DNA from: Victivallis vadensis
Lineage (GTDB): Bacteria > Verrucomicrobiota > Lentisphaeria > Victivallales > Victivallaceae
Reading direction: 5' to 3'
Assembly (NCBI RefSeq): GCF_003096415.1
Contig: NZ_QEKH01000005.1
Span: forward strand, 1 to 64,000
Length of the DNA stretch: 64,000 nt
The stretch's first letter is position 1. Every line of letters starts with the position of its first letter. This document shows, piece after piece, positions 1 to 64,000 of the stretch. The position numbers and the translations under genes were made by a program. The notes under the pieces were generated by a model. The model was not told where the DNA came from, searched no databases, and was given only the letters and a program-made list of their open reading frames with translations.

Positions 1-60
1 GGAGGACTACTGGCAAAAACGTATGCAAATTATCGGCAACGTCGTTATCGGCGTTGGAAA

Positions 61-210
61 CTACAAGTGTGTTTCACAAAATTTGGGACAATAACAATCT
101 TTGAGAACATGTCGGATTTCGGATATGCCGAGCTGTTTCCTGAAAAGAGCCGGAACCCTCATCCTGAAATAAAAAGTTCCGTTCCGGTCGAGAAGGTAAT
201 CCTTTCCCAT
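61..210 (-). pseudogene. Truncated tyrosine integrase, N-terminal fragment
   Basis: The 49-residue frame starts at the ATG at 210, behind an AGAGGTG ribosome-binding site. It reads MGKDYLLDRNGTFYFRMRVP and then LFRKQLGISEIR. This matches the start of the DUF6538-type N-terminal domain of phage and island tyrosine recombinases (YL-RRGGTYYFRRRVP...L...G-SEIR-SL). After about 37 residues the similarity stops and the frame ends, so the arm-binding, core-binding and catalytic domains are missing. It lies just downstream of tRNA-Tyr on the same strand, the usual position of an island integrase. It is probably the scar of a lost or rearranged element. The family call rests on a short segment. Confidence 0.6.
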
Positions 211-239
211 TTTTACACCTCTGTCGGCAGAGGATTTTG

Positions 240-268
240 TGTACCATTTGTGTACCAAATGTGTACCA
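240..268. repeat. Three TGTACCA direct repeats, 11-bp period
   Basis: TGTACCA occurs at 240-246, 251-257 and 262-268, exactly one helical turn apart, just upstream of the integrase fragment start. Short iterated sites of this kind in front of integrase genes commonly serve as arm-type binding sites. The function here is inferred from position. Confidence 0.5.
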
Positions 269-275
269 TGAAAAA

Positions 276-387
276 TCCCACCACCATTTTGTTGGTGTAA
301 GTCCGAGATTTGAAACAGGCACTTTTACGCTCAAAAGCAATAAAAAAGCCGTCCAACGGACGGCGAAAATCTAAAATGGTGGTGGGA
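276..387. repeat. 15-bp inverted copy of the tRNA-Tyr 3' end
   Basis: TCCCACCACCATTTT at 276-290 on the plus strand is identical to the minus-strand sequence at 387-373. That sequence is the last acceptor-stem bases of tRNA-Tyr, its encoded CCA end and the first four downstream bases. The two copies are inverted, whereas a normal attL/attR pair would be direct. This suggests an inversion or an attachment-site remnant beside the integrase scar. Confidence 0.5.
342..364 (-). terminator. Intrinsic terminator of the tRNA cluster
   Basis: On the minus strand GCCGTCC and GGACGGC form a stem around a short loop, followed by a run of six T. It lies about 13 bases past the tRNA-Tyr CCA end, the last gene of the tRNA cluster. 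Confidence 0.75.
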
Positions 388-461
388 GATGGATTCGAAC
401 CATCGAAAGACGTGCTAGCAGATTTACAGTCTGCCCCCTTTGGCCACTCGGGAATCCCACC
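377..461 (-). tRNA. tRNA-Tyr (GTA)
   Basis: This is an 85-nt class II tRNA with a long variable arm. The acceptor stem is GGTGGGA/TCCCACC, the discriminator base is A and CCA is encoded. The anticodon loop contains GTA (CTGTAAA) and the T-loop reads GGTTCGAATCC. Last of three tandem tRNAs, followed by a terminator. Confidence 0.95.
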
Positions 462-466
462 AAAGT

Positions 467-540
467 TGGAGCGGGTAACGGGGGTCGAACCCGTATAACC
501 AGCTTGGAAGGCTGGTGCACAGCCGTTATGCCATACCCGC
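467..540 (-). tRNA. tRNA-Gly (TCC)
   Basis: A 74-nt tRNA with acceptor stem GCGGGTA/TACCCGC, discriminator T and encoded CCA. The anticodon loop reads CTTCCAA, giving anticodon TCC, and the T-loop GGGTTCGACCC is present. It lies 5 bases upstream of tRNA-Tyr in the same transcript direction. Confidence 0.93.
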
Positions 541-618
541 ATATACGGAACGCAAACTGTCTCTACAAAAGCGTCTGCTTCCCCGACCCGGTCTCATAAC
601 CGAATCAAATTCAAAAAT

Positions 619-704
619 TGGTGCCGTCGGAGGGAGTTGAACCCTCACTCCGGTGAAAGAACTAGGACCTGAACCTAGCGCGTCTGCCATTCCGCCACGA
701 CGGC
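619..704 (-). tRNA. tRNA-Leu (CAG)
   Basis: An 86-nt class II tRNA with acceptor stem GCCGTCG/CGACGGC, discriminator A and encoded CCA. The anticodon loop TTCAGGT gives CAG. It is the first gene of the minus-strand tRNA cluster, separated from tRNA-Gly by 78 bases. Confidence 0.93.
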
Positions 705-909
705 ACTTATTTTTATTTTATCAACTCACGATCTCAAGCTCACCGCTTTGCAGCGTTTCCCTCGCTTCGTTGGTACATAAGATATCCCGAATTTCAGAAA
801 AAGCAAATGGAAAAAATGAGAAAAAATCAAAAAAAACTGTTTTTTCTATTTGGCGGCTGCTACTTTTGGCGTTATCGTATAGTATGAGTTGTTAAATGGA
901 AAGAGTAAC

Positions 910-2619
910 ATGGGTGTAAAAAATTGGAAACTTGCCGGGAATAATCTGGATGAACAAGCCAACAGGATTCAGCAGAAGTTTTCTCTGCCCCATCCGATCG
1001 CGCTTTACTTTGCCGCTCGCGGAATCGGCGAAGACAATATCCAGGATTTTCTGAATCCCCGCCTCGCAAATCTGACGGATCCTTACCGGTTTCCCGGAAT
1101 TCAGGAGGCCTCCCGACGGCTTTGGGATGCCATCGCGCACAAAGAGCCCATCCTGATTCACGGCGACTACGATACCGACGGCATCACCGCCAGCGCACTG
1201 CTCGCGCTCGTGCTGCGGCAGAACGGCGGGATCGTCCACTCCTTCATTCCGCACCGGTTCGATGACGGGTACGGTTTTACTCCGGAGTCGCTGCAGAAGG
1301 CGCTTGACACCTTCGGGCCGTGCAAGGTGCTCGTCACCGTCGATTGCGGCATCACCAGCTGCGACGCCGTCAACGACGCCGTGGAGCGCGGGATCGACGT
1401 GATCGTGACCGACCACCACGAGGCCGGCAGCGAACTGCCCAAGGCGCTCGCGGTGATCAATCCCAAGGTCTATCCTGAATTGGAGGACCTCCAGCTGCTC
1501 TCCGGAGCCGGTGCGGCTTTCAAGCTGTCCCACGCTTTCATCAAATACGGGCGGGAGCACAATCTGGGCGGTTTCCAGACCCGTCTGGAAGAGGTGCTCG
1601 ACTATGTGGCGCTGGGAACCGTCGCGGATATCGTTCCGCTGCTCGGCGAAAACCGGGTAATGGTCAAGTTCGGCATTGAAACACTTCGCAAGCAGCTGCG
1701 TCCGGGCGTCCGGGCGCTGATCGAAAGTTCCAAGCTGCGCTCCGAATTGACTCCGGCGGATATCACATTCCGGCTGGCTCCGCGGATCAATGCCGCCGGA
1801 CGGGTCGGCGATGCCAACGTGGCGCTGCAGCTGCTGGAGTCGGAGCATATCGTCGAAGCGTATCAGTGCGCCTCCCAGCTGGAAACCTACAACCGGGTCC
1901 GGCAGGAGAAGGAGCAGGAGATCTATCAGGAAGCCTGCGAGCAGATCGAGCGCAATCTGGCGTGGCAGAGCGAATATTCGCTGCTGGTCGCCGGACGCGA
2001 CTGGCACCAGGGAGTGATCGGGATCGTGGCTTCGCGGCTGGCCCGCGACTACAACCGCCCGACCATCGTGCTGACGATTCAGGGGGATGTCGCCTACGGT
2101 TCCGGCCGCAGCATCGCCTGCCTGAACCTGGTGGAGGTGCTCAGCCATACTTCGGAGCTTCTCGACCGTTACGGCGGCCACCCGATGGCGGTCGGCATCG
2201 GCCTCAAGGCGGACCGGATCGCCGACTTCTTCGAGGCGATGGACCGGGAGGTGCGCAAGCAGATTTCCTCGGCGGACCTGGAGGACTTCATCAGCTATGA
2301 CGGCGAAGCCTCGCTGCATGAACTGACGCCGGAGTTCTTCAAATATCTGGCGATGCTCTCGCCGTTCGGACACAGTAATGTCAAGCCGATCTACCGGTTC
2401 AACGAGGTGCAGGTGCAGCGTTGCTCGGTGGTGGGAGGGGCGCATACGCGCGGCACCCTCCGGGGACGGACCGGCCAGATCGATTTCATCGCCTTCAACC
2501 GGCCGAGTTCCGCCTTCTACGGCAAGACGCTGGATGTTCTGGCGACGCCTCAGTTGAACCGGCATCAGGGGCTGGAGATTCCGCAGTTGAATATCATCGA
2601 CATCCGCGAGGTCTATTGA
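910..2619 (+). CDS. recJ: Single-stranded-DNA-specific exonuclease RecJ
   Basis: RecJ degrades single-stranded DNA 5' to 3' in RecF-type recombination and mismatch repair. The 569-residue protein starts at the second ATG of the frame (910), behind a GGAAAGAG ribosome-binding site; the ATG at 889 is not preceded by one. The DHH phosphoesterase motifs are present: HGDYDTDGITAS (about residue 85), VTVDCGIT and VTDHHE (about 145-165). The DHHA1 part carries SGRS and YGGHPMAVGIG (about 400-430). The length is typical of the family. The gene stands alone, with a terminator just after it. Confidence 0.93.
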   Translation: MGVKNWKLAGNNLDEQANRIQQKFSLPHPIALYFAARGIGEDNIQDFLNPRLANLTDPYRFPGIQEASRRLWDAIAHKEPILIHGDYDTDGITASALLALVLRQNGGIVHSFIPHRFDDGYGFTPESLQKALDTFGPCKVLVTVDCGITSCDAVNDAVERGIDVIVTDHHEAGSELPKALAVINPKVYPELEDLQLLSGAGAAFKLSHAFIKYGREHNLGGFQTRLEEVLDYVALGTVADIVPLLGENRVMVKFGIETLRKQLRPGVRALIESSKLRSELTPADITFRLAPRINAAGRVGDANVALQLLESEHIVEAYQCASQLETYNRVRQEKEQEIYQEACEQIERNLAWQSEYSLLVAGRDWHQGVIGIVASRLARDYNRPTIVLTIQGDVAYGSGRSIACLNLVEVLSHTSELLDRYGGHPMAVGIGLKADRIADFFEAMDREVRKQISSADLEDFISYDGEASLHELTPEFFKYLAMLSPFGHSNVKPIYRFNEVQVQRCSVVGGAHTRGTLRGRTGQIDFIAFNRPSSAFYGKTLDVLATPQLNRHQGLEIPQLNIIDIREVY

Positions 2620-2631
2620 ACCTGAAACCGC

Positions 2632-2672
2632 AAAAAACGCGCCGCGTTCCCGAATGGAGGCGGCGCGTTTTT
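2632..2672. terminator. Bidirectional terminator between recJ and the GH78-like gene
   Basis: AAAAACGCGCCGC and GCGGCGCGTTTTT are exact inverse complements 14 bases apart. The A run before and T run after the stem let it terminate both the plus-strand recJ and the converging minus-strand glycosidase. Confidence 0.85.
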
Positions 2673-2685
2673 CATGCGGGCAGAT

Positions 2686-4332
2686 TCAGCGAAGTTCGCG
2701 GATTTCTCCGGGAAGTTTGACGCACTTCCGGATCCGGTTGCCGACGGCGCGGACTGAAACTTCGATCGGCCCGAACGGAGTCGGCACCGCGCCTTCGACC
2801 CGGGTGAGGCCGGGAAGCGCCGGAGAGATGCGCGCCGCCGCATAGCCGGGAGCCGCCGGCGTGACGCCGAGCACGTGTTCCGACAGGAACGCGGTCGGCC
2901 CGCCCGCCCAGCCGTGGCAGAGGCTGTGGCGCAGCCCCCGGTAGCAATGCTTGCCGAAATCGCCGTGGATATCCTGTTTTCCCGGAACCGGGAGCCGGTC
3001 GATGCCGTAGGCGTTTTCCGTCCAGTCCAGATCGAAATCTTCCCAGAAGGTCGTCGCACCGAAGTCGAGCATCGCACCCCAGTAGTCGCGGATCACATCA
3101 AGCGCTCCGCCGAGATCGCCGGCGTGCGCGCGCGCCAGCAGCACGAAGTAACCGTAAAAGGTGCTGATGCCGCGGGCCGGTTCGTGCCGCATGATTTCGG
3201 CGTTGAGCCGTGCCGGATCGGCGACTTTGCCCAGAATCTGCATCGCCGCCGCAATCTTGTTCCCGCCGCATTCAGGAGCAACGGTACGGAGCCGGGCGGC
3301 GCCGGCGGCACAGCGCCGGGCGAGGCGCGGATGATTGAGTTCAAGCGCCAATTCCGTGCCGCTGTCGAGCGTCCAGGCCAGCAGACCCTGAAGTCCGGCG
3401 TGCTTGGCCGCGTCGTCTTCGGCGGTCGACCAGTCGAGGAAGCGCCATTCAGTCAGGGCCTCGGAACCGTCAGGCGCAATACAGGCAAGCAGGCGGTTCA
3501 GCAGCGCGAAAAGTTCCGCTTTCTGGCTTTTCAGGTAGGAGTAGTTGCCGCGGGCGCGGTAAAAATCGCGCAGGCAGATGATCCACCAGCAGGAGTAGCT
3601 GCTGGCGGTGTTCATCCATTTGTCGCGCGGCGTGCGGTCGCGGACGAAGTCGAGGCTCTTTTCGATCAGCTCCGTATCTTCAAAAACCGCCAGCAGCGTG
3701 CGGATTTCCGGATAGAGATCCCCCATCCAGACCAGCCGGTCGCGCTTCACGCCGTCGTAGATGTAGTCCTGGCAATTCAGATGTACGGTATAGGCTCCGG
3801 TATGCCAGATCCGGTTGAGCCGTTCGTCGTCGGAGTCGAAGTAACCGACGTATTCCCAGTCGCGGTAAATCGCGGTCGCACAGACCCCGGTCAACTTCAC
3901 CTCCGGCCGGTCCGCCGGAACCTCAAGCCGCACGAAGCGGAACGCGGTATTGCCGAAGTTGACCTGCCCCAGCATCGGAATCGTCAGCAGCTCCTGATGC
4001 GGCGCGTGATCGGTGGTCGGCGTGCCGAGGGCTTCGGAAACCGATTCGCCGAACGTGACCTTCAAGGCGGAGCACTGCATCGCATCGGAGTTGACCGTCA
4101 ACTGGCCGTGCAGTTCGATCCCGAAGTCGAGCAGGAGTTCGCCGCCCGGCGGAATGACACAGGGATCAGGCGAAAAACTGCAGAAGCTCTGGATGTGCAC
4201 CCGGTTCAGCAGGCGGGCGGCGTTGCGCACGTTTCCGCATTCGCGGACCAGTCGCACCGGGGGGACGAAACGGCGGCATTTGTCATCCGGAACCATGCCG
4301 GGATAGCTCAGGCGGAACTTGTTTTTCTGCAT
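2686..4332 (-). CDS. Alpha-L-rhamnosidase-like six-hairpin glycosidase (GH78-like)
   Basis: A 548-residue protein, with the start set at MQKNKFRLSYPG (4332) because the frame upstream of it has no family-like sequence. The middle carries a GH78-type signature, DGVKRDRLVWMGDLYPE (about residue 230-245), followed by an alpha/alpha toroid segment rich in Trp and aromatic residues (SSYSCWWIICLRDFYRARGN). The N-terminal third looks like a beta-sandwich. No signal peptide is evident, so it may act in the cytoplasm on imported oligosaccharides. It is shorter than most bacterial GH78 enzymes (about 900 residues), so the substrate is uncertain. Confidence 0.7.
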   Translation of the reverse strand: MQKNKFRLSYPGMVPDDKCRRFVPPVRLVRECGNVRNAARLLNRVHIQSFCSFSPDPCVIPPGGELLLDFGIELHGQLTVNSDAMQCSALKVTFGESVSEALGTPTTDHAPHQELLTIPMLGQVNFGNTAFRFVRLEVPADRPEVKLTGVCATAIYRDWEYVGYFDSDDERLNRIWHTGAYTVHLNCQDYIYDGVKRDRLVWMGDLYPEIRTLLAVFEDTELIEKSLDFVRDRTPRDKWMNTASSYSCWWIICLRDFYRARGNYSYLKSQKAELFALLNRLLACIAPDGSEALTEWRFLDWSTAEDDAAKHAGLQGLLAWTLDSGTELALELNHPRLARRCAAGAARLRTVAPECGGNKIAAAMQILGKVADPARLNAEIMRHEPARGISTFYGYFVLLARAHAGDLGGALDVIRDYWGAMLDFGATTFWEDFDLDWTENAYGIDRLPVPGKQDIHGDFGKHCYRGLRHSLCHGWAGGPTAFLSEHVLGVTPAAPGYAAARISPALPGLTRVEGAVPTPFGPIEVSVRAVGNRIRKCVKLPGEIRELR

Positions 4333-4505
4333 ATTCACTTCAAAATTCAATCGATTTGAAAAATAATTATCTTTAAGATAACCGCCATATCGCCGGAAAT
4401 CAATCCTCCTTTCCGTTTTTTCAGAAATTGAACCGCATTGGAGAAGCCGAAACGTCGCGGGCCGGGTGAAACGCACCCGGCCCGCGGCAGGAAAAAGCCC
4501 GGAAG

Positions 4506-5864
4506 TTATTCGTAGCGCAGGGCTTCGATCGGGTCGAGGCGCGAGGCTTTCCAGGCGGGATAGAAGCCGAACACCACGCCTACCGCGGCGGAAACCACCA
4601 CGGCGGCGACCACCGCCTCCGGGCTTGAGATGATCGGCCAGTTCAGGTATTTCTGCACCAGCAGCGCCGAACCGTGCCCGAGCAGGATTCCGACCACGCC
4701 GCCGACCAGACAGAGCACCATCGATTCGATCAGGAACTGCTGCAGGATATCCCGCGAGCGCGCTCCGACCGCCATGCGCAGGCCGATTTCACGGGTCCGT
4801 TCGGTCACGGAAACCAGCATGATGTTCATGATGCCGACGCCGCCGACGATCAGCGAGATCAGCGCCACGCCGAGCAGCAGATTGGTCATCACCGCCGAGG
4901 TGCCGGTCAGCATCTTCATGAATTCGGCGGAGTTGCGGATATGGAAGTCGTTCTCCTCGTCGGCTTTCAGCCGGTGGCGCTCGCGCAGCAGCGCGGTGAC
5001 CTCCTCCTCGACGTCGCCGACCTTGTCCGGCGAAACCGCGGTCATCAGGATCATGTCGACCTGAATGAATTTGGGAACCAGCAGCGTATCGGTTTCCGCG
5101 TTTTCGGTCGGCTCCGGGTAGAACGCGATCCCTTCGGCAGGATAGAGGTCGGAGGGGCTGGTGGCGGCGATGCTGGTCGTATCGGTGGCGGTGCCGGTCT
5201 TGAGGCCGGTCAGGCGGAGCCTCACGGTGGTCCACGGCGCGATGATGATATCGTCCTCATCCGCCCCCATCATATTGGCGCCCTTGCTCTTGAGCACACC
5301 GATCACCTTGAAGGCGGTATCCTTGATGCGCAGTTCGCTGTCGATCGGGGAACGGCCGCCGAAAACTTCCCGCACGATCGTCGAACCGACCAGGCAGACC
5401 CGGCTGCGTGCCTCGACTTCACGTTCGGTGAAGTTGCGTCCCTCCTCGATCTCCCAGTTGCGGATCTCCAGAAAATCCGGCGCGCTGCCGGAAATCTGCC
5501 GAGGCGCGTAGTTGATGTTGCCCGAAATCGCCTGATATCCCTGCCCGTTGACCACCGGCACGGCGCGCCCGACGGTGGTGCATTCGCGCAGGATCGCTTC
5601 GCAGTCCTCCGGCGTCAGGGTCATCCGGCTGCCGGAACCCTGGCTGACGCCGCCGCGCCGGGAAGCGCCGGGAAGCACCAGAATGGTGTTCGCGCCCATC
5701 TTTTCGATCGAGCTTTTGATCGACTGCGAAGAACCGTTGCCGATCTCCATCATCGTGATCACCGCCGCGATGCCGATCACGATGCCGAGCGTGGTCAGCA
5801 GCGCGCGGGTCGGATTGCGCAGCAGCGCCTTGAATGCGACGTGAATGGTGCTGAATACGGTCAT
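4506..5864 (-). CDS. MacB-type ABC transporter permease
   Basis: A 452-residue FtsX/MacB-fold permease. An N-terminal membrane segment (LLTTLGIVIGIAAVITMMEI, about 22-41) is followed by a large extracytoplasmic MacB_PCD domain. Three C-terminal segments include LLLGVALISLIVGGVGIMNI and the typical MLVSVTERTREIGLRMAVGA coupling helix. The reading frame overlaps the ATPase gene by 4 bases (ATGA), and an adaptor gene lies upstream, so the three form a tripartite exporter. No TolC-like outer-membrane gene is in the window. Cargo cannot be read from sequence; macrolides, peptides or lipoproteins are known for relatives. Confidence 0.88.
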   Translation of the reverse strand: MTVFSTIHVAFKALLRNPTRALLTTLGIVIGIAAVITMMEIGNGSSQSIKSSIEKMGANTILVLPGASRRGGVSQGSGSRMTLTPEDCEAILRECTTVGRAVPVVNGQGYQAISGNINYAPRQISGSAPDFLEIRNWEIEEGRNFTEREVEARSRVCLVGSTIVREVFGGRSPIDSELRIKDTAFKVIGVLKSKGANMMGADEDDIIIAPWTTVRLRLTGLKTGTATDTTSIAATSPSDLYPAEGIAFYPEPTENAETDTLLVPKFIQVDMILMTAVSPDKVGDVEEEVTALLRERHRLKADEENDFHIRNSAEFMKMLTGTSAVMTNLLLGVALISLIVGGVGIMNIMLVSVTERTREIGLRMAVGARSRDILQQFLIESMVLCLVGGVVGILLGHGSALLVQKYLNWPIISSPEAVVAAVVVSAAVGVVFGFYPAWKASRLDPIEALRYE

Positions 5865-6565
5865 GACTGCACCGCCTTTCCTTCATAAGTGCCGCTGACG
5901 ATCCGCCCGTCCTGCACGTGAATGGACCGCTTCGCGAAATTGGCGATTTCCACCGAGTGGGTCACGAGGATCACGGTAATCCCCTCGGCATTGAGTTCGC
6001 TGAACATCTGCATGACCTCCTCGCTGGTCTTGGAATCGAGGTTGCCGGTCGGTTCGTCGGCGAAAAGCACCGGAGGACGGTTGACCAGCGCGCGGGCGAT
6101 CGCGACGCGCTGCTGCTGGCCGCCCGAAAGCTGAGACGGATAGTGATAGATCCGGTCGGAAAGCCCGACCCGCCTGAGCATCGCGATCCCCCGCTCGCGG
6201 CATTCGCGGCGGGAGAGGTTGCCGGCGGTGTAGGAGAGCGGCATGATCACGTTTTCCAGCGCGGTCGTGCGCGGAAGCAGGTTGAAGCTCTGGAACACAA
6301 AGCCGATTTTCTGGTTCCGCACCAGCGCGCGGCGATCGCCCGAGGCGCGGCCCACCTCCTCGCCATCGAGCAGGTAGTCGCCGGTGGTCTGGCGGTCGAG
6401 GCAGCCGAGGATGTTCATCAGCGTGCTCTTGCCGGAGCCGGAGGCGCCCATCAGCGCGACGTACTCCCCCTTGTCGATCGAGAGCGTGATGCCTTTCAGC
6501 ACCGGCACGTCGATCTCACCGAGGAAATAGGTCTTGGTGATATCTTTCAGTTCAATCAGTTTCAT
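5861..6565 (-). CDS. MacB/LolD-type ABC transporter ATP-binding protein
   Basis: A 234-residue nucleotide-binding subunit with Walker A GASGSGKST (about 40-48), signature LSGGQQQRVAIARAL (about 143-157), Walker B VLFADEPTGNLDS and an H-loop (VTHS). It powers the adjacent permease. It lies between the adaptor (17 bases upstream) and the permease (4-base overlap), consistent with one macAB-like operon. In this genome the ATPase and permease are separate genes, unlike fused E. coli MacB. Confidence 0.92.
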   Translation of the reverse strand: MKLIELKDITKTYFLGEIDVPVLKGITLSIDKGEYVALMGASGSGKSTLMNILGCLDRQTTGDYLLDGEEVGRASGDRRALVRNQKIGFVFQSFNLLPRTTALENVIMPLSYTAGNLSRRECRERGIAMLRRVGLSDRIYHYPSQLSGGQQQRVAIARALVNRPPVLFADEPTGNLDSKTSEEVMQMFSELNAEGITVILVTHSVEIANFAKRSIHVQDGRIVSGTYEGKAVQS

Positions 6566-6582
6566 GGCGATGCTCCGGCGGA

Positions 6583-7902
6583 TTACTTTTTCTTATTGTC
6601 CCGGTGCGGCGGTTTCGGCAGGAAGGGGCTGCCCGCATCGGCGGAAGAGGCGCCCGGCTCCTCGGCGGAGATCACGGTCGAACCGGTGACGATCTCCATG
6701 CCTTCGGCGAGATTGCCGGAAGCGACTTCGGTGACGATGCCGTCATTGAGTCCGACCGTGATCTTTTCCGGCCTCAGTTCGTCGTTGTCGCGGACCCAGA
6801 CGATGCGCTCGCCGGTGCCGCGCAGTTCAGCCGCTTCGGCCAGCGCCGCCTGGTATTCCGGGCGGATCTGCGAGGCTTCGGGCAGGTAGCGCAGCGCGGC
6901 GTTCGGCACGGTCAGCGCCTGTTTGCGGCTGTCCTTGATGAATTTCACGTTGGCGGTCAGGTAGGGAAGCAGTACGCCGTCGGAGTTGTCGGTCGAAACT
7001 TCGACCACATAGGTGACCACGTTCTGCGACATCGTCGCATTGAGGCGGATTTTGTAGACCTCCCCCTGAAAGGTGCGGTCCGGGAAGGCGTCCACCGTGA
7101 AGGTGACCGGCATACCCTGCTTGATGCTGCCGATATCGGCTTCGTTGACCGAAACCCACACCTGCATCCGCTTCAGGTCTTTCGCGATCAGGAAGATGCT
7201 TGAAGCGCTCATGCTCGAAACCACCGTCTGGCCGATGCTGACCCGGCGGTCGATGATCACGCCGTCCACCGGCGAGGAGATCACGCAGTAGTCGAGGTTC
7301 CGCTGCGCTTTGTCCAGCGAAGCCTCGGCGGTGGCGAGCTGCGCGTTGGCCTGTGCAAGCGAAGCCTCCGCGACCAGCACGGCGGCGACGGCGGCGAAAT
7401 ATTCGGACTGCGCATCGTCATATTCACTTTCCGCCATCGCTTTCTGCGGGAAAAGCTGCTGGGCGCGCTTCCAGTTGCTTTCCGCCAGCTTCAGTTTGGC
7501 CCTGGACTGCTTGATGCTCGCCTGCGCGCTCAGGATCGAGGCTTCGGCCTGCTGTTTGGCCGCCTTCGCCGAACGGACCTCCGCATCGTAGGTCGCGTCG
7601 TCGATATTGGCCAGCACCGCGCCCGCCTTGACCCGCGAGCCGTAGTCGACGCTCTTGCCGTCGGCATCGGTGCCGAAGGAGACGATCTTGCCGGTCACCT
7701 GCGCGCCGACGTTGACCAGTTCCTCCGGTTCGACGGTGCCGGTGGCGCTGATGGTGCTGGCGATATCGGCGCGGACGACCGGCTCGGTATTGTAGCGGAC
7801 GGTGGTCTTGCCGCCGGCATATCGCTGATACCCCCAGTAAGCGCCGCCGGCCAGCGCCCCCAGAATGACCAGTACCAGAAGTACACGCAACATCTTTTTC
7901 AT
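6583..7902 (-). CDS. MacA-like periplasmic adaptor subunit
   Basis: A 439-residue membrane-fusion protein, the first gene of the exporter operon. One N-terminal membrane anchor (VLLVLVILGALAGGAYWGY) is followed by a lipoyl/barrel-sandwich half, then a long Ala/Gln/Lys-rich coiled-coil hairpin (about 105-185). The second lipoyl half follows (RNLDYCVISSPVDGVIIDRR), then beta-barrel and membrane-proximal domains. It bridges the inner-membrane ABC pump to an outer-membrane channel. The C-terminal tail is Lys-rich. Similarity is to MacA-type rather than HlyD-type adaptors, judged by the ABC partners. Confidence 0.87.
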   Translation of the reverse strand: MKKMLRVLLVLVILGALAGGAYWGYQRYAGGKTTVRYNTEPVVRADIASTISATGTVEPEELVNVGAQVTGKIVSFGTDADGKSVDYGSRVKAGAVLANIDDATYDAEVRSAKAAKQQAEASILSAQASIKQSRAKLKLAESNWKRAQQLFPQKAMAESEYDDAQSEYFAAVAAVLVAEASLAQANAQLATAEASLDKAQRNLDYCVISSPVDGVIIDRRVSIGQTVVSSMSASSIFLIAKDLKRMQVWVSVNEADIGSIKQGMPVTFTVDAFPDRTFQGEVYKIRLNATMSQNVVTYVVEVSTDNSDGVLLPYLTANVKFIKDSRKQALTVPNAALRYLPEASQIRPEYQAALAEAAELRGTGERIVWVRDNDELRPEKITVGLNDGIVTEVASGNLAEGMEIVTGSTVISAEEPGASSADAGSPFLPKPPHRDNKKK

Positions 7903-8046
7903 CTGTAAAGACTCCCTGATTTTTTATCGTTTCATTACCTGCATTAACGCTTCGGATTTCCGATTTATTGTGCCGCGTCAGTTGATTCAGCGGGAAAATG
8001 TGATATTTTATTGCTGAAAATCGATGTATAAACGGAGAAAAAAGCG

Positions 8047-8811
8047 ATGAAACTTGAGAACCAATCTGCAATCGTGACCGGAGGCGCCAAGGGGATCGGC
8101 CGCGCCGTCTGCGAACTGTTCGCGGCCGAGGGAGCGCGGGTCGCCATTCTGGACCTCGACGCCGAACAGGGCGAAGCGGCCGCCGCCGGGCTTCGGAGCG
8201 GCGGACACGATGCCGCGTTTTTCCGCTGCGACGTCGGGGATGCGGCGCAGGCGCGACAGGCGCTCGACGCGGCGGCGGCCCGTTTCGGAGCGCCCGACAT
8301 TCTGGTCAACGACGCGGCATGGCAGCTCAACAAGCCGCTGCTGGAGACGACGGACGAGGAGTTCGACCGGGTGTTGAGCGTGAATCTCTCCGGCACATTC
8401 CGGATGACGCGCGACGCGGCCAAACTGATGATTGCGGCGGGGAAACGGGGCGTGATCGTGAATTTTTCCAGTACCTTCGCCGTGGTCGGTTCGCCGGGCT
8501 ACATCGCGTATCACGCCTCGAAGGGCGGCGTGGCAAGTTTTACCCGGGCGGCGGCGATCGCGCTGATGCCGCACGGAATCCGGGTCAACGCGGTCGCCCC
8601 CGGCACAACGGAAACTCCCGGGCTGTACGACGGGGCGCGCGATACCGGAGACGTGGAGAAAGGACTGCGGAGTTTTCTGGCGCTCCAGCCCCTGAAGCGC
8701 TTCGGACGCCCGGAGGAAATTGCGCGGGTGGTGCTGTTCCTGGCCTGCGGGGACTCCGCTTTTGTCTACGGCAGCAACCTGATGGCGGACGGAGGCTACA
8801 CGATAGTTTAG
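8047..8811 (+). CDS. SDR-family NAD(P)-dependent oxidoreductase
   Basis: A 254-residue classical short-chain dehydrogenase. The Rossmann motif TGGAKGIG is at about 11-18, NDAAW replaces the usual NNAG at about 96-100, the catalytic Ser lies in NFSSTFA, and YHASK supplies Tyr and Lys (about 156-160). The tail PEEIARVVLFLACGDSAFVYGSN is typical of sugar- and polyol-type SDRs. It is divergent from the adaptor gene at 7902. No pathway neighbours identify the substrate. Confidence 0.88.
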   Translation: MKLENQSAIVTGGAKGIGRAVCELFAAEGARVAILDLDAEQGEAAAAGLRSGGHDAAFFRCDVGDAAQARQALDAAAARFGAPDILVNDAAWQLNKPLLETTDEEFDRVLSVNLSGTFRMTRDAAKLMIAAGKRGVIVNFSSTFAVVGSPGYIAYHASKGGVASFTRAAAIALMPHGIRVNAVAPGTTETPGLYDGARDTGDVEKGLRSFLALQPLKRFGRPEEIARVVLFLACGDSAFVYGSNLMADGGYTIV

Positions 8812-8864
8812 CTTCCGTAACCGCGAATGTTGCCAAACTGTAATTTCCTGCGGAATGCCGGGGA

Positions 8865-8892
8865 TTGAAAAACGGCGCGGATGGTGTATATT
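8865..8892 (+). promoter_or_regulatory. Sigma-70-like promoter (TTGAAA-16-TATATT)
   Basis: TTGAAA at 8865-8870 and TATATT at 8887-8892 with a 16-base spacer. The predicted start of transcription is only a few bases before the ATG at 8902, so that frame would be leaderless, or the promoter may serve the methyltransferase with a long leader. Confidence 0.55.
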
Positions 8893-8901
8893 ACCCCCCT
8901 T

Positions 8902-9306
8902 ATGTACTTTTTGATTTTACAATTCGTGAATCGTTTACACGCCGCAGTCCGCCTGAGCGCCGTCCTGTGGTGTGTCTTTATTTTTCTGTGGGGGCAGTCG
9001 TTTTTGACGCAGGACCCCGACAGTTATATCGCAATGCCGACCGGAAGCGCGGCTGTGCTTGCGGGTGTTTCCCGGTCTCCGCTGAACGGGGAGTGCGCGC
9101 CGGATTGCCGCCTGAGTGTACTCACGCAGTTTCAGGCCGACTTTACCGACAGCCGCAGGGGTGTTTTTGCGCCGGAACCGGTCGGTATGCCCGCGTATGC
9201 TGAAATCCCGGTTCCGGCGTTTTCCGGCATCGGGACGCCGCCTGAAATCCGGCCCGCGCCGCGTTTTCTGCAGTGCTGCAGACGACGCGCGGTGCTGCGC
9301 TGCTGA
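8902..9306 (+). CDS. Hypothetical small membrane or secreted protein
   Basis: A 134-residue frame with no family I recognise. The N-terminus has one hydrophobic segment after a basic start (RLSAVLWCVFIFLWGQSFL), which could be a signal anchor. The rest is Pro-rich and ends in a short Cys/Arg cluster (QCCRRRAVLRC). There is no ribosome-binding site before the ATG at 8902, and the promoter at 8865-8892 would give almost no leader. The gene may be real and leaderless, or the stretch may be a long untranslated leader of the methyltransferase downstream. Confidence 0.35.
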   Translation: MYFLILQFVNRLHAAVRLSAVLWCVFIFLWGQSFLTQDPDSYIAMPTGSAAVLAGVSRSPLNGECAPDCRLSVLTQFQADFTDSRRGVFAPEPVGMPAYAEIPVPAFSGIGTPPEIRPAPRFLQCCRRRAVLRC

Positions 9307-9387
9307 CCGGGGAAAGGCTTTGCCTCATTCCGTTGTTTTGCATTCTCCGTTCAGTTGTTCATATCCCCAAAGTTTAAGGAATTTCCG

Positions 9388-10263
9388 ATGAATCGTTCCA
9401 ATAAAAAGAGCAACCCGAGCTCCCAGGAAATCGGACTGCGCATCGCCAATATCTGCGGCCGCTACCTGCTGCACACCGATCACTTGCACTACGGTTTCTG
9501 GCCGGAGGACCTGCCGGTCAGCCTGGAAAACCTGCCCCGTGCGCAGGACCTTTACAGCCAGTTCCTGTGCGACCACCTGCCGGAAGGCGTGACGACCATC
9601 CTCGACGTCGGCTGCGGGACGGGGCACAATGCCGAACTCCTGCTCGAACGCGGCTATCAGGTCGATTGCGTATCACCAAGCCCCTATCTGTCGGAGGTCA
9701 CGGAAAGCAAGCTCAAGGGGCGCGGCCATCTCTACAACTGCATTTTCGAAGAACTCCCGGAAGGGAAAAAGTACGACATGCTGCTCTTCAGCGAGAGTTT
9801 CCAGTACATCCAGCTTGACGGCATCTTCGAGAGATTCAAAAAATACCTGAATCCGGGCGGCGCGGTCATGATCGCCGACTTTTTCCGGATTGAATCCAAC
9901 TCCGGCCGGAAAAGCGCGATGGGAGGCGGCCACCGCCTGAGCCGTTTCCGGGAGCGGCTCGCCGAAGCCGGAGAGTTCCGGCAGATCGAAGAAATCGACA
10001 TCACCGAGAACACCGCGCCCAATATGCAGCTGGTCGATGAAACCCTGCAGCAGGTCGCGGTGCCGATCCGGGATATGGTTCTCGACGAATTTTCCAGCAA
10101 TTACAAACTGCTCTACACTCCGACCCGCTGGCTGGCCAAGCTGTTCTTCCGCAAGAAGCTCGAAAAACTGGAGTACAAGTATTTCAGCGGCGCGCGCAAC
10201 CCGGAGAATTTCAAGGAGCACAAACGCTACATGTTCTTCCTGTTGCGCCACATTCCCGCCTGA
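9388..10263 (+). CDS. Class I SAM-dependent methyltransferase
   Basis: A 291-residue protein started at MNRSNKKSNP (9388), which follows an AAGGAA ribosome-binding site. Motif I is ILDVGCGTGHNAELL (about 71-85). The later part includes LLFSESFQYIQLD and LNPGGAVMIADFF, the usual post-motif strands. The N-terminal phrase DHLHYGFW resembles methyltransferases that act on small molecules or lipids. The substrate is unknown, and the neighbours (SDR, RND pump) do not define it. Confidence 0.8.
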   Translation: MNRSNKKSNPSSQEIGLRIANICGRYLLHTDHLHYGFWPEDLPVSLENLPRAQDLYSQFLCDHLPEGVTTILDVGCGTGHNAELLLERGYQVDCVSPSPYLSEVTESKLKGRGHLYNCIFEELPEGKKYDMLLFSESFQYIQLDGIFERFKKYLNPGGAVMIADFFRIESNSGRKSAMGGGHRLSRFRERLAEAGEFRQIEEIDITENTAPNMQLVDETLQQVAVPIRDMVLDEFSSNYKLLYTPTRWLAKLFFRKKLEKLEYKYFSGARNPENFKEHKRYMFFLLRHIPA

Positions 10264-10367
10264 AGCCTTTCCCGGGAGCTTATCCCGAAATAAAGAATTG
10301 GCCTGATGCCGCGCCGAAATGTCAGACGCGAAGCCTGATAAAATCGACGCGACTTTCGGTACAAGCT

Positions 10368-13300
10368 CTAGGCTTTGCAGCGCTTTCCCCTGCCGGAGAG
10401 CCGAAGCAGGAGCCGATGGAACCAACGGCGGCGCGGCTTCGCGGTGTCATGCACGAAAATGAAGTACAGCGCCGGAATCACATACAGCGTCAGCAGCGAT
10501 GCGATCGTCAGGCCGCCGACCACACCCATGCCGCAGCTTGAGCGCAATTCGGAGCCAAGCCCGGTTCCGAACGCCATCGGCAGCATGCCCGCCACCGACG
10601 CGATGCTGGTCATCACGATCGGGCGGAATTTCGACTGGGTCGCCAGCAGCATCGCCTTGTGGGTGGTCACTCCGGATTTGACCAGTGCGGCGCATTCGTC
10701 CATGATCAGGATCGCGTTGTTCACCACGATGCCGATCATCATCACGCCGCCGAGCAGCCCCATCATCGACATCGACATGCCCGCCGCCCACAGCGTCGCA
10801 TACATGCCGAGGAAGCCCAGCGGCACCGTGAACATGATCAGGAACGGGCGGGTCCACGACTCCATGATCGCGGCGATCAGCAAATAGGTCAGGATCGTCG
10901 CCAGCACGATCACCTGCATAAACTCCCGTGCCGTCTCATTCATCAGTTCCACGTTGCCGCTCATTCGCACACCGTAGCCGGGCGGCAGCGACTCCTGCGC
11001 CAGTTTGCCGATCGCTTCCGAAACCGTGCCGAGCGCCGCTCCGGGGGCGGTATTCGCGTAGAGCCACATCGTGCGCACCTTGTCGTAGCGGTTGACCACC
11101 ACGGGACGGGCATCCTCGGTGATTTCGGCCAGCGCCTCCGCGCCGAGCGGATTGTTGTCCTTGACCGCCGGAGCCGCCTGCCGCAACTGCGCTTCGCCGT
11201 ACTCCTTCTGATTCTTCACGCGGATATCGAAGGTACGCGCGCCGTCGCGATAATCGCCGACTTCGATGCCGTCGAGGGAACCGAGCAGATACTCGTAAAG
11301 CTCGTTGGCCGACATTCCGAGATTCTGCAATACGGTCCGGCGGGGAGTAATGTTGATATTGGGCTTGCGTTCGCGGCGGCTGGAGTCGAGGTCGCGGGTC
11401 AGGCCCATCGCCGGAAGTTTCTCCATCACCTGCATTTCGGCGTTTTCCAATACGTCAAGGTCGGTGCCGTTCATCACGCACCGGATCTCCGCGCCGCTGC
11501 CGCCGAAAGTCGCCGGGATCGACAGCGTGATCCGGCAGTTGTCCAGATAGGAAAGCTCCTTGCGCAACTGGGCCTGCAGGTCGTAAATCGTCTCCTCGCG
11601 TTCAAACTTGTCGGTGGTGCGCAGCGTGATCTGCCCCATGTAGACCGCCGAACTGACCTGTCCGCTGCCGCCGTCCGAATCGCCGACCGAAATCGACATG
11701 CCCCGGATGAAGTCGAATTTCTTCAGGTGGTCCGCCGCCTCCCGGATCAGCCGGTCCGTGGTGTCGAGGTTGTAGTTGGTCGGGAATTCAAATTTGATCC
11801 GGATTTCGCCCTGGTCGCAGAAAGGCAGAAACGACAGCCCCACCTGCGGCACGATCCAGAAGGATACGCCCGCCGCCAGCGCCAGCACCGTCAGCATCAG
11901 GCTTTTCGGATGGCGCGCGGTCCACTCGATGCTCCGGTCGAACTTCCGGCAGAGCCAGTCGTAGCCCATGTCCCACGGCAGGAACATGGTCTGAAGCCAG
12001 CCGCGCTTCTCCGGCGCGCTGCCCCGCTTTTTCTTGCGCTTCAGCAGCACGCAGGCCAGAATCGGCGTCAGCGTAAAACTGATGAAGAGCGACACCAGCG
12101 TCGCGCCGACCATCACTCCGGCGAACGGCACCATCATGCTGCCGATACGGGTGGTCATCATCATCACCGGCACGAACACCACCACATTCGTCAGGGCGCT
12201 GGCGGAGACCGCCGCGATCACCTCGCCGGTGCCGCGCTCGGCGGCGGTCTTGATCGGTTCGCCCCGGTCGAGATGCTTGAAGATGTTTTCGATCACCACG
12301 ATCGAGTTGGTCACCAGCACGCCGACCGAACACCCCAGCGACAGCAGCGTCATGATGTTGAACGAATAATTGAAGTAGGCCATCACCGCGAAAGTCACCA
12401 CCACCGAAATCGGCATCGAAATCATCACGATGAAGGTCGATTTCGGTTCGTGCAGAAACAGAAACAACAACACCGCCGTCAGGATGATGCCGGTCACGAT
12501 GCTGCTCCACGCATCGTCCACCGAAGCCTGGATGAACGCGCCGGAGTCGGTGAACCAGACCAGCTCCATGCCGGTCGGCAGTTCGCCGTTCTTCACCATC
12601 GCGTCGAACCGCTGGCGGATGCCGTTGATCACCTCGATCGCGTTGGCCTCGCCCTTTTTGACGATCCGGAAGCGGGCGGCGGGCTGACCGTTCACATACG
12701 CCTTGCTGCGCACTTCACGGCTCATGAACTTCACCTCGGCGACGTCGCGCAGATAGACGCGCTTGTTCTTGAACTTGCCGACTTCAAGCGCCCTGATCTG
12801 CTCGAAATCCTTGAAGTCGCCGTCGAAAGTCACGTTCTTCTCGCCCTTGTCGAACTGGATGCGGCCCAACGGTTCGCGCACGTTATTCTGTTCGAGCTTG
12901 GCGACCACGTCGTTGATCGACAGGTTCATCGCGGTCAGTTTCTCGCGGTCGAGCAGCACGTGAATCTGCATCTCATTCGCGCCGTAGACGCGGACCTCGC
13001 CGACGCCGGGCACCGAGGAGAAACGGTCCGCGATCACGTCGTCCGCGTAGTCATAGAGGTCGTCCTGCGTGCGGTCGCCGACCAGAAACACCTGCGCCAC
13101 GGTGGTTGCGTTGGTGTCGATCTTGCGGATCGTCGGCTCGTTCGCTCCGTCGGGCAGGTCCTCGCGGATGCGGTTCAGCGCTTCGCGGATATCGGTCGCG
13201 GCGACGTCGACATCGGTACCCATGTTGAATTCCAGCTGGATGCGCGCCTCATCCTCGATCGACATGCTGGTGATATGTTTGATACCGTCGAGCGAGGAGA

Positions 13301-13511
13301 CGGCGTCCTCGATCCGCTTGACGATTTCGACTTCGATTTCGGTCGGGCTGGCGCCCTGATATTCGCAGCGCACCAGTACCGTCGGAATCTCCATATTCGG
13401 CAGCAGGTCGATGCTGATCCGGGGATAGAGGCTGATACCGATCATCACCAGTACGATGATCAGGGCCGTCATCGCGATCGGCCGCTGTACGGACCATCTG
13501 CTCAAAAACAT
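10368..13511 (-). CDS. RND efflux pump, HAE1-like inner-membrane subunit
   Basis: A 1047-residue AcrB-type transporter with the N-terminal segment RPIAMTALIIVLVMIG, duplicated six-helix halves and two large periplasmic loops. It lies 15 bases after its lipoprotein adaptor gene. In AcrB, proton relay uses two Asp in helix 4 and a Lys in helix 10. Here the equivalent of LVDDAIVVVEN reads VLVTNSIVVIEN (about residue 395-407), and the helix-10 equivalent of SAKNAI reads VVNNAI, so these residues appear replaced by Thr/Asn and Asn. Either it belongs to a subfamily with other coupling or my motif alignment is imperfect. Confidence 0.9.
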   Translation of the reverse strand: MFLSRWSVQRPIAMTALIIVLVMIGISLYPRISIDLLPNMEIPTVLVRCEYQGASPTEIEVEIVKRIEDAVSSLDGIKHITSMSIEDEARIQLEFNMGTDVDVAATDIREALNRIREDLPDGANEPTIRKIDTNATTVAQVFLVGDRTQDDLYDYADDVIADRFSSVPGVGEVRVYGANEMQIHVLLDREKLTAMNLSINDVVAKLEQNNVREPLGRIQFDKGEKNVTFDGDFKDFEQIRALEVGKFKNKRVYLRDVAEVKFMSREVRSKAYVNGQPAARFRIVKKGEANAIEVINGIRQRFDAMVKNGELPTGMELVWFTDSGAFIQASVDDAWSSIVTGIILTAVLLFLFLHEPKSTFIVMISMPISVVVTFAVMAYFNYSFNIMTLLSLGCSVGVLVTNSIVVIENIFKHLDRGEPIKTAAERGTGEVIAAVSASALTNVVVFVPVMMMTTRIGSMMVPFAGVMVGATLVSLFISFTLTPILACVLLKRKKKRGSAPEKRGWLQTMFLPWDMGYDWLCRKFDRSIEWTARHPKSLMLTVLALAAGVSFWIVPQVGLSFLPFCDQGEIRIKFEFPTNYNLDTTDRLIREAADHLKKFDFIRGMSISVGDSDGGSGQVSSAVYMGQITLRTTDKFEREETIYDLQAQLRKELSYLDNCRITLSIPATFGGSGAEIRCVMNGTDLDVLENAEMQVMEKLPAMGLTRDLDSSRRERKPNINITPRRTVLQNLGMSANELYEYLLGSLDGIEVGDYRDGARTFDIRVKNQKEYGEAQLRQAAPAVKDNNPLGAEALAEITEDARPVVVNRYDKVRTMWLYANTAPGAALGTVSEAIGKLAQESLPPGYGVRMSGNVELMNETAREFMQVIVLATILTYLLIAAIMESWTRPFLIMFTVPLGFLGMYATLWAAGMSMSMMGLLGGVMMIGIVVNNAILIMDECAALVKSGVTTHKAMLLATQSKFRPIVMTSIASVAGMLPMAFGTGLGSELRSSCGMGVVGGLTIASLLTLYVIPALYFIFVHDTAKPRRRWFHRLLLRLSGRGKRCKA

Positions 13512-13526
13512 GACCGGAGCCCTCCG

Positions 13527-14699
13527 TTACTTCACGTTGACCGCCCGCAGCAGCGAGCCGTTGTTCACGAAGGTCTGGCCGGTCACCACGAAACGCTCCT
13601 TCAGCAGCTCGGCGGCATTCACCACTTCGCAGTATTTGCCGTCCACGATGCCGCGCACCACGTCGAAGCTCTTCGCGCGGTTGTCCTTGCCGGCCGCGTA
13701 GACGATGTACCGGTCGTTCGCCCGGAGCAAAAGCGCATCGGCCGGCAGCCCGTAGGCCTCTTTCTCCTCAAGAATCAGATTCAGGTCGCACAAGGTGCCG
13801 CTGACCAGCGAGATATCCGGCGGGACCAGCACCTTGAGCTTGAACGTGCGGCTTTCCGGATCGATGCTCGGCGCCTTGTAAGTCACCACCCCCTGCCCTT
13901 TTTCCACGCCGTCGAGCGCGAACCGCACCGGCGTCTTCCCGGCGGCGACCTGATCGTAATAGACGGAACTGATATAGCAGATCACCTCAAGCTGTTTCTG
14001 GTTTTCCAGCTTCAGGATCTGCTGCCCCGCAGTCACATACTCGTTTTCCTCGACGTACTTGTCGGCGACGACACAGTCGAAGGGGGCGTGCAGCACGGAG
14101 TCATCCAGATTTTTCCGCGCGATGGTCAGGTTGCCCTGCGCCTGTTTGAGCTGGGCTTCGGCGTTGATCACGGCGGCCTTGGCGCTCTTCACATCCATCT
14201 CAGCCTTTTTATAGGTGGTTTCGTAGGTTTCGAATTCGGTCTGGCTGGTCGCCTTGGACTGCCACAGCGTCAGGAAACGTTCGTAGTCCAGAATCGCCTT
14301 GCGTTCGGAAATCTCGGCGCTCTCCAGCATGAACCTGGCGCTCTCCAGCTCCGCCTGCTTGACCTTGATCTCATCCTCGCGGACCGTCACCTGATTCTTC
14401 AGGATCTGCCGGTCGATGCCGAACAGCACATCCCCTTTTTTCCGGCTGTCGCCCTCATCCACTTTCAGCAGCTCCAGCGTGCCGCTGATTTTGGCGGAAA
14501 TCGTCGCATATTCGACCGGCCAGACGGTGCCCTGCACCGGAATCTGCCGCCGGAAAACGCGCTTCTGCAATGGTTCGAGCGTCACGCGCACCTCGCGCTC
14601 CGCGACCGCTTTGGATTTTTTTTCAGTACAGCCGCCGGCGAAGCCCAATACGACTCCTGCCAGTACCGTACAGGCCAGTGAATCGAAAAATCTGTTCAT
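13527..14699 (-). CDS. RND efflux adaptor, lipoprotein
   Basis: A 390-residue membrane-fusion protein. The start was moved to MNRFFDSLACTVLAGVVLGF (14699), behind a GGGGGG run, because it gives a clear lipoprotein signal ending in FAGGC with the lipobox Cys at about 24. Lipoyl halves flank a coiled-coil hairpin of moderate length (about 95-180), followed by a beta-barrel. It is the first gene of a two-gene operon with the pump. No outer-membrane factor follows, so the pair must borrow a TolC-like channel encoded elsewhere. Confidence 0.87.
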   Translation of the reverse strand: MNRFFDSLACTVLAGVVLGFAGGCTEKKSKAVAEREVRVTLEPLQKRVFRRQIPVQGTVWPVEYATISAKISGTLELLKVDEGDSRKKGDVLFGIDRQILKNQVTVREDEIKVKQAELESARFMLESAEISERKAILDYERFLTLWQSKATSQTEFETYETTYKKAEMDVKSAKAAVINAEAQLKQAQGNLTIARKNLDDSVLHAPFDCVVADKYVEENEYVTAGQQILKLENQKQLEVICYISSVYYDQVAAGKTPVRFALDGVEKGQGVVTYKAPSIDPESRTFKLKVLVPPDISLVSGTLCDLNLILEEKEAYGLPADALLLRANDRYIVYAAGKDNRAKSFDVVRGIVDGKYCEVVNAAELLKERFVVTGQTFVNNGSLLRAVNVK

Positions 14700-14816
14700 G
14701 TGTCCCCCCGTTATTCTGGTTTTCAAATCTGTCCGCAGATAAGGTAACACGGGGGAAACGGGTTGCAACAGCCTTGACCGAATTCTGACAAAATACTGAT
14801 TTCAGCGCGACAAACC

Positions 14817-15070
14817 GGGATTTCGCCTTTGGCGACCAAGGCGCTTCGCCCCTGCACCCCGACCGGCAAGGTGCCGGCGCCGGGTACGAGATCCGGGAAA
14901 GGCGTTTCGCCTTTCCCTCCGGGAGGGGGGAGCCCTGATGGAGACAGGCATGGTTGTACAGGAGCGGCACACCGCTCCGGTCGGCGCAAAGCCTGCTTTT
15001 TTGCAGGCTTTAGGCACTCCCTGCGCCTGCTGCCGCCGGAGGTCACGCTCGGAACTTCCAGATGCTGACC
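14817..15070. repeat. Left arm of a 254-bp imperfect inverted repeat
   Basis: This arm is the inverse complement of 15261-15515, with about 85% identity by eye and a 190-base spacer between them. It is built of small hairpins: CCGGCAAGGTGCCGG at 14863-14877, a GGGAAAGGCG/CGCCTTTCCC stem, and AAAGCCTGC-TTTTTT-GCAGGCTTT at 14988-15011. Stem differences between the arms are mostly paired: AGGCG becomes AACCG with CGCCT becoming CGGTT, and AAGCC becomes GAGCC with its partner. No coding sequence is supported here; this is the 1-kb gap between the adaptor gene and thiG. Confidence 0.85.
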
Positions 15071-15260
15071 GGGTAATAGAAAGATACCCTGATGGAGGCT
15101 GATAAGAGTTTGTCTGCCGATATACGCAAAGCGAGGTCAGGCAACAATGCAATTGTCATATCACAGGCAAGCATATCTTTGAGTACGAGCCTTACTGGAT
15201 CTTACCTGTAGGAAAAGATAAGTAGAGTTCAGCCTCCATGAGAGTAATTTCACATCAGAT

Positions 15261-15515
15261 GGTCAGCATCTGGAAGTTCCGAGCGTGACCTCCGGCGGCA
15301 GCAGGCGCAGGGAGTGCCTGGAGCCTGCAAAAAAGCAGGCTCTGTGCCGACCGGAGCGGTGTGCCGCTCAGGTACCCGCTTGCCTGTCCACAGTAGAGTC
15401 TCCCCCACCCGGAGGGAAAACCGGAACGGTTTTCCCGGCTCTAAGTACCCGGCGCCGGCACCTTGCCGGTCGGGGTGCAGGGGCGAAGCGCCCTGCTCGC
15501 CAAAGGCGAAATCCC
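15261..15515. repeat. Right arm of the 254-bp imperfect inverted repeat
   Basis: Inverse copy of 14817-15070. It includes the palindrome CCGGCACCTTGCCGG (15455-15469) and GAGCCTGC-AAAAAA-GCAGGCTC (15321-15342). The spacer 15071-15260 is AT-richer, differs in composition from both arms, and holds no recognisable gene. The segment 15516-15742 after the arm holds a likely -10 box, TATATT (15655-15660), for the thiG operon. Confidence 0.85.
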
Positions 15516-15742
15516 ACTTCAGGAAACTTGCACACGGCATTCATTGAATTGAGAAACTGAACCTTCAACGGATCACAGACTCCTGAAACATGCCGGCACC
15601 GGACGGGTTTCCGTGAAACTCCGGGGCGCAACTTTCTTTTTCGGGAAAACGTGCTATATTACATTCAATTTATCTATCACCTGTTTTGTTCCGGCCGGTT
15701 CGGCGCGGAATTCATCTCTTGAGGAAAGGATCGATTATCACT

Positions 15743-16516
15743 ATGAAACCGCTGATCATCGCCGGCAGGGAATTCACCTCCCGGCTGTTCCTCGGCACCG
15801 GCAAATTCTCCTCCAACGCGGAGCTTTCCGCCGCGATTCAGGCTTCCGGCACCGAACTTGTCACCGTCGCGCTCCGCCGGGTCGAAATCGGCAAAGAGGG
15901 GCAGGACGAGGATATTCTCGCCGCCGTTCCCGCCGGCGTCAAGGTGATGCTGAACACCTCCGGCGCGCGCACCGCCGAGGACGCGGTCCGCATCGGCAAG
16001 ATCGCCCGCGCCGCCGGATACGACTGGATCAAGCTCGAAATCCACCCCGATCCGAACTACCTGCTGCCCGATCCCGTCGAAACCTACAAGGCGGCGGTCG
16101 AACTGGTCGCGATGGGCTTTACCGTACTGCCCTACATCAACGCCGACCCGGTGCTTGCGAAGCGGCTGGAAGAGGCGGGCGTCGCGGCGGTGATGCCGCT
16201 CGGCTCCCCGATCGGCAGCAACCGCGGCATCGAAACCGAGGCGATGCTGCGCATCATCATCGAACAATCCAATCTGCCGGTCGTGGTCGACGCCGGGCTC
16301 GGCCTGCCCTCCCACGCCGGACACGCGATCGAACTCGGCGCCTCCGCCGTGCTGGTCAACAGCGCGGTCGCGGCAGCGGGCGATCCGGCGGCGATGGCCG
16401 GAGCCTTCGCGGCGGCGGTCAAGGCTTCCGAAGCCGCCCTGACGGCCCGGCCGGCCGCGGTGCTCGACCGCGCTTGCGCCACCAGCCCGATGGACAGCTT
16501 CAACGCGGTGGTGTAA
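15743..16516 (+). CDS. thiG: Thiazole synthase ThiG
   Basis: ThiG condenses deoxyxylulose 5-phosphate, dehydroglycine and ThiS thiocarboxylate into the thiazole phosphate of thiamin. The 257-residue protein starts at [13 protein letters not shown] (15743), 12 bases after a GAGGAAAGGA ribosome-binding site. It shows [12 protein letters not shown], the Schiff-base Lys region [17 protein letters not shown] and [13 protein letters not shown]. It is the first gene of a tight operon with thiH, a cysteine desulfurase and nadA. A -10-like TATATT lies at 15655-15660. No thiS or thiF is visible nearby. Confidence 0.95.
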
Positions 16517-16518
16517 TC

Positions 16519-17631
16519 ATGAAAATGCTCCCCTACAGCAACTTCACCGCCGAGGAGATCGACGGCTACATCAGAAGCGTGAAGCCCGAACAGGTGAAGC
16601 GTTCGCTGTCGCAGGCCGAACACAAGTTCACCGATTTCCTGCACTTCATCAGCCCGGCAGCAGCGGACCTGCTGCCGGAGATGACCGAGGTTTCGGCGCG
16701 GATCAAGCGCCGCCATTTCGGCAACACGGTGCGCACGTTCGCTCCGCTGTACATCTCCAGTTACTGCATGAACAACTGCGTCTACTGCGGCTTCCGCAAA
16801 TCTTACGACTATCCGCGCCGCCGCCTCTCCTTCGACGAGGTGTTGAACGAGGCGCGGATCATCCGCGACATGGGCCATGAGAGCCTGCTGCTGATCACCG
16901 GCGAGGACGCGAAGATTTCGCCGGACTTCACCGCCGATCTGATCCGGGTGCTGAAAAACGATTTCGCCTATATCAACATCGAATATTATCCGATGACCGA
17001 ACCGTCGTACCGCAAGCTCTACGAAGCGGGCTGCCACGGACTGACCATCTTCCAGGAGACCTACGATCCCGAGCTTTACCCGTCGTTCCACCCCTCCGGG
17101 CCGAAGGCGAACTACCAGTTCCGGCTGAACGCGCTGGCCGAGGGCGGCAAGGCGGGTTTCTACAACCTCGGGATGGGCGCGCTGCTCGGGCTGAATCCGA
17201 ACTGGCGGCTCGAAGCCTCCAACATGGCGGTCCACGGGCTGTGGATCAGGAAGCACTTCTGGAAGAGCCATCCGCAGTTCAGCTTCCCGCGGATCACTCC
17301 GACCAAGTGGGGCTATAACGTGCCCGCGCCGCTTTCCGACCACGACCTCGAACAGATGATACTGGCTTTCCGGCTCGCGTTCCACGAGGCGGACCTGATC
17401 CTCTCCACCCGCGAGAAGCCGGAGTTCCGGCTGCGGATGGCCGAATCGGCGGTCAGCCACCTCTCCGCCGGTTCGCAGGTCGATCCGGGCGGCTATCAGG
17501 ACCACCTCGACGGCAAGAACCTCGGCCAGTTCTCGATGAACGACCAGTCCAGCGTCGAGCAGGTCTGCGCCGGAATCCGCAAGCACGGCATGGTGCCGGT
17601 ATTCAAGGATTGGGACCGCTCTTTCCAATGA
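16519..17631 (+). CDS. thiH: 2-iminoacetate synthase ThiH (radical SAM)
   Basis: A 370-residue radical SAM enzyme that cleaves tyrosine to dehydroglycine and p-cresol for thiazole synthesis. The cluster motif is CMNNCVYC (about 84-91) followed by GFRKSYDYPRR. Later family features are LLLITGEDAKIS, ITIFQETYDPELY and the C-terminal DQSSVEQV region. It starts 2 bases after the thiG stop and overlaps the next gene by 4 bases (ATGA), so translation is probably coupled. It was assigned to ThiH rather than HydG or NocL because of the thiG neighbour. Confidence 0.93.
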   Translation: MKMLPYSNFTAEEIDGYIRSVKPEQVKRSLSQAEHKFTDFLHFISPAAADLLPEMTEVSARIKRRHFGNTVRTFAPLYISSYCMNNCVYCGFRKSYDYPRRRLSFDEVLNEARIIRDMGHESLLLITGEDAKISPDFTADLIRVLKNDFAYINIEYYPMTEPSYRKLYEAGCHGLTIFQETYDPELYPSFHPSGPKANYQFRLNALAEGGKAGFYNLGMGALLGLNPNWRLEASNMAVHGLWIRKHFWKSHPQFSFPRITPTKWGYNVPAPLSDHDLEQMILAFRLAFHEADLILSTREKPEFRLRMAESAVSHLSAGSQVDPGGYQDHLDGKNLGQFSMNDQSSVEQVCAGIRKHGMVPVFKDWDRSFQ

Positions 17632-18722
17632 TCTATTGCGATTTCAACGCCACGGCGCCGTGCCGGCAGCCGGTGATTGACGCGATGCTCCCGTTTTTCC
17701 GGGAGGAGTTCGGCAATCCCGCCAGCCGTCACGGATTCGGCCTGCGGGCGTTGGAGGCGGTCGAACAGGCCGCGGCACAGGTCGCCCGGCGCATCGGAGC
17801 GGAAGTTGACGAGCTGGTTTTCACCAGCGGCGCCACCGAGAGCAACAACACCGTACTGCAGGGGGCGGGCAGGCGCGGCCTCCTGATCTCCCGGCATGAA
17901 CACGCTTCGATCTACCGCCCTGCCCGGTCGCTCGGCGCCCGGCTGACCGATCCGGCGGAATTGGAGGAAGTCCTGAAGGACGGCGCAAGGCTGGTCGCCT
18001 TCAATCTCGCCTGCCACGAAACCGGCGAACTGCTCGCCGGCGTTCCCGAATTGGCGCGGCGGATTCACGCCGCCGGGGCGCTGTTCCACCTCGACGCGAC
18101 GCAGGCAGCCGGTAAGATTCCGGTGGACGTGCATGAACTGGATTGCGATTTCCTGAGTTTTTCCGCCCACAAGCTCGGCGGCCCGAAAGGGGTCGGGGCG
18201 CTCTATATCCGCTCCGGCGTGGAGCTTCCGCCGCTGATCGACGGCGGCGGCCAGCAGCGGGGGCGGCGTTCCGGCACATTGAATGTGCCGGGCATCGTCG
18301 GTTTCGGCGCCGCCGCACGGCTGGCCGATCCCGCAAGGTTTTCTTCCTGCGCGCGGGACCGCTTTGAAGAGCTGCTCGCGGCCTCCGGCCTCCCGTTTGA
18401 ACTGATCGCGACGGACCGCCCCCGCCTCCCCGGCACTTCGCTGGTTTCATTGCCCGGAGAGGATGCCGGGAAACTGGTGGACGCGCTCTACGCCGCCGGA
18501 GTCGCGGCCTCGGCGGGCAGCGCCTGTTCCGGCCGCGGCTCGGAGCCGTCGCGGCTTCTGCTGGACCTCGGATATCCGGCGCTGACCGCGGCCGGGGCGG
18601 TCCGCTTCTCCTTCGGCGCGGAGTCCTCCATCGCGGAGGCGGAGGAAGCCGCCGCCGCTTTCATTCGTATTATTCAAGCAACCAACCGCAAAGGAGTGGT
18701 CGATGTCAACGCTTACCGATGA
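17628..18722 (+). CDS. Cysteine desulfurase, NifS/IscS family
   Basis: A 364-residue PLP enzyme that takes sulfur from cysteine. The start MIYCDFNATAP (17628) overlaps the thiH stop. Key sites are TSGATESNN (about 66-74), the PLP Lys in SFSAHKLGGPKG (about 181-192), and the persulfide loop SAGSACSGRGSEPSR (about 298-312). Its place between ThiH and NadA, both iron-sulfur enzymes, and beside ThiG, which needs ThiS thiocarboxylate, suggests it supplies sulfur for both pathways. It is slightly shorter than housekeeping IscS, which fits specialised NifS-like members. It overlaps nadA by 20 bases. Confidence 0.92.
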   Translation: MIYCDFNATAPCRQPVIDAMLPFFREEFGNPASRHGFGLRALEAVEQAAAQVARRIGAEVDELVFTSGATESNNTVLQGAGRRGLLISRHEHASIYRPARSLGARLTDPAELEEVLKDGARLVAFNLACHETGELLAGVPELARRIHAAGALFHLDATQAAGKIPVDVHELDCDFLSFSAHKLGGPKGVGALYIRSGVELPPLIDGGGQQRGRRSGTLNVPGIVGFGAAARLADPARFSSCARDRFEELLAASGLPFELIATDRPRLPGTSLVSLPGEDAGKLVDALYAAGVAASAGSACSGRGSEPSRLLLDLGYPALTAAGAVRFSFGAESSIAEAEEAAAAFIRIIQATNRKGVVDVNAYR

Positions 18723-19608
18723 AATCAAACGCCTCAAGGAGGAGCGCCATGCGGTGATCCTCGCCCACAACTATGTCCGGCCCGAAGTACAGGATATCGC
18801 CGACTTCACCGGAGACTCCCTCGAACTGAGCATCAAGGCGAAAGCCGTGAACGCTGAAGTGATCGTCTTCTGCGGCGTGCGTTTCATGGCCGAAACCGCC
18901 AAGCTGCTGTCGCCGCAGTCGATGGTGCTGCTGCCCAATTCCGACGCGGGCTGCCCAATGGCGGACATGGCCGATCCCGAACCGGTCGCCAACTACCGCA
19001 AGGCTCATCCCGACGCGATCTTCGTCGCCTACGTGAACAGCACCGCCGCCGTCAAGGCGCAGGTCGACATCTGCTGCACCTCCGGCAATGCGGAAAAGAT
19101 CATTCAATCCCTGCCGAAAGACCGCGAGATTCTGTTCCTGCCCGACCGCAACCTCGGCGGCAACATCTCCGGCAAACTCGGCGTCGATATGGACCTGTGG
19201 CCCGGCTTCTGCCCGACCCACAACCGCGTCACCGTCGAAATGATCGAAAAGGCCCGCGCCGCCGCCCCGGACGCGCTGGTGCTGGTCCACCCCGAATGCA
19301 CCCCGGAAGTCGTCGCCGCCGCCGATCAGGCCCTCAGCACCGGCGGCATCCTCAAATTCGTGCGCGAATCCAACGCGAAGCGGTTCATCATCGGCACCGA
19401 GGCGGGAATCCTGCACCGGCTCCGCAACGAAAATCCGGGCAAGGAGTTTCTGCCGCTTCAGCCTGAAATGATCTGCCCGAATATGAAGAAGATCACTCTT
19501 GAAGACGTCGCCCGTTCGCTGCGCGATCTCACCGAACAGATCGAAATCGCCCCTGAACTGCGCGAAGCCGCCGTCCGCCCGATTCTCCGGATGCTCGAAG
19601 TCAAGTAA
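18703..19608 (+). CDS. nadA: Quinolinate synthase NadA
   Basis: A 301-residue [4Fe-4S] enzyme joining iminoaspartate and dihydroxyacetone phosphate in NAD synthesis. The motif AHNYVRPEVQDIADFTGDS begins at about residue 24. The three cluster Cys are in CGVRFMAETAK (about 80), in the mid region, and in MICPNMKK (about 264). HPECTPEV is also typical. It starts inside the end of the desulfurase gene, behind AAAGGAGTGG. No nadB or nadC is adjacent, so the aspartate-to-iminoaspartate step must be encoded elsewhere. Confidence 0.95.
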   Translation: MSTLTDEIKRLKEERHAVILAHNYVRPEVQDIADFTGDSLELSIKAKAVNAEVIVFCGVRFMAETAKLLSPQSMVLLPNSDAGCPMADMADPEPVANYRKAHPDAIFVAYVNSTAAVKAQVDICCTSGNAEKIIQSLPKDREILFLPDRNLGGNISGKLGVDMDLWPGFCPTHNRVTVEMIEKARAAAPDALVLVHPECTPEVVAAADQALSTGGILKFVRESNAKRFIIGTEAGILHRLRNENPGKEFLPLQPEMICPNMKKITLEDVARSLRDLTEQIEIAPELREAAVRPILRMLEVK

Positions 19609-19616
19609 TTCCCGGC

Positions 19617-19980
19617 GATGCCTCCGGCGGCCGGGGGCGCTTCGCCCCCCGGTCGGGGTCAAGGGACGAAGTGCCCTTGCCACCGGAGGTAATTTGTGCG
19701 CGCAGCGCCCAGCTACCGGAGCCTGATTGAAAATCAGGCCGCGTAGCGCACAAGGTCTGCCGCCCGACAGGGCGGGCAGACCCGCCTGCCGCGAATGCGG
19801 CATGGCTTCCCCGGGACTTTGCCCCGGGGTAATAGATTGGCTCTATGGGCAGTACTCCGCACCGGCACGTTGCCGGTCGGGATCAAGGGATGAAGTGCCC
19901 TTGCCGCCGGAGGTAATTTGTGCGCATAGCGCACAAGGCCCGCCGCTTTCGCGGCAGGCTTTCCCCCGCGATCTGCCTCC
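19617..19980. repeat. Mosaic of GC-rich palindromic modules (R2)
   Basis: This fills the convergent gap between nadA and the DUF4139-like gene. It holds many small hairpins: GCCTGATT-GAA-AATCAGGC, a GTCTGCC/GGCAGAC stem around 19755-19780, CCCCGGG/CCCGGGG-type stems, and CCGGCACGTTGCCGG at 19862-19876. The block at about 19698-19790 is nearly identical to 29026-29117. The phrase ATAGAGCCAAT, read on the minus strand around 19831-19848, also occurs near 22502 and 34183. No coding sequence is supported. Confidence 0.8.
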
Positions 19981-19982
19981 GG

Positions 19983-21596
19983 TTACAGACGCACCAGCAC
20001 TGAATACTTGTAGTTGAGCTTCAGTTCTTCGCCGGGCTTGAGTTCGACTTCCCATTCAAGGCGGTTGCGCTGGTTCACCGAATAGATGCCGCGTTCGGGC
20101 ATGCTGCGTTTCGGGTTGCCGTCGGCTGAAATCAGTTCGCCGGAGAATTCGAGGTTGACCAGCACCCTGGCGTTGCTCTGGCGGTAATTCTTCAGCGTGA
20201 GTTCGCCGATCACTTCGGGCTTGCGGTAGGTGTATCCGGCAAGAACGATCCGTTCTTCGTTGATCCGCTTCAGGCTCGAATCCGCTTTCGGAACTCCGGC
20301 GGCTTCATATTCGACCGCCTTGCCGACGACGGTCAATGCTTTGGTGATCTTCACGACCGTGCTTTCGCCGGGGTTGACCCAGCCGGTTTCGGACTGGCCG
20401 AGCACCTTGTCGCCGTCCACGATTTCAACCGGGCTGGAGGTGATCGCGCGCTCGAAGGGGTTCTTGAAACGGACCGCATCCCACAGTTCGCCGGAAGCGG
20501 TCTGGCTGTCGCGGTTCAGCGGGCGGCCGTATTCGTTGCGGTTGTCGGGGATGTTCCACTCGACCAGCCGCTCGTAGGAGGCTTCGGCGGAAGCCAGCGG
20601 CAGATAGAGCGCGTCGCCCGCCGCCAGCGTGACCTTGCCCGCCGGAGTGATCTGGATGTCCTCGGTGGCGCCGGATTCCGGCAACGGAGAAAGCCCTTTG
20701 CTTTTGGCCGAAACAGGCAAAGCTTCATACACCCGCGCCTGATTCATCATCATGGAACTGTCACGAGCGTATCCCATACCGCCGGAAAGCTGGCTGAAGA
20801 AGGTGTTCAGGTCGAATTTGGTCGACATCGGGCTGGTCACATCGGCGCAGCGGATGTTCGGGAAACCGGAAACCAGATTCACATTCACATCCTTGAGGTC
20901 GGCCAGCTCGTTGCTGATCACGGCGGACTGGTCGATTTGGAGCTTCGCCTCCGGCCCCAGCGCAAGCCGGTAGGAAGGCGCCCAGGTGACGCCGCGCGTC
21001 AGGTAGTTGATGTACATCGGCCCCGCCATCTTGATCCGGGAATTGAAGAGCCATACCGGACGTTCGACTTCGAGGGTTTCGCGGATCGAAGCCGCCTGAA
21101 TGGAGGCGATCCGGCCGGTCTGGAAGGTCACGAGTTCGCCGGAATTCAGCTTCAGCGTCAGGAAAGGCTGCACGTAAATCTGTTCCTGCCGGTTCCCGAA
21201 CCGCTTCGGCGGCCGGGCCTTGACCGGATTCACCACAGTTCCGGTCAGCGTCTGGGCGGGCTGATTGCCGTAACTCTGAAGTTCGACGGTCACGCGGCAG
21301 TTCTCGTAGGTCGCGGTGAAGTTGTTGAACGGTTGATAGTTCGGCGTGGAAAGCCTGCGGTTGACCCGCGCCACGGTCAGGCCGTCGGCAGGACTGAACC
21401 ACAGCGTTCCGTGCAGCGGCTCGATCTCCTCGTCGACGAGGAACGGGCCGGGGCCGGGCTTCGCGACGCGCTCGACCACGGCAAGGCCGTTCTTGAAAAG
21501 CGTAAGTCCGGTGATCGGCGCCGGAACGATCGGTTCGACCGCCGCCGCCAGCGCCGTGACGCCGCAGCAAAGAAGTGACAGATAACTTTTATTCAT
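19983..21596 (-). CDS. Secreted DUF4139-like protein
   Basis: A 537-residue protein with an N-terminal signal peptide (YLSLLCCGVTALAAAVEPIV). The following part, ITGLTLFKNGLAVVERVAK, resembles the start of DUF4139/MuiA-type proteins. The central half has beta-rich sequence such as WAPSYRLALGPEAKLQIDQSA, and the C-terminal half has the DUF4139-style pattern (LEWEVELKPGEELKLNYKYS at the end). The function of the family is not settled; relatives are called mucoidy inhibitors and are exported. It starts alone and converges on the nadA operon across repeat R2. Confidence 0.65.
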   Translation of the reverse strand: MNKSYLSLLCCGVTALAAAVEPIVPAPITGLTLFKNGLAVVERVAKPGPGPFLVDEEIEPLHGTLWFSPADGLTVARVNRRLSTPNYQPFNNFTATYENCRVTVELQSYGNQPAQTLTGTVVNPVKARPPKRFGNRQEQIYVQPFLTLKLNSGELVTFQTGRIASIQAASIRETLEVERPVWLFNSRIKMAGPMYINYLTRGVTWAPSYRLALGPEAKLQIDQSAVISNELADLKDVNVNLVSGFPNIRCADVTSPMSTKFDLNTFFSQLSGGMGYARDSSMMMNQARVYEALPVSAKSKGLSPLPESGATEDIQITPAGKVTLAAGDALYLPLASAEASYERLVEWNIPDNRNEYGRPLNRDSQTASGELWDAVRFKNPFERAITSSPVEIVDGDKVLGQSETGWVNPGESTVVKITKALTVVGKAVEYEAAGVPKADSSLKRINEERIVLAGYTYRKPEVIGELTLKNYRQSNARVLVNLEFSGELISADGNPKRSMPERGIYSVNQRNRLEWEVELKPGEELKLNYKYSVLVRL

Positions 21597-21780
21597 GGTT
21601 TACCTCCTCAGGTTGTTGGTTCCTATCCTCTAACATAGCCGCATCCGGCGAAAATTTGTCAAAACAATGAAAAACGATTGTAAAAAGATTGTAAAAGCGT
21701 TATGGTAATATATTCCGTTTGCCGGAAATGTAAAGCCGGAAACCGGGAACAGCAATACAGCAAATAAGGGAAACAAAGCG

Positions 21781-22473
21781 ATGCTCAAGGTCGTGCAATG
21801 CTGGGACGACGGAGTCTACACCGATCTCCGCCTGACGGAACTTCTCCGCAAATACAACGCCAAGGCGACATTCAATCTCAATCCGGGCTTTCTCGCCGAC
21901 GAACCGGTCAAGCCCTTCTGGCAGCCGTTGAACCACGTCGGCTGGAGTCACCACGGCTTCGCCGGAGGCCGGGTCGGGCGGAAACAGCTGCGCGAAATCT
22001 ATGACGGCTTTCAGGTGGCTTCCCACTGTTTCCGGCACGAGGTGGCCGGAAGCGTGCCGGACGACGTGTTTTTCAAGGCCGCCCTCGACGCCCGGAACTT
22101 TCTCGAAGAGCTGTTCGAGCGGGAGTGCCGCGGCTTCGCGTGGCCCTGCGGCGCGTTCACGCCGTCCACCGTCAGGGGACTGCGCGAACTCGGTTTCGCC
22201 TATGGCCGCACCACCCGCAACACCGACGATGTGGCCGCGTGCCAGGAACCGATGACGCTCGACTCCTCCTGCCACTTTCAGGCGTGCGATTTCATGCAGA
22301 AATACGAACACGCGAAGCAGACCGGCGTTTTCTACTTCTGGGGGCACAGCTACGAGATGTACGAATACGATCCGCTCTGGGAACAGCTTGAAGCGAAGAT
22401 CCGTTATATCAGCGAAGATCCCGACGCCGTCTGGGCCGATGTGATCGACATCGTGCCGGAATGCGGCCGCTGA
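21781..22473 (+). CDS. Polysaccharide deacetylase family protein (NodB-like)
   Basis: A 230-residue NodB-homology protein. The family motifs are present: WDDG (for TFDDG, about 9-12), the metal-binding SHCFRHE (H-x3-H, about 81-87), the substrate-groove WPCGAFTPST (about 121-130), and the last His in YFWGHSYEM. No signal peptide is evident, so a cytoplasmic small-molecule or oligosaccharide deacetylase is possible. It stands alone between the divergent DUF4139-like gene and the convergent exonuclease gene. Confidence 0.82.
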   Translation: MLKVVQCWDDGVYTDLRLTELLRKYNAKATFNLNPGFLADEPVKPFWQPLNHVGWSHHGFAGGRVGRKQLREIYDGFQVASHCFRHEVAGSVPDDVFFKAALDARNFLEELFERECRGFAWPCGAFTPSTVRGLRELGFAYGRTTRNTDDVAACQEPMTLDSSCHFQACDFMQKYEHAKQTGVFYFWGHSYEMYEYDPLWEQLEAKIRYISEDPDAVWADVIDIVPECGR

Positions 22474-22540
22474 CCGGCAACGTGCCGGAGCGGAGAGCTG
22501 CCAATAGAGCCAATAAACTGATAGATAGTAATCCCGGCCG
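22474..22540. repeat. Short piece of the dispersed palindromic repeat
   Basis: It begins with CCGGCAACGTGCCGG (22474-22488), overlaps the last codon region of the deacetylase gene, and continues through CCAATAGAGCCAATA. The same two modules occur close together at 34098-34196. It fills the short convergent gap before the exonuclease gene. Confidence 0.7.
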
Positions 22541-22549
22541 CCGGAGGCA

Positions 22550-24367
22550 TCAGCCGATGCGCAGCCGGGCGGCGGAAGCGGCGAGATCCACGGCGCTCAG
22601 CGTCACCTTGACCGTTTCGCCCAGTGCGATCCTGCCGCCGAACCGGTTCTTGAATTCGTAGGCCAGTTCCGGGATCACGAAGGTCAGCCGGTCGTCCTGA
22701 CGGAAAGCGAGGATCGCCTCGCCGCTCCACTCCGGATGCTGGTCGAGATAGACCAGAGTCCAGAACTCGTTGGCGGAGCGCTCCAGCTTGCGCCGGATCA
22801 GCGCGGCGGCTTCGCTGGTGAACAGGCGCGCTTCAAGTTCGTCGGAGGTGAAAAGCTCCTCTCCCTTCAAGTGTTTGCGCAACTGCTGGTGCGCGAGCAG
22901 ATCGGCGTAGCGGCGCAGCGGGCTGGTCACGCGCACATAGGGTTCGAGTCCAAGCCCGGAGTGCTTTCCGGCGACGGTCTGCACCACGCTCGGCGCGCAG
23001 GCCTTGCGCAATGCGTACATATCCGTGAAGGAGGTGCCGCGCTCTTCAATCTCCGGCGGCGGCTGCACCACGAAAGGCAGCGCAATGTCATGGGCTTCGG
23101 CGTATTTTGCGACCGCGGAACCGGCGGCCAGCATCGCATTGGCGACCAGTTCGCGCTCTCTGGTGATCGCGCAGGGGGAAATTTTCACCTCGCCGTCGAC
23201 GACCCGGATTTTGACTTCGGGAAGCTGGATGAACAACGCCCCCTCGGCGCGGCGCTTCTCCTTGAAACGTTCAAGTTCGGCGCGGAGGCTCGCCAGCGGC
23301 TCCTCCTCCCAGTGAGCGGCGGCGGATTCGTAGGTGAGCCGTTCAGCGCGGATGGTGGAAAGCTCGATCTTTTCCAATACCGCCTCCCCCTCCGGGGTGA
23401 TGCGGATTCCGAAACTCATCGCCGGGCTGATCTCCTGCAATCCCAATCCGAAAATATCGGTGGCCTCCGGCGGCAGCATGTGGCTGATCCGCTCAGGCAG
23501 ATAGAGGTTCTCGCCGCGCTCGCGCGCTTCGAGATCGGCGGGGGAATCCGGCGTGACCACCGCCGCCGGATCGGCGACGTGCACCCAGACCAGCCCGTCC
23601 GCAAAACCGACCGCGTCGTCGGGATCGTTGCTCCCTTCGTCGTCGATCGCATAGGAGACCATGCCGGTCAGGTCGGCGCGCTTTTCCTCCGGCAGCGGCC
23701 CAAGCGGAATCGCCGGATTGTCGGGCGCGACATCGAACCGGGCCGGCCACGGATCAACCTGATTGTCCCAGACGCCGAGTTTCAGCAGCAGTGCGTGCGC
23801 CTTTTCCGGCGTCGCTTCCATGCCGAGGTCGCGCAGCAATTTGCTGGACGGGGCCTTGCCGAATGCGACCTGTTCGATTTCACGCAGGCTGGTGCGGTCA
23901 TCGGGAGTGACGGCGCCGTTGCGGATGCGCTCAAGCAGGGCTTCGCGGGCGGCCTTTTCCTCGGCTTTGGCCCGTTGCGCGGCCAGCGCGGCGGCGACTT
24001 CCTCCGGGTTGCGCCCGGTGACTCCGGCGGCGGGCGAACCGGTGAAATAGGTGCCATCGGCCAGCGCCTGCACGGCGGCCCACGCGGCTCCGGCGGTATT
24101 GCTGCCGTAAGCCAGTTCGACAAACTCTCCGAAAGGAAGCGTTTCGCCCTCGGTCAATTCGAGGATCTCGGCGAAATCCGGCTCTTTCGGAGCGGCGGGC
24201 GGCAGCGACGCGACCGGCCCCGGATGGATCACTTCAATATCTTTGGGGCGGACGCTTTTGGCGGAACCGCCTTCGATGCGGATGTCGATCTTGTCTTTGT
24301 TGATCGCGGTGATCACGGCGGCTTTGCCGTGATAGAGGGCGAGCGCGCCGGTATTCAAATGCTGCAT
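22550..24367 (-). CDS. RNase II/R-family exoribonuclease (RNB domain)
   Basis: A 605-residue protein. The start is set at MQHLNTGALALYHGK (24367); the frame is open further upstream but runs antisense over the upp gene. An N-terminal small domain (KAAVITAINKDKIDIRIEGG) precedes a helical region and the RNB domain, whose catalytic Asp cluster is AIDDEGSNDPDDAVGF (about 243-258). The domain continues through PLRRYADLLAHQQL (about 500), the usual end of RNB. It degrades RNA 3' to 5'. A clear S1 domain is not seen, so it resembles the shorter RNB proteins found in cyanobacteria and chlamydiae more than full RNase R. Confidence 0.82.
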   Translation of the reverse strand: MQHLNTGALALYHGKAAVITAINKDKIDIRIEGGSAKSVRPKDIEVIHPGPVASLPPAAPKEPDFAEILELTEGETLPFGEFVELAYGSNTAGAAWAAVQALADGTYFTGSPAAGVTGRNPEEVAAALAAQRAKAEEKAAREALLERIRNGAVTPDDRTSLREIEQVAFGKAPSSKLLRDLGMEATPEKAHALLLKLGVWDNQVDPWPARFDVAPDNPAIPLGPLPEEKRADLTGMVSYAIDDEGSNDPDDAVGFADGLVWVHVADPAAVVTPDSPADLEARERGENLYLPERISHMLPPEATDIFGLGLQEISPAMSFGIRITPEGEAVLEKIELSTIRAERLTYESAAAHWEEEPLASLRAELERFKEKRRAEGALFIQLPEVKIRVVDGEVKISPCAITRERELVANAMLAAGSAVAKYAEAHDIALPFVVQPPPEIEERGTSFTDMYALRKACAPSVVQTVAGKHSGLGLEPYVRVTSPLRRYADLLAHQQLRKHLKGEELFTSDELEARLFTSEAAALIRRKLERSANEFWTLVYLDQHPEWSGEAILAFRQDDRLTFVIPELAYEFKNRFGGRIALGETVKVTLSAVDLAASAARLRIG

Positions 24368-24508
24368 AGGATTGATCTCTTTCTGTAAAACATCCGTTAC
24401 AATACTGGGCAGAGGCAAGTTTGTCAAATAATTCCCGGCCGGAAGGGTGGAAAAATCCCGCCGCGGCTGTATGGTAAGGAAAATATCCACAGAAAGGGCC
24501 TTTGAATC

Positions 24509-25129
24509 ATGTTCCACGTCGTCGATCATCCTTGCGTCAAGGCGAAACTGACCATTCTGCGCGACCGCGCGACCGGTTCCAAACAGTTCCGCGAATGTGT
24601 CGAGGAGATCACCGCCTTCATCGCCTACGAGGCGCTGAAGAATCTGGAGGTGGAAACCGTCCCGGTGGAGACACCGATCGCCTCCGCCACCGGCTACCGG
24701 ATCAGGAACGACGTGGTGATCGTGCCGATTCTGCGCGCCGGAATGGGGATGCTCGACGGGCTGCTGCGGCTGGTGCCGGATGCGAAAGTCGGCTTCGTCG
24801 GCCTCGAACGCGACCATGAAACCAAACTGCCGCACGAATACTACTGCAAGCTGCCCGCGGCCGGGCCGGATTCGGTCGCGGTGGTGGTCGACCCGATGCT
24901 GGCGACCGGCGGCTCGCTGGCGGCGGCGATCGATCTTCTGAAGCGCGAGGGGTTCCGGCAGATTCTGGTGCTGGCCATCGTGAGCAGCCCGGAGGGGCGC
25001 GACGCGATCGAAGCAACTTCGCCGGAGGTCAAGGTCTACACCGGCTGCCTCGACGCCGGGCTGAACGAAAACAAATACATCGTGCCCGGCCTCGGCGACG
25101 CCGGCGACCGCATCTACGGCACGCTTTGA
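24509..25129 (+). CDS. upp: Uracil phosphoribosyltransferase
   Basis: A 206-residue enzyme making UMP from uracil and PRPP, of normal length for Upp. It shows VDHPCVKAKLTILRDRAT at the N-terminus, RAGMGMLDGLLRLVP (about 76-90), the PRPP loop VVVDPMLATGGSLAAAI (about 125-141) and the uracil-binding end GLGDAGDRIYGT. It is divergent from the exonuclease gene and converges with the kinase gene. The DNA has normal spacing and no sign of transfer. Confidence 0.95.
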   Translation: MFHVVDHPCVKAKLTILRDRATGSKQFRECVEEITAFIAYEALKNLEVETVPVETPIASATGYRIRNDVVIVPILRAGMGMLDGLLRLVPDAKVGFVGLERDHETKLPHEYYCKLPAAGPDSVAVVVDPMLATGGSLAAAIDLLKREGFRQILVLAIVSSPEGRDAIEATSPEVKVYTGCLDAGLNENKYIVPGLGDAGDRIYGTL

Positions 25130-25176
25130 AACTCCCCGGCCGCGTTCCGCCGTTTCGACAAACCGCAAGCCGCGCT

Positions 25177-26178
25177 TCAGCCGCCGAAGCAGTTCCGGCG
25201 CTTTGCCTCCATCCGGGCGAAATCGACCGCGCCGCCGCTGGCGGTCGGCGAGAGCAGATTGTAATAGCTCGACACGCTGCCCAGCTCCAATGCTTCACGC
25301 AGCGGGCGGTTGCGGTACAGTGCGTAGATCACCCCGGCGGCGAAGGCGTCCCCGGCACCGTTGGTTCCGACGATCCGGGCGCGCTCCAGTTCGCACGACG
25401 GAACGGTCAGGAAGTTTCCCTGTCTGTCCAGCGCCGCCGCCCCTTCCGGGTAGTGCAGCACCACCAGTGAATTCACACCGCCCGCCATCAGGCACTCCGC
25501 CGCCGGGCGCAGCCGGGTTTCATCAAGAGAACCATCCGTTTTCCGCACCGGTTTCCCGAGACAGCAGGCCGCCTCCAGCTCGTTGATGATCAATATGTCG
25601 ATCTGCGGCAACGCTAGGCAGACCGTTTTCGCGAACTTTTCAGGGGCCTCCGACACGAAGTCCACCACGGTTTCGCAGCCGTTCCGCCGCATCGCCGCCA
25701 GCACCCGCGCCGCTCCGGTGCCGAACCGCGGTTCCGGCGCGTCCAGCCGGTCCAGCAGCAGCAAATAGCCCAGGTAGAAGAAGCGGGCCGGAAGCCCGAT
25801 CCGTTCCAGATCCTCCGGGGCGAGTTCGGCGTTGGCTCCCCGGCAGTGGAAGAACGTCCGCCTGCCCTCCCCCGACATCACGTCGGTATAGCCGGTCGGA
25901 GCGGCGGCCGAACGGGCCATGAAACGGTCGTCGATCCCGCGGCGGCGGATTTCGGCGAGCAGGAAATCGCCGTCCGCATCCGCCCCGATCCGTCCCGCCG
26001 CGTACAGCGGCAGCGCCGGGTCCATCGCCGCCAGGTCGAACAGCACATTGCAGGGGCCGCCTCCGCCCGCCTGCTCTTCCGCGAGGATATTGCACAGATT
26101 CCCCTCGCCCGGCCAGCGGTCGATGGTCTTGACCTTGTCCAGAATCCAGTTGCCCGCGCCGATGATTCCGTCACGCAT
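25177..26178 (-). CDS. PfkB-family carbohydrate kinase
   Basis: A 333-residue ribokinase-fold kinase. The N-terminal part reads GIIGAGNWILDKVKTIDRWP, GGGGPCNVLFDLA marks the sugar-binding region (about 36-48), and the catalytic motif GTNGAGDAFAAGV lies at about 275-287. The gene overlaps the isomerase gene by 8 bases and follows it, so the two are cotranscribed. With the aldolase across the divergent regulator it could phosphorylate the ketose made by the isomerase. The exact sugar (xylulose, fructose or another) cannot be read. Confidence 0.87.
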   Translation of the reverse strand: MRDGIIGAGNWILDKVKTIDRWPGEGNLCNILAEEQAGGGGPCNVLFDLAAMDPALPLYAAGRIGADADGDFLLAEIRRRGIDDRFMARSAAAPTGYTDVMSGEGRRTFFHCRGANAELAPEDLERIGLPARFFYLGYLLLLDRLDAPEPRFGTGAARVLAAMRRNGCETVVDFVSEAPEKFAKTVCLALPQIDILIINELEAACCLGKPVRKTDGSLDETRLRPAAECLMAGGVNSLVVLHYPEGAAALDRQGNFLTVPSCELERARIVGTNGAGDAFAAGVIYALYRNRPLREALELGSVSSYYNLLSPTASGGAVDFARMEAKRRNCFGG

Positions 26179-26872
26179 GATCCGCCTCCGTCACGAATTT
26201 GCGGTAATCCGCCGCCGGAATCCACTCCGGCGGCTCATCCTCCTCGACCGGATCGAACCGGATCACCCCGTCGAGGAAGCAGTTGTCGTTTTCGTCGTCG
26301 TTGACCATCGACACCTCGCCGACCAGCACCTCCCCCCTGCCCGGCTCCCCGTAGAAGCGGTGGGCGTGAATCGATTCGAGGCAGACGCTTTCGCCGGGAG
26401 TCAGGATCAGTTTCTCCCCCGGCTCCATCGTGCGGCGCAGGCCGTTCACGCTGATCGGGAAGCTGCCGGAAACCAGCCGGTTCCGGGTCGGATCGGCGTG
26501 GTAAAGCTCGACCACCAGGTTGCCGCCGCCGCGGTTGATGATGTCCTCGCACTTCTTCCAGTGGAAGTGGCACGGGGTGACCTGATTTTCGCGGACCATC
26601 ATGATCTTTTCCGCATAAGGTTTGCGGTAGCGCCCGTCTCCGGCCCTGCCGTTGCGCAGCGTGAAGAGCAGCAGCCCGGTCCGCAGGAAGTCCGGGCCGC
26701 CGAACGCGGTCACGTCCCATCCGAGCTGGAGGTCGAAAATCTCCGCCGCGTCCGCCGCCTCTTTCTGCCAATCCTCCCGCGTGAAAAACGCGAACGGCGG
26801 CAGCTTGAATCCCATCCGGTCGAAAAACGCGATGCCCTCCCGGATGCGGAGGTTGATTTCGGATCGTTTCAT
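26171..26872 (-). CDS. D-lyxose isomerase-like sugar ketol-isomerase
   Basis: A 233-residue cupin-fold isomerase. The start MKRSEINLRIREG (26872) follows an AGGAG ribosome-binding site. Metal ligands are in TPCHFHWKKCEDIINRGGG (two His and Glu, about 100-118) and IHAHRFYG (about 173-180). Enzymes of this family interconvert lyxose and xylulose, and often mannose and fructose. It is the first gene of a two-gene operon with the PfkB kinase and divergent from an AraC regulator. A TATAAT -10 box lies at 26906-26901. Confidence 0.85.
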   Translation of the reverse strand: MKRSEINLRIREGIAFFDRMGFKLPPFAFFTREDWQKEAADAAEIFDLQLGWDVTAFGGPDFLRTGLLLFTLRNGRAGDGRYRKPYAEKIMMVRENQVTPCHFHWKKCEDIINRGGGNLVVELYHADPTRNRLVSGSFPISVNGLRRTMEPGEKLILTPGESVCLESIHAHRFYGEPGRGEVLVGEVSMVNDDENDNCFLDGVIRFDPVEEDEPPEWIPAADYRKFVTEADHA

Positions 26873-26962
26873 GGCAATCTCCTTTTGGCTTTTTACCATT
26901 ATTATAGCGGGAAACCGCGGAAAAACTCTTGATTTCTTATCCGCTTATGATATTTTTTTAAT

Positions 26963-27832
26963 ATGAAGTACCATTTTGAAACCGTCCTGCCTCCGCCGGG
27001 GGCTTCGTTCAGCACCGAACTCAACACGGGGCCGGTGCTGGACTGTTTGTTCCACGTCCATCCGGAGTGCGAACTCACGCTGGTCGAATCCGGCTTCGGC
27101 ACGCGCTTCATCGGCAGTTCGCTCGAACCCTTTTCGGAGCTGGACCTCGTGCTGATCGGCGGCATGGTGCCGCACCACTACCTGACCCGCGCCGCCGACA
27201 GCACCGGGCCGGAGTGGAGCCGCACCCGCACCGTCAAATTCCTGCCCGGCTTCTGCGGCAAAGACCTGCTCGACCGCCCCGAAGCCGCCGCTTTGCGCAC
27301 ATTGCTCGGCGAAGCCGGCCGCGGGCTGCACGTCCCGCCGGAACATGTGCCGGGGCTGCTCGGACCGCTGCGTTCGCTCTTTGACCTCGAAGGACTTCCG
27401 AAACTGCTGAAGCTGCTGGAAATTCTCGACGCAATCGCCCGGCTGCCGCTGCGCTCGCTGAATCCGGCCCCGCCCACCGAAGCGGCGCCGCCGCCCGACG
27501 AGCGGCTGAACCGGGTGCTCGGCTTCATCCACCGCCGCCTCGACCGGGGGATGCCGGTCACGCTCGCCGAAACCGCCGCCGTCGCCTGCATGACGCCCCC
27601 GGCGTTCAGCAGCTACTTCCGCAAGGCGACCCGGCGGCGGTTCATCGAATATATCCTCGGCCTCAAACTGAACCGCGCCGCCCAGCTGCTGATCCGCACC
27701 GACCGCTCGGTGCTGGACATCGCGCAGGAGTCCGGTTTCCCCAACCTCTCCAACTTCAACCGCCGTTTTCTCGCGGACAAAGGAGTTTCGCCCCGCGACT
27801 ACCGCCGCCGCCACCGACGCTCTCTCGCGTAA
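26963..27832 (+). CDS. AraC-family transcriptional regulator
   Basis: A 289-residue regulator with a cupin-like sugar-sensing N-terminus (FHVHPECELTLVESGFGTRF, about 30-49) and two C-terminal helix-turn-helix motifs: VTLAETAAVACMTPPAFSSYF and VLDIAQESGFPNLSNFNRRF (to about 275). It is divergent from the isomerase-kinase operon, with 90 bases between, and is followed by the aldolase, so it is the likely regulator of both. Confidence 0.9.
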   Translation: MKYHFETVLPPPGASFSTELNTGPVLDCLFHVHPECELTLVESGFGTRFIGSSLEPFSELDLVLIGGMVPHHYLTRAADSTGPEWSRTRTVKFLPGFCGKDLLDRPEAAALRTLLGEAGRGLHVPPEHVPGLLGPLRSLFDLEGLPKLLKLLEILDAIARLPLRSLNPAPPTEAAPPPDERLNRVLGFIHRRLDRGMPVTLAETAAVACMTPPAFSSYFRKATRRRFIEYILGLKLNRAAQLLIRTDRSVLDIAQESGFPNLSNFNRRFLADKGVSPRDYRRRHRRSLA

Positions 27833-27927
27833 AAAAGTATCGGAATCGATTAAAAGAAGCAACGCCGCCGCCGCCGTTCCATTGTATATTGTGAAAAAGG
27901 ACACATTTTATCCGAAAGGCAGCTCTC

Positions 27928-28800
27928 ATGTCACTGGTTTCTCTAAAGGAAGTATTGCAGGATGCGCGGCGGGCGTGCTACGCCGTGCCGATGTTCGACG
28001 TCTCCAACGCCGCGATGATCCGCGCGGCGGTCGAAGTCGCCGAGGAGGAGAACTCCCCGGTGATCCTCGCCGCAATTGAACCCGACCTCGTCGGCTCGAT
28101 GATCGAATACTGGAGCGCCGCCGCCCGGCTCGCCGCATTCCGCTCCAGAGTTCCGGTCGCGATCATGCTCGATCATGCGGCCACGACCGGACTGTGCGTG
28201 CGCTGCGCCGACGCCGGCTTTTCCGGCGTGATGCTCGATGCCTCCAGCCGCCCCTTCGATGAAAACATCGCGGCGGTGCGGGAGGTTGCCGGGCTGATGC
28301 ACCGACGCGGCGTCAGCGTCGAAGCCGAACTCGGCCACGTCGGCGACGCGCAGGCCGTCGGCGGCGAAGGCGAACTCACCGGCAACGCCGGAGCGCACAA
28401 CGTCTACACCGATCCGGCCTCCGTCGCGGAATTCGTCGAACGCTCCGGCTGCGACGCGCTGGCCGTTTCCATCGGCACCGCCCACGGCGTCTACGTGACC
28501 GCCCCCAGACTCGAAATCGGCCTGCTCCGGGAAATCGACGCCGTTTCCCCTGTTCCGCTGGTTCTGCACGGCGGCTCCGGCACCCCGGAGGATCAGTTGC
28601 GCAACGCGATCGCCAACGGCATTGCGAAGATCAACATCTGTTCGGAGGTGATGCACGCCTGGCACAAAACCATGCTCGACGAACTGGCCGCCGCCCCGAA
28701 CCTCTCCTATTGGGACGTGACCGCCTGCGTGAAACCGGAAGCGGCGATCCGCGAAGTGATGCGCGCCAAAATCCGCCTGTTCGGCAGCAATCGCAAATAA
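27928..28800 (+). CDS. Class II fructose-bisphosphate/tagatose-type aldolase
   Basis: A 290-residue zinc aldolase. Metal and substrate sites are IMLDHAATTG (about 79-88), EAELGHVGDAQ (about 132-142), GTAHGVY (about 178-184), LHGGSGTPED (about 212-221) and INICSEVMHAW. It splits a ketose phosphate into dihydroxyacetone phosphate and an aldehyde. It lies 95 bases after the AraC gene, behind a TATATT -10 box at 27885-27890, and near the isomerase, kinase and alpha-mannosidase. A mannoside-to-triose-phosphate route is plausible. Confidence 0.9.
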   Translation: MSLVSLKEVLQDARRACYAVPMFDVSNAAMIRAAVEVAEEENSPVILAAIEPDLVGSMIEYWSAAARLAAFRSRVPVAIMLDHAATTGLCVRCADAGFSGVMLDASSRPFDENIAAVREVAGLMHRRGVSVEAELGHVGDAQAVGGEGELTGNAGAHNVYTDPASVAEFVERSGCDALAVSIGTAHGVYVTAPRLEIGLLREIDAVSPVPLVLHGGSGTPEDQLRNAIANGIAKINICSEVMHAWHKTMLDELAAAPNLSYWDVTACVKPEAAIREVMRAKIRLFGSNRK

Positions 28801-28804
28801 CAGG

Positions 28805-29145
28805 GGAGTGCCTCCGGCGGCCGGGGGCGCTTCGCCCCCCCCCCCGGTCCCCCCGACCGGCAAGGTGCCGGCGCCGGGTTCGGCTTTGAATTTTTACTGC
28901 GTAAAAATTACAAAACCGGGGGTATTAATAACGGGATGGGTCAGCTCTACCAGCGGTACTTGCCCCCGGGTGCTACCCGGTCGGGTTGCAAGGGCGAAGC
29001 GCCTTGCCCGTCGGAGACACTTGTGTGCGCAGCGCCCAGCTGCCGGAGCCTGATTGAAAATCAGGCCGCGTAGCGCACAAGGTCTGCTGCCCGGCAGAGC
29101 GGGCAGACCCGCCTGCCTTCAAAACGGCAGGCTTTCCCCGGCGTT
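28805..29145. repeat. Mosaic of GC-rich palindromic modules (R3)
   Basis: This is the gap between the aldolase and the mannosidase. It includes an 11-C run (28835-28845), CCGGCAAGGTGCCGG (28857-28871), a TTTTTACGCAGTAAAAA-like small palindrome, and a block (29026-29117) almost identical to 19698-19790. A hairpin GCCTGCC/GGCAGGC ends it. No coding sequence is supported. The mannosidase ribosome-binding site, AAGGAG, follows at about 29201. Confidence 0.8.
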
Positions 29146-29216
29146 ACTTGGCCTCCGCCTGCCGGATGGATACGGTTTGAAATTTCAAGGACGATGTAAT
29201 CCAAGGAGATGCGACG

Positions 29217-31898
29217 ATGAAATTCTACTACTTCAATTCGACTCACTGGGACCGGGAGTGGTATCAGCCGTTTCAGGAGTTCCGCAAGTATCTGGTCGAC
29301 ACCGCGCGGGTGCTGCTGGAAATTTTCGAGCGCGATCCCGACTATCGCCGGTTCACCTTCGACGGGCAGACCATCGTGCTGGAGGATATCTGCGAAATCC
29401 GCCCCGACTGGCGGCCGAAGCTGGAGGCGCTGATCCGAGCGGGCAAACTGAACGTCGGCCCGTGGTATGTGATGCCGGATGAGTTCCTGGTCTCCGGCGA
29501 GGCGCTGATCCGCAATCTGCTGACTGGGAAAAAGGTCGCCGAAGAATTCGGGCACGCCCCGTGGCCGGTCGGCTACGTGTGCGACATCTTCGGCCATATC
29601 GCGCAGCTTCCGCAGATTCTGGCCGGATTCCGGCTCAAAGGTTCCGTCGCGTGGCGCGGCACGGAGGACAAAGGCAGGGAGCACCTGCTCTGGTGGGAAG
29701 CGCCCGACGGCACCCGGCTGCCGCATATCAACCTCGGCAAGTGGTGCGGTTACTCCGAATTCACCTTCGACGTGCGCGGCAATCACTCCGCCGAACCGCT
29801 GGACGAACAGGCGTTCAAGACCCGGCTCCGGGAATATGTCGAGCGCGACCGCAACCGCTGGAACGGCAGCTTCATCCTCTCCGACGGCTTCGACCATGCC
29901 TGTCCGTCGCCGGATACGTCGAAGATGCTGCGCTGGATTCAGGAGGCCTATCCCGACGCCGGGGTGATCCACACCGACTACACCGAGCTTTTCGACCATG
30001 AGTTCGGTTGCGCCGAACGCCCGGTGATCCGCGGCGAACAGATCCAGCCCGCCTGTCACGCCGACCACAACGGCTGGCAGATCAGCGCCACGCTCAGTTC
30101 GCGTTATGACGTCAAGCAGGGCAACGACCTGTGCCAGAACGAACTTGAACTGCTGCTCGATCCGGCGTTCGCCGCCTTCGCCGCCGCCGGAAAGACCGAG
30201 CAGCTCCCGATGTTGAACTACCAGTGGAAACACCTGCTGCAGAACCATGCCCACGACTCCATCTGCGGCTGTTCGATCGACCGGGTGCACCGGCAGATCC
30301 TGAGCCGTTTCGAGGAGGTGCGCGACATCGGCCGCACCCTGGTCAAGGAGATTCAGACCACCGACCGCGCCGCACTGCTGAAGCCGGGCGTCGCCGATCC
30401 GAACCGCGCCGCCGCCGACGGCTGCTACACGCTGCGGCTCTACAACCCGCTGCCTTTCGAGCTGGATGAGATCCGCGAGGTCGAACTGGTCTTCCCGGCC
30501 GACACGGCCTATCCGAAACGGCAGGCTGAGCCGTTCGGCTACGAATTTTTCAACAGCTTCCGGCTGTACGATGAGCAAGGCGGCGAAATCGTCTATCAGC
30601 TCAAGTCAATCCGCCGCAACCAGACCTGTTCGTTCCACCGGCAGGATGCGCGCAGTTGCGACCTCTACATGGTCGCATTCCGCACCCGGCTGCGGGCGGC
30701 CGGCTGGACCACCGTGCAGCTGCGCCCCTCTGAAGATGTGGTCCGCAGTTTCGCGACGCTTGCCGTCGGGCCGACCTCCGCCGACAACGGACTCCTCCGG
30801 CTCGACATCAACCCGGACGGCACCTTCGACCTGACCGACCGTCGCAGCGGGCGCGCTTACCGCAGGCTCAACGACTACCGCATCGACCGCGAAATCGGTG
30901 ACGGCTGGAACCACGTCCGCCCGGTCGGCAACCGCCGCATCGCCGCCGCGAGCCGCGCCCAGACCGCCTTGGTCTGCGACGGCCCGGAACGGATTCAATT
31001 TGAAATCACCCGTCAGTACGAAGTGCCGCAGGAGCTGGAATTCGCCGGGACCATCCACGAATCCTACGCCGGAATCCGCGAGAGCCGCGAATCCGCCACC
31101 CTCGAAATCGTGACCACCGTGACCCTCGACCGGAATTCCGAACGGGTCGGCATGCACACCGTCGTGCATAACAACGTGCGCGATTACCGGCTGCAGCTGC
31201 TGCTCCCGACCGGCATCGCCGGAGGCGGCTTCGCGGAGCAGGCGTTCGCCTGCCTCGAACGCCCCGACGGCCGCACTCACGGCACCCTCTCCGAACCGTG
31301 GCCGGAGCCGGAGATGGTCGAAAAGAACTTCGCCGGGATCATCGGCAAGCGCGACGCGGCGGGCGGCATCGCCTTCCTGAGCCGCGCCGGGCTGCATGAA
31401 GCCGGATTCCTCGAAGATGAAAACCGTTCCATCGCGGTCACGCTGCTGCGCGCCTTCCGCCGCACTGTCCAGACCGACGGCGAAACCGACGGCCAGCTCC
31501 CCGGAGACCGGGAGTTCGACTACGCGCTCGACCTCTTCCCGGCGGAACGCACGTTTGCGGAGCTGGTCCGGGCGGAACAGAAGCTCCGGGTGGACCTTCC
31601 CTCCTACCTGATCGCTTCTGAGCTGGTCGAAAGCAGGCCGGACCAAAGTTTCTTCACCCTTTCCGGCGAGCTGGTTTACTCCGCGCTCAAACCGGCGGAG
31701 GACGGCAAACCCGGTTCGGCGGTCCTGCGGCTCTGCAATCCGACGGCCTGCCCGGTCTCCGGGGAGCTCGGCTTTGCCGCGCCTCCGCGCCGCATCGCGC
31801 TCTGCCGCCTCGACGAAACGGAAATCGAAGAAGTATCCGGTCTCAACCTGACGTTCCATCCCGGCGAGATCCGCACCCTCCGCCTCGAGTGGGAGTAA
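29217..31898 (+). CDS. Alpha-mannosidase, GH38 family
   Basis: An 893-residue glycosidase releasing alpha-linked mannose. The zinc site is THWDREW (about 10-16), the nucleophile Asp is in VCDIFGHIAQLPQI (about 121-134), and the second zinc signature is QNHAHDSICGCSIDRVH (about 342-358). A mannosidase middle helical part and a long beta C-terminus follow. No signal peptide is seen, as in cytoplasmic bacterial GH38 enzymes. The neighbouring isomerase, kinase and aldolase could use the mannose it releases. Confidence 0.93.
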   Translation: MKFYYFNSTHWDREWYQPFQEFRKYLVDTARVLLEIFERDPDYRRFTFDGQTIVLEDICEIRPDWRPKLEALIRAGKLNVGPWYVMPDEFLVSGEALIRNLLTGKKVAEEFGHAPWPVGYVCDIFGHIAQLPQILAGFRLKGSVAWRGTEDKGREHLLWWEAPDGTRLPHINLGKWCGYSEFTFDVRGNHSAEPLDEQAFKTRLREYVERDRNRWNGSFILSDGFDHACPSPDTSKMLRWIQEAYPDAGVIHTDYTELFDHEFGCAERPVIRGEQIQPACHADHNGWQISATLSSRYDVKQGNDLCQNELELLLDPAFAAFAAAGKTEQLPMLNYQWKHLLQNHAHDSICGCSIDRVHRQILSRFEEVRDIGRTLVKEIQTTDRAALLKPGVADPNRAAADGCYTLRLYNPLPFELDEIREVELVFPADTAYPKRQAEPFGYEFFNSFRLYDEQGGEIVYQLKSIRRNQTCSFHRQDARSCDLYMVAFRTRLRAAGWTTVQLRPSEDVVRSFATLAVGPTSADNGLLRLDINPDGTFDLTDRRSGRAYRRLNDYRIDREIGDGWNHVRPVGNRRIAAASRAQTALVCDGPERIQFEITRQYEVPQELEFAGTIHESYAGIRESRESATLEIVTTVTLDRNSERVGMHTVVHNNVRDYRLQLLLPTGIAGGGFAEQAFACLERPDGRTHGTLSEPWPEPEMVEKNFAGIIGKRDAAGGIAFLSRAGLHEAGFLEDENRSIAVTLLRAFRRTVQTDGETDGQLPGDREFDYALDLFPAERTFAELVRAEQKLRVDLPSYLIASELVESRPDQSFFTLSGELVYSALKPAEDGKPGSAVLRLCNPTACPVSGELGFAAPPRRIALCRLDETEIEEVSGLNLTFHPGEIRTLRLEWE

Positions 31899-31966
31899 CC
31901 CGCGGTGGCAAACCGGCCCGGGATTTCGTTCCGTCGGCAACAAAGTCCCGGTTCGGCCCGCTCCCG

Positions 31967-33949
31967 CTACTTCTGCGGCTTCGCCTCATCTTTCCGCCGG
32001 GCCTGTGCCGCTTTTTTCGCGGCTTCGGCCTTGCGCTTTTCCGCCGCCCTGCGCCGCGCCTCGGCCGCCCTTTTCTGCTGCTGGATCTGGCGGCGCATCT
32101 CCTGCGATTCGTCCCGGATCGCTTCAAGGCGGGCGAGGTCGCGGGCAAGTTCGGGATCGTTGTCGCGGTTCAGGCGGTCGAGAATCTCCCGGCGTTCCTC
32201 GCGCAGCTCCTGTTCGGTTCCGGCGCTGGTCAACGCCTTCGGCCGTTTCGCGCCCAGGCGCACGATCTCCCAGACCGGCATCGGAACCGGCTTATGCCTC
32301 TTTTCCGCCTCCTGATACCGGCTGGCGTCGCGCTTTACCGGACGCAACAGGTACGCGGGGCGCTCCCCCGCCACCGTCCCGGCGGCTTCCAGCTCGAACC
32401 AGCGGTGGAAACTGCGGCGGAACTGGTTCACCTCGCTGCCGCGCCCCACGAAATAGACCGGATGTCCCGCCGCCGCCAACTCTTCAAAGAAACCGCGCAA
32501 ATACTCCTGAAGCTTCCCGGAATTGAGTGAACCGAGCTTCTCTTTGAGCGCCAGCGCCCGTTCCTTCTGCAGACCCGCCGCCTGCACGCCGAGCGAACGC
32601 TCCACCGTGTTGCGAATCCCCCACGGCGTCAGCAGATAACTCGGATAGAGCCGCCAGCGCCGCTCGAAATCGGCTTCGTTCAGCAGCCCGCCGGAGGCGA
32701 TCACCGCCGCACCGTCCGGGATATGGTTTTTCATCGATTCGAGCAGCACCAGATATTGCAGGTCGTTCGCCGCCTTGCCTTCGCAGAGCCGGGTGATCCG
32801 GGTCACTCCCCAGATGCCCTGCACCGCGATCAGCAGCGCCAGCGCCGACGCCGCCAGCCGCCGGTCCGGCAGCAGCCGCAGCAACCGCCGCAAACCCAGC
32901 AGCGCCAGCAGGAACACCGCCGGCATCAGCGGCATCAGGAAACGCATCGCGCCGGTCGACTCCCCGTCCGGCGCCCAGTAATAAGTCAGATACAACAGGA
33001 ACGTCGGCAGAATCCAGACCGCCCAGAACACCGCCCGCCGCCAACGCCAACGCCAGCCCGGCAGCGCCGCCAGCCCGACCGGGCCGACCACCAGCATGAA
33101 GAACTCCGGCAGATAGATCAGCAGATTATCCCACACGAACCGCAGCTCAAATGAACTCGATTCATCCGTCAGCGAATACCCGGTGCGCCACGGCGCGCCG
33201 TAGGCCTGCCACAAAAACAGCGCCAGCACACAGAACGGCACCGCCGCTCCCGCCGCCAATGCCGCCAGCACCCGCCACCGCCTCGCCCCCCGCGTGAACA
33301 GCACCGCAAACGCCGCCGGCACGAAGATCATCAGGAAATCGGTGTAACGGATTCCGGTCGTATATGCGATCAGGGCTCCCCCCGCGAACGGCAGCAGCCA
33401 TTGGCAGAGCCTCCGCCGCGCGGTCGCGCCATAGATCACCGCCGCCATCCCCCATACCAGCAACGCGACGCTCGGCGTATGCGAATTGCGCGTGATTCCG
33501 AGTGCCGTGAACACCGGGCACAGCATCACCAGCCCCGCCCCGAGCACTCCGTACCACTCCCCGACGAAACGCCGCGCCAGCACGTACATGCCCGCCGCCG
33601 CCAGAATCGCCCCCCACAAGGTCGCGTAGAATCCGCCCCCCGGCCCCATCAGCCGGTTCATCCCCGCCGCCAGCAGCGGATACAGCGGCGGATATTTCGG
33701 ATAGTATTCGCCCCGTTCGTTCACCACCCACATGCTGCCGACGAATTGCAGGTCGTCCGCCGTCTTCTGGTAGAACACTCCGTTCAGGTTGAACATCCGC
33801 GCCGAAACATGATACCCGTTCTGATCCGTTCCGCCCGTCGTCGGCACCAGATACACTTTCAGCAGCATTGCATAAACAATCAGCATCCCTCCCAGCACCA
33901 GCAGCGGCCAAGGCAGTCGGCGCAGCATATCATGCAGAAAACCCATCAT
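31967..33949 (-). CDS. GT39-like integral membrane glycosyltransferase with basic tail
   Basis: A 660-residue protein, started at the ATG pair at 33949/33946 after AAAGGG. About ten hydrophobic segments span residues 8-400 (PLLVLGGMLIVYAMLLKVYL first). An early acidic loop TGGTDQNGYH and the phrase YPKYPPLYPLLAAG resemble PMT/ArnT-type enzymes that use polyprenyl-linked sugars. The cytoplasmic or periplasmic second half is soluble, and the last 100 residues form an Arg/Lys/Ala/Glu-rich coiled coil ending AARKDEAKPQK-like. Donor and acceptor are unknown. Confidence 0.7.
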   Translation of the reverse strand: MMGFLHDMLRRLPWPLLVLGGMLIVYAMLLKVYLVPTTGGTDQNGYHVSARMFNLNGVFYQKTADDLQFVGSMWVVNERGEYYPKYPPLYPLLAAGMNRLMGPGGGFYATLWGAILAAAGMYVLARRFVGEWYGVLGAGLVMLCPVFTALGITRNSHTPSVALLVWGMAAVIYGATARRRLCQWLLPFAGGALIAYTTGIRYTDFLMIFVPAAFAVLFTRGARRWRVLAALAAGAAVPFCVLALFLWQAYGAPWRTGYSLTDESSSFELRFVWDNLLIYLPEFFMLVVGPVGLAALPGWRWRWRRAVFWAVWILPTFLLYLTYYWAPDGESTGAMRFLMPLMPAVFLLALLGLRRLLRLLPDRRLAASALALLIAVQGIWGVTRITRLCEGKAANDLQYLVLLESMKNHIPDGAAVIASGGLLNEADFERRWRLYPSYLLTPWGIRNTVERSLGVQAAGLQKERALALKEKLGSLNSGKLQEYLRGFFEELAAAGHPVYFVGRGSEVNQFRRSFHRWFELEAAGTVAGERPAYLLRPVKRDASRYQEAEKRHKPVPMPVWEIVRLGAKRPKALTSAGTEQELREERREILDRLNRDNDPELARDLARLEAIRDESQEMRRQIQQQKRAAEARRRAAEKRKAEAAKKAAQARRKDEAKPQK

Positions 33950-34019
33950 CCACCCTTTCGGTTTTACCCGATAAAATATCCCCCCCTCTTCCCCTTTGCA
34001 ATACTCCATACGCAAAAAT

Positions 34020-34600
34020 TACGGGGGAATGCCTCCGGCGGCCCGGGGCTTTGCCCCCGGCCCCCAGCGGGGACGCTTCGCCCCCCGCCCCCCCAGACCG
34101 GCAACGTGCCGGTGCGGGCGCAGGGTGTTTTTCGGCAATGCCGAAAAACACCCTGCTTGACTTTGGGGTAAGGACTTAAACGGTAATAGAGCCAATAAGG
34201 CCAGGAAGCCGGGGACCCGCCGGACAGCGTCCGCTTTGCGCATCTTCCCGCTTTTTTGCGGAAAGATGCCCGCTTCCTCGCCGTCGCAAGGCCGGGGGCT
34301 CCTCGCCCCCGCCTTGACCACCCCTCGGCAGGGGGGCAACCCTGCACCCTCGCTCCTCACGTCGCTCGATAACGCAAAGCGGCGGCAAGGTCCGATACCG
34401 GGTGCGGCGGCAAGGTGCCGCTGCCGGGTGCGCACGCCAATGCCCCTCCGGGGGGGGCGTGCGGGCAACCAGTACAGGCAAGCGAAGGTTGGTCAGCAAA
34501 GCCATTTACGCGTGCGGCAAGGTCCGATACCGGGTGCGGCGGCAAGGTGCCGCTGCCGGGTGCGCACGCCAATGTCCCTGCACGCGCAAGGTATCGGGGC
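34020..34600. repeat. Repeat island R4, part 1: palindromic modules and a 61-bp direct repeat
   Basis: It contains CCGGCAACGTGCCGG (34098-34112), a perfect 17-bp stem with AAT loop (34120-34156), and CATCTTCCCGC-TTTTTT-GCGGAAAGATG (34240-34269). A 61-bp direct repeat lies at 34382-34442 and 34514-34574, 132 bases apart, each copy holding GCGGCAAGGTGCCGC. The hairpin with the T6 loop matches the hairpin of the element inside the prepilin genes. No coding sequence is supported. Confidence 0.8.
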
Positions 34601-35053
34601 GGTCTGTATAACCACTTACGCAGCGCACAAATAAGGCCGCAATACCGCTTACGCGGCGCACAACAAGCGCGGGTTCGCGCCGCGAACGAATGTGAGGGAA
34701 TTACTTGCCTCCGGCAAGTAACGAGGAACGGTAGTGACGAAGCCGAACGTAGTGAGCGAAGCCCCCCCTGGCGTAGCCCGCAACGCGGGCGTTGAAGGGG
34801 TTGGCCGCCGCAGGCGGACAAGTAAGCGGCGAAGCCGCGCCCGCGAGCGGAAGTGCTCCGCAACCGGACCGGCCTCCGCCACCGGCGAGGGGGTCCGGGG
34901 GACGTGCGCGACGTCCCCCGGAGCCATCCGCAGGCCGGAGGCCCGGTGCTCACTACCCTCCGGGCAGCTTGCCTGTTCTTGTGCTTAAGAAAAGCAATAC
35001 CTCCGGGCAGCTCCGCCTGTTCTTGATGCAATGACAAGCCAACCATAAAACTC
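34600..35053. repeat. Repeat island R4, part 2: stacked hairpins
   Basis: A non-coding stretch with many short stems. CTTACGC(A/G)GCGCACAA is repeated at 34615-34630 and 34648-34663. TTACTTGCC-TCC-GGCAAGTAA lies at 34701-34721. CCGGGGGACGT/ACGTCCCCCGG lies at 34895-34921. The phrase CCTCCGGGCAGC..GCCTGTTCTTG occurs twice (about 34956-34980 and 35000-35024). Short frames through it are low-complexity and lack ribosome-binding sites. The following 35054-35291 shows nothing I recognise. Confidence 0.6.
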
Positions 35054-35291
35054 ATGTGCGACTTGAAAGCGGAGATGAATCTTACTCCCGCAGAGTGGGA
35101 GCAAGCCCTTCGGGCTCCGCACTCCAAGGTTGGCCGGGGGATTTTCGGAGGGGACTTTGAGCTATCGGGAGATGCAAAGAGCGAGGACGCCGGGGAACCT
35201 TTTCACGGCGGCTTACGGTACGGTTTTCCGAATGATGTAAAAATCAAGGGCTTAAAACGGGAAAAACTCTGCAAAAAAAGGGAAAGTGCGG

Positions 35292-35319
35292 TTGAAAAAA
35301 ATGGATTTTGTAGTAAAAT
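35292..35319 (+). promoter_or_regulatory. mraZ promoter (TTGAAA-16-TAAAAT)
   Basis: TTGAAA at 35292-35297 and TAAAAT at 35314-35319, spacer 16 bases. It lies just upstream of the TAGG boxes and would drive the mraZ-rsmH-ftsL-ftsI genes. Confidence 0.65.
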
Positions 35320-35352
35320 AGGTATAGATAGGGATGAATAGGAAGAATTAGG
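35319..35352 (+). promoter_or_regulatory. Likely MraZ operator: four TAGG boxes at 10-bp spacing
   Basis: TAGG occurs at 35319, 35329, 35339 and 35349, exactly 10 bases apart. The first touches the -10 box, the third overlaps the ribosome-binding site AGGAAG and the last reaches the mraZ start. Known MraZ operators are short G-rich direct repeats (TGGGN in E. coli) spaced by one helical turn, so autoregulation is likely. Confidence 0.65.
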
Positions 35353-35353
35353 T

Positions 35354-35863
35354 ATGCCGTCCGCCAAAACCAGTCTTTTTTCGGGATTGTTTCTCGGGGA
35401 GTACGATCACGCGCTTGATGCGCAGTGCCGCGTCTCTCTGCCGAGCGACTGGCGGAGCCGTGACGGGGAAACCGAACTGGTGATGATTCCGGCGCGCGGC
35501 AAGGCGCTGGTGCTGCTGCCGATCGCGACCTTTCTCGAATTCGTGGAAAAAGCGAAGAAGCTCGCGATCGCCAATCCGAAAATGCAGATGGCATTCGCCT
35601 ATCTGGGTTCGCGTTCGCGCCAGTGCCGCTGCGACAAGCAGGGACGCATTGCGCTGGACCGCAGGATGCTCGACGAAATCGGCGTGAAGGGGCAGCTGAA
35701 GCTGATCGGCGCCTTGACCCATATCCGGCTGACGGCGCCGGAAAACTGGACGATGCCGAACGACGAAGAGAGTTTGAATATGTATCTGGACGAGATCCAG
35801 AAGGTGAGCGACGACAACAGCGACATCGCCGGATTGCTCGGCGGCATCCTCGGGAAAGCGTGA
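35354..35863 (+). CDS. mraZ: Transcriptional regulator MraZ
   Basis: A 169-residue protein with two AbrB-like MraZ domains. The first shows GEYDHALDAQCRVSLPSDWR (about 15-34), the second CRCDKQGRIALDRRMLDEIG (about 92-111). The Cys-rich turn in the second domain is unusual but not disruptive. MraZ is the DNA-binding first gene of division clusters and usually represses its own operon. Four TAGG boxes precede it. It is followed by rsmH after 7 bases. Confidence 0.92.
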   Translation: MPSAKTSLFSGLFLGEYDHALDAQCRVSLPSDWRSRDGETELVMIPARGKALVLLPIATFLEFVEKAKKLAIANPKMQMAFAYLGSRSRQCRCDKQGRIALDRRMLDEIGVKGQLKLIGALTHIRLTAPENWTMPNDEESLNMYLDEIQKVSDDNSDIAGLLGGILGKA

Positions 35864-35870
35864 CGGGAAT

Positions 35871-36815
35871 ATGGAAGCGGCATTTGAACACATACCGGTA
35901 CTCCGGCGGGAGGTGCTTAAGTATCTGACTTTTCCGTCGGACCGGCCGGCCCGGCTGATCGACGGGACCGTCGGCGGCGGGGGGCACAGTGCGCTGCTGC
36001 TCCGGCGGTATCCGCAATTGGAGCTGCTCGGCATCGACCGCGACGAAAACGCGCTGGCGAAGGCGGCCGAAACGCTGGCTTTCGCCGGAAACCGGGTGAC
36101 GCTGGTGCGCGGCGATTATTCCAGTTTGGCCGGACGGGCCGCGGAACACGGCTGGGAGGAAGTGGATGGAATCCTGCTGGATATCGGCGTATCATCGCCG
36201 CAGCTCGACCATGCCGGACGCGGTTTTTCGTGGCGCGCCGAAGGTCCGCTGGATATGCGCATGGACCAGCGCAGCGAGTTGACCGCCAGCCGGTTCCTGA
36301 ACCGCGCAAGCGAACAGGAGCTGGAGCGGGTGCTGCGCGAATACGGCGAAGTGGACAAATCGCGCCGCGTCGCCGCCGCGATCGTGAAAAAACGCGAAAC
36401 GCATCCGTTCGCGACCACGGCCGATCTGGTCGGGCTGTGCGACGAGGTGCTGGGCAAGTCGAAGCCGGGCAAGCTGCCGGCCCCGACGCTGGTGTTTCAG
36501 GCGCTCCGGATCGCAGTCAACGATGAACTCGGCGAACTGGAGCGGGCGCTTCCGGCAGCGGAAAAGCTGCTGAAAAAGGGCGGCCGGATCGTGGTGATCA
36601 GCTTCCATTCGCTGGAAGACCGGATTGTGAAGAACTATTTCCGGGACGCGGCGGCCAGCTGCATTTGTCCGCCCGGGCTGCCGGTCTGCGTCTGCGGCAA
36701 GCAGTCGACGCTGAAGGTGTTGACCAACAAGGTGGTCACGGCCCGGGAAGATGAATTGGCGGAAAACCGCCGTTCGGCTCCGGCCCGGCTTCGGGCGGCC
36801 GAAAAACTGGTTTGA
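35871..36815 (+). CDS. rsmH: 16S rRNA (cytosine-N4) methyltransferase RsmH
   Basis: A 314-residue enzyme methylating C1402 of 16S rRNA in the P site. It has HIPVLRREVLKYL at the start, motif I LIDGTVGGGGHSALLL (about 25-40), LLDIGVSSPQLDHAGRGFS (about 104-122), DMRMDQ, and the C-terminal VISFHSLEDRIVKNYFR (about 243-259) before the usual ending ENRRSAPARLRAAEK. Normal length and normal place after mraZ. Confidence 0.95.
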   Translation: MEAAFEHIPVLRREVLKYLTFPSDRPARLIDGTVGGGGHSALLLRRYPQLELLGIDRDENALAKAAETLAFAGNRVTLVRGDYSSLAGRAAEHGWEEVDGILLDIGVSSPQLDHAGRGFSWRAEGPLDMRMDQRSELTASRFLNRASEQELERVLREYGEVDKSRRVAAAIVKKRETHPFATTADLVGLCDEVLGKSKPGKLPAPTLVFQALRIAVNDELGELERALPAAEKLLKKGGRIVVISFHSLEDRIVKNYFRDAAASCICPPGLPVCVCGKQSTLKVLTNKVVTAREDELAENRRSAPARLRAAEKLV

Positions 36816-36863
36816 ATTGAAAAAATTATTTGAGCATATAGAGGAACGAGGGGGAACACAGTC

Positions 36864-37292
36864 ATGAACATCCAATCCGCCAATCAGAGGAGCACACGGA
36901 CGAAAGTGCGTACGCCGCAGCATTCGCCGGTCAGCGGCAAGCTGGCCATGGTAGGGAAATTCCTGTTCGCCGCCGCCGCCGTCGCGGCGCTGTTGAACGT
37001 CTACATCTATCTCAACCAGAAGATCGCCGAAACCCAGCGGCAGATCCGCAAAACCGAACGCGTGCTCCATGAAACCGAGCGCGAGATCGCCCAGCTCCGC
37101 ATTCAGCGCGAGCAGCTGATGGCGTGGCCGCACATCAAGAACATGATCGCGCGTTTCGATCTCAAACTGCACGGTCCGAATCCGGGACAGGTCGCGACCA
37201 TGTCGATCCTGACCCCTGACCAGGCCGCCCGCATTCCGCTGGAATCGGTCGCCGCGGTCCGCACCCCGGGCAGCGGAGTGATCCGCAACTGA
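36864..37292 (+). CDS. ftsL: FtsL-like division protein
   Basis: A 142-residue bitopic protein. A basic cytoplasmic tail of about 30 residues is followed by one membrane segment (FLFAAAAVAALLNVYIYLNQ, about 33-52) and a coiled coil of heptads (QRQIRKTERVLHETEREIAQ, about 57-76). The architecture, and its place between rsmH and ftsI, identify it as FtsL of the division complex. Sequence similarity alone is weak, as is normal for FtsL. A ribosome-binding site, GAACGAGGGGGAAC, lies just upstream. Confidence 0.72.
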   Translation: MNIQSANQRSTRTKVRTPQHSPVSGKLAMVGKFLFAAAAVAALLNVYIYLNQKIAETQRQIRKTERVLHETEREIAQLRIQREQLMAWPHIKNMIARFDLKLHGPNPGQVATMSILTPDQAARIPLESVAAVRTPGSGVIRN

Positions 37293-37317
37293 CGTTCCCC
37301 TGCGGAGTTCCCCTTTC

Positions 37318-39174
37318 ATGCTCAGTACCAACGACAAAATACGAAGACGGATCAGGATTCTGGCGGCAGTGATCCTGATCCCGATCATGCTCGGATTGAT
37401 TGCACGCTTTTATTATGTCCAGGTCATCGATCATGAATTCTACCTGCAGGAAGCGCGCAAACGCTACACCACCACCCGGGTCACCACCGGCAAACGCGGC
37501 GAAATCTTCGACGTTCACGGCAATCTGCTGGTCAGCAACAGTCCCTGCGTCAGCATCACCTGCGATCCGTTCAACCTGACCGGCGACGCGCAGCGCCGCA
37601 AGCTGGCGTTCATCCTGGCGAAACATCTGGACGACACCTACGACTCCTTTTACCGCAAGCTCAACCCGGTCCGGCAGCGCCGCGGCCGCGACGGCAAGCT
37701 GCTCTACCGGCCGGACGGCTCCCCCGACCTCGTCCCGAACCGGTACGCGATGATCGACCGCAACACCTCGCTGCAGGCCGCCGCTAAAATCAAGGAGCAG
37801 ACCAAGCTCAATAAAATTTACGCCCTCGTCTACAAAGACTCCTATATGCGAACCTATCCCAAAGGGTCTTTGCTCTCCAACGTTCTCGGTTACACCAACG
37901 TGGTCGACGACGTCGACGTGCCCCAGATCGGACTCGAAAGACAGATGAACGCCCAGATGAATCCGGAAGAGGGGCGCGAACGCTATGAGCGCACCCGCGA
38001 CGGCGCTCCCCTCAGCTACGGCATCCATGAATTCGAGCAGAGCCGCGACGGCAAGAACATCTACCTGACCATCAGCGAACCGATTCAGGCGATTCTCGAA
38101 GAGGAGCTGGACGCCTCCTATGAGAAGTGGCAGCCCGCCACCCTGTATGCCGCCATCGCCGATCCCAGAACCGGCAATATCCTCGCGATCGCCCAGCGGC
38201 CCACTTTCAACCCGAACATCCGCTCCACCTTCACCGCCGAAGCGGCCCGCACCCGGATCGCCGAAGACAGCATGGAGCCGGGTTCGATCATCAAGCCCTT
38301 CACCATCGGCAAAGCCCTCGACTGGGGCTTCGTGACCCCCCAGACCGAAATCGACTGCAACCACGGCGTCTGGATCTACCTCAATAAACCGCTGCGCGAT
38401 TCCCATCCCTACGACAAGCTGACCGTCGAAGGCGTGATCCAGAAATCCAGCAACATCGGCACCGCCAAGGTCGCGATGATGCTCGGCGAACAACGGGTCT
38501 ATCAGGCACTGAAAACCTTCCGGTTCGGCGACAAGACCGGCCTCCCCTTCCCGATCGAGGAATCCGGCCTCGTGCTGCCGGTCAAGAAATGGGACGGCCT
38601 CTCGATCACCCGCTTCCCGATCGGCTACGGCGTGCGCGTGACTCCGCTGCAGATGATCCGTGCCTACTGTGCGCTCGCCAACAACGGCAAAATGCCGCAG
38701 CTTCGGCTGATCGACCGGCTCGAAGACCCCGTCACCGGCGAAGTGACCCGCATCCCCTCGCCGCCGCCGGTGCAGATGTTCGATCGCCCGGAAACCTGCG
38801 CGACGCTGATCAGCATGATGATCAAAGTAACCCAGAAGGGCGGCACCGCCGTGAAAGCCGCCATCCCCGGCTACGAAGTCGCCGGCAAAACCGGAACCAG
38901 CCGCAAATACATCCCGACCAGACGCGATTCCAACGGCCGCATCATCGAACGCGGCCATTATGCCTCCGGCAAGTACTTTTCCAGCTTCGTCGGTTTCGTC
39001 CCGGCCCGCAATCCCGCCCTCGTGATGCTGGTCACGATGGACGAACCCAAAGGTTCCTACTATGCCGCGACCGTCGCCGCGCCGACCTTCAAAGCGACCA
39101 TGACCCGCGTGCTCCGGCACCTGAACATCCAGCCCGATCCCGCCCTGCTGGAAAACAACCGCACCACACCGTAA
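37318..39174 (+). CDS. ftsI: Penicillin-binding protein FtsI (class B transpeptidase)
   Basis: A 618-residue division transpeptidase. An N-terminal membrane segment (ILAAVILIPIMLGLIARFYY, about 12-31) is followed by the pedestal domain starting RVTTGKRGEIFDVHGNLLVS. The penicillin-binding motifs follow: SIIK in MEPGSIIKPFTIG (about 321-333), SSN in QKSSNIGTAKV (about 377-387), and KTG in VAGKTGTSRK (about 521-530). It makes septal peptidoglycan. The downstream ftsW, murD-G and mraY genes usual in dcw clusters are absent here. Confidence 0.94.
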   Translation: MLSTNDKIRRRIRILAAVILIPIMLGLIARFYYVQVIDHEFYLQEARKRYTTTRVTTGKRGEIFDVHGNLLVSNSPCVSITCDPFNLTGDAQRRKLAFILAKHLDDTYDSFYRKLNPVRQRRGRDGKLLYRPDGSPDLVPNRYAMIDRNTSLQAAAKIKEQTKLNKIYALVYKDSYMRTYPKGSLLSNVLGYTNVVDDVDVPQIGLERQMNAQMNPEEGRERYERTRDGAPLSYGIHEFEQSRDGKNIYLTISEPIQAILEEELDASYEKWQPATLYAAIADPRTGNILAIAQRPTFNPNIRSTFTAEAARTRIAEDSMEPGSIIKPFTIGKALDWGFVTPQTEIDCNHGVWIYLNKPLRDSHPYDKLTVEGVIQKSSNIGTAKVAMMLGEQRVYQALKTFRFGDKTGLPFPIEESGLVLPVKKWDGLSITRFPIGYGVRVTPLQMIRAYCALANNGKMPQLRLIDRLEDPVTGEVTRIPSPPPVQMFDRPETCATLISMMIKVTQKGGTAVKAAIPGYEVAGKTGTSRKYIPTRRDSNGRIIERGHYASGKYFSSFVGFVPARNPALVMLVTMDEPKGSYYAATVAAPTFKATMTRVLRHLNIQPDPALLENNRTTP

Positions 39175-39200
39175 CTTACAGACCAAAGGAGATATTCACC

Positions 39201-39386
39201 GTGAACGACAAAGGAAAACCGCGAAGTAGCAACCGTATTTTCTACTGCAACGCCAGGGACCGGCGGCTCTGGATCCCCCGCAAATCCCACCTGTTCGGGG
39301 GCACGCTGAACTTCGCCCGCCTGATCCCGCTGTTCCGTCTCAGCGCCCCTGCCGCGCTGCTCGCGCTCGCACTCGCGCTCAAGTAG
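39201..39386 (+). CDS. Small DUF5808-like membrane protein
   Basis: A 61-residue protein with a GTG start (39201) behind AAAGGAGAT. Its pattern IFYCNARDRRLWIPRKSH followed by GGTLNFARLIP matches the short DUF5808 motif (IYYNPDDPRIFVPKR.G.GWTLNF...), and it ends in a hydrophobic helix (LFRLSAPAALLALALALK). The function is unknown; the domain often sits in small membrane proteins. It lies between ftsI and the MurC-like gene on the same strand, so it is probably in the division operon. Confidence 0.7.
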   Translation: MNDKGKPRSSNRIFYCNARDRRLWIPRKSHLFGGTLNFARLIPLFRLSAPAALLALALALK

Positions 39387-39464
39387 GAAAAGGCGGCATG
39401 GCGTCCGTGCGGAACGTGCCTGCCGGACAACCGGAAAACTGCATCACAGATAAAGAGTTTGACT

Positions 39465-41000
39465 ATGACACATCTGCATTTTATCGGAATCGGCGGAATC
39501 GGCATGAGCGGGCTGGCCGCGATGTGCGCGGATTCCGGGTACACCGTGACCGGCAGCGACCGCGGCGCGGAGCGCCCCAAAAACCGCCGTATCATCGACG
39601 CGCTCGAACTTCAGGGCATCCGCATCTATCCGCAGGACGGCTCCTATATCCGGGACGGCCGCCCCGATCTCCTGGTCTATTCCACCGCGATCGAAGAAGG
39701 CAACGCCGACTTCGTCGCGGGCGCCGGAATCGACCGCATCCACCGTTCGCAGTTGCTTGAGCGCGTGATACGCGAATCCGGTTTCGAGTGTTCCATCGCC
39801 GTCACCGGCAGCTGCGGCAAAAGCACCGTGACCGCCTATCTGGCCGAGGCGCTGACCAATCTCGGGGCCGATCCCTCCTGCCTCGACGGCGCGCTGATCA
39901 AGCGCTTCACCGGCGGCAGGTACGCGGGCAATTACCGTCACGGAGCCGGAAAGTACTTCGTATTCGAAGCGGATGAGAGCGACAAGAGCCTTGTGAACTA
40001 CTCCCCCGACTACGCGATTATCCTGAACCTCGGCTGCGACCACTACGAAAAAGACGAGCTGGTCCGGGTGTTCGGGGAGTTTCTGGCAAAAGTGAAAAAA
40101 GGCGCGGTATTGGAACGCGAGGTCTATGAACTGGTCCGGCCCCGCCTGAAGCCCGGCTTTCCGGTACGGGTCATCGACGCCTCTCCCCGGCCGGATTCGC
40201 AGTTCGCAATCGAGGAGTACCGCATCCTGACCCGCACCGACGCGATCTACAGCCAGGGAGGGCGGCGCGAACGGCTCGCCCCCTCCGGCGACCGGGCGGT
40301 CACCGACACCATCGGCGCGACCAATCTGCTGTCGATCTACGGAATGCGTTCCGAAGGGTTCCGGCTGGAGAGCCGCCTCCCGGTGGCCCGTTTCACCGGC
40401 GGCCGCAAACTGGAGTTGCCGCAGCCCGGCTTTCACATGGCGATGAATGCACTCGCGATCGACGCGCTGCTGGAGTGGATTGGCTTTGATCCCGCCGAAA
40501 CGATTGAGGCGCTGGAACGGTTCGACGGCGTCTGGCGGCGCAACGATTACGCCGGGCTTACCGCTTCCGGGGCGACGGTCTACGACGACTACGCGCACAA
40601 TCCGGAAAAAATCGTCTCCTGCTTCCGCGCGATGCGCGAGATGGGCGACGGCAATATCTACGCGGTGTTCCAGCCGCACGGCTACGCCCCCTTCGGCTTC
40701 ATGCGCGACCAGCTCTATCTCGAAATCGAGCCGGAACTGCGCAATAACGACCGCTTCATCCTGCTGCCGCCGTATTATGCGGGCGGCACCTCCAGCTTCA
40801 GGCCGAAGCCGGAGGAGGTGCTGGCCGACTGGCAGAGCCGCTGCCGCCGCCCGGAGCGTTTCATGTACTTCCCGAACCGGGAACTGCTGACCGATTTCCT
40901 GCTGCTGCAGAGCAAGCCCGGCGACACGATCGTGATCATGGGGGCGCGCGACAATTCGCTCAGCGACTACGCCGCTTCACTGACCGGCGAAAAACCCTGA
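39465..41000 (+). CDS. MurC-like UDP-N-acetylmuramate ligase family protein
   Basis: A 511-residue Mur ligase. The start is the ATG at 39465, since the in-frame codon upstream is TTG. The N-terminal nucleotide fold begins LHFIGIGGIGMSGLAAMCAD as in MurC and Mpl. The ATP loop is TGSCGKST, unlike the usual GTHGKTT. EADESD (about 168-173) and YDDYAHNPEKI (about 369-379, usually DDYGHHP) follow. MurC adds L-Ala to UDP-MurNAc, and the position after ftsI supports this. The altered motifs leave open a paralog or another amino-acid ligase of the family. Confidence 0.78.
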   Translation: MTHLHFIGIGGIGMSGLAAMCADSGYTVTGSDRGAERPKNRRIIDALELQGIRIYPQDGSYIRDGRPDLLVYSTAIEEGNADFVAGAGIDRIHRSQLLERVIRESGFECSIAVTGSCGKSTVTAYLAEALTNLGADPSCLDGALIKRFTGGRYAGNYRHGAGKYFVFEADESDKSLVNYSPDYAIILNLGCDHYEKDELVRVFGEFLAKVKKGAVLEREVYELVRPRLKPGFPVRVIDASPRPDSQFAIEEYRILTRTDAIYSQGGRRERLAPSGDRAVTDTIGATNLLSIYGMRSEGFRLESRLPVARFTGGRKLELPQPGFHMAMNALAIDALLEWIGFDPAETIEALERFDGVWRRNDYAGLTASGATVYDDYAHNPEKIVSCFRAMREMGDGNIYAVFQPHGYAPFGFMRDQLYLEIEPELRNNDRFILLPPYYAGGTSSFRPKPEEVLADWQSRCRRPERFMYFPNRELLTDFLLLQSKPGDTIVIMGARDNSLSDYAASLTGEKP

Positions 41001-41003
41001 AGT

Positions 41004-42143
41004 TCACGCCCTGACGGCGCAGGTGGAACCGCGCACGATCAACTCGGGCGGCACCCGGTACTGCAGCGGCATCGGGTCGCCGCCCTGTCTGCGTTTGAGC
41101 AGGATGCTTCCGGCCAGGCGGCCGATCCGGTAGAAGTCGTGCGCGACCGTGGTCAGCGGCACCGGCAGCCACGCGCCGAGGTTGATGTTGTCGAAGCCGA
41201 CTACGCTGACCTCGTCCGGCACCCGGATTTTATACTCTTCAAGCATCCGGCAGACCGTCACCGCCAGCGTGTCGTTGCTGCAGAAAACCGCGGTCGGCGG
41301 CAGCGGTCCGTTGAGCTGGCCGCGCAGCCAGTTGCGCACGAACTCCTGCTGGGAGCCATTCATCTCCTGCACGTTGACCGTTTCAGCGCCGGGAATGATG
41401 CCGAGCCGTCCGTCGATTTCAAGGCCGCAGCGGGCGAATGCGCCGACCGCCCCGGCCAGGCGCTCGGAGAGGCTGACCCGGCTGACCGGGGCGCTCAGAT
41501 AGGCGATCCGGCAGTGGCCGAGTTCATAAAGATGGCGGACCACCGTCTCGGCTCCCGCCGCATTGTCGGTCAGCACGCTGTCCCCCGGCGAATCAGGAAA
41601 GAAGCTGTCCACCAGCACAAAGGGAAAACCCTCCTGCCGCAGCGCCGCCAGCTGCTCCGCGATCGCGGGATGCTGGACCGACCAGATCACGAATCCGTCG
41701 TTCAGCGGACGCGAATACTCGCGCAGCAGCTCCAGTTCCTCATCCACGCTGTTGAAAAAATCAACACCCACCGTATAACCCGCCGAACGCACCGTGTCGC
41801 GCATCCCCTCAAGAATGCCGTGCCGCACCTGCGCGTCGTCCCCGACCGAAACAGGCGGACTGATGAATTTGAAAATCCCCGGTTCCTTCTCCGGCCTGCC
41901 CTCCGCCCGCCGCACCGGGGCGCCCACGGGACGGTTGATGAAGGAGCCTCGGCCGCGGGTGCGGGTGACCAGCCCCTCCCCGACCAGGTTGGAGAGGCTC
42001 TTGCTGATAGTCAGGCGGCTCACCTGAAATTCATCGACCAGCTCCTTTTCCGTCGGCAATTGGCTGCCCGGCGGATAGACCCCCGAAGCGATCCGGTTCC
42101 GGATCTCCTCCTCGATGCGCAGATAAATCAGTTTGTCCGACAT
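41004..42143 (-). CDS. GntR-headed, LacI-type sugar-sensing regulator
   Basis: A 379-residue repressor-like protein. An N-terminal GntR winged helix (GSQLPTEKELVDEFQVSRLTIS, split here around about 28-48) is followed by a periplasmic-binding-type sensor (GFVIWSVQHPAI, YELGHCRIAYLSAPVSRVSL, DEVSVVGFDNINLGAW). This is the AraR-type architecture. It is divergent from the prepilin and GH39-like genes. Its own promoter and theirs share the sequence TTGTTTGGTATA at the -10 box, so it likely controls both. Confidence 0.88.
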   Translation of the reverse strand: MSDKLIYLRIEEEIRNRIASGVYPPGSQLPTEKELVDEFQVSRLTISKSLSNLVGEGLVTRTRGRGSFINRPVGAPVRRAEGRPEKEPGIFKFISPPVSVGDDAQVRHGILEGMRDTVRSAGYTVGVDFFNSVDEELELLREYSRPLNDGFVIWSVQHPAIAEQLAALRQEGFPFVLVDSFFPDSPGDSVLTDNAAGAETVVRHLYELGHCRIAYLSAPVSRVSLSERLAGAVGAFARCGLEIDGRLGIIPGAETVNVQEMNGSQQEFVRNWLRGQLNGPLPPTAVFCSNDTLAVTVCRMLEEYKIRVPDEVSVVGFDNINLGAWLPVPLTTVAHDFYRIGRLAGSILLKRRQGGDPMPLQYRVPPELIVRGSTCAVRA

Positions 42144-42190
42144 GGATGCGGCTTCCTCGCTAAAAGGTTATCATTTTATTTCCTTTGTAT

Positions 42191-42219
42191 ATTATACCAA
42201 ACAAAACATGCTTTTGCAA
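42191..42219 (-). promoter_or_regulatory. Promoter of the regulator gene with embedded operator-like box
   Basis: Read on the minus strand, TTGCAA (42219-42214) and TATAAT (42196-42191) are 17 bases apart. The spacer ends in TTGTTTGG, giving TTGTTTGGTATAAT, which is the same box as in the divergent promoter. The transcript start would lie about 40 bases before the regulator start. Confidence 0.75.
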
Positions 42220-42309
42220 GTCATTTGCTAATCTTTTATGATTTTTTCCGAAAAATTCATCATTCCAGCCCAATACAGAGAAAAAACTCAAAAAAAATCC
42301 ATTCCGATA

Positions 42310-42338
42310 TTGACAAAACGATAATTGTTTGGTATACT
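42310..42338 (+). promoter_or_regulatory. Strong promoter of the prepilin-GH39 genes with operator-like box
   Basis: TTGACA (42310-42315) and TATACT (42333-42338) are 17 bases apart. The spacer ends in TTGTTTGG and gives TTGTTTGGTATACT, matching the minus-strand promoter at 42191-42219. A repressor at this box would cover the -10 element. Confidence 0.8.
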
Positions 42339-42417
42339 TATAGCAGACAATACAAAAACAAAACATAATCATTTAGATTCAAAAGTCCAACCAACTTGAT
42401 ACAGGAGTCTCAAAACA

Positions 42418-43557
42418 ATGAAACGCTTCCGGCATCCGACTTCAGCCGCGCCGTCAGCAGACGCCGTCTGCCGCCTGAAACAGGCAATCGCAAATTTCAC
42501 CCTGATTGAGCTGCTCGTGAACACAACTTGTAAAATATACTATCTATCCCCATATGCCGCTCTGCGTAAAAGAGAGGGGTTCGGGGGAGAGAAAGCGGCG
42601 ATTTGCGCCGCGTCTCTCCCCGTACCAACCAATCTGAACATCTCTCTCATTCTTCGCAGGCTCTTACGCCTTGGCCAATGCTCTGCAAGCGGCAAGTCGG
42701 AGCAAAAACGTGAAGTTGTCTTTCCGCAAAAAAGCGGGAAGACAACTTCACGTTATTGCGGATCTTCCTTCCCCGCCGGCCGACCGCGCCACCGCCTGTC
42801 GACTGTCCCGTACCCGGCACCGGCACCTTGCCGGACGCAGGGGGCGCGGGGGGCGGCGGATACGCCCCCCGCATACCGCCATGTAAGGCCGTTTACCCTT
42901 ATTGAGCTGCTCGTAGTGATCGCAATCATCGCGATTCTGGCGGCGATGCTGCTGCCGGCGCTGAATCAGGCGCGGGAAAAGGCGCGCGGCATCAGCTGCC
43001 TGAATCAGATCGGCCAGTTGACGCGGGCGCATATCCTCTACTCCGACGCTTTCGACGGCTGGCTGGTGGTCAAGACCACCAATCCGCCCAACCGGCCGTG
43101 GGGACAGGTGCTGAAGGAGCAGGAGTTCACGACACAGAAGACGCTTTTCTGCCCTTCGCTCACGGCCCGGGGCGACTACTGGAACACCTACGGCATGTAC
43201 CGCGCCAACCTCGGCAACTATTCATTCTATGAAACGAATAAAGAGAGGTTCGGCAAATACCTGAAGGAGGTGCCCAATGACGGCATCTACTACGCGACGG
43301 CCCGGATGAAGAATCCCTCCGGCCTGATGCTGCTGACCGACACCCTTTACTGCGCCGGAAGCAACAAGGGCAAAGGGGATACCGTATTCGACCCGCACTC
43401 CATCAGCAGTTCCGAAAGCGTCGGCGTCGCCCTGCAGCACGGCAACCGGGCCTCCGGCGGTTTCGCCGACGGACACGCCGCCGCTCAGGGAAAAACCGAG
43501 TTGTGGGAATACGGCTTCAAGGCCCTTGTCATCAATTCCGCCTACGTCAAAAAATAA
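42418..43557 (+). CDS. Prepilin-like H-X9-DG protein carrying an in-frame 124-codon insert
   Basis: A 379-residue protein. Residues 27-34 read FTLIELLV, then 124 residues come from the repeat element (starting [11 protein letters not shown]). [20 protein letters not shown] then follows at 159-178, as in ordinary prepilins of this group. The mature part ends with the processing-associated motif [12 protein letters not shown] (H-X9-DG). The frame is open across the whole insert. If translated whole, the hydrophobic helix would lie 130 residues in, so prepilin peptidase recognition is uncertain. It lies between a sigma-70 promoter and a secreted GH39-like gene. Confidence 0.8.
42520..42891 (+). 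mobile_element. 372-bp palindromic element, copy 1, inside a prepilin gene
   Basis: The segment begins right after the codons for FTLIELLV (42496-42519) and ends right before a second set of codons for FTLIELLV (42892-42915). It is exactly 124 codons long. Copy 2 at 49981-50352 has the same length and is roughly 80-85% identical by eye; the final 90 bases are nearly identical. It contains a GAGAG..GCGGCG/CGCCGC..CTCTC stem, the A6-loop hairpin (42708-42753), CCGGCACCTTGCCGG (42820-42834), and GCGGGGGGCG/CGCCCCCCGC (42846-42872). It encodes no transposase. The mobile nature is inferred. Confidence 0.75.
42708..42753. repeat. Covarying hairpin with A6 loop, copy 1
   Basis: Two 20-base arms (42708-42727 and 42734-42753) pair around AAAAAA with one G-T pair. 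The inner part CTTTCCGC/GCGGGAAG is shared with 50169-50214 and, on the other strand, with 34240-34269. The outer part differs: GAAGTTGTC/GACAACTTC here against GAAATCATC/GATGATTTC in copy 2. Confidence 0.85.
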
Positions 43558-43578
43558 ATTTCAGGAAAGGATTTTTAC

Positions 43579-44949
43579 ATGCTCAGAACATTCTGCACCG
43601 GCGTTGCCGCGCTGGCTTTCGCCGCCTCCCTCTCCGCTGCGCCGGAAATCGAGGTCGATATCGCGAAACAGACGGGAACGATCAACCGCAAACTCGCCGG
43701 GGTGTCGCAGGGCGGCAACGCCGGAAGTTTCTTCAAGCCGGCGATCCGCAAGGGGCTGGAGGGGCTGCCGCTTCCGCTCGTCCGTATCGAAATGATCACC
43801 AACAGCCGTCCCCACGCCCTCTATGACGCGTCAACCGGGAAATTCAACTGGACGAAACTTGACGAGGAGATCGAGGCGGTCCGAAAAGCCGGCGGCGAAG
43901 TGATCATCAACCTTTTCAGCACGCCGCAACACCTGGCGAGCGACCCGGCGGCGAAAGTTCCGGCTTTCACGCCGCCGAAGGACTTCCGGGCTTACGCGGA
44001 ATTCTGCGCCGAAATCGTCCGCCACGTGAATATCGACCGAAAATACGGCGTCAAGTATTGGGAGTTCTGGAACGAACCCTCCGGCAGTTGGTTCTGGACC
44101 GACTGGAAGAACGGAAACCGCCGCTTCTTCGAGCTTTACGGAATGGTCGCCAACGCGGTCAAGCAGACCGATCCCGGCGCGCTGGTCGGCGGTTTCGGCG
44201 ACAACGCCCAGTACCCGGAACATTATGCGGGCTGGTTCCGATACCTGAAAGAGAACCCCGCACCGCTGGACTTCATCACGATCCACTATTACGGCGACTG
44301 GGCGGGCAAAAACGGAACTCCCGCACCGCAGAACTACGTACGCTTCGCCGAACGGATGCAGGAACTGTGCCGCCGGGAACTGGGGCGGGAACTGCCGCTC
44401 TTCTACACCGAATGGAACCTTCCGGCCGAATCGGTGAACCGCTTTCCCGCCGCGCAGGTCGCCGCGTGGACCGGCTACGCGCTCGCGGCAATGCAGGAAT
44501 ACGGCAAAATCGACGGCGCGGCTTTCTTCCGCATCGAGCACTACCGCGACCCGGCTTCCAGCCTGCTCGACCCGCAGGGGAACCGGCGCACCGCGTCGCG
44601 AGTCCTGCAAGCCTTTGCCGAACTGCCGGAGCAGCAACTGGCAGTCCCGGTTTCGCCGGAAGACACCGCCGTGCTCGCCGCCGGAAACGCCGATGCCGCC
44701 GCGGTACTGATCAGCCGTTACGCTCCCGCCGGTGACGCGACGGCGATGACCGTGCCGGTCCGTTTCCGCAACCTGCGGCCGGATGCCGCCTATGCCGTGA
44801 GCATCGCGCAGGAGGATTCCACTTCAGCTTCCCGGCTTGGAGCATCCGCACCGCAGGAGCAATCGCACCGCAGCGACGAGGAGGGCAATCTGACCATACC
44901 GGTGCGGCTGGAGCCGTTCTCGGTTGCCGGGCTTACCCTCCGGAGATAA
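43579..44949 (+). CDS. Secreted GH39-like glycosidase
   Basis: A 456-residue protein with a signal peptide (FCTGVAALAFAASLSAAP). A clan GH-A barrel follows: VRIEMITNSRPH, the acid/base Glu in YWEFWNEPSGS (about 154-164), DFITIHYYGDW and the nucleophile Glu in LFYTEWNLP (about 274-282). GH39 members cleave beta-xylosides or iduronides; GH39 fits better than GH5 from the NEP/EWN context. A small beta domain ends the protein. It follows the prepilin gene by 21 bases in the same operon. Confidence 0.82.
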   Translation: MLRTFCTGVAALAFAASLSAAPEIEVDIAKQTGTINRKLAGVSQGGNAGSFFKPAIRKGLEGLPLPLVRIEMITNSRPHALYDASTGKFNWTKLDEEIEAVRKAGGEVIINLFSTPQHLASDPAAKVPAFTPPKDFRAYAEFCAEIVRHVNIDRKYGVKYWEFWNEPSGSWFWTDWKNGNRRFFELYGMVANAVKQTDPGALVGGFGDNAQYPEHYAGWFRYLKENPAPLDFITIHYYGDWAGKNGTPAPQNYVRFAERMQELCRRELGRELPLFYTEWNLPAESVNRFPAAQVAAWTGYALAAMQEYGKIDGAAFFRIEHYRDPASSLLDPQGNRRTASRVLQAFAELPEQQLAVPVSPEDTAVLAAGNADAAAVLISRYAPAGDATAMTVPVRFRNLRPDAAYAVSIAQEDSTSASRLGASAPQEQSHRSDEEGNLTIPVRLEPFSVAGLTLRR

Positions 44950-44979
44950 CGGGCCGGGTGAATCCATAACAAGTTTTTT

Positions 44980-46902
44980 TCATTCCGTCCCGTCCAGAAA
45001 TTCCCAGCCGACGACATGGGCATCCATACGCTCTCCCGGGCGGAAAGCGGCTTTATAATTGATGCTCAATTTCGTCGTGTCGCTCTGCCTCGCCACTTTG
45101 AAAACCGCACGATGTTTTCCGGCGGGCAAATCGACCGGGTCCAGATTGATGTTTTCCGGAGTCAGGTAAGTCTCAAATTCCGCCCGCGCCAGCTCCCGGC
45201 CATCCAGCCAGAACACCAGCGGAGAAGTACGGCCGATCGAAATGCCGATCTTCCCATCCTCTTTCGTCACGAATTCCGAAACGAGGTAAAACACCGCCGG
45301 CCCCTGAAAGCCGAATACCTGGTCCACCGGGATCAGGTCATCCACGGCGTTCACCCGGCCGTGCGGCGGAAGTTCAAGCGTTCCGGCCGCCAGCGCCGCC
45401 TCATCCAGCCCGACCAGATCCAACCCGGCGCGCATATTCAAGTGATAATTGCGAATTGCCGTGCAATTATTGTTGAATCCCCCTTGCGGAATATGCCGCA
45501 GATATGACTCCTCGCCAAGTTTCACCTGCGGAACCGTCGCAAAATTCCCCCAGAAAGGTCCGTAGACCTGCCACGGCACCGCCGCCGCGAATCCGAACAG
45601 AAAAACAGTCCCGCCGAATTCCGCCCGGATCAGATCGCCATCCAGAATCCGGTGTGGCTCCAGATGCCGCACCCGTACCGGAATCCCGGCACTTCCACCG
45701 GCCTCAATCCTCACATCCGCTTCATATTCAAACCGGAACGCTTCACTGCCGGTCAGCGTCAGCACGCCTTCCCGGAACCGGTCTGACAAATTGAAAATCT
45801 TCAACACACACTCCGCCTCACCTCCTGCGGCGATCACCGGCATACCCCGGTATTCCACCTCAAAGCGGAAATCGCGCTTCCGCGTCGGCAGCCGGAATGC
45901 TTCCACCCCGGCCGGAATTTCCGTCACCTTGAGCTTCCTGTTCCAGAACCGCTCCGCCTCAAGCGTCAGCCGGGCGATATCGGCGGCAAGGTCCTCAATC
46001 CGGTCGGAACGGCGGTGCAGCTCGAAATTCGTCACATAACCGGTATCTTCCATGCCGTAATCCTTCCGCAGCTTTTCCGCCCCCCGGATGATGCCGAGAA
46101 CCGCTCCGGCGATTCCGCAGGTGCAATCGGTATCGAAACCGCTGTTCAACGCGATCATGGTGGTCCGCTCCATATCGCCGTCCCCCATCAGCAGCGCCGT
46201 CAGCGTAATGCCGATATTCTCAAACATATTCGTGCAGTCCGGATGGCCGTAATCGCGGATGATCCGTTCGCGCACCCCGCGCCAATCCGGCTCTTCGCGG
46301 CAGAACCGGCGGGTATCGGCGATGAGCCGGGCCAGCCTGGAAGCGGCAGGGATCACCGCCAGGCCGGCGTCGATCAGTTTCTGCAGGTCATCTTCCACAA
46401 AGGCGGCCGCCTCCATCGCCGCGATAAAGGCTTCGGAATAAACCGACTCCTCCGAATGGTCGATCTGTCCGTCCAACCGGCAGATTCGCCCGGCCAGTCC
46501 GGGATCGCCCGCCGCGAGACACGCCCAGATCTCAGCGCGGATGCAGCAGCCCATCCCCTGATGATAAAAATGATTGTTGTAGGAACCGGAAACCGGCGGA
46601 TGAATCCCCCGCCGGAAATTGCGCTTGAAATAAGCATATTCGCCCGGATTGTAGGGAACGTGGTTCAGAAACGCCTGCGCCAGATCGTCCGAATCAAAAT
46701 CGAGCCCGATTTCTTCCAGTACGTTGAGCCAGAGAATCTGAAGCTCCAGATCGTCGTTCGGCTCCGTGATCCGCCAGAATTCCGGCTGGAACCGGTAGTC
46801 GAAAGCCTGTTTGCACCCTTCCAACGGCGCACCGATCGAACCGCACACGCACTTTCCCAGCCAACAGCCGTAGACCTTGTCGAAATAAGTCTGATAATTC
46901 AT
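44980..46902 (-). CDS. ADP-ribosylglycohydrolase-family protein with C-terminal beta domains
   Basis: A 640-residue protein started at MNYQTYFDKVYGCWLGKCVC (46902), after GGCGGAG. The N-terminal DraG-like helical fold shows GCWLGKCVCGSIGAPLEG (about 11-28), NDDLELQILWL (about 48-58; the metal-binding TD-E pattern is altered) and SGFDTDCTCGIAGAVLG (about 270-286, the second metal site). The C-terminal 300 residues look like beta sandwiches (VEYRGMPVIAAGGEAECVL). In this setting, with sugar genes around, it may act on glycosides or nucleoside sugars. It is divergent from an AraC gene. Confidence 0.8.
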   Translation of the reverse strand: MNYQTYFDKVYGCWLGKCVCGSIGAPLEGCKQAFDYRFQPEFWRITEPNDDLELQILWLNVLEEIGLDFDSDDLAQAFLNHVPYNPGEYAYFKRNFRRGIHPPVSGSYNNHFYHQGMGCCIRAEIWACLAAGDPGLAGRICRLDGQIDHSEESVYSEAFIAAMEAAAFVEDDLQKLIDAGLAVIPAASRLARLIADTRRFCREEPDWRGVRERIIRDYGHPDCTNMFENIGITLTALLMGDGDMERTTMIALNSGFDTDCTCGIAGAVLGIIRGAEKLRKDYGMEDTGYVTNFELHRRSDRIEDLAADIARLTLEAERFWNRKLKVTEIPAGVEAFRLPTRKRDFRFEVEYRGMPVIAAGGEAECVLKIFNLSDRFREGVLTLTGSEAFRFEYEADVRIEAGGSAGIPVRVRHLEPHRILDGDLIRAEFGGTVFLFGFAAAVPWQVYGPFWGNFATVPQVKLGEESYLRHIPQGGFNNNCTAIRNYHLNMRAGLDLVGLDEAALAAGTLELPPHGRVNAVDDLIPVDQVFGFQGPAVFYLVSEFVTKEDGKIGISIGRTSPLVFWLDGRELARAEFETYLTPENINLDPVDLPAGKHRAVFKVARQSDTTKLSINYKAAFRPGERMDAHVVGWEFLDGTE

Positions 46903-46957
46903 GAAAGCTCCGCCTTTCGTTGTTGATGGTATAGTATAGCACAGCACCGCCGGGAAA

Positions 46958-46985
46958 AGTTGTATGATTTCAAGAAAGAGTTGTA
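46958..46985. promoter_or_regulatory. AraC-type direct repeat AGTTGTA, 21-bp period
   Basis: AGTTGTA occurs at 46958-46964 and again at 46979-46985, exactly two helical turns apart. It lies in the divergent gap between the ADP-ribosylglycohydrolase-family gene and the AraC gene. Paired direct repeats of this spacing are typical AraC-family sites. Confidence 0.5.
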
Positions 46986-47001
46986 CAATACGATATTTTT
47001 C

Positions 47002-47029
47002 TTGACTTCGCTTCAACCCGGACTATTTT
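47002..47029 (+). promoter_or_regulatory. Promoter of the second AraC gene
   Basis: TTGACT (47002-47007) and TATTTT (47024-47029) with a 16-base spacer, 27 bases before the AraC start codon. Confidence 0.5.
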
Positions 47030-47055
47030 TATAGAAAAACAGGGCGGTATTTTCA

Positions 47056-47895
47056 ATGGAATTGTATCATCTGAACGACTATTGTTCTCCCGATCTGCCC
47101 CTCGCGGTCTGGCCGGTGCAGAAAGCAGGCGCGATCGGTCTGCACAGACATGACTGTTTTGAACTCGTGTTCATCACGCGCGGCACCGGTCTCTGCCGGA
47201 TCAACGATCTGTCCTACCCGGTGCTGCGCGGCGACGTTTACATACTCAATCCGCACGACACGCATTGTTACGAGATGGCATCCAGCTGTACTTTTTACAA
47301 CATTCTTTTTCGACGCGAACTACTGCAGCACGAACCCGCGCTGACTCCTCTGCTTGACGACTGGGAAAGCCGGACGGACCGGAAGCTCTATCAATTGGAA
47401 AACGATGAAACCGATGCGGAAGAATTCCGTTTTCAGGAGATCATTGTAGAACTGAAGAAACGCCTTCCGGGTTATGAAGCGGCCGTACGCGCGCTGTTCG
47501 CCGTTTTTCTGGTCCGGCTGCTGCGGCGCGGGAACTGCGAACGGCACATCCCGCCGGGGCACCGGCCAAGCGCCTCCAAAGTATTTGAATACATCAATGC
47601 CCATCTCGGCAGTACCATATCCCTGCGGGAACTGGCCGGCGTGGCGGGCATGAGCACGCCGGCTTTCGCCGGCGCATTCCGGCAATGGACGGGCAACTCC
47701 GTTCCCGGCCACATCGGCGCCCTCCGCATCCGGCAAGCACGCCGCCTGCTTGAAGAACGAAAACTTACCATCGGGGAAATTGCGCTGCGGCTCGGTTTCT
47801 ACGATACCTGTCACTTCTCCCGCGTTTTCAGGAAAAAGACCGGGCTTTCCCCTCGAGAGTACCGGCAGCTCGGACACTTCGCCTCCCCACGGTAA
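47056..47895 (+). CDS. AraC-family transcriptional regulator with cupin sensor
   Basis: A 279-residue regulator. The N-terminal cupin shows LHRHDCFELVFITRGTGLCR (about 29-48) and LNPHDTHCYEM. The C-terminal double helix-turn-helix reads ISLRELAGVAGMSTPAFAGAF (about 189-209) and LTIGEIALRLGFYDTCHFSR (about 236-255), ending FRKKTGLSPREYRQL. It is divergent from the ADP-ribosylglycohydrolase-family gene, its likely target, with AGTTGTA repeats in the gap. Confidence 0.9.
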   Translation: MELYHLNDYCSPDLPLAVWPVQKAGAIGLHRHDCFELVFITRGTGLCRINDLSYPVLRGDVYILNPHDTHCYEMASSCTFYNILFRRELLQHEPALTPLLDDWESRTDRKLYQLENDETDAEEFRFQEIIVELKKRLPGYEAAVRALFAVFLVRLLRRGNCERHIPPGHRPSASKVFEYINAHLGSTISLRELAGVAGMSTPAFAGAFRQWTGNSVPGHIGALRIRQARRLLEERKLTIGEIALRLGFYDTCHFSRVFRKKTGLSPREYRQLGHFASPR

Positions 47896-47904
47896 ACGGC
47901 CGGT

Positions 47905-48450
47905 TCATTGCTGCTCGCGCTTTTTCTTTTCTTCCTCGGCTTTCTTTTTCGCGGCGGCCTCCCGGGCTTTGCGGGCCTTGTCGTCGGCGGCTTTCTTGGC
48001 CTTGCGGGTGTCGGAGATCAGTTTGTTCAGCGCCTGCATGTTGGCGGCCTTCGGAAACTTCCGTTTCGCGTCTTCAAGGGTTTTCAGCCGGGCAGCGAGA
48101 TTCTTGTTCTTCTTCGCCTGATTCATCACGTTATTCACGGACCTGGCCTGCTGTTCGGCGATTTTCTTCTCTTTTTCCAGCTCTTTTCTGCGCTCCTCCC
48201 AGCGGGCCTGCTGTTCCTTGAGCAGTTGCCGGTGCTGTTCAAGCTCCTTTTTCAGCGTCGCCTTGTCCGCGTCGGAGAGGTCTTTTTCGGTCAGGATGCA
48301 GCCGCCGTCCCGGTGGAGCACCTCAATGCCGCGCCAGGTCACATTGACCACCTCGACATCGCGGTAGTCGCCGATCTTCGCATAGGCGGCCCACAGCGGA
48401 CTTCCGCCGGCCAGCAGCAGGATACAGAATATCGGAAAAATCTTTTTCAT
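47905..48450 (-). CDS. Secreted Lys/Glu/Ala-rich coiled-coil protein
   Basis: A 181-residue protein with start MKKIFPIFCILLLAGGSPLW (48450) giving a signal peptide ending near AAYA. A short folded segment follows (VEVVNVTWRGIEVLHRDGGC, then ILTEKDLSDADKATLKKEL), a pattern seen in verrucomicrobial and related secreted proteins. The remaining 120 residues form a charged coiled coil ending in a run of Lys, Glu and Arg. The function is unknown; it may bind wall or surface polymers. The convergent AraC gene ends 9 bases away. Confidence 0.62.
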   Translation of the reverse strand: MKKIFPIFCILLLAGGSPLWAAYAKIGDYRDVEVVNVTWRGIEVLHRDGGCILTEKDLSDADKATLKKELEQHRQLLKEQQARWEERRKELEKEKKIAEQQARSVNNVMNQAKKNKNLAARLKTLEDAKRKFPKAANMQALNKLISDTRKAKKAADDKARKAREAAAKKKAEEEKKKREQQ

Positions 48451-48621
48451 AATCACGATTCCTTGTATGAAACGTTTTCAACCTATTACAATATACTACA
48501 TAATCAACGTTTTACAAGGTCCATTCCCGCTGCGGCGCCGATTCCGCGCCATACTCCCGCAGCCAAATGCCGTAATGAGGGAGGAGACCGGCCTTCACCT
48601 TGCATGTGCCAGTCGCCGCAT

Positions 48622-48672
48622 GCCTCCGGAGCGGCATTGGCGTGCCCTCCCGGCAGCGGCTCCCTGCCGGCA
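48622..48672. repeat. Isolated module of the dispersed repeat, inverse orientation
   Basis: Read on the minus strand, this matches 34407-34449: a GCCGCTGCCGGG segment followed by CACGCCAATGCC(C/G)CTCC. It contains CCGGCAG/CTGCCGG followed by a T run on the plus strand (48650-48681), which looks like a terminator but has no plus-strand gene ending before it. It lies in the 325-base gap before the second GntR-headed regulator. Confidence 0.6.
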
Positions 48673-48691
48673 ATTTTTTTTAAAATTTCAA

Positions 48692-48731
48692 TGTATCGAG
48701 ACTTGATTTAAGTGTATCGACACATTATACT
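48692..48731 (+). promoter_or_regulatory. Promoter with paired TGTATCGA operator boxes
   Basis: TTGATT (48703-48708) and TATACT (48726-48731) are 17 bases apart. TGTATCGA lies at 48692-48699 and 48713-48720, a 21-base period that flanks the -35 box. The second box sits in a small palindrome GTGTATCGACAC. It probably binds the regulator encoded just downstream. Confidence 0.65.
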
Positions 48732-48775
48732 ATGCCAGACGGAACTGAATCAGCCAAACGGGAAAGCCTTTTCAA

Positions 48776-49903
48776 ATGGTCAGAAAAAACGCCGCCGTGT
48801 CCTCCGGCCACAAGTACGAGCAGTTGTACCGGGAGTTGAAGGAACAGCTCTTCGCCATGTCTCCCGGCAGCAGTTTTCCTTCCGTGCGCGAACTGATGAA
48901 GTCGCACGGCGTCAGCCAGGCGACGGTCTGCAAGGCCCTCGCCGACCTTGAGGAGGAAAAGCTGCTTTCGCGCAACGTCGGCAGCGGCACTTTCGTGACC
49001 GAGGAAGTGCTCAAGTACAGCCCCGGCGCCCGTCCGGTCATCGGGTTGTCCATCCCGAACTGGCCGGGCAAGTCCAACGCGCTCAAGCAGTATCACTTTT
49101 ACAAGTTGAAGGACGAATATGGGTTCGAGCTGCTTTTCCTGCCGTTCGACTATCAGAAATACCGGGTGATTCCGGTGCTTCCGCGCACCCGCATCGACCT
49201 GCTGATCGTGTCGCCCTCCGCGGACAACCTGCGGAACGAAGACGCGGCGCTGCTCGAATCGTTCGGGATTCCCTTCATCGTTTTCGGCAGGGACTGCAAC
49301 CGCCTCCGGCTGAATTGCGTCTGGCGGGACGAGGAGTTCATCGGCATGAAAGTCGCCCGGGAACTGCTGGAACTCGGCCACCGCAAACTGGCGCTGGTCA
49401 TCACCGAACCGCGCATATCCGCCGTGGAGAGCCGCTGCAAGGGCTTTCTGCAATATTGCGAACTCAACGGCGTCACTCCGCAGGTCATCGACTGCGGCAT
49501 CGCCCCCGGAGAAAACTCCCTGCCGAAAGTGTACCGGACCATCACCAACCTGCTGCACGACGGCAGGCCGGAGGCGACCGGCTTTTTCTTCATCAGCGAA
49601 GAACCGGTGCTGGGCGCCTACAAAGCCTTTTATGAAGCCGGGGTGAAAATCCCGGAGGAAGTCAGCATCATCGGCTGCGGCAACACCGGCGACAGCGAAT
49701 TTTTCCATCCGGGGCTGACCACGGTGGACGACGATATGCAGCAGATGGTCCGCTGCACCTACGAAGCGGCGCAGAAACTGTTGCGCAATTCGGAATTGAT
49801 CAATACCGGAATCCGGTTTGAACTGGTCGAACGCGGTTCGACGGCGCCGGTTCCGGGGTCTTCTTTCCTCATGTCCAACAACAAAGGAAACTCCAAATGC
49901 TGA
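48776..49903 (+). CDS. GntR-headed, LacI-type regulator (cassette 2)
   Basis: A 375-residue protein. The GntR winged helix ([20 protein letters not shown], about 33-52; [12 protein letters not shown]) is joined to a sugar-binding sensor ([51 protein letters not shown]). It is the first gene of an operon: its last codons overlap the prepilin gene by 7 bases, and a glycosidase follows. TGTATCGA boxes at its promoter suggest autoregulation. Confidence 0.88.
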
Positions 49904-51138
49904 CCGAAAAATTCCCCCATTCCCCCGTAAGCGGCTCCCGCAGACTGACAAGCAATTTTACACTTATCGAGCTGCTCGTGAACACAACTTGTAAAATATA
50001 CAATCAGTCCACGACTGCCGCTCTGCGTAAAAGAGAGGGGCGCGGGGGAGAGAAAGCGGCGACCAGCGCCGCGTCTCTCCCCGTACCAAACGATCTCAAC
50101 CTCTCGCACACTCCCGGCAAGCTCTCACGCCTCCGCCAATGCTCTGCAAGCGGCAAGTCGGAGCAAAAACGTGAAATCATCTTTCCGCAAAAAAGCGGGA
50201 AGATGATTTCACGTTATTGCGAATCTTCTTCCCCCGCCGAGCAACCGCGGCCCCGCCTGTCGACCGTCCCGTACCCGGCACCGGCACCTTGCCGGACGCA
50301 GGGGGCGCGGGGGGCGGCGGATACGCCCCCCGCATACCGCCATGTAAGGCCGGCCATCGCAAAATTTACGCTGATTGAGCTGCTCGTGGTGATAGCGATC
50401 ATCGCGATACTGGCCGCGATGCTGCTCCCGGTCCTCCAGAAAGCCCGGAACCAGGCCCGGAGCATCCAATGCGTCAGCAACTTGAAACAGGTCTTTTCGG
50501 GACTTGCGTTCTATGCCGGGGACCACAAATATTATCCGGCGGCCAAACCTTCGCAGGAGGCGGGAGCGGCTTATCCGGGGGAATCCTTCGTCTGGACATT
50601 CCGCACGGCTCCCTATCTCGGGCAGCGCGGCGTTCCCCGGGCGCATGACGGAATCGACGTGTGGCAGGACGCCTCCGACATCCGCAACGCCGGTGTATTG
50701 AACTGTCCCGGTCTTGTGATCGGCAAGAAAGATATGTCCTGCTATGCGATGAACACCTTCGGCCGCTACAAGGAGGACTTCCGCATGACCGCCCTCGCCG
50801 CGCCACCGGAAGTCGACTTGAATTCTCCCGGCGGAAACAGCCTCTATGCCAAGCCGGACTCCCGCTGCACCAAAAGCTCCGGCGGGATCGCCCCGCCCTC
50901 CCCCTCGCGGATGCTCTTTGTTTCGGAGCTGGGCTACGGCGCGGAGATGGCCGCCAACGCGGGCATCCCGTGCAACATCCGGAACGGCACTTACTTGAAC
51001 AACGTCTACAACGGCCTGTTCCAGAACGGCTTTGAAGCCTCGTTCCGCCACAGCGCCAGAAAATCCGTCCTGTGGTTCGACGGCCACGTGTCGCAGGTCC
51101 GCTACAAGGAAGTCAACTGGAGCCTCGTCATCCCCTAA
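49897..51138 (+). CDS. Prepilin-like H-X9-DG protein carrying an in-frame insert (cassette 2)
   Basis: A 413-residue protein. Residues 21-28 read FTLIELLV, then 124 residues come from the element plus four more (AIAK), and [20 protein letters not shown] follows at 157-176. The mature part ends with [12 protein letters not shown] (H-X9-DG). The sequence before the first FTLIELLV differs from that in the 42.4-kb gene, so insertion or fusion happened in two different genes. The start overlaps the regulator stop, and the glycosidase gene follows 17 bases after the stop. Confidence 0.8.
49981..50352 (+). mobile_element. 372-bp palindromic element, copy 2, inside a prepilin gene
   Basis: Same length, same starting phrase (AACACAACTTGTAAAATATA) and same end (CCGCCATGTAAGGCCG) as copy 1 at 42520-42891. 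It holds the hairpin at 50169-50214, CCGGCACCTTGCCGG at 50281-50295 and the GCGGGGGGCG stem. After it come 12 bases (codons for AIAK) before the second FTLIELLV. Differences from copy 1 are concentrated in the first 200 bases. Confidence 0.75.
50169..50214. repeat. Covarying hairpin with A6 loop, copy 2
   Basis: Arms 50169-50188 and 50195-50214 pair around AAAAAA. Against copy 1, three base pairs of the outer stem are changed on both sides (G-C to A-T, T-A to C-G, G-C to A-T), which preserves the stem. Confidence 0.85.
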
Positions 51139-51155
51139 TCCCGCAGGATCATGAT

Positions 51156-54100
51156 ATGAAAACGCGCATTTTTCTTTCGCTTTTTTTGCTGTTCCAGCTC
51201 ATCGCCGCATCCGCCGCGGCGGAACGCATCCGGCTTTCGCCGGACCGGGGGCTGTATCTGCATATTCCGGGCCAAAAGGAACCGATTCTTTTTCCGCGTT
51301 CCGGCGACGGAGTCGCGGTCACCTGGAATCCGCAGGAATCCAAGTACATCTCCCTCTCTTTCCCGGAGAAGCGGAAACTGCCGGAATTCACCCGGCTTTC
51401 GGTTACCGCCCGATTCCGGGTTCCGGCGGATACGCCGGTTCGCAAGGTGAGTTTGCGCCTGCTCGACAGCGGCAACGAAAATTTCCAGTTCTCCCGGCCC
51501 GCCGTCGTCCGGGACGGCCTCATCGAAGCCGTCTGGGAGATTCCCGCCGGCAGTCAGCCGCACGGCTGGGGCGGCGACGGCAATAAAATGCTCGACCAGC
51601 CCGCCCGCGTCTACGGATTCAGCATCGACCACGCCCGGCAGGGAAACCGGACGAGTCTGGAACTGCTTTCGGTCGAAATCGGCGTTGCCGGAGGCGGAAC
51701 CGTCTCCGCAGAACGGCCGTTCCACACATTCAACTCCGACGAAATCCACCGCCGCAGAAGCGGAACCGGGGAACTTCATCCCGGTTCCGAAGCCTTGCTG
51801 GTCACCGGAATCGTCGGCGAATGTTTCGTGACTGAACGCCGCAACCCGGTCCGCACCTTCCACGCAAAGCCGCGGAAGCTGAAAGTCACGGCGGAACTTC
51901 TCGCCGGAAATCCCCGGCTCCGCTGGAGTTTCCGGGACGCGGGCAACCGGCTTTTGAAAACTCCGGCGCTTCCCCTGAAGCTGGGGAAAAACACGCTCGA
52001 AGTCGATCTGGACTCCCTGTTTGCCGGCGCCCGCCTCCCGTTCCGGGCGGAGGGTTTCACCCTCTCCTGCGACGGCGATACGCCGGGAGCCGTATTGCTG
52101 ACGGGGGCAACCCTCGTCACGGCGGAACCGCCCTCCGGGGCGCTGGACTTGGAAATCGTCACCGGCAACGCCCTGCATGTGCTGAAATGGGGCGAAGAGA
52201 ACGCATTCAAGCTGAAGTTCACCAACCGCTCCAACCGGGGCGGCGAATTCACCGCCGATCTGGAATTCCGCGACTTTTTCGGGAACGGTTTCCGGGAGCG
52301 CGCGACATTCCAACTGGAAGCCGGAGAGACCGCCGGCCACACTCCCCGGCGGTTGCCCGGTTCTTTCGGCCATTGGGAAGTCGCCGCCGACATCACCGAA
52401 CACGGCGCGCCGGAATTCCGGAGCCGCAAAACCGGAAACTTCGCCTACCTCGCTCCCGCCGGTCCGACTCCCGGGCGGGCGCCGGGCTTTCTGTTCGGAA
52501 TCTGCAACAACTCCGCCTCCTGGAGTCCGGGCGAACAGCAGAAAGGGATCGAGGCGGCGGCCCTCTGCGGCGCGAAGATCGTGCGGAACACCTTCGAGTG
52601 GCAGCGTCTGCAGCCCGCGCCGGACCGGTGGAACTTCGCGCCGCTCGACTCCCTGATCGACCGCCATCTGGCGGCCGGAATCGAGCTTCAGGGCTTCTTC
52701 GGCTTCACCCCGCGCTGGGCCGCCCCCCCGGAACGACGCAACGCTTCCGACTGGAAAAGCTGGAACCGGGGTGCGCCCGATCCCGGCGCATGGCGCAATT
52801 ATGTGCGGACCGTGCTGTCCCGCTACCGCGGCAAAATCCGCTACTGGGAGGTCTGGAACGAGCCGGACCTCTCCGGCTTCAACCGCATGAGTCTCGAAGA
52901 GTACGCGGCCCTCCTGAAAACCGCCGGAGAAATCGCCCGGCAGAACGCGCCGGAAGCAGTCGTCATGACCGGCGGCTTCGCGACCGCCATCGGCCACACC
53001 GGCCTGAAAAGCCCCACTTTCCAGCGCGACTGCCTGAAGCTGGCCCGGGGCGCTTTCCAGCTTCACGCCTACCACCAGCACGGTTCTTTCGACCGGTTCC
53101 GCAATGCGGTGGACGGCAAGTTCCTGCCGATGCGCCGGGAAACGGGAACCGACGTCCCGTGGTACGCCAACGAAACGGCGGTCAGCTCCATGAACGGCAC
53201 CGAACGCAACCAGGCACTGACCCTCTTTAAAAAGCTGATTTTCGCATGGGCGCGCGGCGCGGTCGGCTACAACTGGTACAACCTGCGCAATGACGGTTTC
53301 GACCCGATGAACGCGGAACACAATTACGGGATGATGAGCTTCGATTTCCAGCCCAAGCCGGTCTACTCCGTATTCAATATGCTCGCCGGCACGTTCCGGG
53401 AAGCGCGATTCCTCCGCCCGCTCGAAACGGGCGACGATTTTCCGGCCTTCGTCTTTGCGGACGGGAAAAACCTCCTGATTCCCGCCTGGAACGAATCCGG
53501 TTCCGGCAGTACGCTCTCCGTCGCTCTCCGCACCGACGCCGCCGCGGCCTCCGTCATCGACCTGATGGGGAACGAAGTCCCACAGGAGACGGAACAGGGC
53601 GTGGCGCTTCTTTCGCTGACTCCGATGCCCGCCACGCTGAAACTGAAAGGCGCGAGCCGTGTCGAACTGGCCGGACGGCTTCTGGAAGCGGCGGCTTCCG
53701 GCGCGGCCGCTCCCGGCCGGAGCTTCCGGGTCGCCTGCCGGCTTTTCAACCCGTTCGACCGGGAAAGAGAGTTCCGGCTCAAACTGGAAAACCTGCCGGA
53801 GGAGTTCCGGGTTTCCGGGAACGCCAGACACCTCACCGTCCCGCCGAACCGGACGGAAACCGTCGAATTTGAACTCTCCGCCCTCCCCGGCTTCAAACCG
53901 GAATACGGACACACCTGCCAACTCAGGCTCGCCTACGAGCTGCACGGCACGCCGTGGCGGGGCAGCCTCGACATTCCGGTCAATTCGGCGGTCGTGATTC
54001 CGGCCCGGGCGGATTTCGACCGCGCCCCCGACTTCCGGCTCCGCGATATCTCCCAGGTGGTCTCGCTGACCGCGGCGGACCCGGCGCTGGCCCACCGCCT

Positions 54101-54632
54101 CTGGCGCGGCCCGGACGACCTCAGCGCCGAACTTTTCCTGAAACTTGATGGCGGCGAACTGCGGATCAAGGTTCTGGTGACCGACGACAGGCACGTCCAG
54201 CCCTTTACGGGATTCTCCGTCTGGAAAGGCGACAATATCCAGCTCGCCTTCCAACTGCCGGGACAGCGGGGCTGCTGGGAACTCGGACTCTCCCGGCTCG
54301 ACACCGGCCGGTCCGAGGTGTTCCTTTACCAGGCTCCGGACGGTTTCGCCCCGGAGGCGGCACAGGAGATGAAGCTCGTCACCACCCGGAAAGAAAACGT
54401 GACCGGATATGAACTGGCCATTCCGCTGAAAACGGTCGCCCTCACTCCGGCAGCCGCCCGGCAGGGATTCCGTTTCAACCTGCTGATCAACGACAACGAC
54501 GGCGAAGGGCGCGACGGCTGGATTCACATCGCCCCCGGCATCGGCGAGAATAAGAATCCGGAACGATTCCCCTTTATTCTGTTTGAACAGGAGGTCGGGA
54601 ATTTCGCCGCCGCTCCGCCTCGGAATCCCTGA
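51156..54632 (+). CDS. Large secreted clan GH-A glycosidase with CBM-like C-terminus
   Basis: A 1158-residue protein started at MKTRIFLSLFLLFQLIAASA (51156), a signal peptide. About 420 residues of beta-sandwich-like sequence precede a barrel: FGICNNSASW, RNTFEWQRLQPAPDRW, acid/base Glu in YWEVWNEPD (about 565-573), and nucleophile Glu in WYANETAVSS (about 669-678). It resembles GH39/GH5-type enzymes. After two more beta domains, the last 200 residues resemble a CBM9/DOMON-type domain (VLVTDDRHVQPFTGFSVWKG). It is the third gene of cassette 2. The substrate is unknown. Confidence 0.78.
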   Translation: MKTRIFLSLFLLFQLIAASAAAERIRLSPDRGLYLHIPGQKEPILFPRSGDGVAVTWNPQESKYISLSFPEKRKLPEFTRLSVTARFRVPADTPVRKVSLRLLDSGNENFQFSRPAVVRDGLIEAVWEIPAGSQPHGWGGDGNKMLDQPARVYGFSIDHARQGNRTSLELLSVEIGVAGGGTVSAERPFHTFNSDEIHRRRSGTGELHPGSEALLVTGIVGECFVTERRNPVRTFHAKPRKLKVTAELLAGNPRLRWSFRDAGNRLLKTPALPLKLGKNTLEVDLDSLFAGARLPFRAEGFTLSCDGDTPGAVLLTGATLVTAEPPSGALDLEIVTGNALHVLKWGEENAFKLKFTNRSNRGGEFTADLEFRDFFGNGFRERATFQLEAGETAGHTPRRLPGSFGHWEVAADITEHGAPEFRSRKTGNFAYLAPAGPTPGRAPGFLFGICNNSASWSPGEQQKGIEAAALCGAKIVRNTFEWQRLQPAPDRWNFAPLDSLIDRHLAAGIELQGFFGFTPRWAAPPERRNASDWKSWNRGAPDPGAWRNYVRTVLSRYRGKIRYWEVWNEPDLSGFNRMSLEEYAALLKTAGEIARQNAPEAVVMTGGFATAIGHTGLKSPTFQRDCLKLARGAFQLHAYHQHGSFDRFRNAVDGKFLPMRRETGTDVPWYANETAVSSMNGTERNQALTLFKKLIFAWARGAVGYNWYNLRNDGFDPMNAEHNYGMMSFDFQPKPVYSVFNMLAGTFREARFLRPLETGDDFPAFVFADGKNLLIPAWNESGSGSTLSVALRTDAAAASVIDLMGNEVPQETEQGVALLSLTPMPATLKLKGASRVELAGRLLEAAASGAAAPGRSFRVACRLFNPFDREREFRLKLENLPEEFRVSGNARHLTVPPNRTETVEFELSALPGFKPEYGHTCQLRLAYELHGTPWRGSLDIPVNSAVVIPARADFDRAPDFRLRDISQVVSLTAADPALAHRLWRGPDDLSAELFLKLDGGELRIKVLVTDDRHVQPFTGFSVWKGDNIQLAFQLPGQRGCWELGLSRLDTGRSEVFLYQAPDGFAPEAAQEMKLVTTRKENVTGYELAIPLKTVALTPAAARQGFRFNLLINDNDGEGRDGWIHIAPGIGENKNPERFPFILFEQEVGNFAAAPPRNP

Positions 54633-54729
54633 AATTCCGCGATTTGTCCGGCTTTCATATTTAAAAGTCGTCGAAATGGTATTATATTGAATAAGACAGG
54701 AAGATCCAACATCTCCCGGAGAGGATACC

Positions 54730-55512
54730 ATGAAGATGAGAACGTTTCCGAAAATTCCGGCGACAGCCGTACTGCTGCTTCTCGCCATTGCCGCCGTCGC
54801 CGAACCGATCAATATCCGCATGTCGCGCGAGGACCGCTTCCGGCTTCAACCGCCGCAGGGCGCGCAGCTCAAGCTGGAAAAATACATGCCCAACCGCATC
54901 GCGGTCGCCGAAATCACCGGCCCGCAGCAGCAGTATCAGATGCAGCTGACCTTTCTCGCGTCGCTGGCTTCGGAGGGAGTGCTCAATGACGCCGACAAGC
55001 TGGAAAACGCGCTGCGGGTGCGTGCACGCGAATTTCTGCCGCAGTGCGTGGAACAGCTTTTCCGGGTTTACCCGGCCAACCCGGCGGGCCGTCCCGCCGC
55101 GCTGCTCTATCTGACCGACCGCAAATACGCCGAAAAGCTCCCGCCCGCCGGAGAGTGGCGATACCTGACCTGCGGCATGGTGCGGATCGGCGACAACGCC
55201 GTGCTCACCTATCTGCTGAAAACCAATTCGATCGGCACGCCGGAGTATGCGCGGCTGCTGAAATTCGTCGACTCCTTCGTCAAACCGGCGGCCTCCGCCC
55301 CGGCCGGAGCGAAAATTTCCGACAGCCGGGCCGCGGTCCAGGCCCTGATCCGGGCGACCCCGGAAGCGGCGGCCTATCTGCCGTTCACCGCAACACTCAA
55401 CGGCAGCCACTGGCAGCTGGACGGCTCCCGGCTGGACAACACCGCCCCGCTGAATGACACCCGCCACTATCAGGTCGAAACCGCAACCGGAAAGGTTTCG
55501 GAGCTGAAATGA
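54730..55512 (+). CDS. Hypothetical secreted protein
   Basis: A 260-residue protein with a signal peptide (TAVLLLLAIAAVAEPINIRM). I do not recognise a family. The middle is helical and basic (KLENALRVRAREFLPQCVEQ) and mixed alpha/beta after that (RYLTCGMVRIGDNAVLTYLL). A TATATT -10 box lies at 54683-54688. The stop overlaps the start of the SGNH hydrolase gene (ATGA), so the two are translated together and may act together. Confidence 0.6.
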   Translation: MKMRTFPKIPATAVLLLLAIAAVAEPINIRMSREDRFRLQPPQGAQLKLEKYMPNRIAVAEITGPQQQYQMQLTFLASLASEGVLNDADKLENALRVRAREFLPQCVEQLFRVYPANPAGRPAALLYLTDRKYAEKLPPAGEWRYLTCGMVRIGDNAVLTYLLKTNSIGTPEYARLLKFVDSFVKPAASAPAGAKISDSRAAVQALIRATPEAAAYLPFTATLNGSHWQLDGSRLDNTAPLNDTRHYQVETATGKVSELK

Positions 55513-56582
55513 AACCGCGCGATATCTCCGAAATCGACCGGAATTTCAAAATCGCCTCCGTCGGCGAGCTGGATGTGGAGTTCCGCGATGCGCTGCAGCC
55601 GCCGTTTGCGGCGGAGGGCTTCGCGTGGCGCAAACCCGACGCCCCGCTCTATCGGCTGCCGGAACATTTCACCACCGCCGAAATCAATCAGGGAGCCCTC
55701 GATCTCGCGCACCACACCTCGGGCGGCACGATCCGTTTCCGCACCGATTCGCCCTGCCTTGCGCTGCGCGCGCAACTGGCTTACTCCTTTGATATGAATC
55801 ACATGCCGCGCACCGGCAGCGCGGGCTTCGACCTCTACCGGAGAGAAAGCGGGGGTTTCGTCTTTCAGGCCGCCGCCCAGCCGAACCGCGACCAGCAACT
55901 GCTGGAGCTGCCGCTGCTGCGCGACGGCTCCGGCAAAATGACCGAATATCTGTTGAACCTGCCGCTCTACGGCGGCGCGGCCTCGGTTGAAATCGGCGTT
56001 GCTCCGGGCAGCGCGGTGCTGCCGCCCGCACCGCACCGGATAGCGAAACCGATCCTGTTCTACGGTTCGAGCATCACACAGGGAGGCTGTGCGTCGCGCC
56101 CCGGCAACTCCTACGCCAATCTGCTCTGCCGCGCTCTGGATGCGGAGGAGATCAACCTCGGCTTCTCCGGCAGCGGCAAGGGGGAAATCGCGCTGGCCGA
56201 AGCGATCGGCGAACTGGAGCTCGCCGCCGTCGTGCTCGACTACGACCACAACGCGCCGGACGAAGCCCACCTGGAAGCGACCCACGAACCGTTCTTCCGG
56301 GCGATCCGAAACCGGCGGCCGGAGCTGCCGGTGTTACTCGTGTCAAGATGCGACTTCCACGGCACCGCCGCCGACATCCGCCGCCGGGAGATCATTCGCG
56401 CGACCTGGGAACACGCGGCCGCGGCGGGCGACCGGCACGTGCGGTTTCTCGACGGCGAACTGCTGTTCGGCGCCGAGGAGCGCGACGCCTGCACCGTGGA
56501 CGGCTGCCATCCGAACGATCTCGGCTTCTACCGGATGTACCGCACCATGCTGCCGCTCCTCGCCGAGATGACCGGAGCATGA
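55509..56582 (+). CDS. SGNH/GDSL-type hydrolase with N-terminal beta domain
   Basis: A 357-residue esterase-like protein. The first 170 residues are a beta-sandwich (FRTDSPCLALRAQLAYS). The SGNH domain starts at ILFYGSSITQGGCASRPGNS (about 179-198; Ser in GSSITQG), with the Gly/Asn block INLGFSGSGKGE and the last pair DGCHPNDLGFYRM (Asp and His, about 329-341). It belongs to the type found in carbohydrate esterases that remove acetyl groups. No signal peptide is seen. It overlaps the secreted protein gene upstream. Confidence 0.83.
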   Translation: MKPRDISEIDRNFKIASVGELDVEFRDALQPPFAAEGFAWRKPDAPLYRLPEHFTTAEINQGALDLAHHTSGGTIRFRTDSPCLALRAQLAYSFDMNHMPRTGSAGFDLYRRESGGFVFQAAAQPNRDQQLLELPLLRDGSGKMTEYLLNLPLYGGAASVEIGVAPGSAVLPPAPHRIAKPILFYGSSITQGGCASRPGNSYANLLCRALDAEEINLGFSGSGKGEIALAEAIGELELAAVVLDYDHNAPDEAHLEATHEPFFRAIRNRRPELPVLLVSRCDFHGTAADIRRREIIRATWEHAAAAGDRHVRFLDGELLFGAEERDACTVDGCHPNDLGFYRMYRTMLPLLAEMTGA

Positions 56583-56585
56583 GTT

Positions 56586-59500
56586 TCAGCGGGTCAGGTG
56601 GTAGGCCATCACCCCGCCGGGAAAACAGCCGGTATCCGCCTTGAACCGGAAAATTCCGTTTTTGAATTCTCCCGAAACCTCGCCGAGTTCCGAACCGTCC
56701 GTCGCCAGCGCGGCAACCCGCCACGGCGCCGGACCGGCCAATTCCAGTTCTGCCGTACCGCGTTCGACCAGCAGCGGCCACGTTCCCCAGCTGTTACAGA
56801 TATCGTTGGCAGCATATGGAACGTTGCTGCCGGAGAGGTTGGTCAGGTGAATAATCAGAAGGTCTCCACTTTCGGCCAGCGGCTTTCCGTCCCGGGAGAT
56901 CGCGGCAACGGTCATGAATCTGTCAGCGTTTTTCACCCGGAGCACTCCCGCTGCAAGCGACCCTTTCGGCAGTGTGGCGGTTTCCGTCCGTTCCGTGACG
57001 ACCGCGAAAGTTCCATCGGCAGGAACCAACCTGAGCCGGGGATCGGGAGCAACGGCCATGCCGGGCCGGAAGAGCCGGGCGCCGTCAGGAAGCGGTTCTC
57101 CGTCGATATGCCAGCCGACCTGTGCGTTCAGTCCGATCTCCCCCGATTCCGGCGGAAGAGAACCGCGAACGGCAAAATCACGGGGAAGCGGGAAAGTAAT
57201 CTTCTCTCTCGCCGGAGCCATGTCACCGCGCAGGAACAGTGCAATCACAATCCGGTCACTGAGCTGCTGCATAGGATCGTTGACGGCGTCGAAAGGGAAA
57301 AGAGTATTGATTCCTTTGAGCCCGCCCGCTCCGTGGCACCAGGTAAAGCGCCACAATCCTCCCCAGTTCTGCAAGGCGGCGTAGGCGCCGATCAACGGTC
57401 CCTGTTCCGCACGGAACGGATTGGGGTAGCAATAGTTGAATTCGCTGACCGTGAACGGCTTACCGAAACAACGGCGCGGCATGAGCTCCCGCTGCAGCAG
57501 CGCATTGTTGCGGATCGGAGAACTGGTATCGAACTGGATCGGCGGATTCCACGGATTCACCGGAAAGCTGGGATGGGCAAAATAGCTGTGTTCATCCGTG
57601 TAGTCCGCGCGATCGGCCAGTTTATAGTTGCAGTTGAATCCGGTCAACATAGTTTTCAGTTTCAGTTCGTTCCGGACGAAATCGAGCATTTCGGAACTCA
57701 TTTCAAGTTCCAATTCGGCCAGGAAGCGGCTGAAGGAGGCGTTGTCTCCCGCATGCAGCCCTTTCACTTTTTTCCAATCTTCAAACTTCTTCCGATAAAT
57801 CGGAATCAGTTCGGGGCTTCCTCCCCAACTGCCGGCCAGCGACGCTTCGTTGACCATCGCCAGCGTGGCCAGCGCCGGATCCTCGCCCCAGGTCATACCG
57901 GTATAGGGATTCCTGTGGTTCATCCAGCGGCGGACGAACTCCTTCCAGTTTTCCATCGCCGCGCGGTTGACCGCAAGCAGGCCCTTGACATTTTTCAAAG
58001 TTTGAGGGTTCTTCACGCCGATGTTGTCGCCGGGCTTGAACTGCCGGTTCACATAAAGGTCGGTAGTCAGATAAATACCGTGTTCTTTGCATTTTGCGAA
58101 AAGGTAGTCGAGCTTATCCAGTGCGACAGGGTCGAAAGTCAGCGAATCGGCGGCATTTTTGTCGATAAGCTCGGATTCCTGATGATGAAACCGGACCGTA
58201 TTATACCCCATCCGCACCAGATATTCCACCAGTTCATCCGCATCTTTCCTGTCCGGCGTGTTAGCACTGAAGCAGAGGTTGACGCCGTAAAATCGGATTC
58301 GTTTGTCCGGCGCATTTTCAAAAGTGAATTCTCCGTCGGAGGTGGAACGGACAAAACCGTATTTGCCGGCAGGAGCGTCCAGCGGGCTGATCCGCGAGAA
58401 ATCCAGCGGACTGCCGGGGATGATGTTCCGCTCGAAACGAAGCCGTTTCCACTGTTCCCCCTCCTTGATCGTAAATGGACGGCTCGGTCGTGCCGGGAAA
58501 CGGATGGGACGGTCGCTCAGCGTCACCGCGGCGACCGTCCAGGTGACGTTTTCCGGCATGGCGGAACGGAACGCCACCGCCACCGGGCGCTCCCCTGAGA
58601 GCGCAAAACTTGAAGCGTAGAATCCGGCGGGAGAAGCCCCCTCTGCGCTCGTAATCGCCAATGCCGCATTCGGACACGAATTATTCGGCGCGGTCCGGTT
58701 GCCGCAATCGACATCGTTCCTGACAGGAATCGATTCGCATTTCCCGTCGGCATAAGTGATATCGAGAAATCCGACCGGCCTGCCTTTTTCCGGCAGCCAG
58801 CCGGCCAGCAGATTCCAATCGACGGCATGCAGCAGATTGACCGCCCGAGCCCGGTTGGCGGGCAACGGAAGTTTTACCTGTTCGGCGGAAACGCCGCGTC
58901 CGACCGCAACCGTCTTTCCGTCCGCACGAATTCGGAACGGGAAACCGTTGAACTTCAATTCACCGGGAGGCGGAAAATCCGGGACGCCGCCGTTGGCGAC
59001 TTTTCCCAATTCAACGGGGAGCGCCCCGGACGGCAGAATTTCGAGATCAAACTCGATCTTTGCGGCATTCAGCAAACCATCGGGCGCAGATTGCCTGATA
59101 CAGGCGAGCCGGATGGAAACCGAGTTGCCGTTGTACTTCCGGTTATCCTGTATTCTGGGGCGAAGTTTCCCGGAAATGACGAAAGCCGTTCCTCCCGGCA
59201 TTTCCACCCGGATCGAACGAACCTGACGGTGATCGAACAATTCCGGATTTCCGGCGACTTCCGGTACAATAACCGCCTTGCCGTCCACCAGCAGTTTCAC
59301 GCCGGGAAGCGGGAGATCGAAGTCGGCGAAAACGGCATTCGCGAACACCGGCGACGCAAATTTGAATTCCCCTTCAATGCGGTATTTGTTCGGCCCGGTC
59401 CGACGTACCGTTTCGGAAGCATGAGCCTGAACACCGGAAAATTCAAACTCCCCGGAAAAGTTCCGTAAATCCGATCCGGCTTCACTCTTGAGGTTCCGCC

Positions 59501-59675
59501 ACTGGGCATTTCCCGGAACACTCCAGGAGCTGGTGGCGGCGCGGAGGCTCAATGTCACATTGCCGATTTTCAGGATGCCGTTCGACTCCAGCACGCTTCC
59601 GGGCGGCAGTTCAACGGCCCGAAGCACGGCGCAGATTCCGAGCAGCATCCCGGCAATTAACAGAAAACGGTTCAT
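56586..59675 (-). CDS. Large secreted GH5-like glycosidase (cassette 3)
   Basis: A 1029-residue protein with start MNRFLLIAGMLLGICAVLRA (59675) behind AAAGGAAATG, giving a signal peptide. The first 440 residues are beta-rich. The barrel begins RFYGVNLCFSANTPDRKDAD and GYNTVRFHHQES, with acid/base Glu in LAMVNEASLAG (about 605-615) and nucleophile Glu in FTVSEFNYCYPN (about 745-756). The active site resembles GH5 and related clan GH-A families, such as mannanase or endoglycosidase types. It is the last gene of a minus-strand operon with a prepilin and a regulator. Confidence 0.75.
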   Translation of the reverse strand: MNRFLLIAGMLLGICAVLRAVELPPGSVLESNGILKIGNVTLSLRAATSSWSVPGNAQWRNLKSEAGSDLRNFSGEFEFSGVQAHASETVRRTGPNKYRIEGEFKFASPVFANAVFADFDLPLPGVKLLVDGKAVIVPEVAGNPELFDHRQVRSIRVEMPGGTAFVISGKLRPRIQDNRKYNGNSVSIRLACIRQSAPDGLLNAAKIEFDLEILPSGALPVELGKVANGGVPDFPPPGELKFNGFPFRIRADGKTVAVGRGVSAEQVKLPLPANRARAVNLLHAVDWNLLAGWLPEKGRPVGFLDITYADGKCESIPVRNDVDCGNRTAPNNSCPNAALAITSAEGASPAGFYASSFALSGERPVAVAFRSAMPENVTWTVAAVTLSDRPIRFPARPSRPFTIKEGEQWKRLRFERNIIPGSPLDFSRISPLDAPAGKYGFVRSTSDGEFTFENAPDKRIRFYGVNLCFSANTPDRKDADELVEYLVRMGYNTVRFHHQESELIDKNAADSLTFDPVALDKLDYLFAKCKEHGIYLTTDLYVNRQFKPGDNIGVKNPQTLKNVKGLLAVNRAAMENWKEFVRRWMNHRNPYTGMTWGEDPALATLAMVNEASLAGSWGGSPELIPIYRKKFEDWKKVKGLHAGDNASFSRFLAELELEMSSEMLDFVRNELKLKTMLTGFNCNYKLADRADYTDEHSYFAHPSFPVNPWNPPIQFDTSSPIRNNALLQRELMPRRCFGKPFTVSEFNYCYPNPFRAEQGPLIGAYAALQNWGGLWRFTWCHGAGGLKGINTLFPFDAVNDPMQQLSDRIVIALFLRGDMAPAREKITFPLPRDFAVRGSLPPESGEIGLNAQVGWHIDGEPLPDGARLFRPGMAVAPDPRLRLVPADGTFAVVTERTETATLPKGSLAAGVLRVKNADRFMTVAAISRDGKPLAESGDLLIIHLTNLSGSNVPYAANDICNSWGTWPLLVERGTAELELAGPAPWRVAALATDGSELGEVSGEFKNGIFRFKADTGCFPGGVMAYHLTR

Positions 59676-59708
59676 TTCATTTCCTTTCAAAGTTAGTTTA
59701 GGCGAAGA

Positions 59709-60401
59709 TCAATTGTAAGGCTGCCATCGTTTTGTATCGTACAGCTCCGGCTGGGATACGGCGGCCGTATGCCCGTCGAAAAACAGGACATTGGCACGGC
59801 GGGAATGGATAAAATGGATTCCTGATCCGGTTATATAACCGGTTTCAGACGAAGCGTTTCCAGGATAAATATTCCATTGTCCGCTCCTTGCCGACTCCTT
59901 TGCCGACTCGGCATGATGAACCCGGTCAGACGGCGACTTGATTCTCGTGAATTTCCAAGCCTGTGTACCTGATAACCCCTCCGCATTCAGCCCATAGGAT
60001 TCCAGCGTATAGAGTCCGGAGGTGTCATCCGACTTCAAATTCTTTTCGGGACAGAGCATTTTGAAAGGCACATAAGCTTGACCGGGCTTGACCAGAATCG
60101 TCCGGTTCCAGAACTCATATTGCACATTCGGAATGGATATCCCGAGATAGTTGATGTGCAGAGCGGCATTCTCATGCCAGAGTCCTGCCCAACTGCTGGT
60201 GACAGTCAATGGAACATCATTGTCGTGATTATCCATGGAATATTGAAGCTTTGCGGAACCGAGATTTTTCAAGTTGTTCACGCAAGTCATGGAACGCGCC
60301 TTGCCGCGCGCCTGGCTCAGCGCCGGCAACAACATTCCAGCCAAAATCGCGATGATTGCAATCACAACCAACAACTCGACCAAAGTAAAACGATGTTTCA
60401 T
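59709..60401 (-). CDS. Prepilin-like H-X9-DG protein without insert (cassette 3)
   Basis: A 230-residue protein. The start [20 protein letters not shown] (60401) follows GGAGAT; the ATG 12 bases upstream is part of that ribosome-binding site. It has the short basic leader, methylation motif and helix of type IV prepilin-like proteins, then a pseudopilin body ending in [12 protein letters not shown] (H-X9-DG). It shows what the two longer prepilins would look like without the element. It lies between the GntR-headed regulator and the GH5-like gene. Confidence 0.9.
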
Positions 60402-60421
60402 ATCAATCTCCATTGATTGGG

Positions 60422-61567
60422 TTAAAGGGCCGATTTGATTCCGGCGCGCCGGAAAGCGTGAACGGAGCGGCGAAAGACCACTTTATTGTCGCGCGGCAGC
60501 ACCGTGATACTTTTGCGATATTCCGGGTTGTCGATCTGCCCGAACAGCTTCTCCAGCGCGTGCCGGGCAATTTTCACCTCATCGTATGCCGTCAGCGAGG
60601 TCAACGCCGGATTCACGATCGAGCAGAGCCACTGGCTGCCGGCAGTCAGAATGCTCAAATCCTGCGGAACGGAAAGGCCGAGTTGCTCGGCGGCCCGCAA
60701 ACATCCGATCGCCATCGGTGCATCGATTACGAAAATCGCCGTCGTGTCAGGAAAGCTGGAGACCACCTCCTTCGTCAGTTCCTCCCCGGATTCAACAGTC
60801 GCGAATTCAGAACCGACGATACGGATTTCCCGGTCCGTCAATCCGAATTCGCGCATCGCCCTCTCGACGCCTTCGCGCTGGCGGTTCCCGTACTGGCTGC
60901 CGATACACGGCGTCAGTACGGCGATTCCCCGATGTCCGAGGGTCAGCAGGTGCTTCACCCCGCAATAACAGGCTTCGGCATCGTCGTGCATCAGCAAATC
61001 CAGTCCGAACTCATGCGACACATCGTGATCAAGCCCGCCGATCAGCACCAGCGGCGTCTTGTACGCCTGCACTTCGCGGGCGAGCCTCAGGGAGTTCGTG
61101 CCGCACATCACGACGCCGAGACAATCGGAGGCCAGTTCCTTCGGATCGATCACGGCGGAATTCTCACGGCGCAGGAAAACAAGCTCGCATCCCAGCTCGC
61201 TCAAACCGCGCTCAAGCTCGAAGAGAATCTGGAACCAGAAATCCCCGTATGGAAAGATATCCGTAAAAAGCACTTTGACTTTGCCGGAGTGCTTCCGCTG
61301 GCGGCGCGGCTTGACCGGAAGCGTTTCGGCGACGAAGGTGCCGATGCGCGGACGGCGCACCAGAAATCCCTCCTCCACCAGAATGCCGATCCCCTTTTCC
61401 ACCGTCGTCGAACTGAATTTGAAAATCTTCATCAGCTCGCGAGAAACCGGAATCCTCTCCCCCAGCGGAATCCGTCCGGTCAGAATCAGCCGGCGAATCT
61501 CGCGCGCCAGCTGCATGTAATAAGGCAGGTTGTCGCCCTGCTCGATCCGGATGCTTTTCCAGTCCAT
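60422..61567 (-). CDS. GntR-headed, LacI-type regulator (cassette 3)
   Basis: A 381-residue protein started at [20 protein letters not shown] (61567). The GntR part is [20 protein letters not shown] (about 38-57) and [11 protein letters not shown]. The sensor part shows [40 protein letters not shown] and the late [15 protein letters not shown]. It is the first gene of an operon, with the prepilin 20 bases downstream and the glycosidase after that, the same order as cassette 2. A consensus promoter lies at 61612-61641. Confidence 0.87.
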
Positions 61568-61611
61568 AACCCTGTTCCGCCCTGTTGCAATGTATCGTTT
61601 GTTCACCGATA

Positions 61612-61641
61612 ATTATACCTTAATTCATGCTCAATGTCAAT
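61612..61641 (-). promoter_or_regulatory. Consensus promoter of cassette 3 (TTGACA-18-TATAAT)
   Basis: Read on the minus strand, TTGACA (61641-61636) and TATAAT (61617-61612) are both exact consensus, with an 18-base spacer. About 45 bases separate the -10 box from the regulator start. Confidence 0.8.
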
Positions 61642-61800
61642 ACCAAAGCATACAAGAAGCATAAATACGACACAGGACAATAAGCGGAACTATCTGCACA
61701 ATCTGATTACAGTAAGCCAGTTAAGCATACTGTGCATGCTGACTTTTCAGGAGTTTTTTCTCCTCCGGATTTCCGATTCTCGACAAAAGCTGAAACCGGC

Positions 61801-63495
61801 TCAATGCGAACAGGAGAGGATTCCGAATTCGGCGCAGAGCAGTTCGGGAGCCGGCTCCAGCAGGCGGGTCGCGACGAACTTCAGCCGCTTCGCGCGGGTG
61901 CCGGAGAAATAGGCGACCTGCGGCACCGGATTGGCGCGCACGTTGGAGAACTCCGCGCCGCCGATGCACTGCCATTCGCCGTCGCGCCAGGCGAAAATCC
62001 GGCAGTGTGACGGCGTCCCCGCCGGACGGCCCGCAACCGGCGTGAACACAAAGCCGTGCAGTTCCGTCTCCTCCGGCAGCTCGAACACCATCTCCATGCC
62101 GGAGACCGCCGGATTTTCCAGCTTCCGGTAGTCCGGGTGACGCAGCGTCTCGCGCTCGTCGCGCCGGAACTCCGGGGCGAGCGCGACGCAAACCGACAGT
62201 TCCGGCACCGGAGCGAGCGCCGATTTCACCGCGACCTTCAACGCATCGCCCTCCGTCTCCGCAAACCGCCGGATACGGCATAGGCCGATCGATTCGCCGG
62301 CAAACACCTCGCTCCACTTCCCGCCGCTGCGGAGCGATACCGTATAGGCGGTCACTTTTTCCTCCTCCGCAACCGGCTCGGCCAGCTCGACGAAATTGAT
62401 CCGGCGGCATCCGCCGAATTCCAGCACCGCCTCGCCGCCATTCAACGCGATGGAACCGCGCGCAAATTCCCCGCCCCGGATCGCCTCCAGCGCCTGTTTG
62501 AACTCCGCCAGGCGCTTCACATCGACCGGGTGCATCCGCCCGGAGGCGTCCGGGGAGATCCCCAGATTCAGGAAGCCGCCGTTGCCGACCGACTGCTCGT
62601 AGATTTCGACCAGATGCGCGACGCTGCGCAAGCTGGAATTTTCCGTCTCGTGATAGAACCAGCCCGGCCGCAGCGGCACATCGCACTCCGGCGGAATGCA
62701 GAGGCGCCCGTCCACGTCACCGCAGCCGAGATTCGCCTCGTCGACGCTGCCGGGGGCCGGTTCCCCCGCGGAGCCCGGCGCGGGCCGGGGCGTGATGCAG
62801 CCGCGGCACTCCGGCGCCGCGTAGCCGCGCTCGTTGCCGACCCAGCGCAGGTCGGGGCCGACGTCGCTGAAGATCGCGGCCTCCGGCTGAAGTTCCCGGA
62901 CCAGCTGCCAGGTTTCCGCCCAGCCGTAGTAGGAGCCGCGGTCGATGCGCCGTTCTTCGCACGCGCCGCCGTACCAGCCGTCGCCGCCGTTGGCCCCGTC
63001 GAACCACACTTCAAAGGCCGGGCCGTAATTGCCCAGCACCTCGCGGAGCTGTTCGCGGAACACTTCGGTCACATATTCCGGTCTGCCGTAGCGCGCGTCG
63101 TGCCGGTCCCACGGCGACACGTAGAAGCCGACCTCCAGCCCGGCGCGGCGGCAGGCGGCGGCCATCTCCCCGACGAAATCCCCTTTGCCGCCGCGCCACG
63201 GCGAAGCCGCGACCGAATACGCCGTGGTTTTCGTCGGCCACAGGCAGAAGCCGTCGTGATGTTTGCAGACCAGGATCAGGCCGTCCAGCCCGCCCGCCTT
63301 GCAGCTAGCGGCGATCTGGTCGGGATCGAACGCGGCCGGATTGAACAGCTCCGGCGATTCGTCGCCGTATCCCCACTCGCGGCCCGAAAAGGTGTTGAGT
63401 CCGAAATGCATGATTCCGCAGATGCGGATTCCGGCGCGGCGGACCATGCGCGGCTGCGGCTTCCGGCCCGGATTGAAAAGCTCCAGTGCGTTCAT
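61801..63495 (-). CDS. Alpha-L-fucosidase, GH29 family
   Basis: A 564-residue glycosidase. The barrel starts GIMHFGLNTFSGREWGYGDE, with the substrate-binding VCKHHDGFCLWPTKTTAYS (about 75-93) and the nucleophile Asp in EVWFDGANG (about 163-171). The C-terminal part resembles a discoidin/F5-8C-type sugar-binding domain. No signal peptide is seen. It releases alpha-L-fucose. It stands alone beyond the cassette-3 regulator, from which it is separated by 230 bases. Confidence 0.9.
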   Translation of the reverse strand: MNALELFNPGRKPQPRMVRRAGIRICGIMHFGLNTFSGREWGYGDESPELFNPAAFDPDQIAASCKAGGLDGLILVCKHHDGFCLWPTKTTAYSVAASPWRGGKGDFVGEMAAACRRAGLEVGFYVSPWDRHDARYGRPEYVTEVFREQLREVLGNYGPAFEVWFDGANGGDGWYGGACEERRIDRGSYYGWAETWQLVRELQPEAAIFSDVGPDLRWVGNERGYAAPECRGCITPRPAPGSAGEPAPGSVDEANLGCGDVDGRLCIPPECDVPLRPGWFYHETENSSLRSVAHLVEIYEQSVGNGGFLNLGISPDASGRMHPVDVKRLAEFKQALEAIRGGEFARGSIALNGGEAVLEFGGCRRINFVELAEPVAEEEKVTAYTVSLRSGGKWSEVFAGESIGLCRIRRFAETEGDALKVAVKSALAPVPELSVCVALAPEFRRDERETLRHPDYRKLENPAVSGMEMVFELPEETELHGFVFTPVAGRPAGTPSHCRIFAWRDGEWQCIGGAEFSNVRANPVPQVAYFSGTRAKRLKFVATRLLEPAPELLCAEFGILSCSH

Positions 63496-63703
63496 CGAAA
63501 AAACTCCCGATCCTGTGGTTGACGTTCAGGTTCACGGGAGTTCTAATATAACGGTCAAAGCGGCCGTTTCAAATACGGGGCTGCTCTTTTCCGGCGGAAA
63601 CCGTTCCGACATGTCTTTTTGTCGTTTCTTTGTATCTTTCCAATTTGCATTTGCGGCAGCCGCATACGATATTGATTAGAAACCCCCAATGACAGGAGCT
63701 GAT

Positions 63704-64000
63704 ATGAAATACGGTAAACTGTTGGCAATCGGCGGACTGGCGGCGTTGCTGCCGCTCAGCGCAATCCGGGCGGCGGTATGGCGGGCCGTGGCGGTGAAAA
63801 ACGGCGAGACGGTGGAACTCTGGACCAGCGACGGCATCCGGTATCCGGTCAGCGGCAGCCGCTTCACCGATTCTCTGCTCAATCAGGAGCTGCTGGTCGC
63901 AGGGCGGCTGATTCCGGTCGGACCGTTGCGCGAAGGACAGGTCCGCCGGGTCGTGATCACCCGAGCCATCCCCTGGCAGCCTCCCACCGGAGGCGTTCAG
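63704..64000 (+). CDS. Secreted protein, 3' end outside the window
   Basis: At least 99 residues, starting at the ATG at 63704 after ACAGGAG and open to the window edge. The first 24 residues are a signal peptide (LLAIGGLAALLPLSAIRAAV). Beta-type sequence follows (VELWTSDGIRYPVSGSRF). A possible promoter lies upstream (TTGCAT at about 63644, GATATT 17 bases later). No family is recognised from the part present. Confidence 0.6.
   Translation, partial: MKYGKLLAIGGLAALLPLSAIRAAVWRAVAVKNGETVELWTSDGIRYPVSGSRFTDSLLNQELLVAGRLIPVGPLREGQVRRVVITRAIPWQPPTGGVQ

Follow-up and report, generated by a model that had tools for sequence, protein, structure and literature searches.

Foldback elements have long inverted arms with internal repeats, arranged around a central loop. 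The replicative unit of REPINs consists of two inverted copies with a spacer between them; the two ends lie ~70–110 bp apart, compensatory changes in the hairpins are common, and the elements are dispersed in extragenic space (PMC3116915). REP sequences are 20–40 bp long and carry a GTAG or CGTC tag. Their head-to-head dimers often have conserved spacers, some dimers lie inside other palindromes, and in two species the majority of convergent copies are <20 bp away from each of the two 3' ends (PMC3733652). Here we describe a 700-bp inverted repeat at positions 14817–15515 of the window, the whole stretch of 64,000 nucleotides from Victivallis vadensis that we analysed. In a limited, open-access-only literature search, we found no description of such elements for this lineage.

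Architecture and copies of the element

We aligned the left arm (14817–15070, plus strand, 254 nt) with the inverse of the right arm (15261–15515, minus strand, 255 nt) and observed 88.6% identity over the full length, a match far beyond chance (E ~1e-90). Between the arms lies an asymmetric, non-coding spacer of 190 bp (15071–15260, plus strand) with a GC content of 43%, compared with 66% for the left arm and 67% for the right arm. The preliminary description had reported both this layout and a spacer much less GC-rich than the arms, and was correct on both points. The inverted symmetry reaches somewhat into the spacer, with 14889–15102 pairing with 15229–15442. At least six hairpins follow one another along each arm. 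Read on the plus strand from the outside to the inside of the left arm, these are H1 (14821–14835; right-arm counterpart at 15497–15511), H2 (14836–14855; 15477–15496), H3 (14863–14877; 15455–15469), which is the third hairpin of an order-wide H1-H2-H3 module, H4 (14895–14917; 15414–15436), H5 (14962–14977; 15354–15369) and H6 (14988–15011; 15321–15342), followed by a conserved inner block. The arms differ at H4, with AAAGGCG-TTT-CGCCTTT in the left arm and AAAACCG-GAA-CGGTTTT in the right arm, and at H6, with AAAGCCTGC-T6-GCAGGCTTT in the left arm and GAGCCTGC-A6-GCAGGCTC in the right arm. These differences are real and are matched inside the small stems, as had been noted, with the exception of the left-arm H2 (CCAAGGCG..CGCCCCTGC), which is imperfect at two mismatched pairs. 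The left-arm H2 is a chimera whose 5' half is one family allele and whose 3' half is the other; its right-arm counterpart is intact.

We next turned to the host genome (5.2 Mb, 87 contigs), where pattern and similarity searches, on which the copy count rests, identified 35 complete copies and 2 at contig edges, for a family of ~36. The NadA protein of the host (72% to the nearest record) places it near Victivallaceae/Lentisphaeria. One arm used as the query gave 42 matches, a number limited by scoring, and a search with a 19-mer conserved in the inner arm returned 71 good matches genome-wide, each corresponding to an arm core. The 71 arm cores stand in inverted pairs, the exceptions being the two contig edges and one copy with an altered partner core. 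Both arms and the conserved spacer are present in 35 of 35 complete copies. For 31 copies compared directly, the spacer is 85–97% identical to that of the window copy, with lower values for a few rearranged spacers; single spacers share 81–99% pairwise identity among copies. Length variants of the spacer also occur, including spacers of ~285 bp in some copies and two tandem spacers in L016. The mean identity among copies is 88% and none exceeds 96%, the value for the copy nearest to that of the window (L030), which gives no indication of recent movement.

Since the arms and the conserved spacer always occur together, the locus is one element and not two insertions, and these data show that the unit is arm-spacer-arm. 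The proposal that two separately inserted repeats flank original intergenic DNA is rejected, as no arm was found without its partner and spacer. The alternative proposal, that the spacer is cargo, fares no better: the spacer belongs to the element as a conserved, non-coding segment with no open frame, and a coding function is rejected in view of premature stops and of the observation that changes are fewest at codon position 3. A search for the spacer elsewhere, which had been suggested as a check, succeeded only within the host, where the spacer is present in the other copies; it is essentially absent among 119 other genomes of the order, which yielded one marginal 52-bp match. The family is species-specific, the full element being confined to one species among those searched. 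Searches of plasmids and phages for the element gave no match; an exact-pattern search of a genome-contig collection, which may lack the host's own record, gave none, and viral contigs gave five matches to a 19-mer.

Two copies, L035 in its right arm and L037 in its left arm, contain a nearly identical insert of roughly 115–140 bp that runs from the T6 loop of H6 and replaces the 3' half of this hairpin. An Rfam search of the insert gave no match.

Terminal repeats and genomic placement

The window copy is flanked, on its right side only, by a remnant of an IS982-like terminal inverted repeat (TIR) at 15523–15538 (GCCGTGTGCAAGTTTC, read on the minus strand). The sequence ACGCCGTGTGCAAGTTT is found as the terminal repeat of an IS982-like insertion sequence that is present in high copy and breaks the host assembly; many contig ends (L065–L083) are points at which this insertion sequence, with terminal repeat ACGCCGTGTGCAAGTTTT, causes the assembly to collapse. 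The element could be a MITE of this insertion sequence, transposed via the ACGCCGTGTGCAAGTTT terminal repeats, the hairpins being carried along. Consistent with this idea, the insertion sequence and several elements have the terminal repeat in common; it is found on both sides of five full-length copies (L010, L017, L019, L022 and L035, the last in diverged form), and perfect 6-bp target duplications are present at the full-length copy L019 and at the small TIR-bounded derivatives L088, L089 and L092 (74–113 bp). Contig ends also contain C-terminal fragments of the insertion sequence, whose match to the IS982 profile is weak and does not reach the curated cut-off (E=0.003 per fragment). However, 50 of the 64 element ends examined have no recognisable TIR (one of them, in L035, is a diverged TIR), and the TIR-less copies are precise-ended, with no target duplication. 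Moreover, six copies, including that of the window, have the TIR on one side only, which is consistent with flank exchange. We consider it unlikely that the family as a whole arose as such a MITE.

We also looked for other candidate mobilisers. A Y1/RAYT transposase (PF01797) was not found in the 99.5% complete host genome, and mobilisation by a RAYT is rejected on these grounds; the E. coli control and 34 of 61 genomes each gave matches above the cut-off with the same profile. The only PF00078 reverse transcriptase of the genome (L134 6368–7333, G000:C20; 321 aa) is retron-like by its VTG motif, as judged by eye. A retron link was rejected, as the region upstream of the reverse transcriptase does not match the element.

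Using gene calls from a simple codon-based gene finder, we observed 25 of 35 copies in gaps between convergent genes (22 of 31 in the first set and 3 of 4 found later), against a background in which convergent pairs make up 14.5% of all gene pairs and their gaps 17.7% of the intergenic length (464 kb of host genome; p ~4e-12). The distance of convergent copies to the stop codons is typically 4–50 nt, with a few up to ~105 nt. The window copy and L100 are the two copies in divergent gaps, and the window copy is thus atypical; its flanks, as read from translations, appear to be an RND adaptor gene and a thiG-like gene. At one locus, the upstream gene has orthologues in sister species (G002, G003 and G005) that lack the element and are followed by GC hairpins flanked by A/T. 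This locus, the one tested, did not provide an exact empty site, because synteny broke and the downstream genes differ.

A second possibility is that the copies form a family of structured non-coding RNAs or of bidirectional terminators that host selection would maintain, with its spread being incidental. Several lines of evidence point in this direction: placement by stop codons on both sides is strong, several ordinary convergent gaps of the host genome hold recognisable intrinsic hairpin terminators, and covariation of the local stems is seen both within the genome and between genera (described below). Nonetheless, we found no promoter-like or terminator-like site across 14500–15900, including no canonical intrinsic terminator with a GC stem followed by a U tract, and no Rfam covariance-model match for the element reached significance. 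In addition, the restriction of the full element to one species and the presence of two copies in divergent promoter regions argue against selection by the host for such a function, which we regard as improbable.

Local stem pairing and exchange of hairpin alleles

We compared base pairing in 60 alignable arms. Across 11 variable stem pairs (660 cells), 655 cells are Watson-Crick pairs, none is a G-T pair, and 5 are unpaired. Strong covariation is confined to local stems, as illustrated by one H6 base pair, for which 28 arms have G-C, 22 have T-A and 10 have C-G. In an alignment of 32 arms, 99.1% of cells are paired, with some G-U pairs tolerated at other stem positions. The same alignment contains 119 cells with a two-sided change, compared with 42.9 ± 6.7 in a shuffled control that does not preserve the relatedness of the arms, and 0–13 in slid structures, a control that flatters the structure because the structure was derived from the same sequences. 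In a cross-genus test of 24 sequences, we observed 45 two-sided changes, compared with 9.3 in shuffled and 1–8 in slid controls. Given the effect size and the cross-genus test, the conclusion on local stems is safe: two-sided changes keep the stems paired across the 60 arms, and the view that constraint acts on each small stem separately is strongly supported. The long arm-arm match within a copy is hardly preserved, as left and right arms of the same copy are 88.7% alike, versus 87.4% for arms of different copies (permutation p=0.012). A small number of old alleles, and not the strength of selection, may explain why no G-T pairs occur.

Each variable hairpin has two to four alleles, and the H4 loops occur in both orientations. 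Most pairs of hairpins within arms are without linkage at p<0.01, the clear exceptions being adjacent segments. When copies were oriented by their spacers, the outer hairpin alleles were approximately equal in frequency on both arms, whereas alleles of H6, the hairpin nearest the spacer, were arm-specific (16/5 versus 4/14; Fisher p=0.001), a pattern predicted by exchange that builds up with increasing distance from the asymmetric spacer. These data show that hairpin alleles reassort almost independently along and between arms, and suggest repeated recombination between copies in either relative orientation. A very improbable explanation is that hairpin-templated mutation (quasipalindrome correction) and gene conversion produced the paired changes with no selection for pairing: it would account for the lack of G-T intermediates at variable pairs and for discrete, shared alleles that are reassorted between copies, as well as for H4 loops in both orientations, but the stems stay paired across genera with different sequences, G-U pairs are tolerated elsewhere in the stems, and the process must act on local hairpins yet leave long arm-arm mismatches uncorrected.

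With a covariance model built from the 76 nucleotides at the outer end (H1-H2-H3), we detected this module in 20 of 61 genomes from the order, with tens of copies in some; the module shows covariation across genera. A genome from another genus of the family (G031) has two ~300-bp palindromes with such modules as arms, and these share a core that is, by eye, unrelated to the spacer of the window copy. We searched G028, G011, G051 and other genomes for an autonomous version with a gene between the same ends, and saw solo modules only. Other repeats in the window contain similar motifs. A compound palindrome at 19608–19982, which fills the gap between a convergent nadA-like gene and the gene at 19983–21596, belongs to a different family and has an H3-type motif in common with the 14817–15515 element. 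A hairpin-rich intergenic repeat at 28740–29120 has H2/H3-like motifs on both strands. Similar repeats at 42700–42960 and 50150–50420, each with a long AACGTGAA..TTCACGTT hairpin and an H3-like motif beside it, adjoin apparent prepilin-type N-termini, and solo copies resembling them are found at L252–L257. In a sister species, L135 (G005:C8:159500-162500) has H2/H3-like hairpins within long tandem repeats of ~540 bp in direct orientation.

Proposed origin and relation to known systems

We favour the reading, to which we assign a probability of about 0.6, that the copies constitute one non-autonomous, dispersed palindromic element, REPIN-like or foldback-like, that is of unusual size, shuffled by recombination, and tolerated or used at the 3' ends of genes. 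On the mobiliser, on current mobility and on any effect on transcription, we infer the following. The outer three-hairpin module would be the part recognised by whatever spreads the family, and homologous recombination among the ~36 copies would shuffle hairpin alleles and sometimes swap flanks. Copies may persist mainly at gene 3' ends, where hairpins would be harmless; alternatively, they may replace an ordinary bidirectional terminator, blocking or stabilising both transcripts. A small subset of copies was probably moved by the IS982-like transposase after acquiring its terminal repeats.

More tentatively, the element may belong to an order-wide class of repeats with three-hairpin ends, lineage-specific cores, RAYT-free spread, and evolution by whole-hairpin exchange between copies; this is possible, although we would not rely on it. 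The ~70 arms in one genome constitute a natural experiment in hairpin exchange with pairing kept, and the cross-genus module offers a handle for a search for the mobiliser and for a test of a bidirectional role at gene ends.

Compared with IS982-derived MITEs, the family is alike in that a subset of copies has the terminal repeat of the resident IS982-like element, in some cases with 6-bp duplications; it differs in that most ends are without this repeat, and the bulk of copies have neither TIRs at both ends nor a target-site duplication. The layout of arms and loop is the same as that of foldback elements, with the difference that most copies have no autonomous partner or target duplication. 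The resemblance to REP dimers lies in the conserved spacer, in placement by both convergent 3' ends and in insertion within palindromes; unlike tagged REPs, the arms end in GGGATTTCGC, with no GTAG or CGTC tag in the aligned ends. An inverted palindromic pair around a spacer is found in 35/35 complete copies and an intergenic position next to 3' ends in the 25/35 that are convergent, but the defining REP tag is missing from the aligned ends and a cognate RAYT/Y1 transposase from the host genome, and we therefore call the element REPIN-like rather than filing it as a REPIN. In common with REPINs, it has an inverted pair around a spacer, compensatory changes and extragenic dispersal; in contrast to REPINs, it is 700 bp long, has six or more hairpins per arm, resides in a host without a RAYT, and has alleles that are shuffled hairpin by hairpin. 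On our reading, the REP/REPIN concept would extend to elements several times larger.

Follow-up and report, generated by a model that had tools for sequence, protein, structure and literature searches.

An AGG-type box array ahead of the dcw mraZ gene of Victivallis vadensis as a probable lineage-specific MraZ operator

Results

The window (the whole stretch of DNA analyzed, 64,000 nucleotides from Victivallis vadensis) contains an mraZ gene, whose product we call MraZ1, and the next genes of the dcw cluster (Table 1). Four TAGG boxes in exact 10-bp steps ahead of mraZ had been described in an earlier note on this DNA and were confirmed. They adjoin a candidate promoter, picked out by eye, with a spacing of 16 bases between TTGAAA and TAAAAT, and the final T of TAAAAT is the first base of box 1. 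The AGGA of box 3, a likely Shine-Dalgarno sequence, lies ten bases 5′ of the ATG (35354); a single base separates box 4 from this codon. The three-box TAGG pattern occurred at this site only, both within the window and across the whole genome of 5,199,916 bases, and in 0 of 100 dinucleotide shuffles of the window. When T was replaced by W (WAGG, three boxes), the site in the window was again the sole match in the genome. The same pattern read backwards, used as a control, gave 22 matches; thus, periodicity in GGA-type strings is by itself not unusual. For four TAGG boxes at 10-bp spacing, the chance expectation is about 2e-8 per window strand. Further upstream, a mechanical reading frame (34236-34634) contains one 18-residue string twice, which hints at a repeat element in the intergenic DNA ahead of the dcw cluster.

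Table 1. Features of the mraZ1 locus and of loci linked to the second MraZ (MraZ2)
Feature	Position	Strand	Basis
-35-like hexamer TTGAAA (candidate)	35292..35297	+	by eye
-10-like hexamer TAAAAT (candidate)	35314..35319	+	by eye
Putative operator box 1, TAGG (core AGG 35320-35322)	35319..35322	+	shuffles and class conservation
Putative operator box 2, TAGG (core AGG 35330-35332)	35329..35332	+	shuffles and class conservation
Putative operator box 3, TAGG	35339..35342	+	shuffles and class conservation
Likely Shine-Dalgarno AGGA within box 3	35340-35343	+	predicted role
Putative operator box 4, TAGG	35349..35352	+	shuffles and class conservation
mraZ, dcw copy (MraZ1), 169 aa	35354..35863	+	PF02381, E 9.8e-11
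Codon of Gln24, candidate base-reading residue in the D-x-Q-x-R loop	35423..35425	+	predicted contact
rsmH (mraW), next dcw gene	35871..36815	+	PF01795, E 9e-105
Small protein in ftsL position	36864..37292	+	position and length; no Pfam match above cut-off
Class B penicillin-binding protein in ftsI position	37318..39174	+	PF00905 and PF03717
MurC/Mpl-like frame	39459-41000		by eye
MraZ2-headed cluster: small protein, PBP-like protein, SEDS protein	L304:9113-11162; L310:11049-13143; L293:1625-3845; L309:3314-5440
Third SEDS gene with 236-aa PBP-like neighbor	L334:1495-3284		own genome, contig C1, apart from mraZ2

MraZ1 matched PF02381 with 41.9 bits (curated cut-off, 23) and scored below the cut-offs of the NCBIfam equivalogs TIGR00242 (52 against 98.35 bits) and NF001476 (54.2 against 162). 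Its AlphaFold2 model (pLDDT, 86.8) matched both crystal structures and DNA-bound structures of MraZ; the best Foldseek matches were 1n0e, 1n0f, 9qlg, 9sz7, and 9r4j, with E values from 2.4e-10 to 3.4e-6 and identities of 14 to 18%. According to their titles, 9sz7 is MraZ with a four-box promoter and 9r4j is MraZ with a promoter, from M. genitalium. MraZ1 thus has the MraZ fold and is, by fold and synteny, a divergent member of the MraZ family and not a textbook equivalog. The model places Gln24 in a loop between the strands 16-20 and 26-28, two residues before the invariant Arg. This loop reads D-A-Q-C-R in the window and differs from the E. coli type, D-x-K-G-R.

The upstream regions of mraZ genes were collected from the family, order, and class (kinship labels of the genome collection used), from other Verrucomicrobiota, from 14 loci of named records, and from E. 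coli K-12. After identical genes were merged, the set comprised 271 genes: 115 class dcw copies (69 from the family and 46 from the order and class), 89 class second copies (46 and 43), 60 genes of other Verrucomicrobiota, 6 of CPR, and 1 of E. coli. An mraZ match was found in 75 of the 78 family genomes. The family sample comprised the matches listed there, and the order sample about 60 genes among the matches listed, with genus g47 (13 genomes) left out; the class sample covered 21 of 22 genomes among the matches listed, leaving out G296 and matches without a locus. The genes of the other Verrucomicrobiota, a group assigned by origin, were sampled from about 240 genomes with a match, among the matches listed. 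The dcw and second copies were separated by the best tblastn match and not by their boxes, a gene being counted as a second copy when it was closest to the second MraZ of the own genome, and mraW was found downstream of 115/115 first copies and 0/89 second copies. For three genes (L215, L222, and L242), the best match was among the other Verrucomicrobiota; they were classed as dcw copies because mraW adjoins them. L242, L218, and L233 are divergent, weakly placed class MraZ genes without a clear AGG or TGG array, possibly due to operator loss or because the genes are misplaced. In many of the other Verrucomicrobiota (L192-L212 and L252-L257), mraW seems to start about 200 to 570 bases after mraZ, as extrapolated from tblastn, a gap that leaves room for a small gene. 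The protein alignment contained 113 dcw copies, 88 second copies, 21 sequences of other Verrucomicrobiota, and 6 of CPR; L009 (start misplaced) and two short sequences (L106 and L218) were left out.

The window shows several direct repeats spaced about 10 bp apart before mraZ, the layout of an MraZ-type operator. At least three of four AGG at exactly 10 bp were present in 108/115 class dcw copies, so the period proposed for the window is kept in its relatives, and TGG arrays of this kind in 0/115. The second copies carried at least three of four TGG at 10 bp in 84/89 cases (AGG, 0/89), as did 40/60 genes of the other Verrucomicrobiota (AGG, 0/60). Each of the other periods from 5 to 15 was found in 0 to 3 genes. 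Dinucleotide-shuffled upstream regions reached three boxes in 0.65% (AGG, dcw copies), 0.45% (TGG, second copies), and 1.0% (TGG, others) of cases. A direct comparison of the two cores gave AGG as the winner in 112 of the 115 dcw copies, with three ties; TGG, the core of the E. coli-type TGG(G) box, won in none. TGG won in 87/89 second copies and in 58/60 genes of other Verrucomicrobiota, each with two ties and no reversals, and the CPR and E. coli genes had mostly TGG boxes. Fewer than three AGG boxes were seen in seven dcw copies (the ties L133, L231, and L242 belong to these), and fewer than three TGG boxes in five second copies and 20/60 genes of other Verrucomicrobiota. GGG arrays at 10 bp in 28/115 dcw copies and 19/60 others arose via overlap with AGGG and TGGG boxes. 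The period, the boxes, and their location ahead of mraZ are all kept across the class as sampled, and the array very probably constitutes the lineage-specific MraZ operator that the earlier note had proposed. The split between AGG and TGG supports a paralog-specific operator code.

The composition of the boxes refined the claim that the core had changed to TAGG. Among 401 dcw boxes, the base before AGG was T in 71% and A in 26%, and the base after it was G in 38%, T in 33%, and A in 26%. The core is altered, but its conserved unit is AGG, and TAGG was rejected as such a unit. The boxes of the second copies read TGGA (A in 85%) and those of the other Verrucomicrobiota GTGGG. When the boxes were aligned on GG, a pyrimidine at +5 was common to all three groups (61, 68, and 64%), which favors a T-to-A change before GG. 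The change is therefore better described as TGG to AGG than as TGGG to TAGG.

The AGG core coincided with one residue of the protein. In the N-terminal loop, the residue bracketed by the conserved D and R was Gln in 114/114 readable dcw copies and in 0/156 other genes; AGG won in 111 of the Gln genes (three ties), and TGG won in 152 of the non-Gln genes (four ties). The loop of L009 was unreadable because of its misplaced start, and this gene has AGG; the loop of L117 reads DPQCR. Column 31 of the alignment, the middle of D-x-X-x-R, held Gln in 113/113 dcw copies, Asn (79), Ser (5), Ala (3), or Asp (1) in second copies, Lys in 21/21 sequences of other Verrucomicrobiota (59 Lys and 1 Arg in the larger set of 60), and Arg in 6/6 CPR sequences. 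The aligned residue in the Mycoplasma pneumoniae MraZ structure is Lys. Gln commonly reads adenine, and the operator code may perhaps be read by Gln24 through a contact with the A.

Two midpoint-rooted trees were built to place the copies, one with 49 of the 113 dcw and 45 of the 88 second copies and one with 30 and 26. The dcw copies and the second copies each formed a clade. The dcw clade had a support of 99/99 in the first tree, where it was nested among TGG-type dcw MraZ of other Verrucomicrobiota, and of 94/99 in the second; the nesting was resolved in the first tree alone. The second copies formed a clade (100/99 and 100/100) on a long branch, and their origin is unsure with midpoint rooting. 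AGG and Gln arose once on both trees. The link between residue and box is therefore a correlation without an independent replicate and no proof of contact. The operator might also be that of MraZ1 with its preference set by residues other than Gln24, for instance by several loop residues or by the shape of the oligomer; other alignment columns separate the groups as well, which, together with the single change, makes this a substantial, though less favored, possibility. However, only in column 31 do all members of the AGG group have a residue that no TGG group contains. This position is in the loop, two residues ahead of the invariant Arg, and is aligned with the M. pneumoniae Lys.

The earlier note had further proposed that the boxes moved onto the ribosome-binding site. 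The overlap is real in this species, but it does not reflect a general shift of the operator, which was rejected: a box lies 4 to 12 bases before the start in only 53/108 dcw arrays (3/84 second copies, 1/40 others), and the array position is tied more closely to the -10 element than to the start codon. Counted from the start codon, the first box of the dcw arrays lies between -88 and -22. A promoter-like geometry was scored in 77/108 dcw arrays, and in 43 of these the -10 element ends one base before the AGG of box 1, as in the window; in 46 of the 55 second-copy arrays scored, it ends on the T of box 3. Relative to the -10 element, the two kinds of array have a nearly equal helical phase, two turns apart. 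AGG is a Shine-Dalgarno core and TGG is not, so the altered code permits a double use of the boxes in about half of the arrays. In some relatives (L134, L136, and L157), AGG boxes run across the predicted start codon (AAGGTGAATAAAGGTG-type strings).

This double use raises the question of whether the boxes are kept as ribosome-binding sequence, with repeated AGG raising or buffering translation start and MraZ binding being secondary. None of the 53 arrays with a box in the Shine-Dalgarno zone had another strict Shine-Dalgarno motif; however, this is weak evidence, since 38 of the 55 remaining arrays likewise lack one. The exact 10-bp period persists in arrays that end up to 55 bases before the start, second copies hold the same period with TGG, which offers no Shine-Dalgarno core, and the arrays follow the -10 element, all of which renders this explanation improbable.

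With a cut-off of E ≤ 1e-10, the second MraZ (MraZ2), whose gene does not adjoin mraW, was found in 46 of the 78 family genomes (22 of the 36 high-quality ones), and it also occurs among the genomes sampled from the order and class. At the same threshold, 32/78 family genomes gave no match; two of these, G068 and G074, are each 99% complete and still carry AGG boxes. Insulation from MraZ2 cannot maintain AGG in such near-complete genomes, and avoidance of MraZ2 was rejected as the sole reason why AGG is kept. An exact array of four TGG occurred at one site in the own genome, before mraZ2. Among eight chosen genomes, it was found before mraZ2 in seven, one of them with an extra GC-rich site, and one genome had no exact match. 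As the genome encodes two MraZ proteins, the AGG array might serve MraZ2 or another regulator instead of MraZ1, but MraZ2 has its own TGG array and the AGG array persists where MraZ2 was not detected, making this very improbable. Chance repeats, favored only by the general frequency of periodic GGA-type strings, are practically excluded by the conservation across 115 genes and by the shuffles.

The surroundings of mraZ2 pointed to cell wall synthesis. At 38 of the 89 second-copy loci, mraZ2 is followed by a small protein in which a hydrophobic stretch was noted by eye, and the short flanks contained a PBP-like protein at 29 loci, all outside the family, and a SEDS protein at 10. Four short PBP-like proteins, tested in longer regions, matched the PBP dimerization domain only. 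Four SEDS proteins tested matched PF01098, and three tested fell below the FtsW and RodA equivalog cut-offs. In the MraZ2-headed clusters (Table 1), the PBP-like protein has about 230 to 240 aa and a dimerization domain without a transpeptidase match, and these clusters possibly represent a third wall-synthesis module. At least three SEDS matches were present in 25/25 family genomes of at least 90% completeness with MraZ2 versus 4/14 without it, and in 42/46 versus 8/32 of all family genomes, in counts that may include gene fragments and are uncorrected for shared ancestry. In the own genome, the third SEDS gene and its PBP-like neighbor are on a different contig, and no TGG array was found around them (4 kb of L334). 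In a quick tree with weak inner support, the third SEDS proteins of the family grouped with those of the mraZ2 clusters, apart from the two main SEDS groups.

Discussion

MraZ, which regulates division genes, is widely conserved, and to our knowledge its signal and its base-reading rules are poorly known. Our comparison of upstream regions makes it highly likely that MraZ1 binds the array described here and that this array serves the dcw cluster as its autoregulatory operator. An MraZ1 oligomer would contact one side of the helix at the four AGG boxes and repress (or tune) its own promoter and the division genes downstream. Since the array spans the -10 end, the expected transcription start, and the stretch up to the start codon, the polymerase would be obstructed by MraZ1 sitting on the boxes; in V. 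vadensis itself, two of them additionally fall on the Shine-Dalgarno region, and the ribosome-binding site could be blocked as well. MraZ has been described as a repressor in E. coli and M. genitalium and as an activator in Neisseria elongata (PMC8475190, PMC9395523), so the sign of regulation assumed here is a prediction.

The change from TGG to AGG would have occurred once at the base of the class, with the Lys-to-Gln change of the loop on the same branch, while MraZ2 would have kept TGG at its own promoter. Because MraZ2 keeps TGG boxes, cross-regulation between the two proteins is probably avoided. Taken together, one class may hold two MraZ proteins with mutually exclusive one-letter codes: Lys-to-Gln (Gln24) and TGG to AGG would have rewired the dcw copy, MraZ2 would have kept TGG and would head or accompany a third wall module (a small protein, a PBP dimerization domain without a transpeptidase, and a third SEDS protein), and the AGG boxes could double as Shine-Dalgarno sequences, so that the array could gate both transcription and translation. 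We put this full picture forward tentatively, with the balance leaning slightly against all of its parts holding at once.

A pair of paralogs in one cell, with operators one base apart and a single matching residue change, offers a test of how residues read bases and of how duplicated regulators avoid cross talk. It also points to a second cell wall module tied to its own MraZ in the class, and in about half of the sampled arrays the operator shares bases with the ribosome-binding site. Among the matches listed from the open-access literature, no paper on MraZ paralogs or on a Lentisphaerota MraZ operator was found, and none on MraZ-DNA structures.

The closest systems for comparison are the arrays of MraZ2 and of the other Verrucomicrobiota. 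MraZ2 shares the 10-bp boxes, and the final base of its -10 element is also the first of a box, while the dcw AGG begins one base later; it differs in its TGG(A) core, a loop with mostly Asn, a -10 element that ends on box 3, and mraW not adjoining. The dcw operators of other Verrucomicrobiota likewise consist of 10-bp direct repeats before mraZ and belong to a dcw MraZ that is related on the tree, but they have a TGG core and Lys in the loop (59/60), and mraW often lies further downstream. The E. coli MraZ operator, with TGGG-type boxes, is said to have been described by Eraso et al. in 2014. In our hands, the same method recovered GTGGG repeats in the E. coli array, close to the start codon. 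Both operators comprise 10-bp direct repeats directly before mraZ, the first dcw gene, near the start codon; E. coli, however, combines a GTGGG core with a loop Lys instead of AGG with Gln, and its fourth repeat is degenerate (GGGG). In Mollicutes, the operator is built from direct repeats of AAAGTG[T/G] (Fisunov et al. 2016, as summarized in PMC8475190), and the M. genitalium chromosome has a single such MraZ site according to the same source. It resembles the array described here in its direct repeats before mraZ, for which a four-box DNA-bound structure has been deposited (9sz7, by its title), and differs in its GTG core and in the residue aligned with Gln24, which is Lys in the M. pneumoniae protein.
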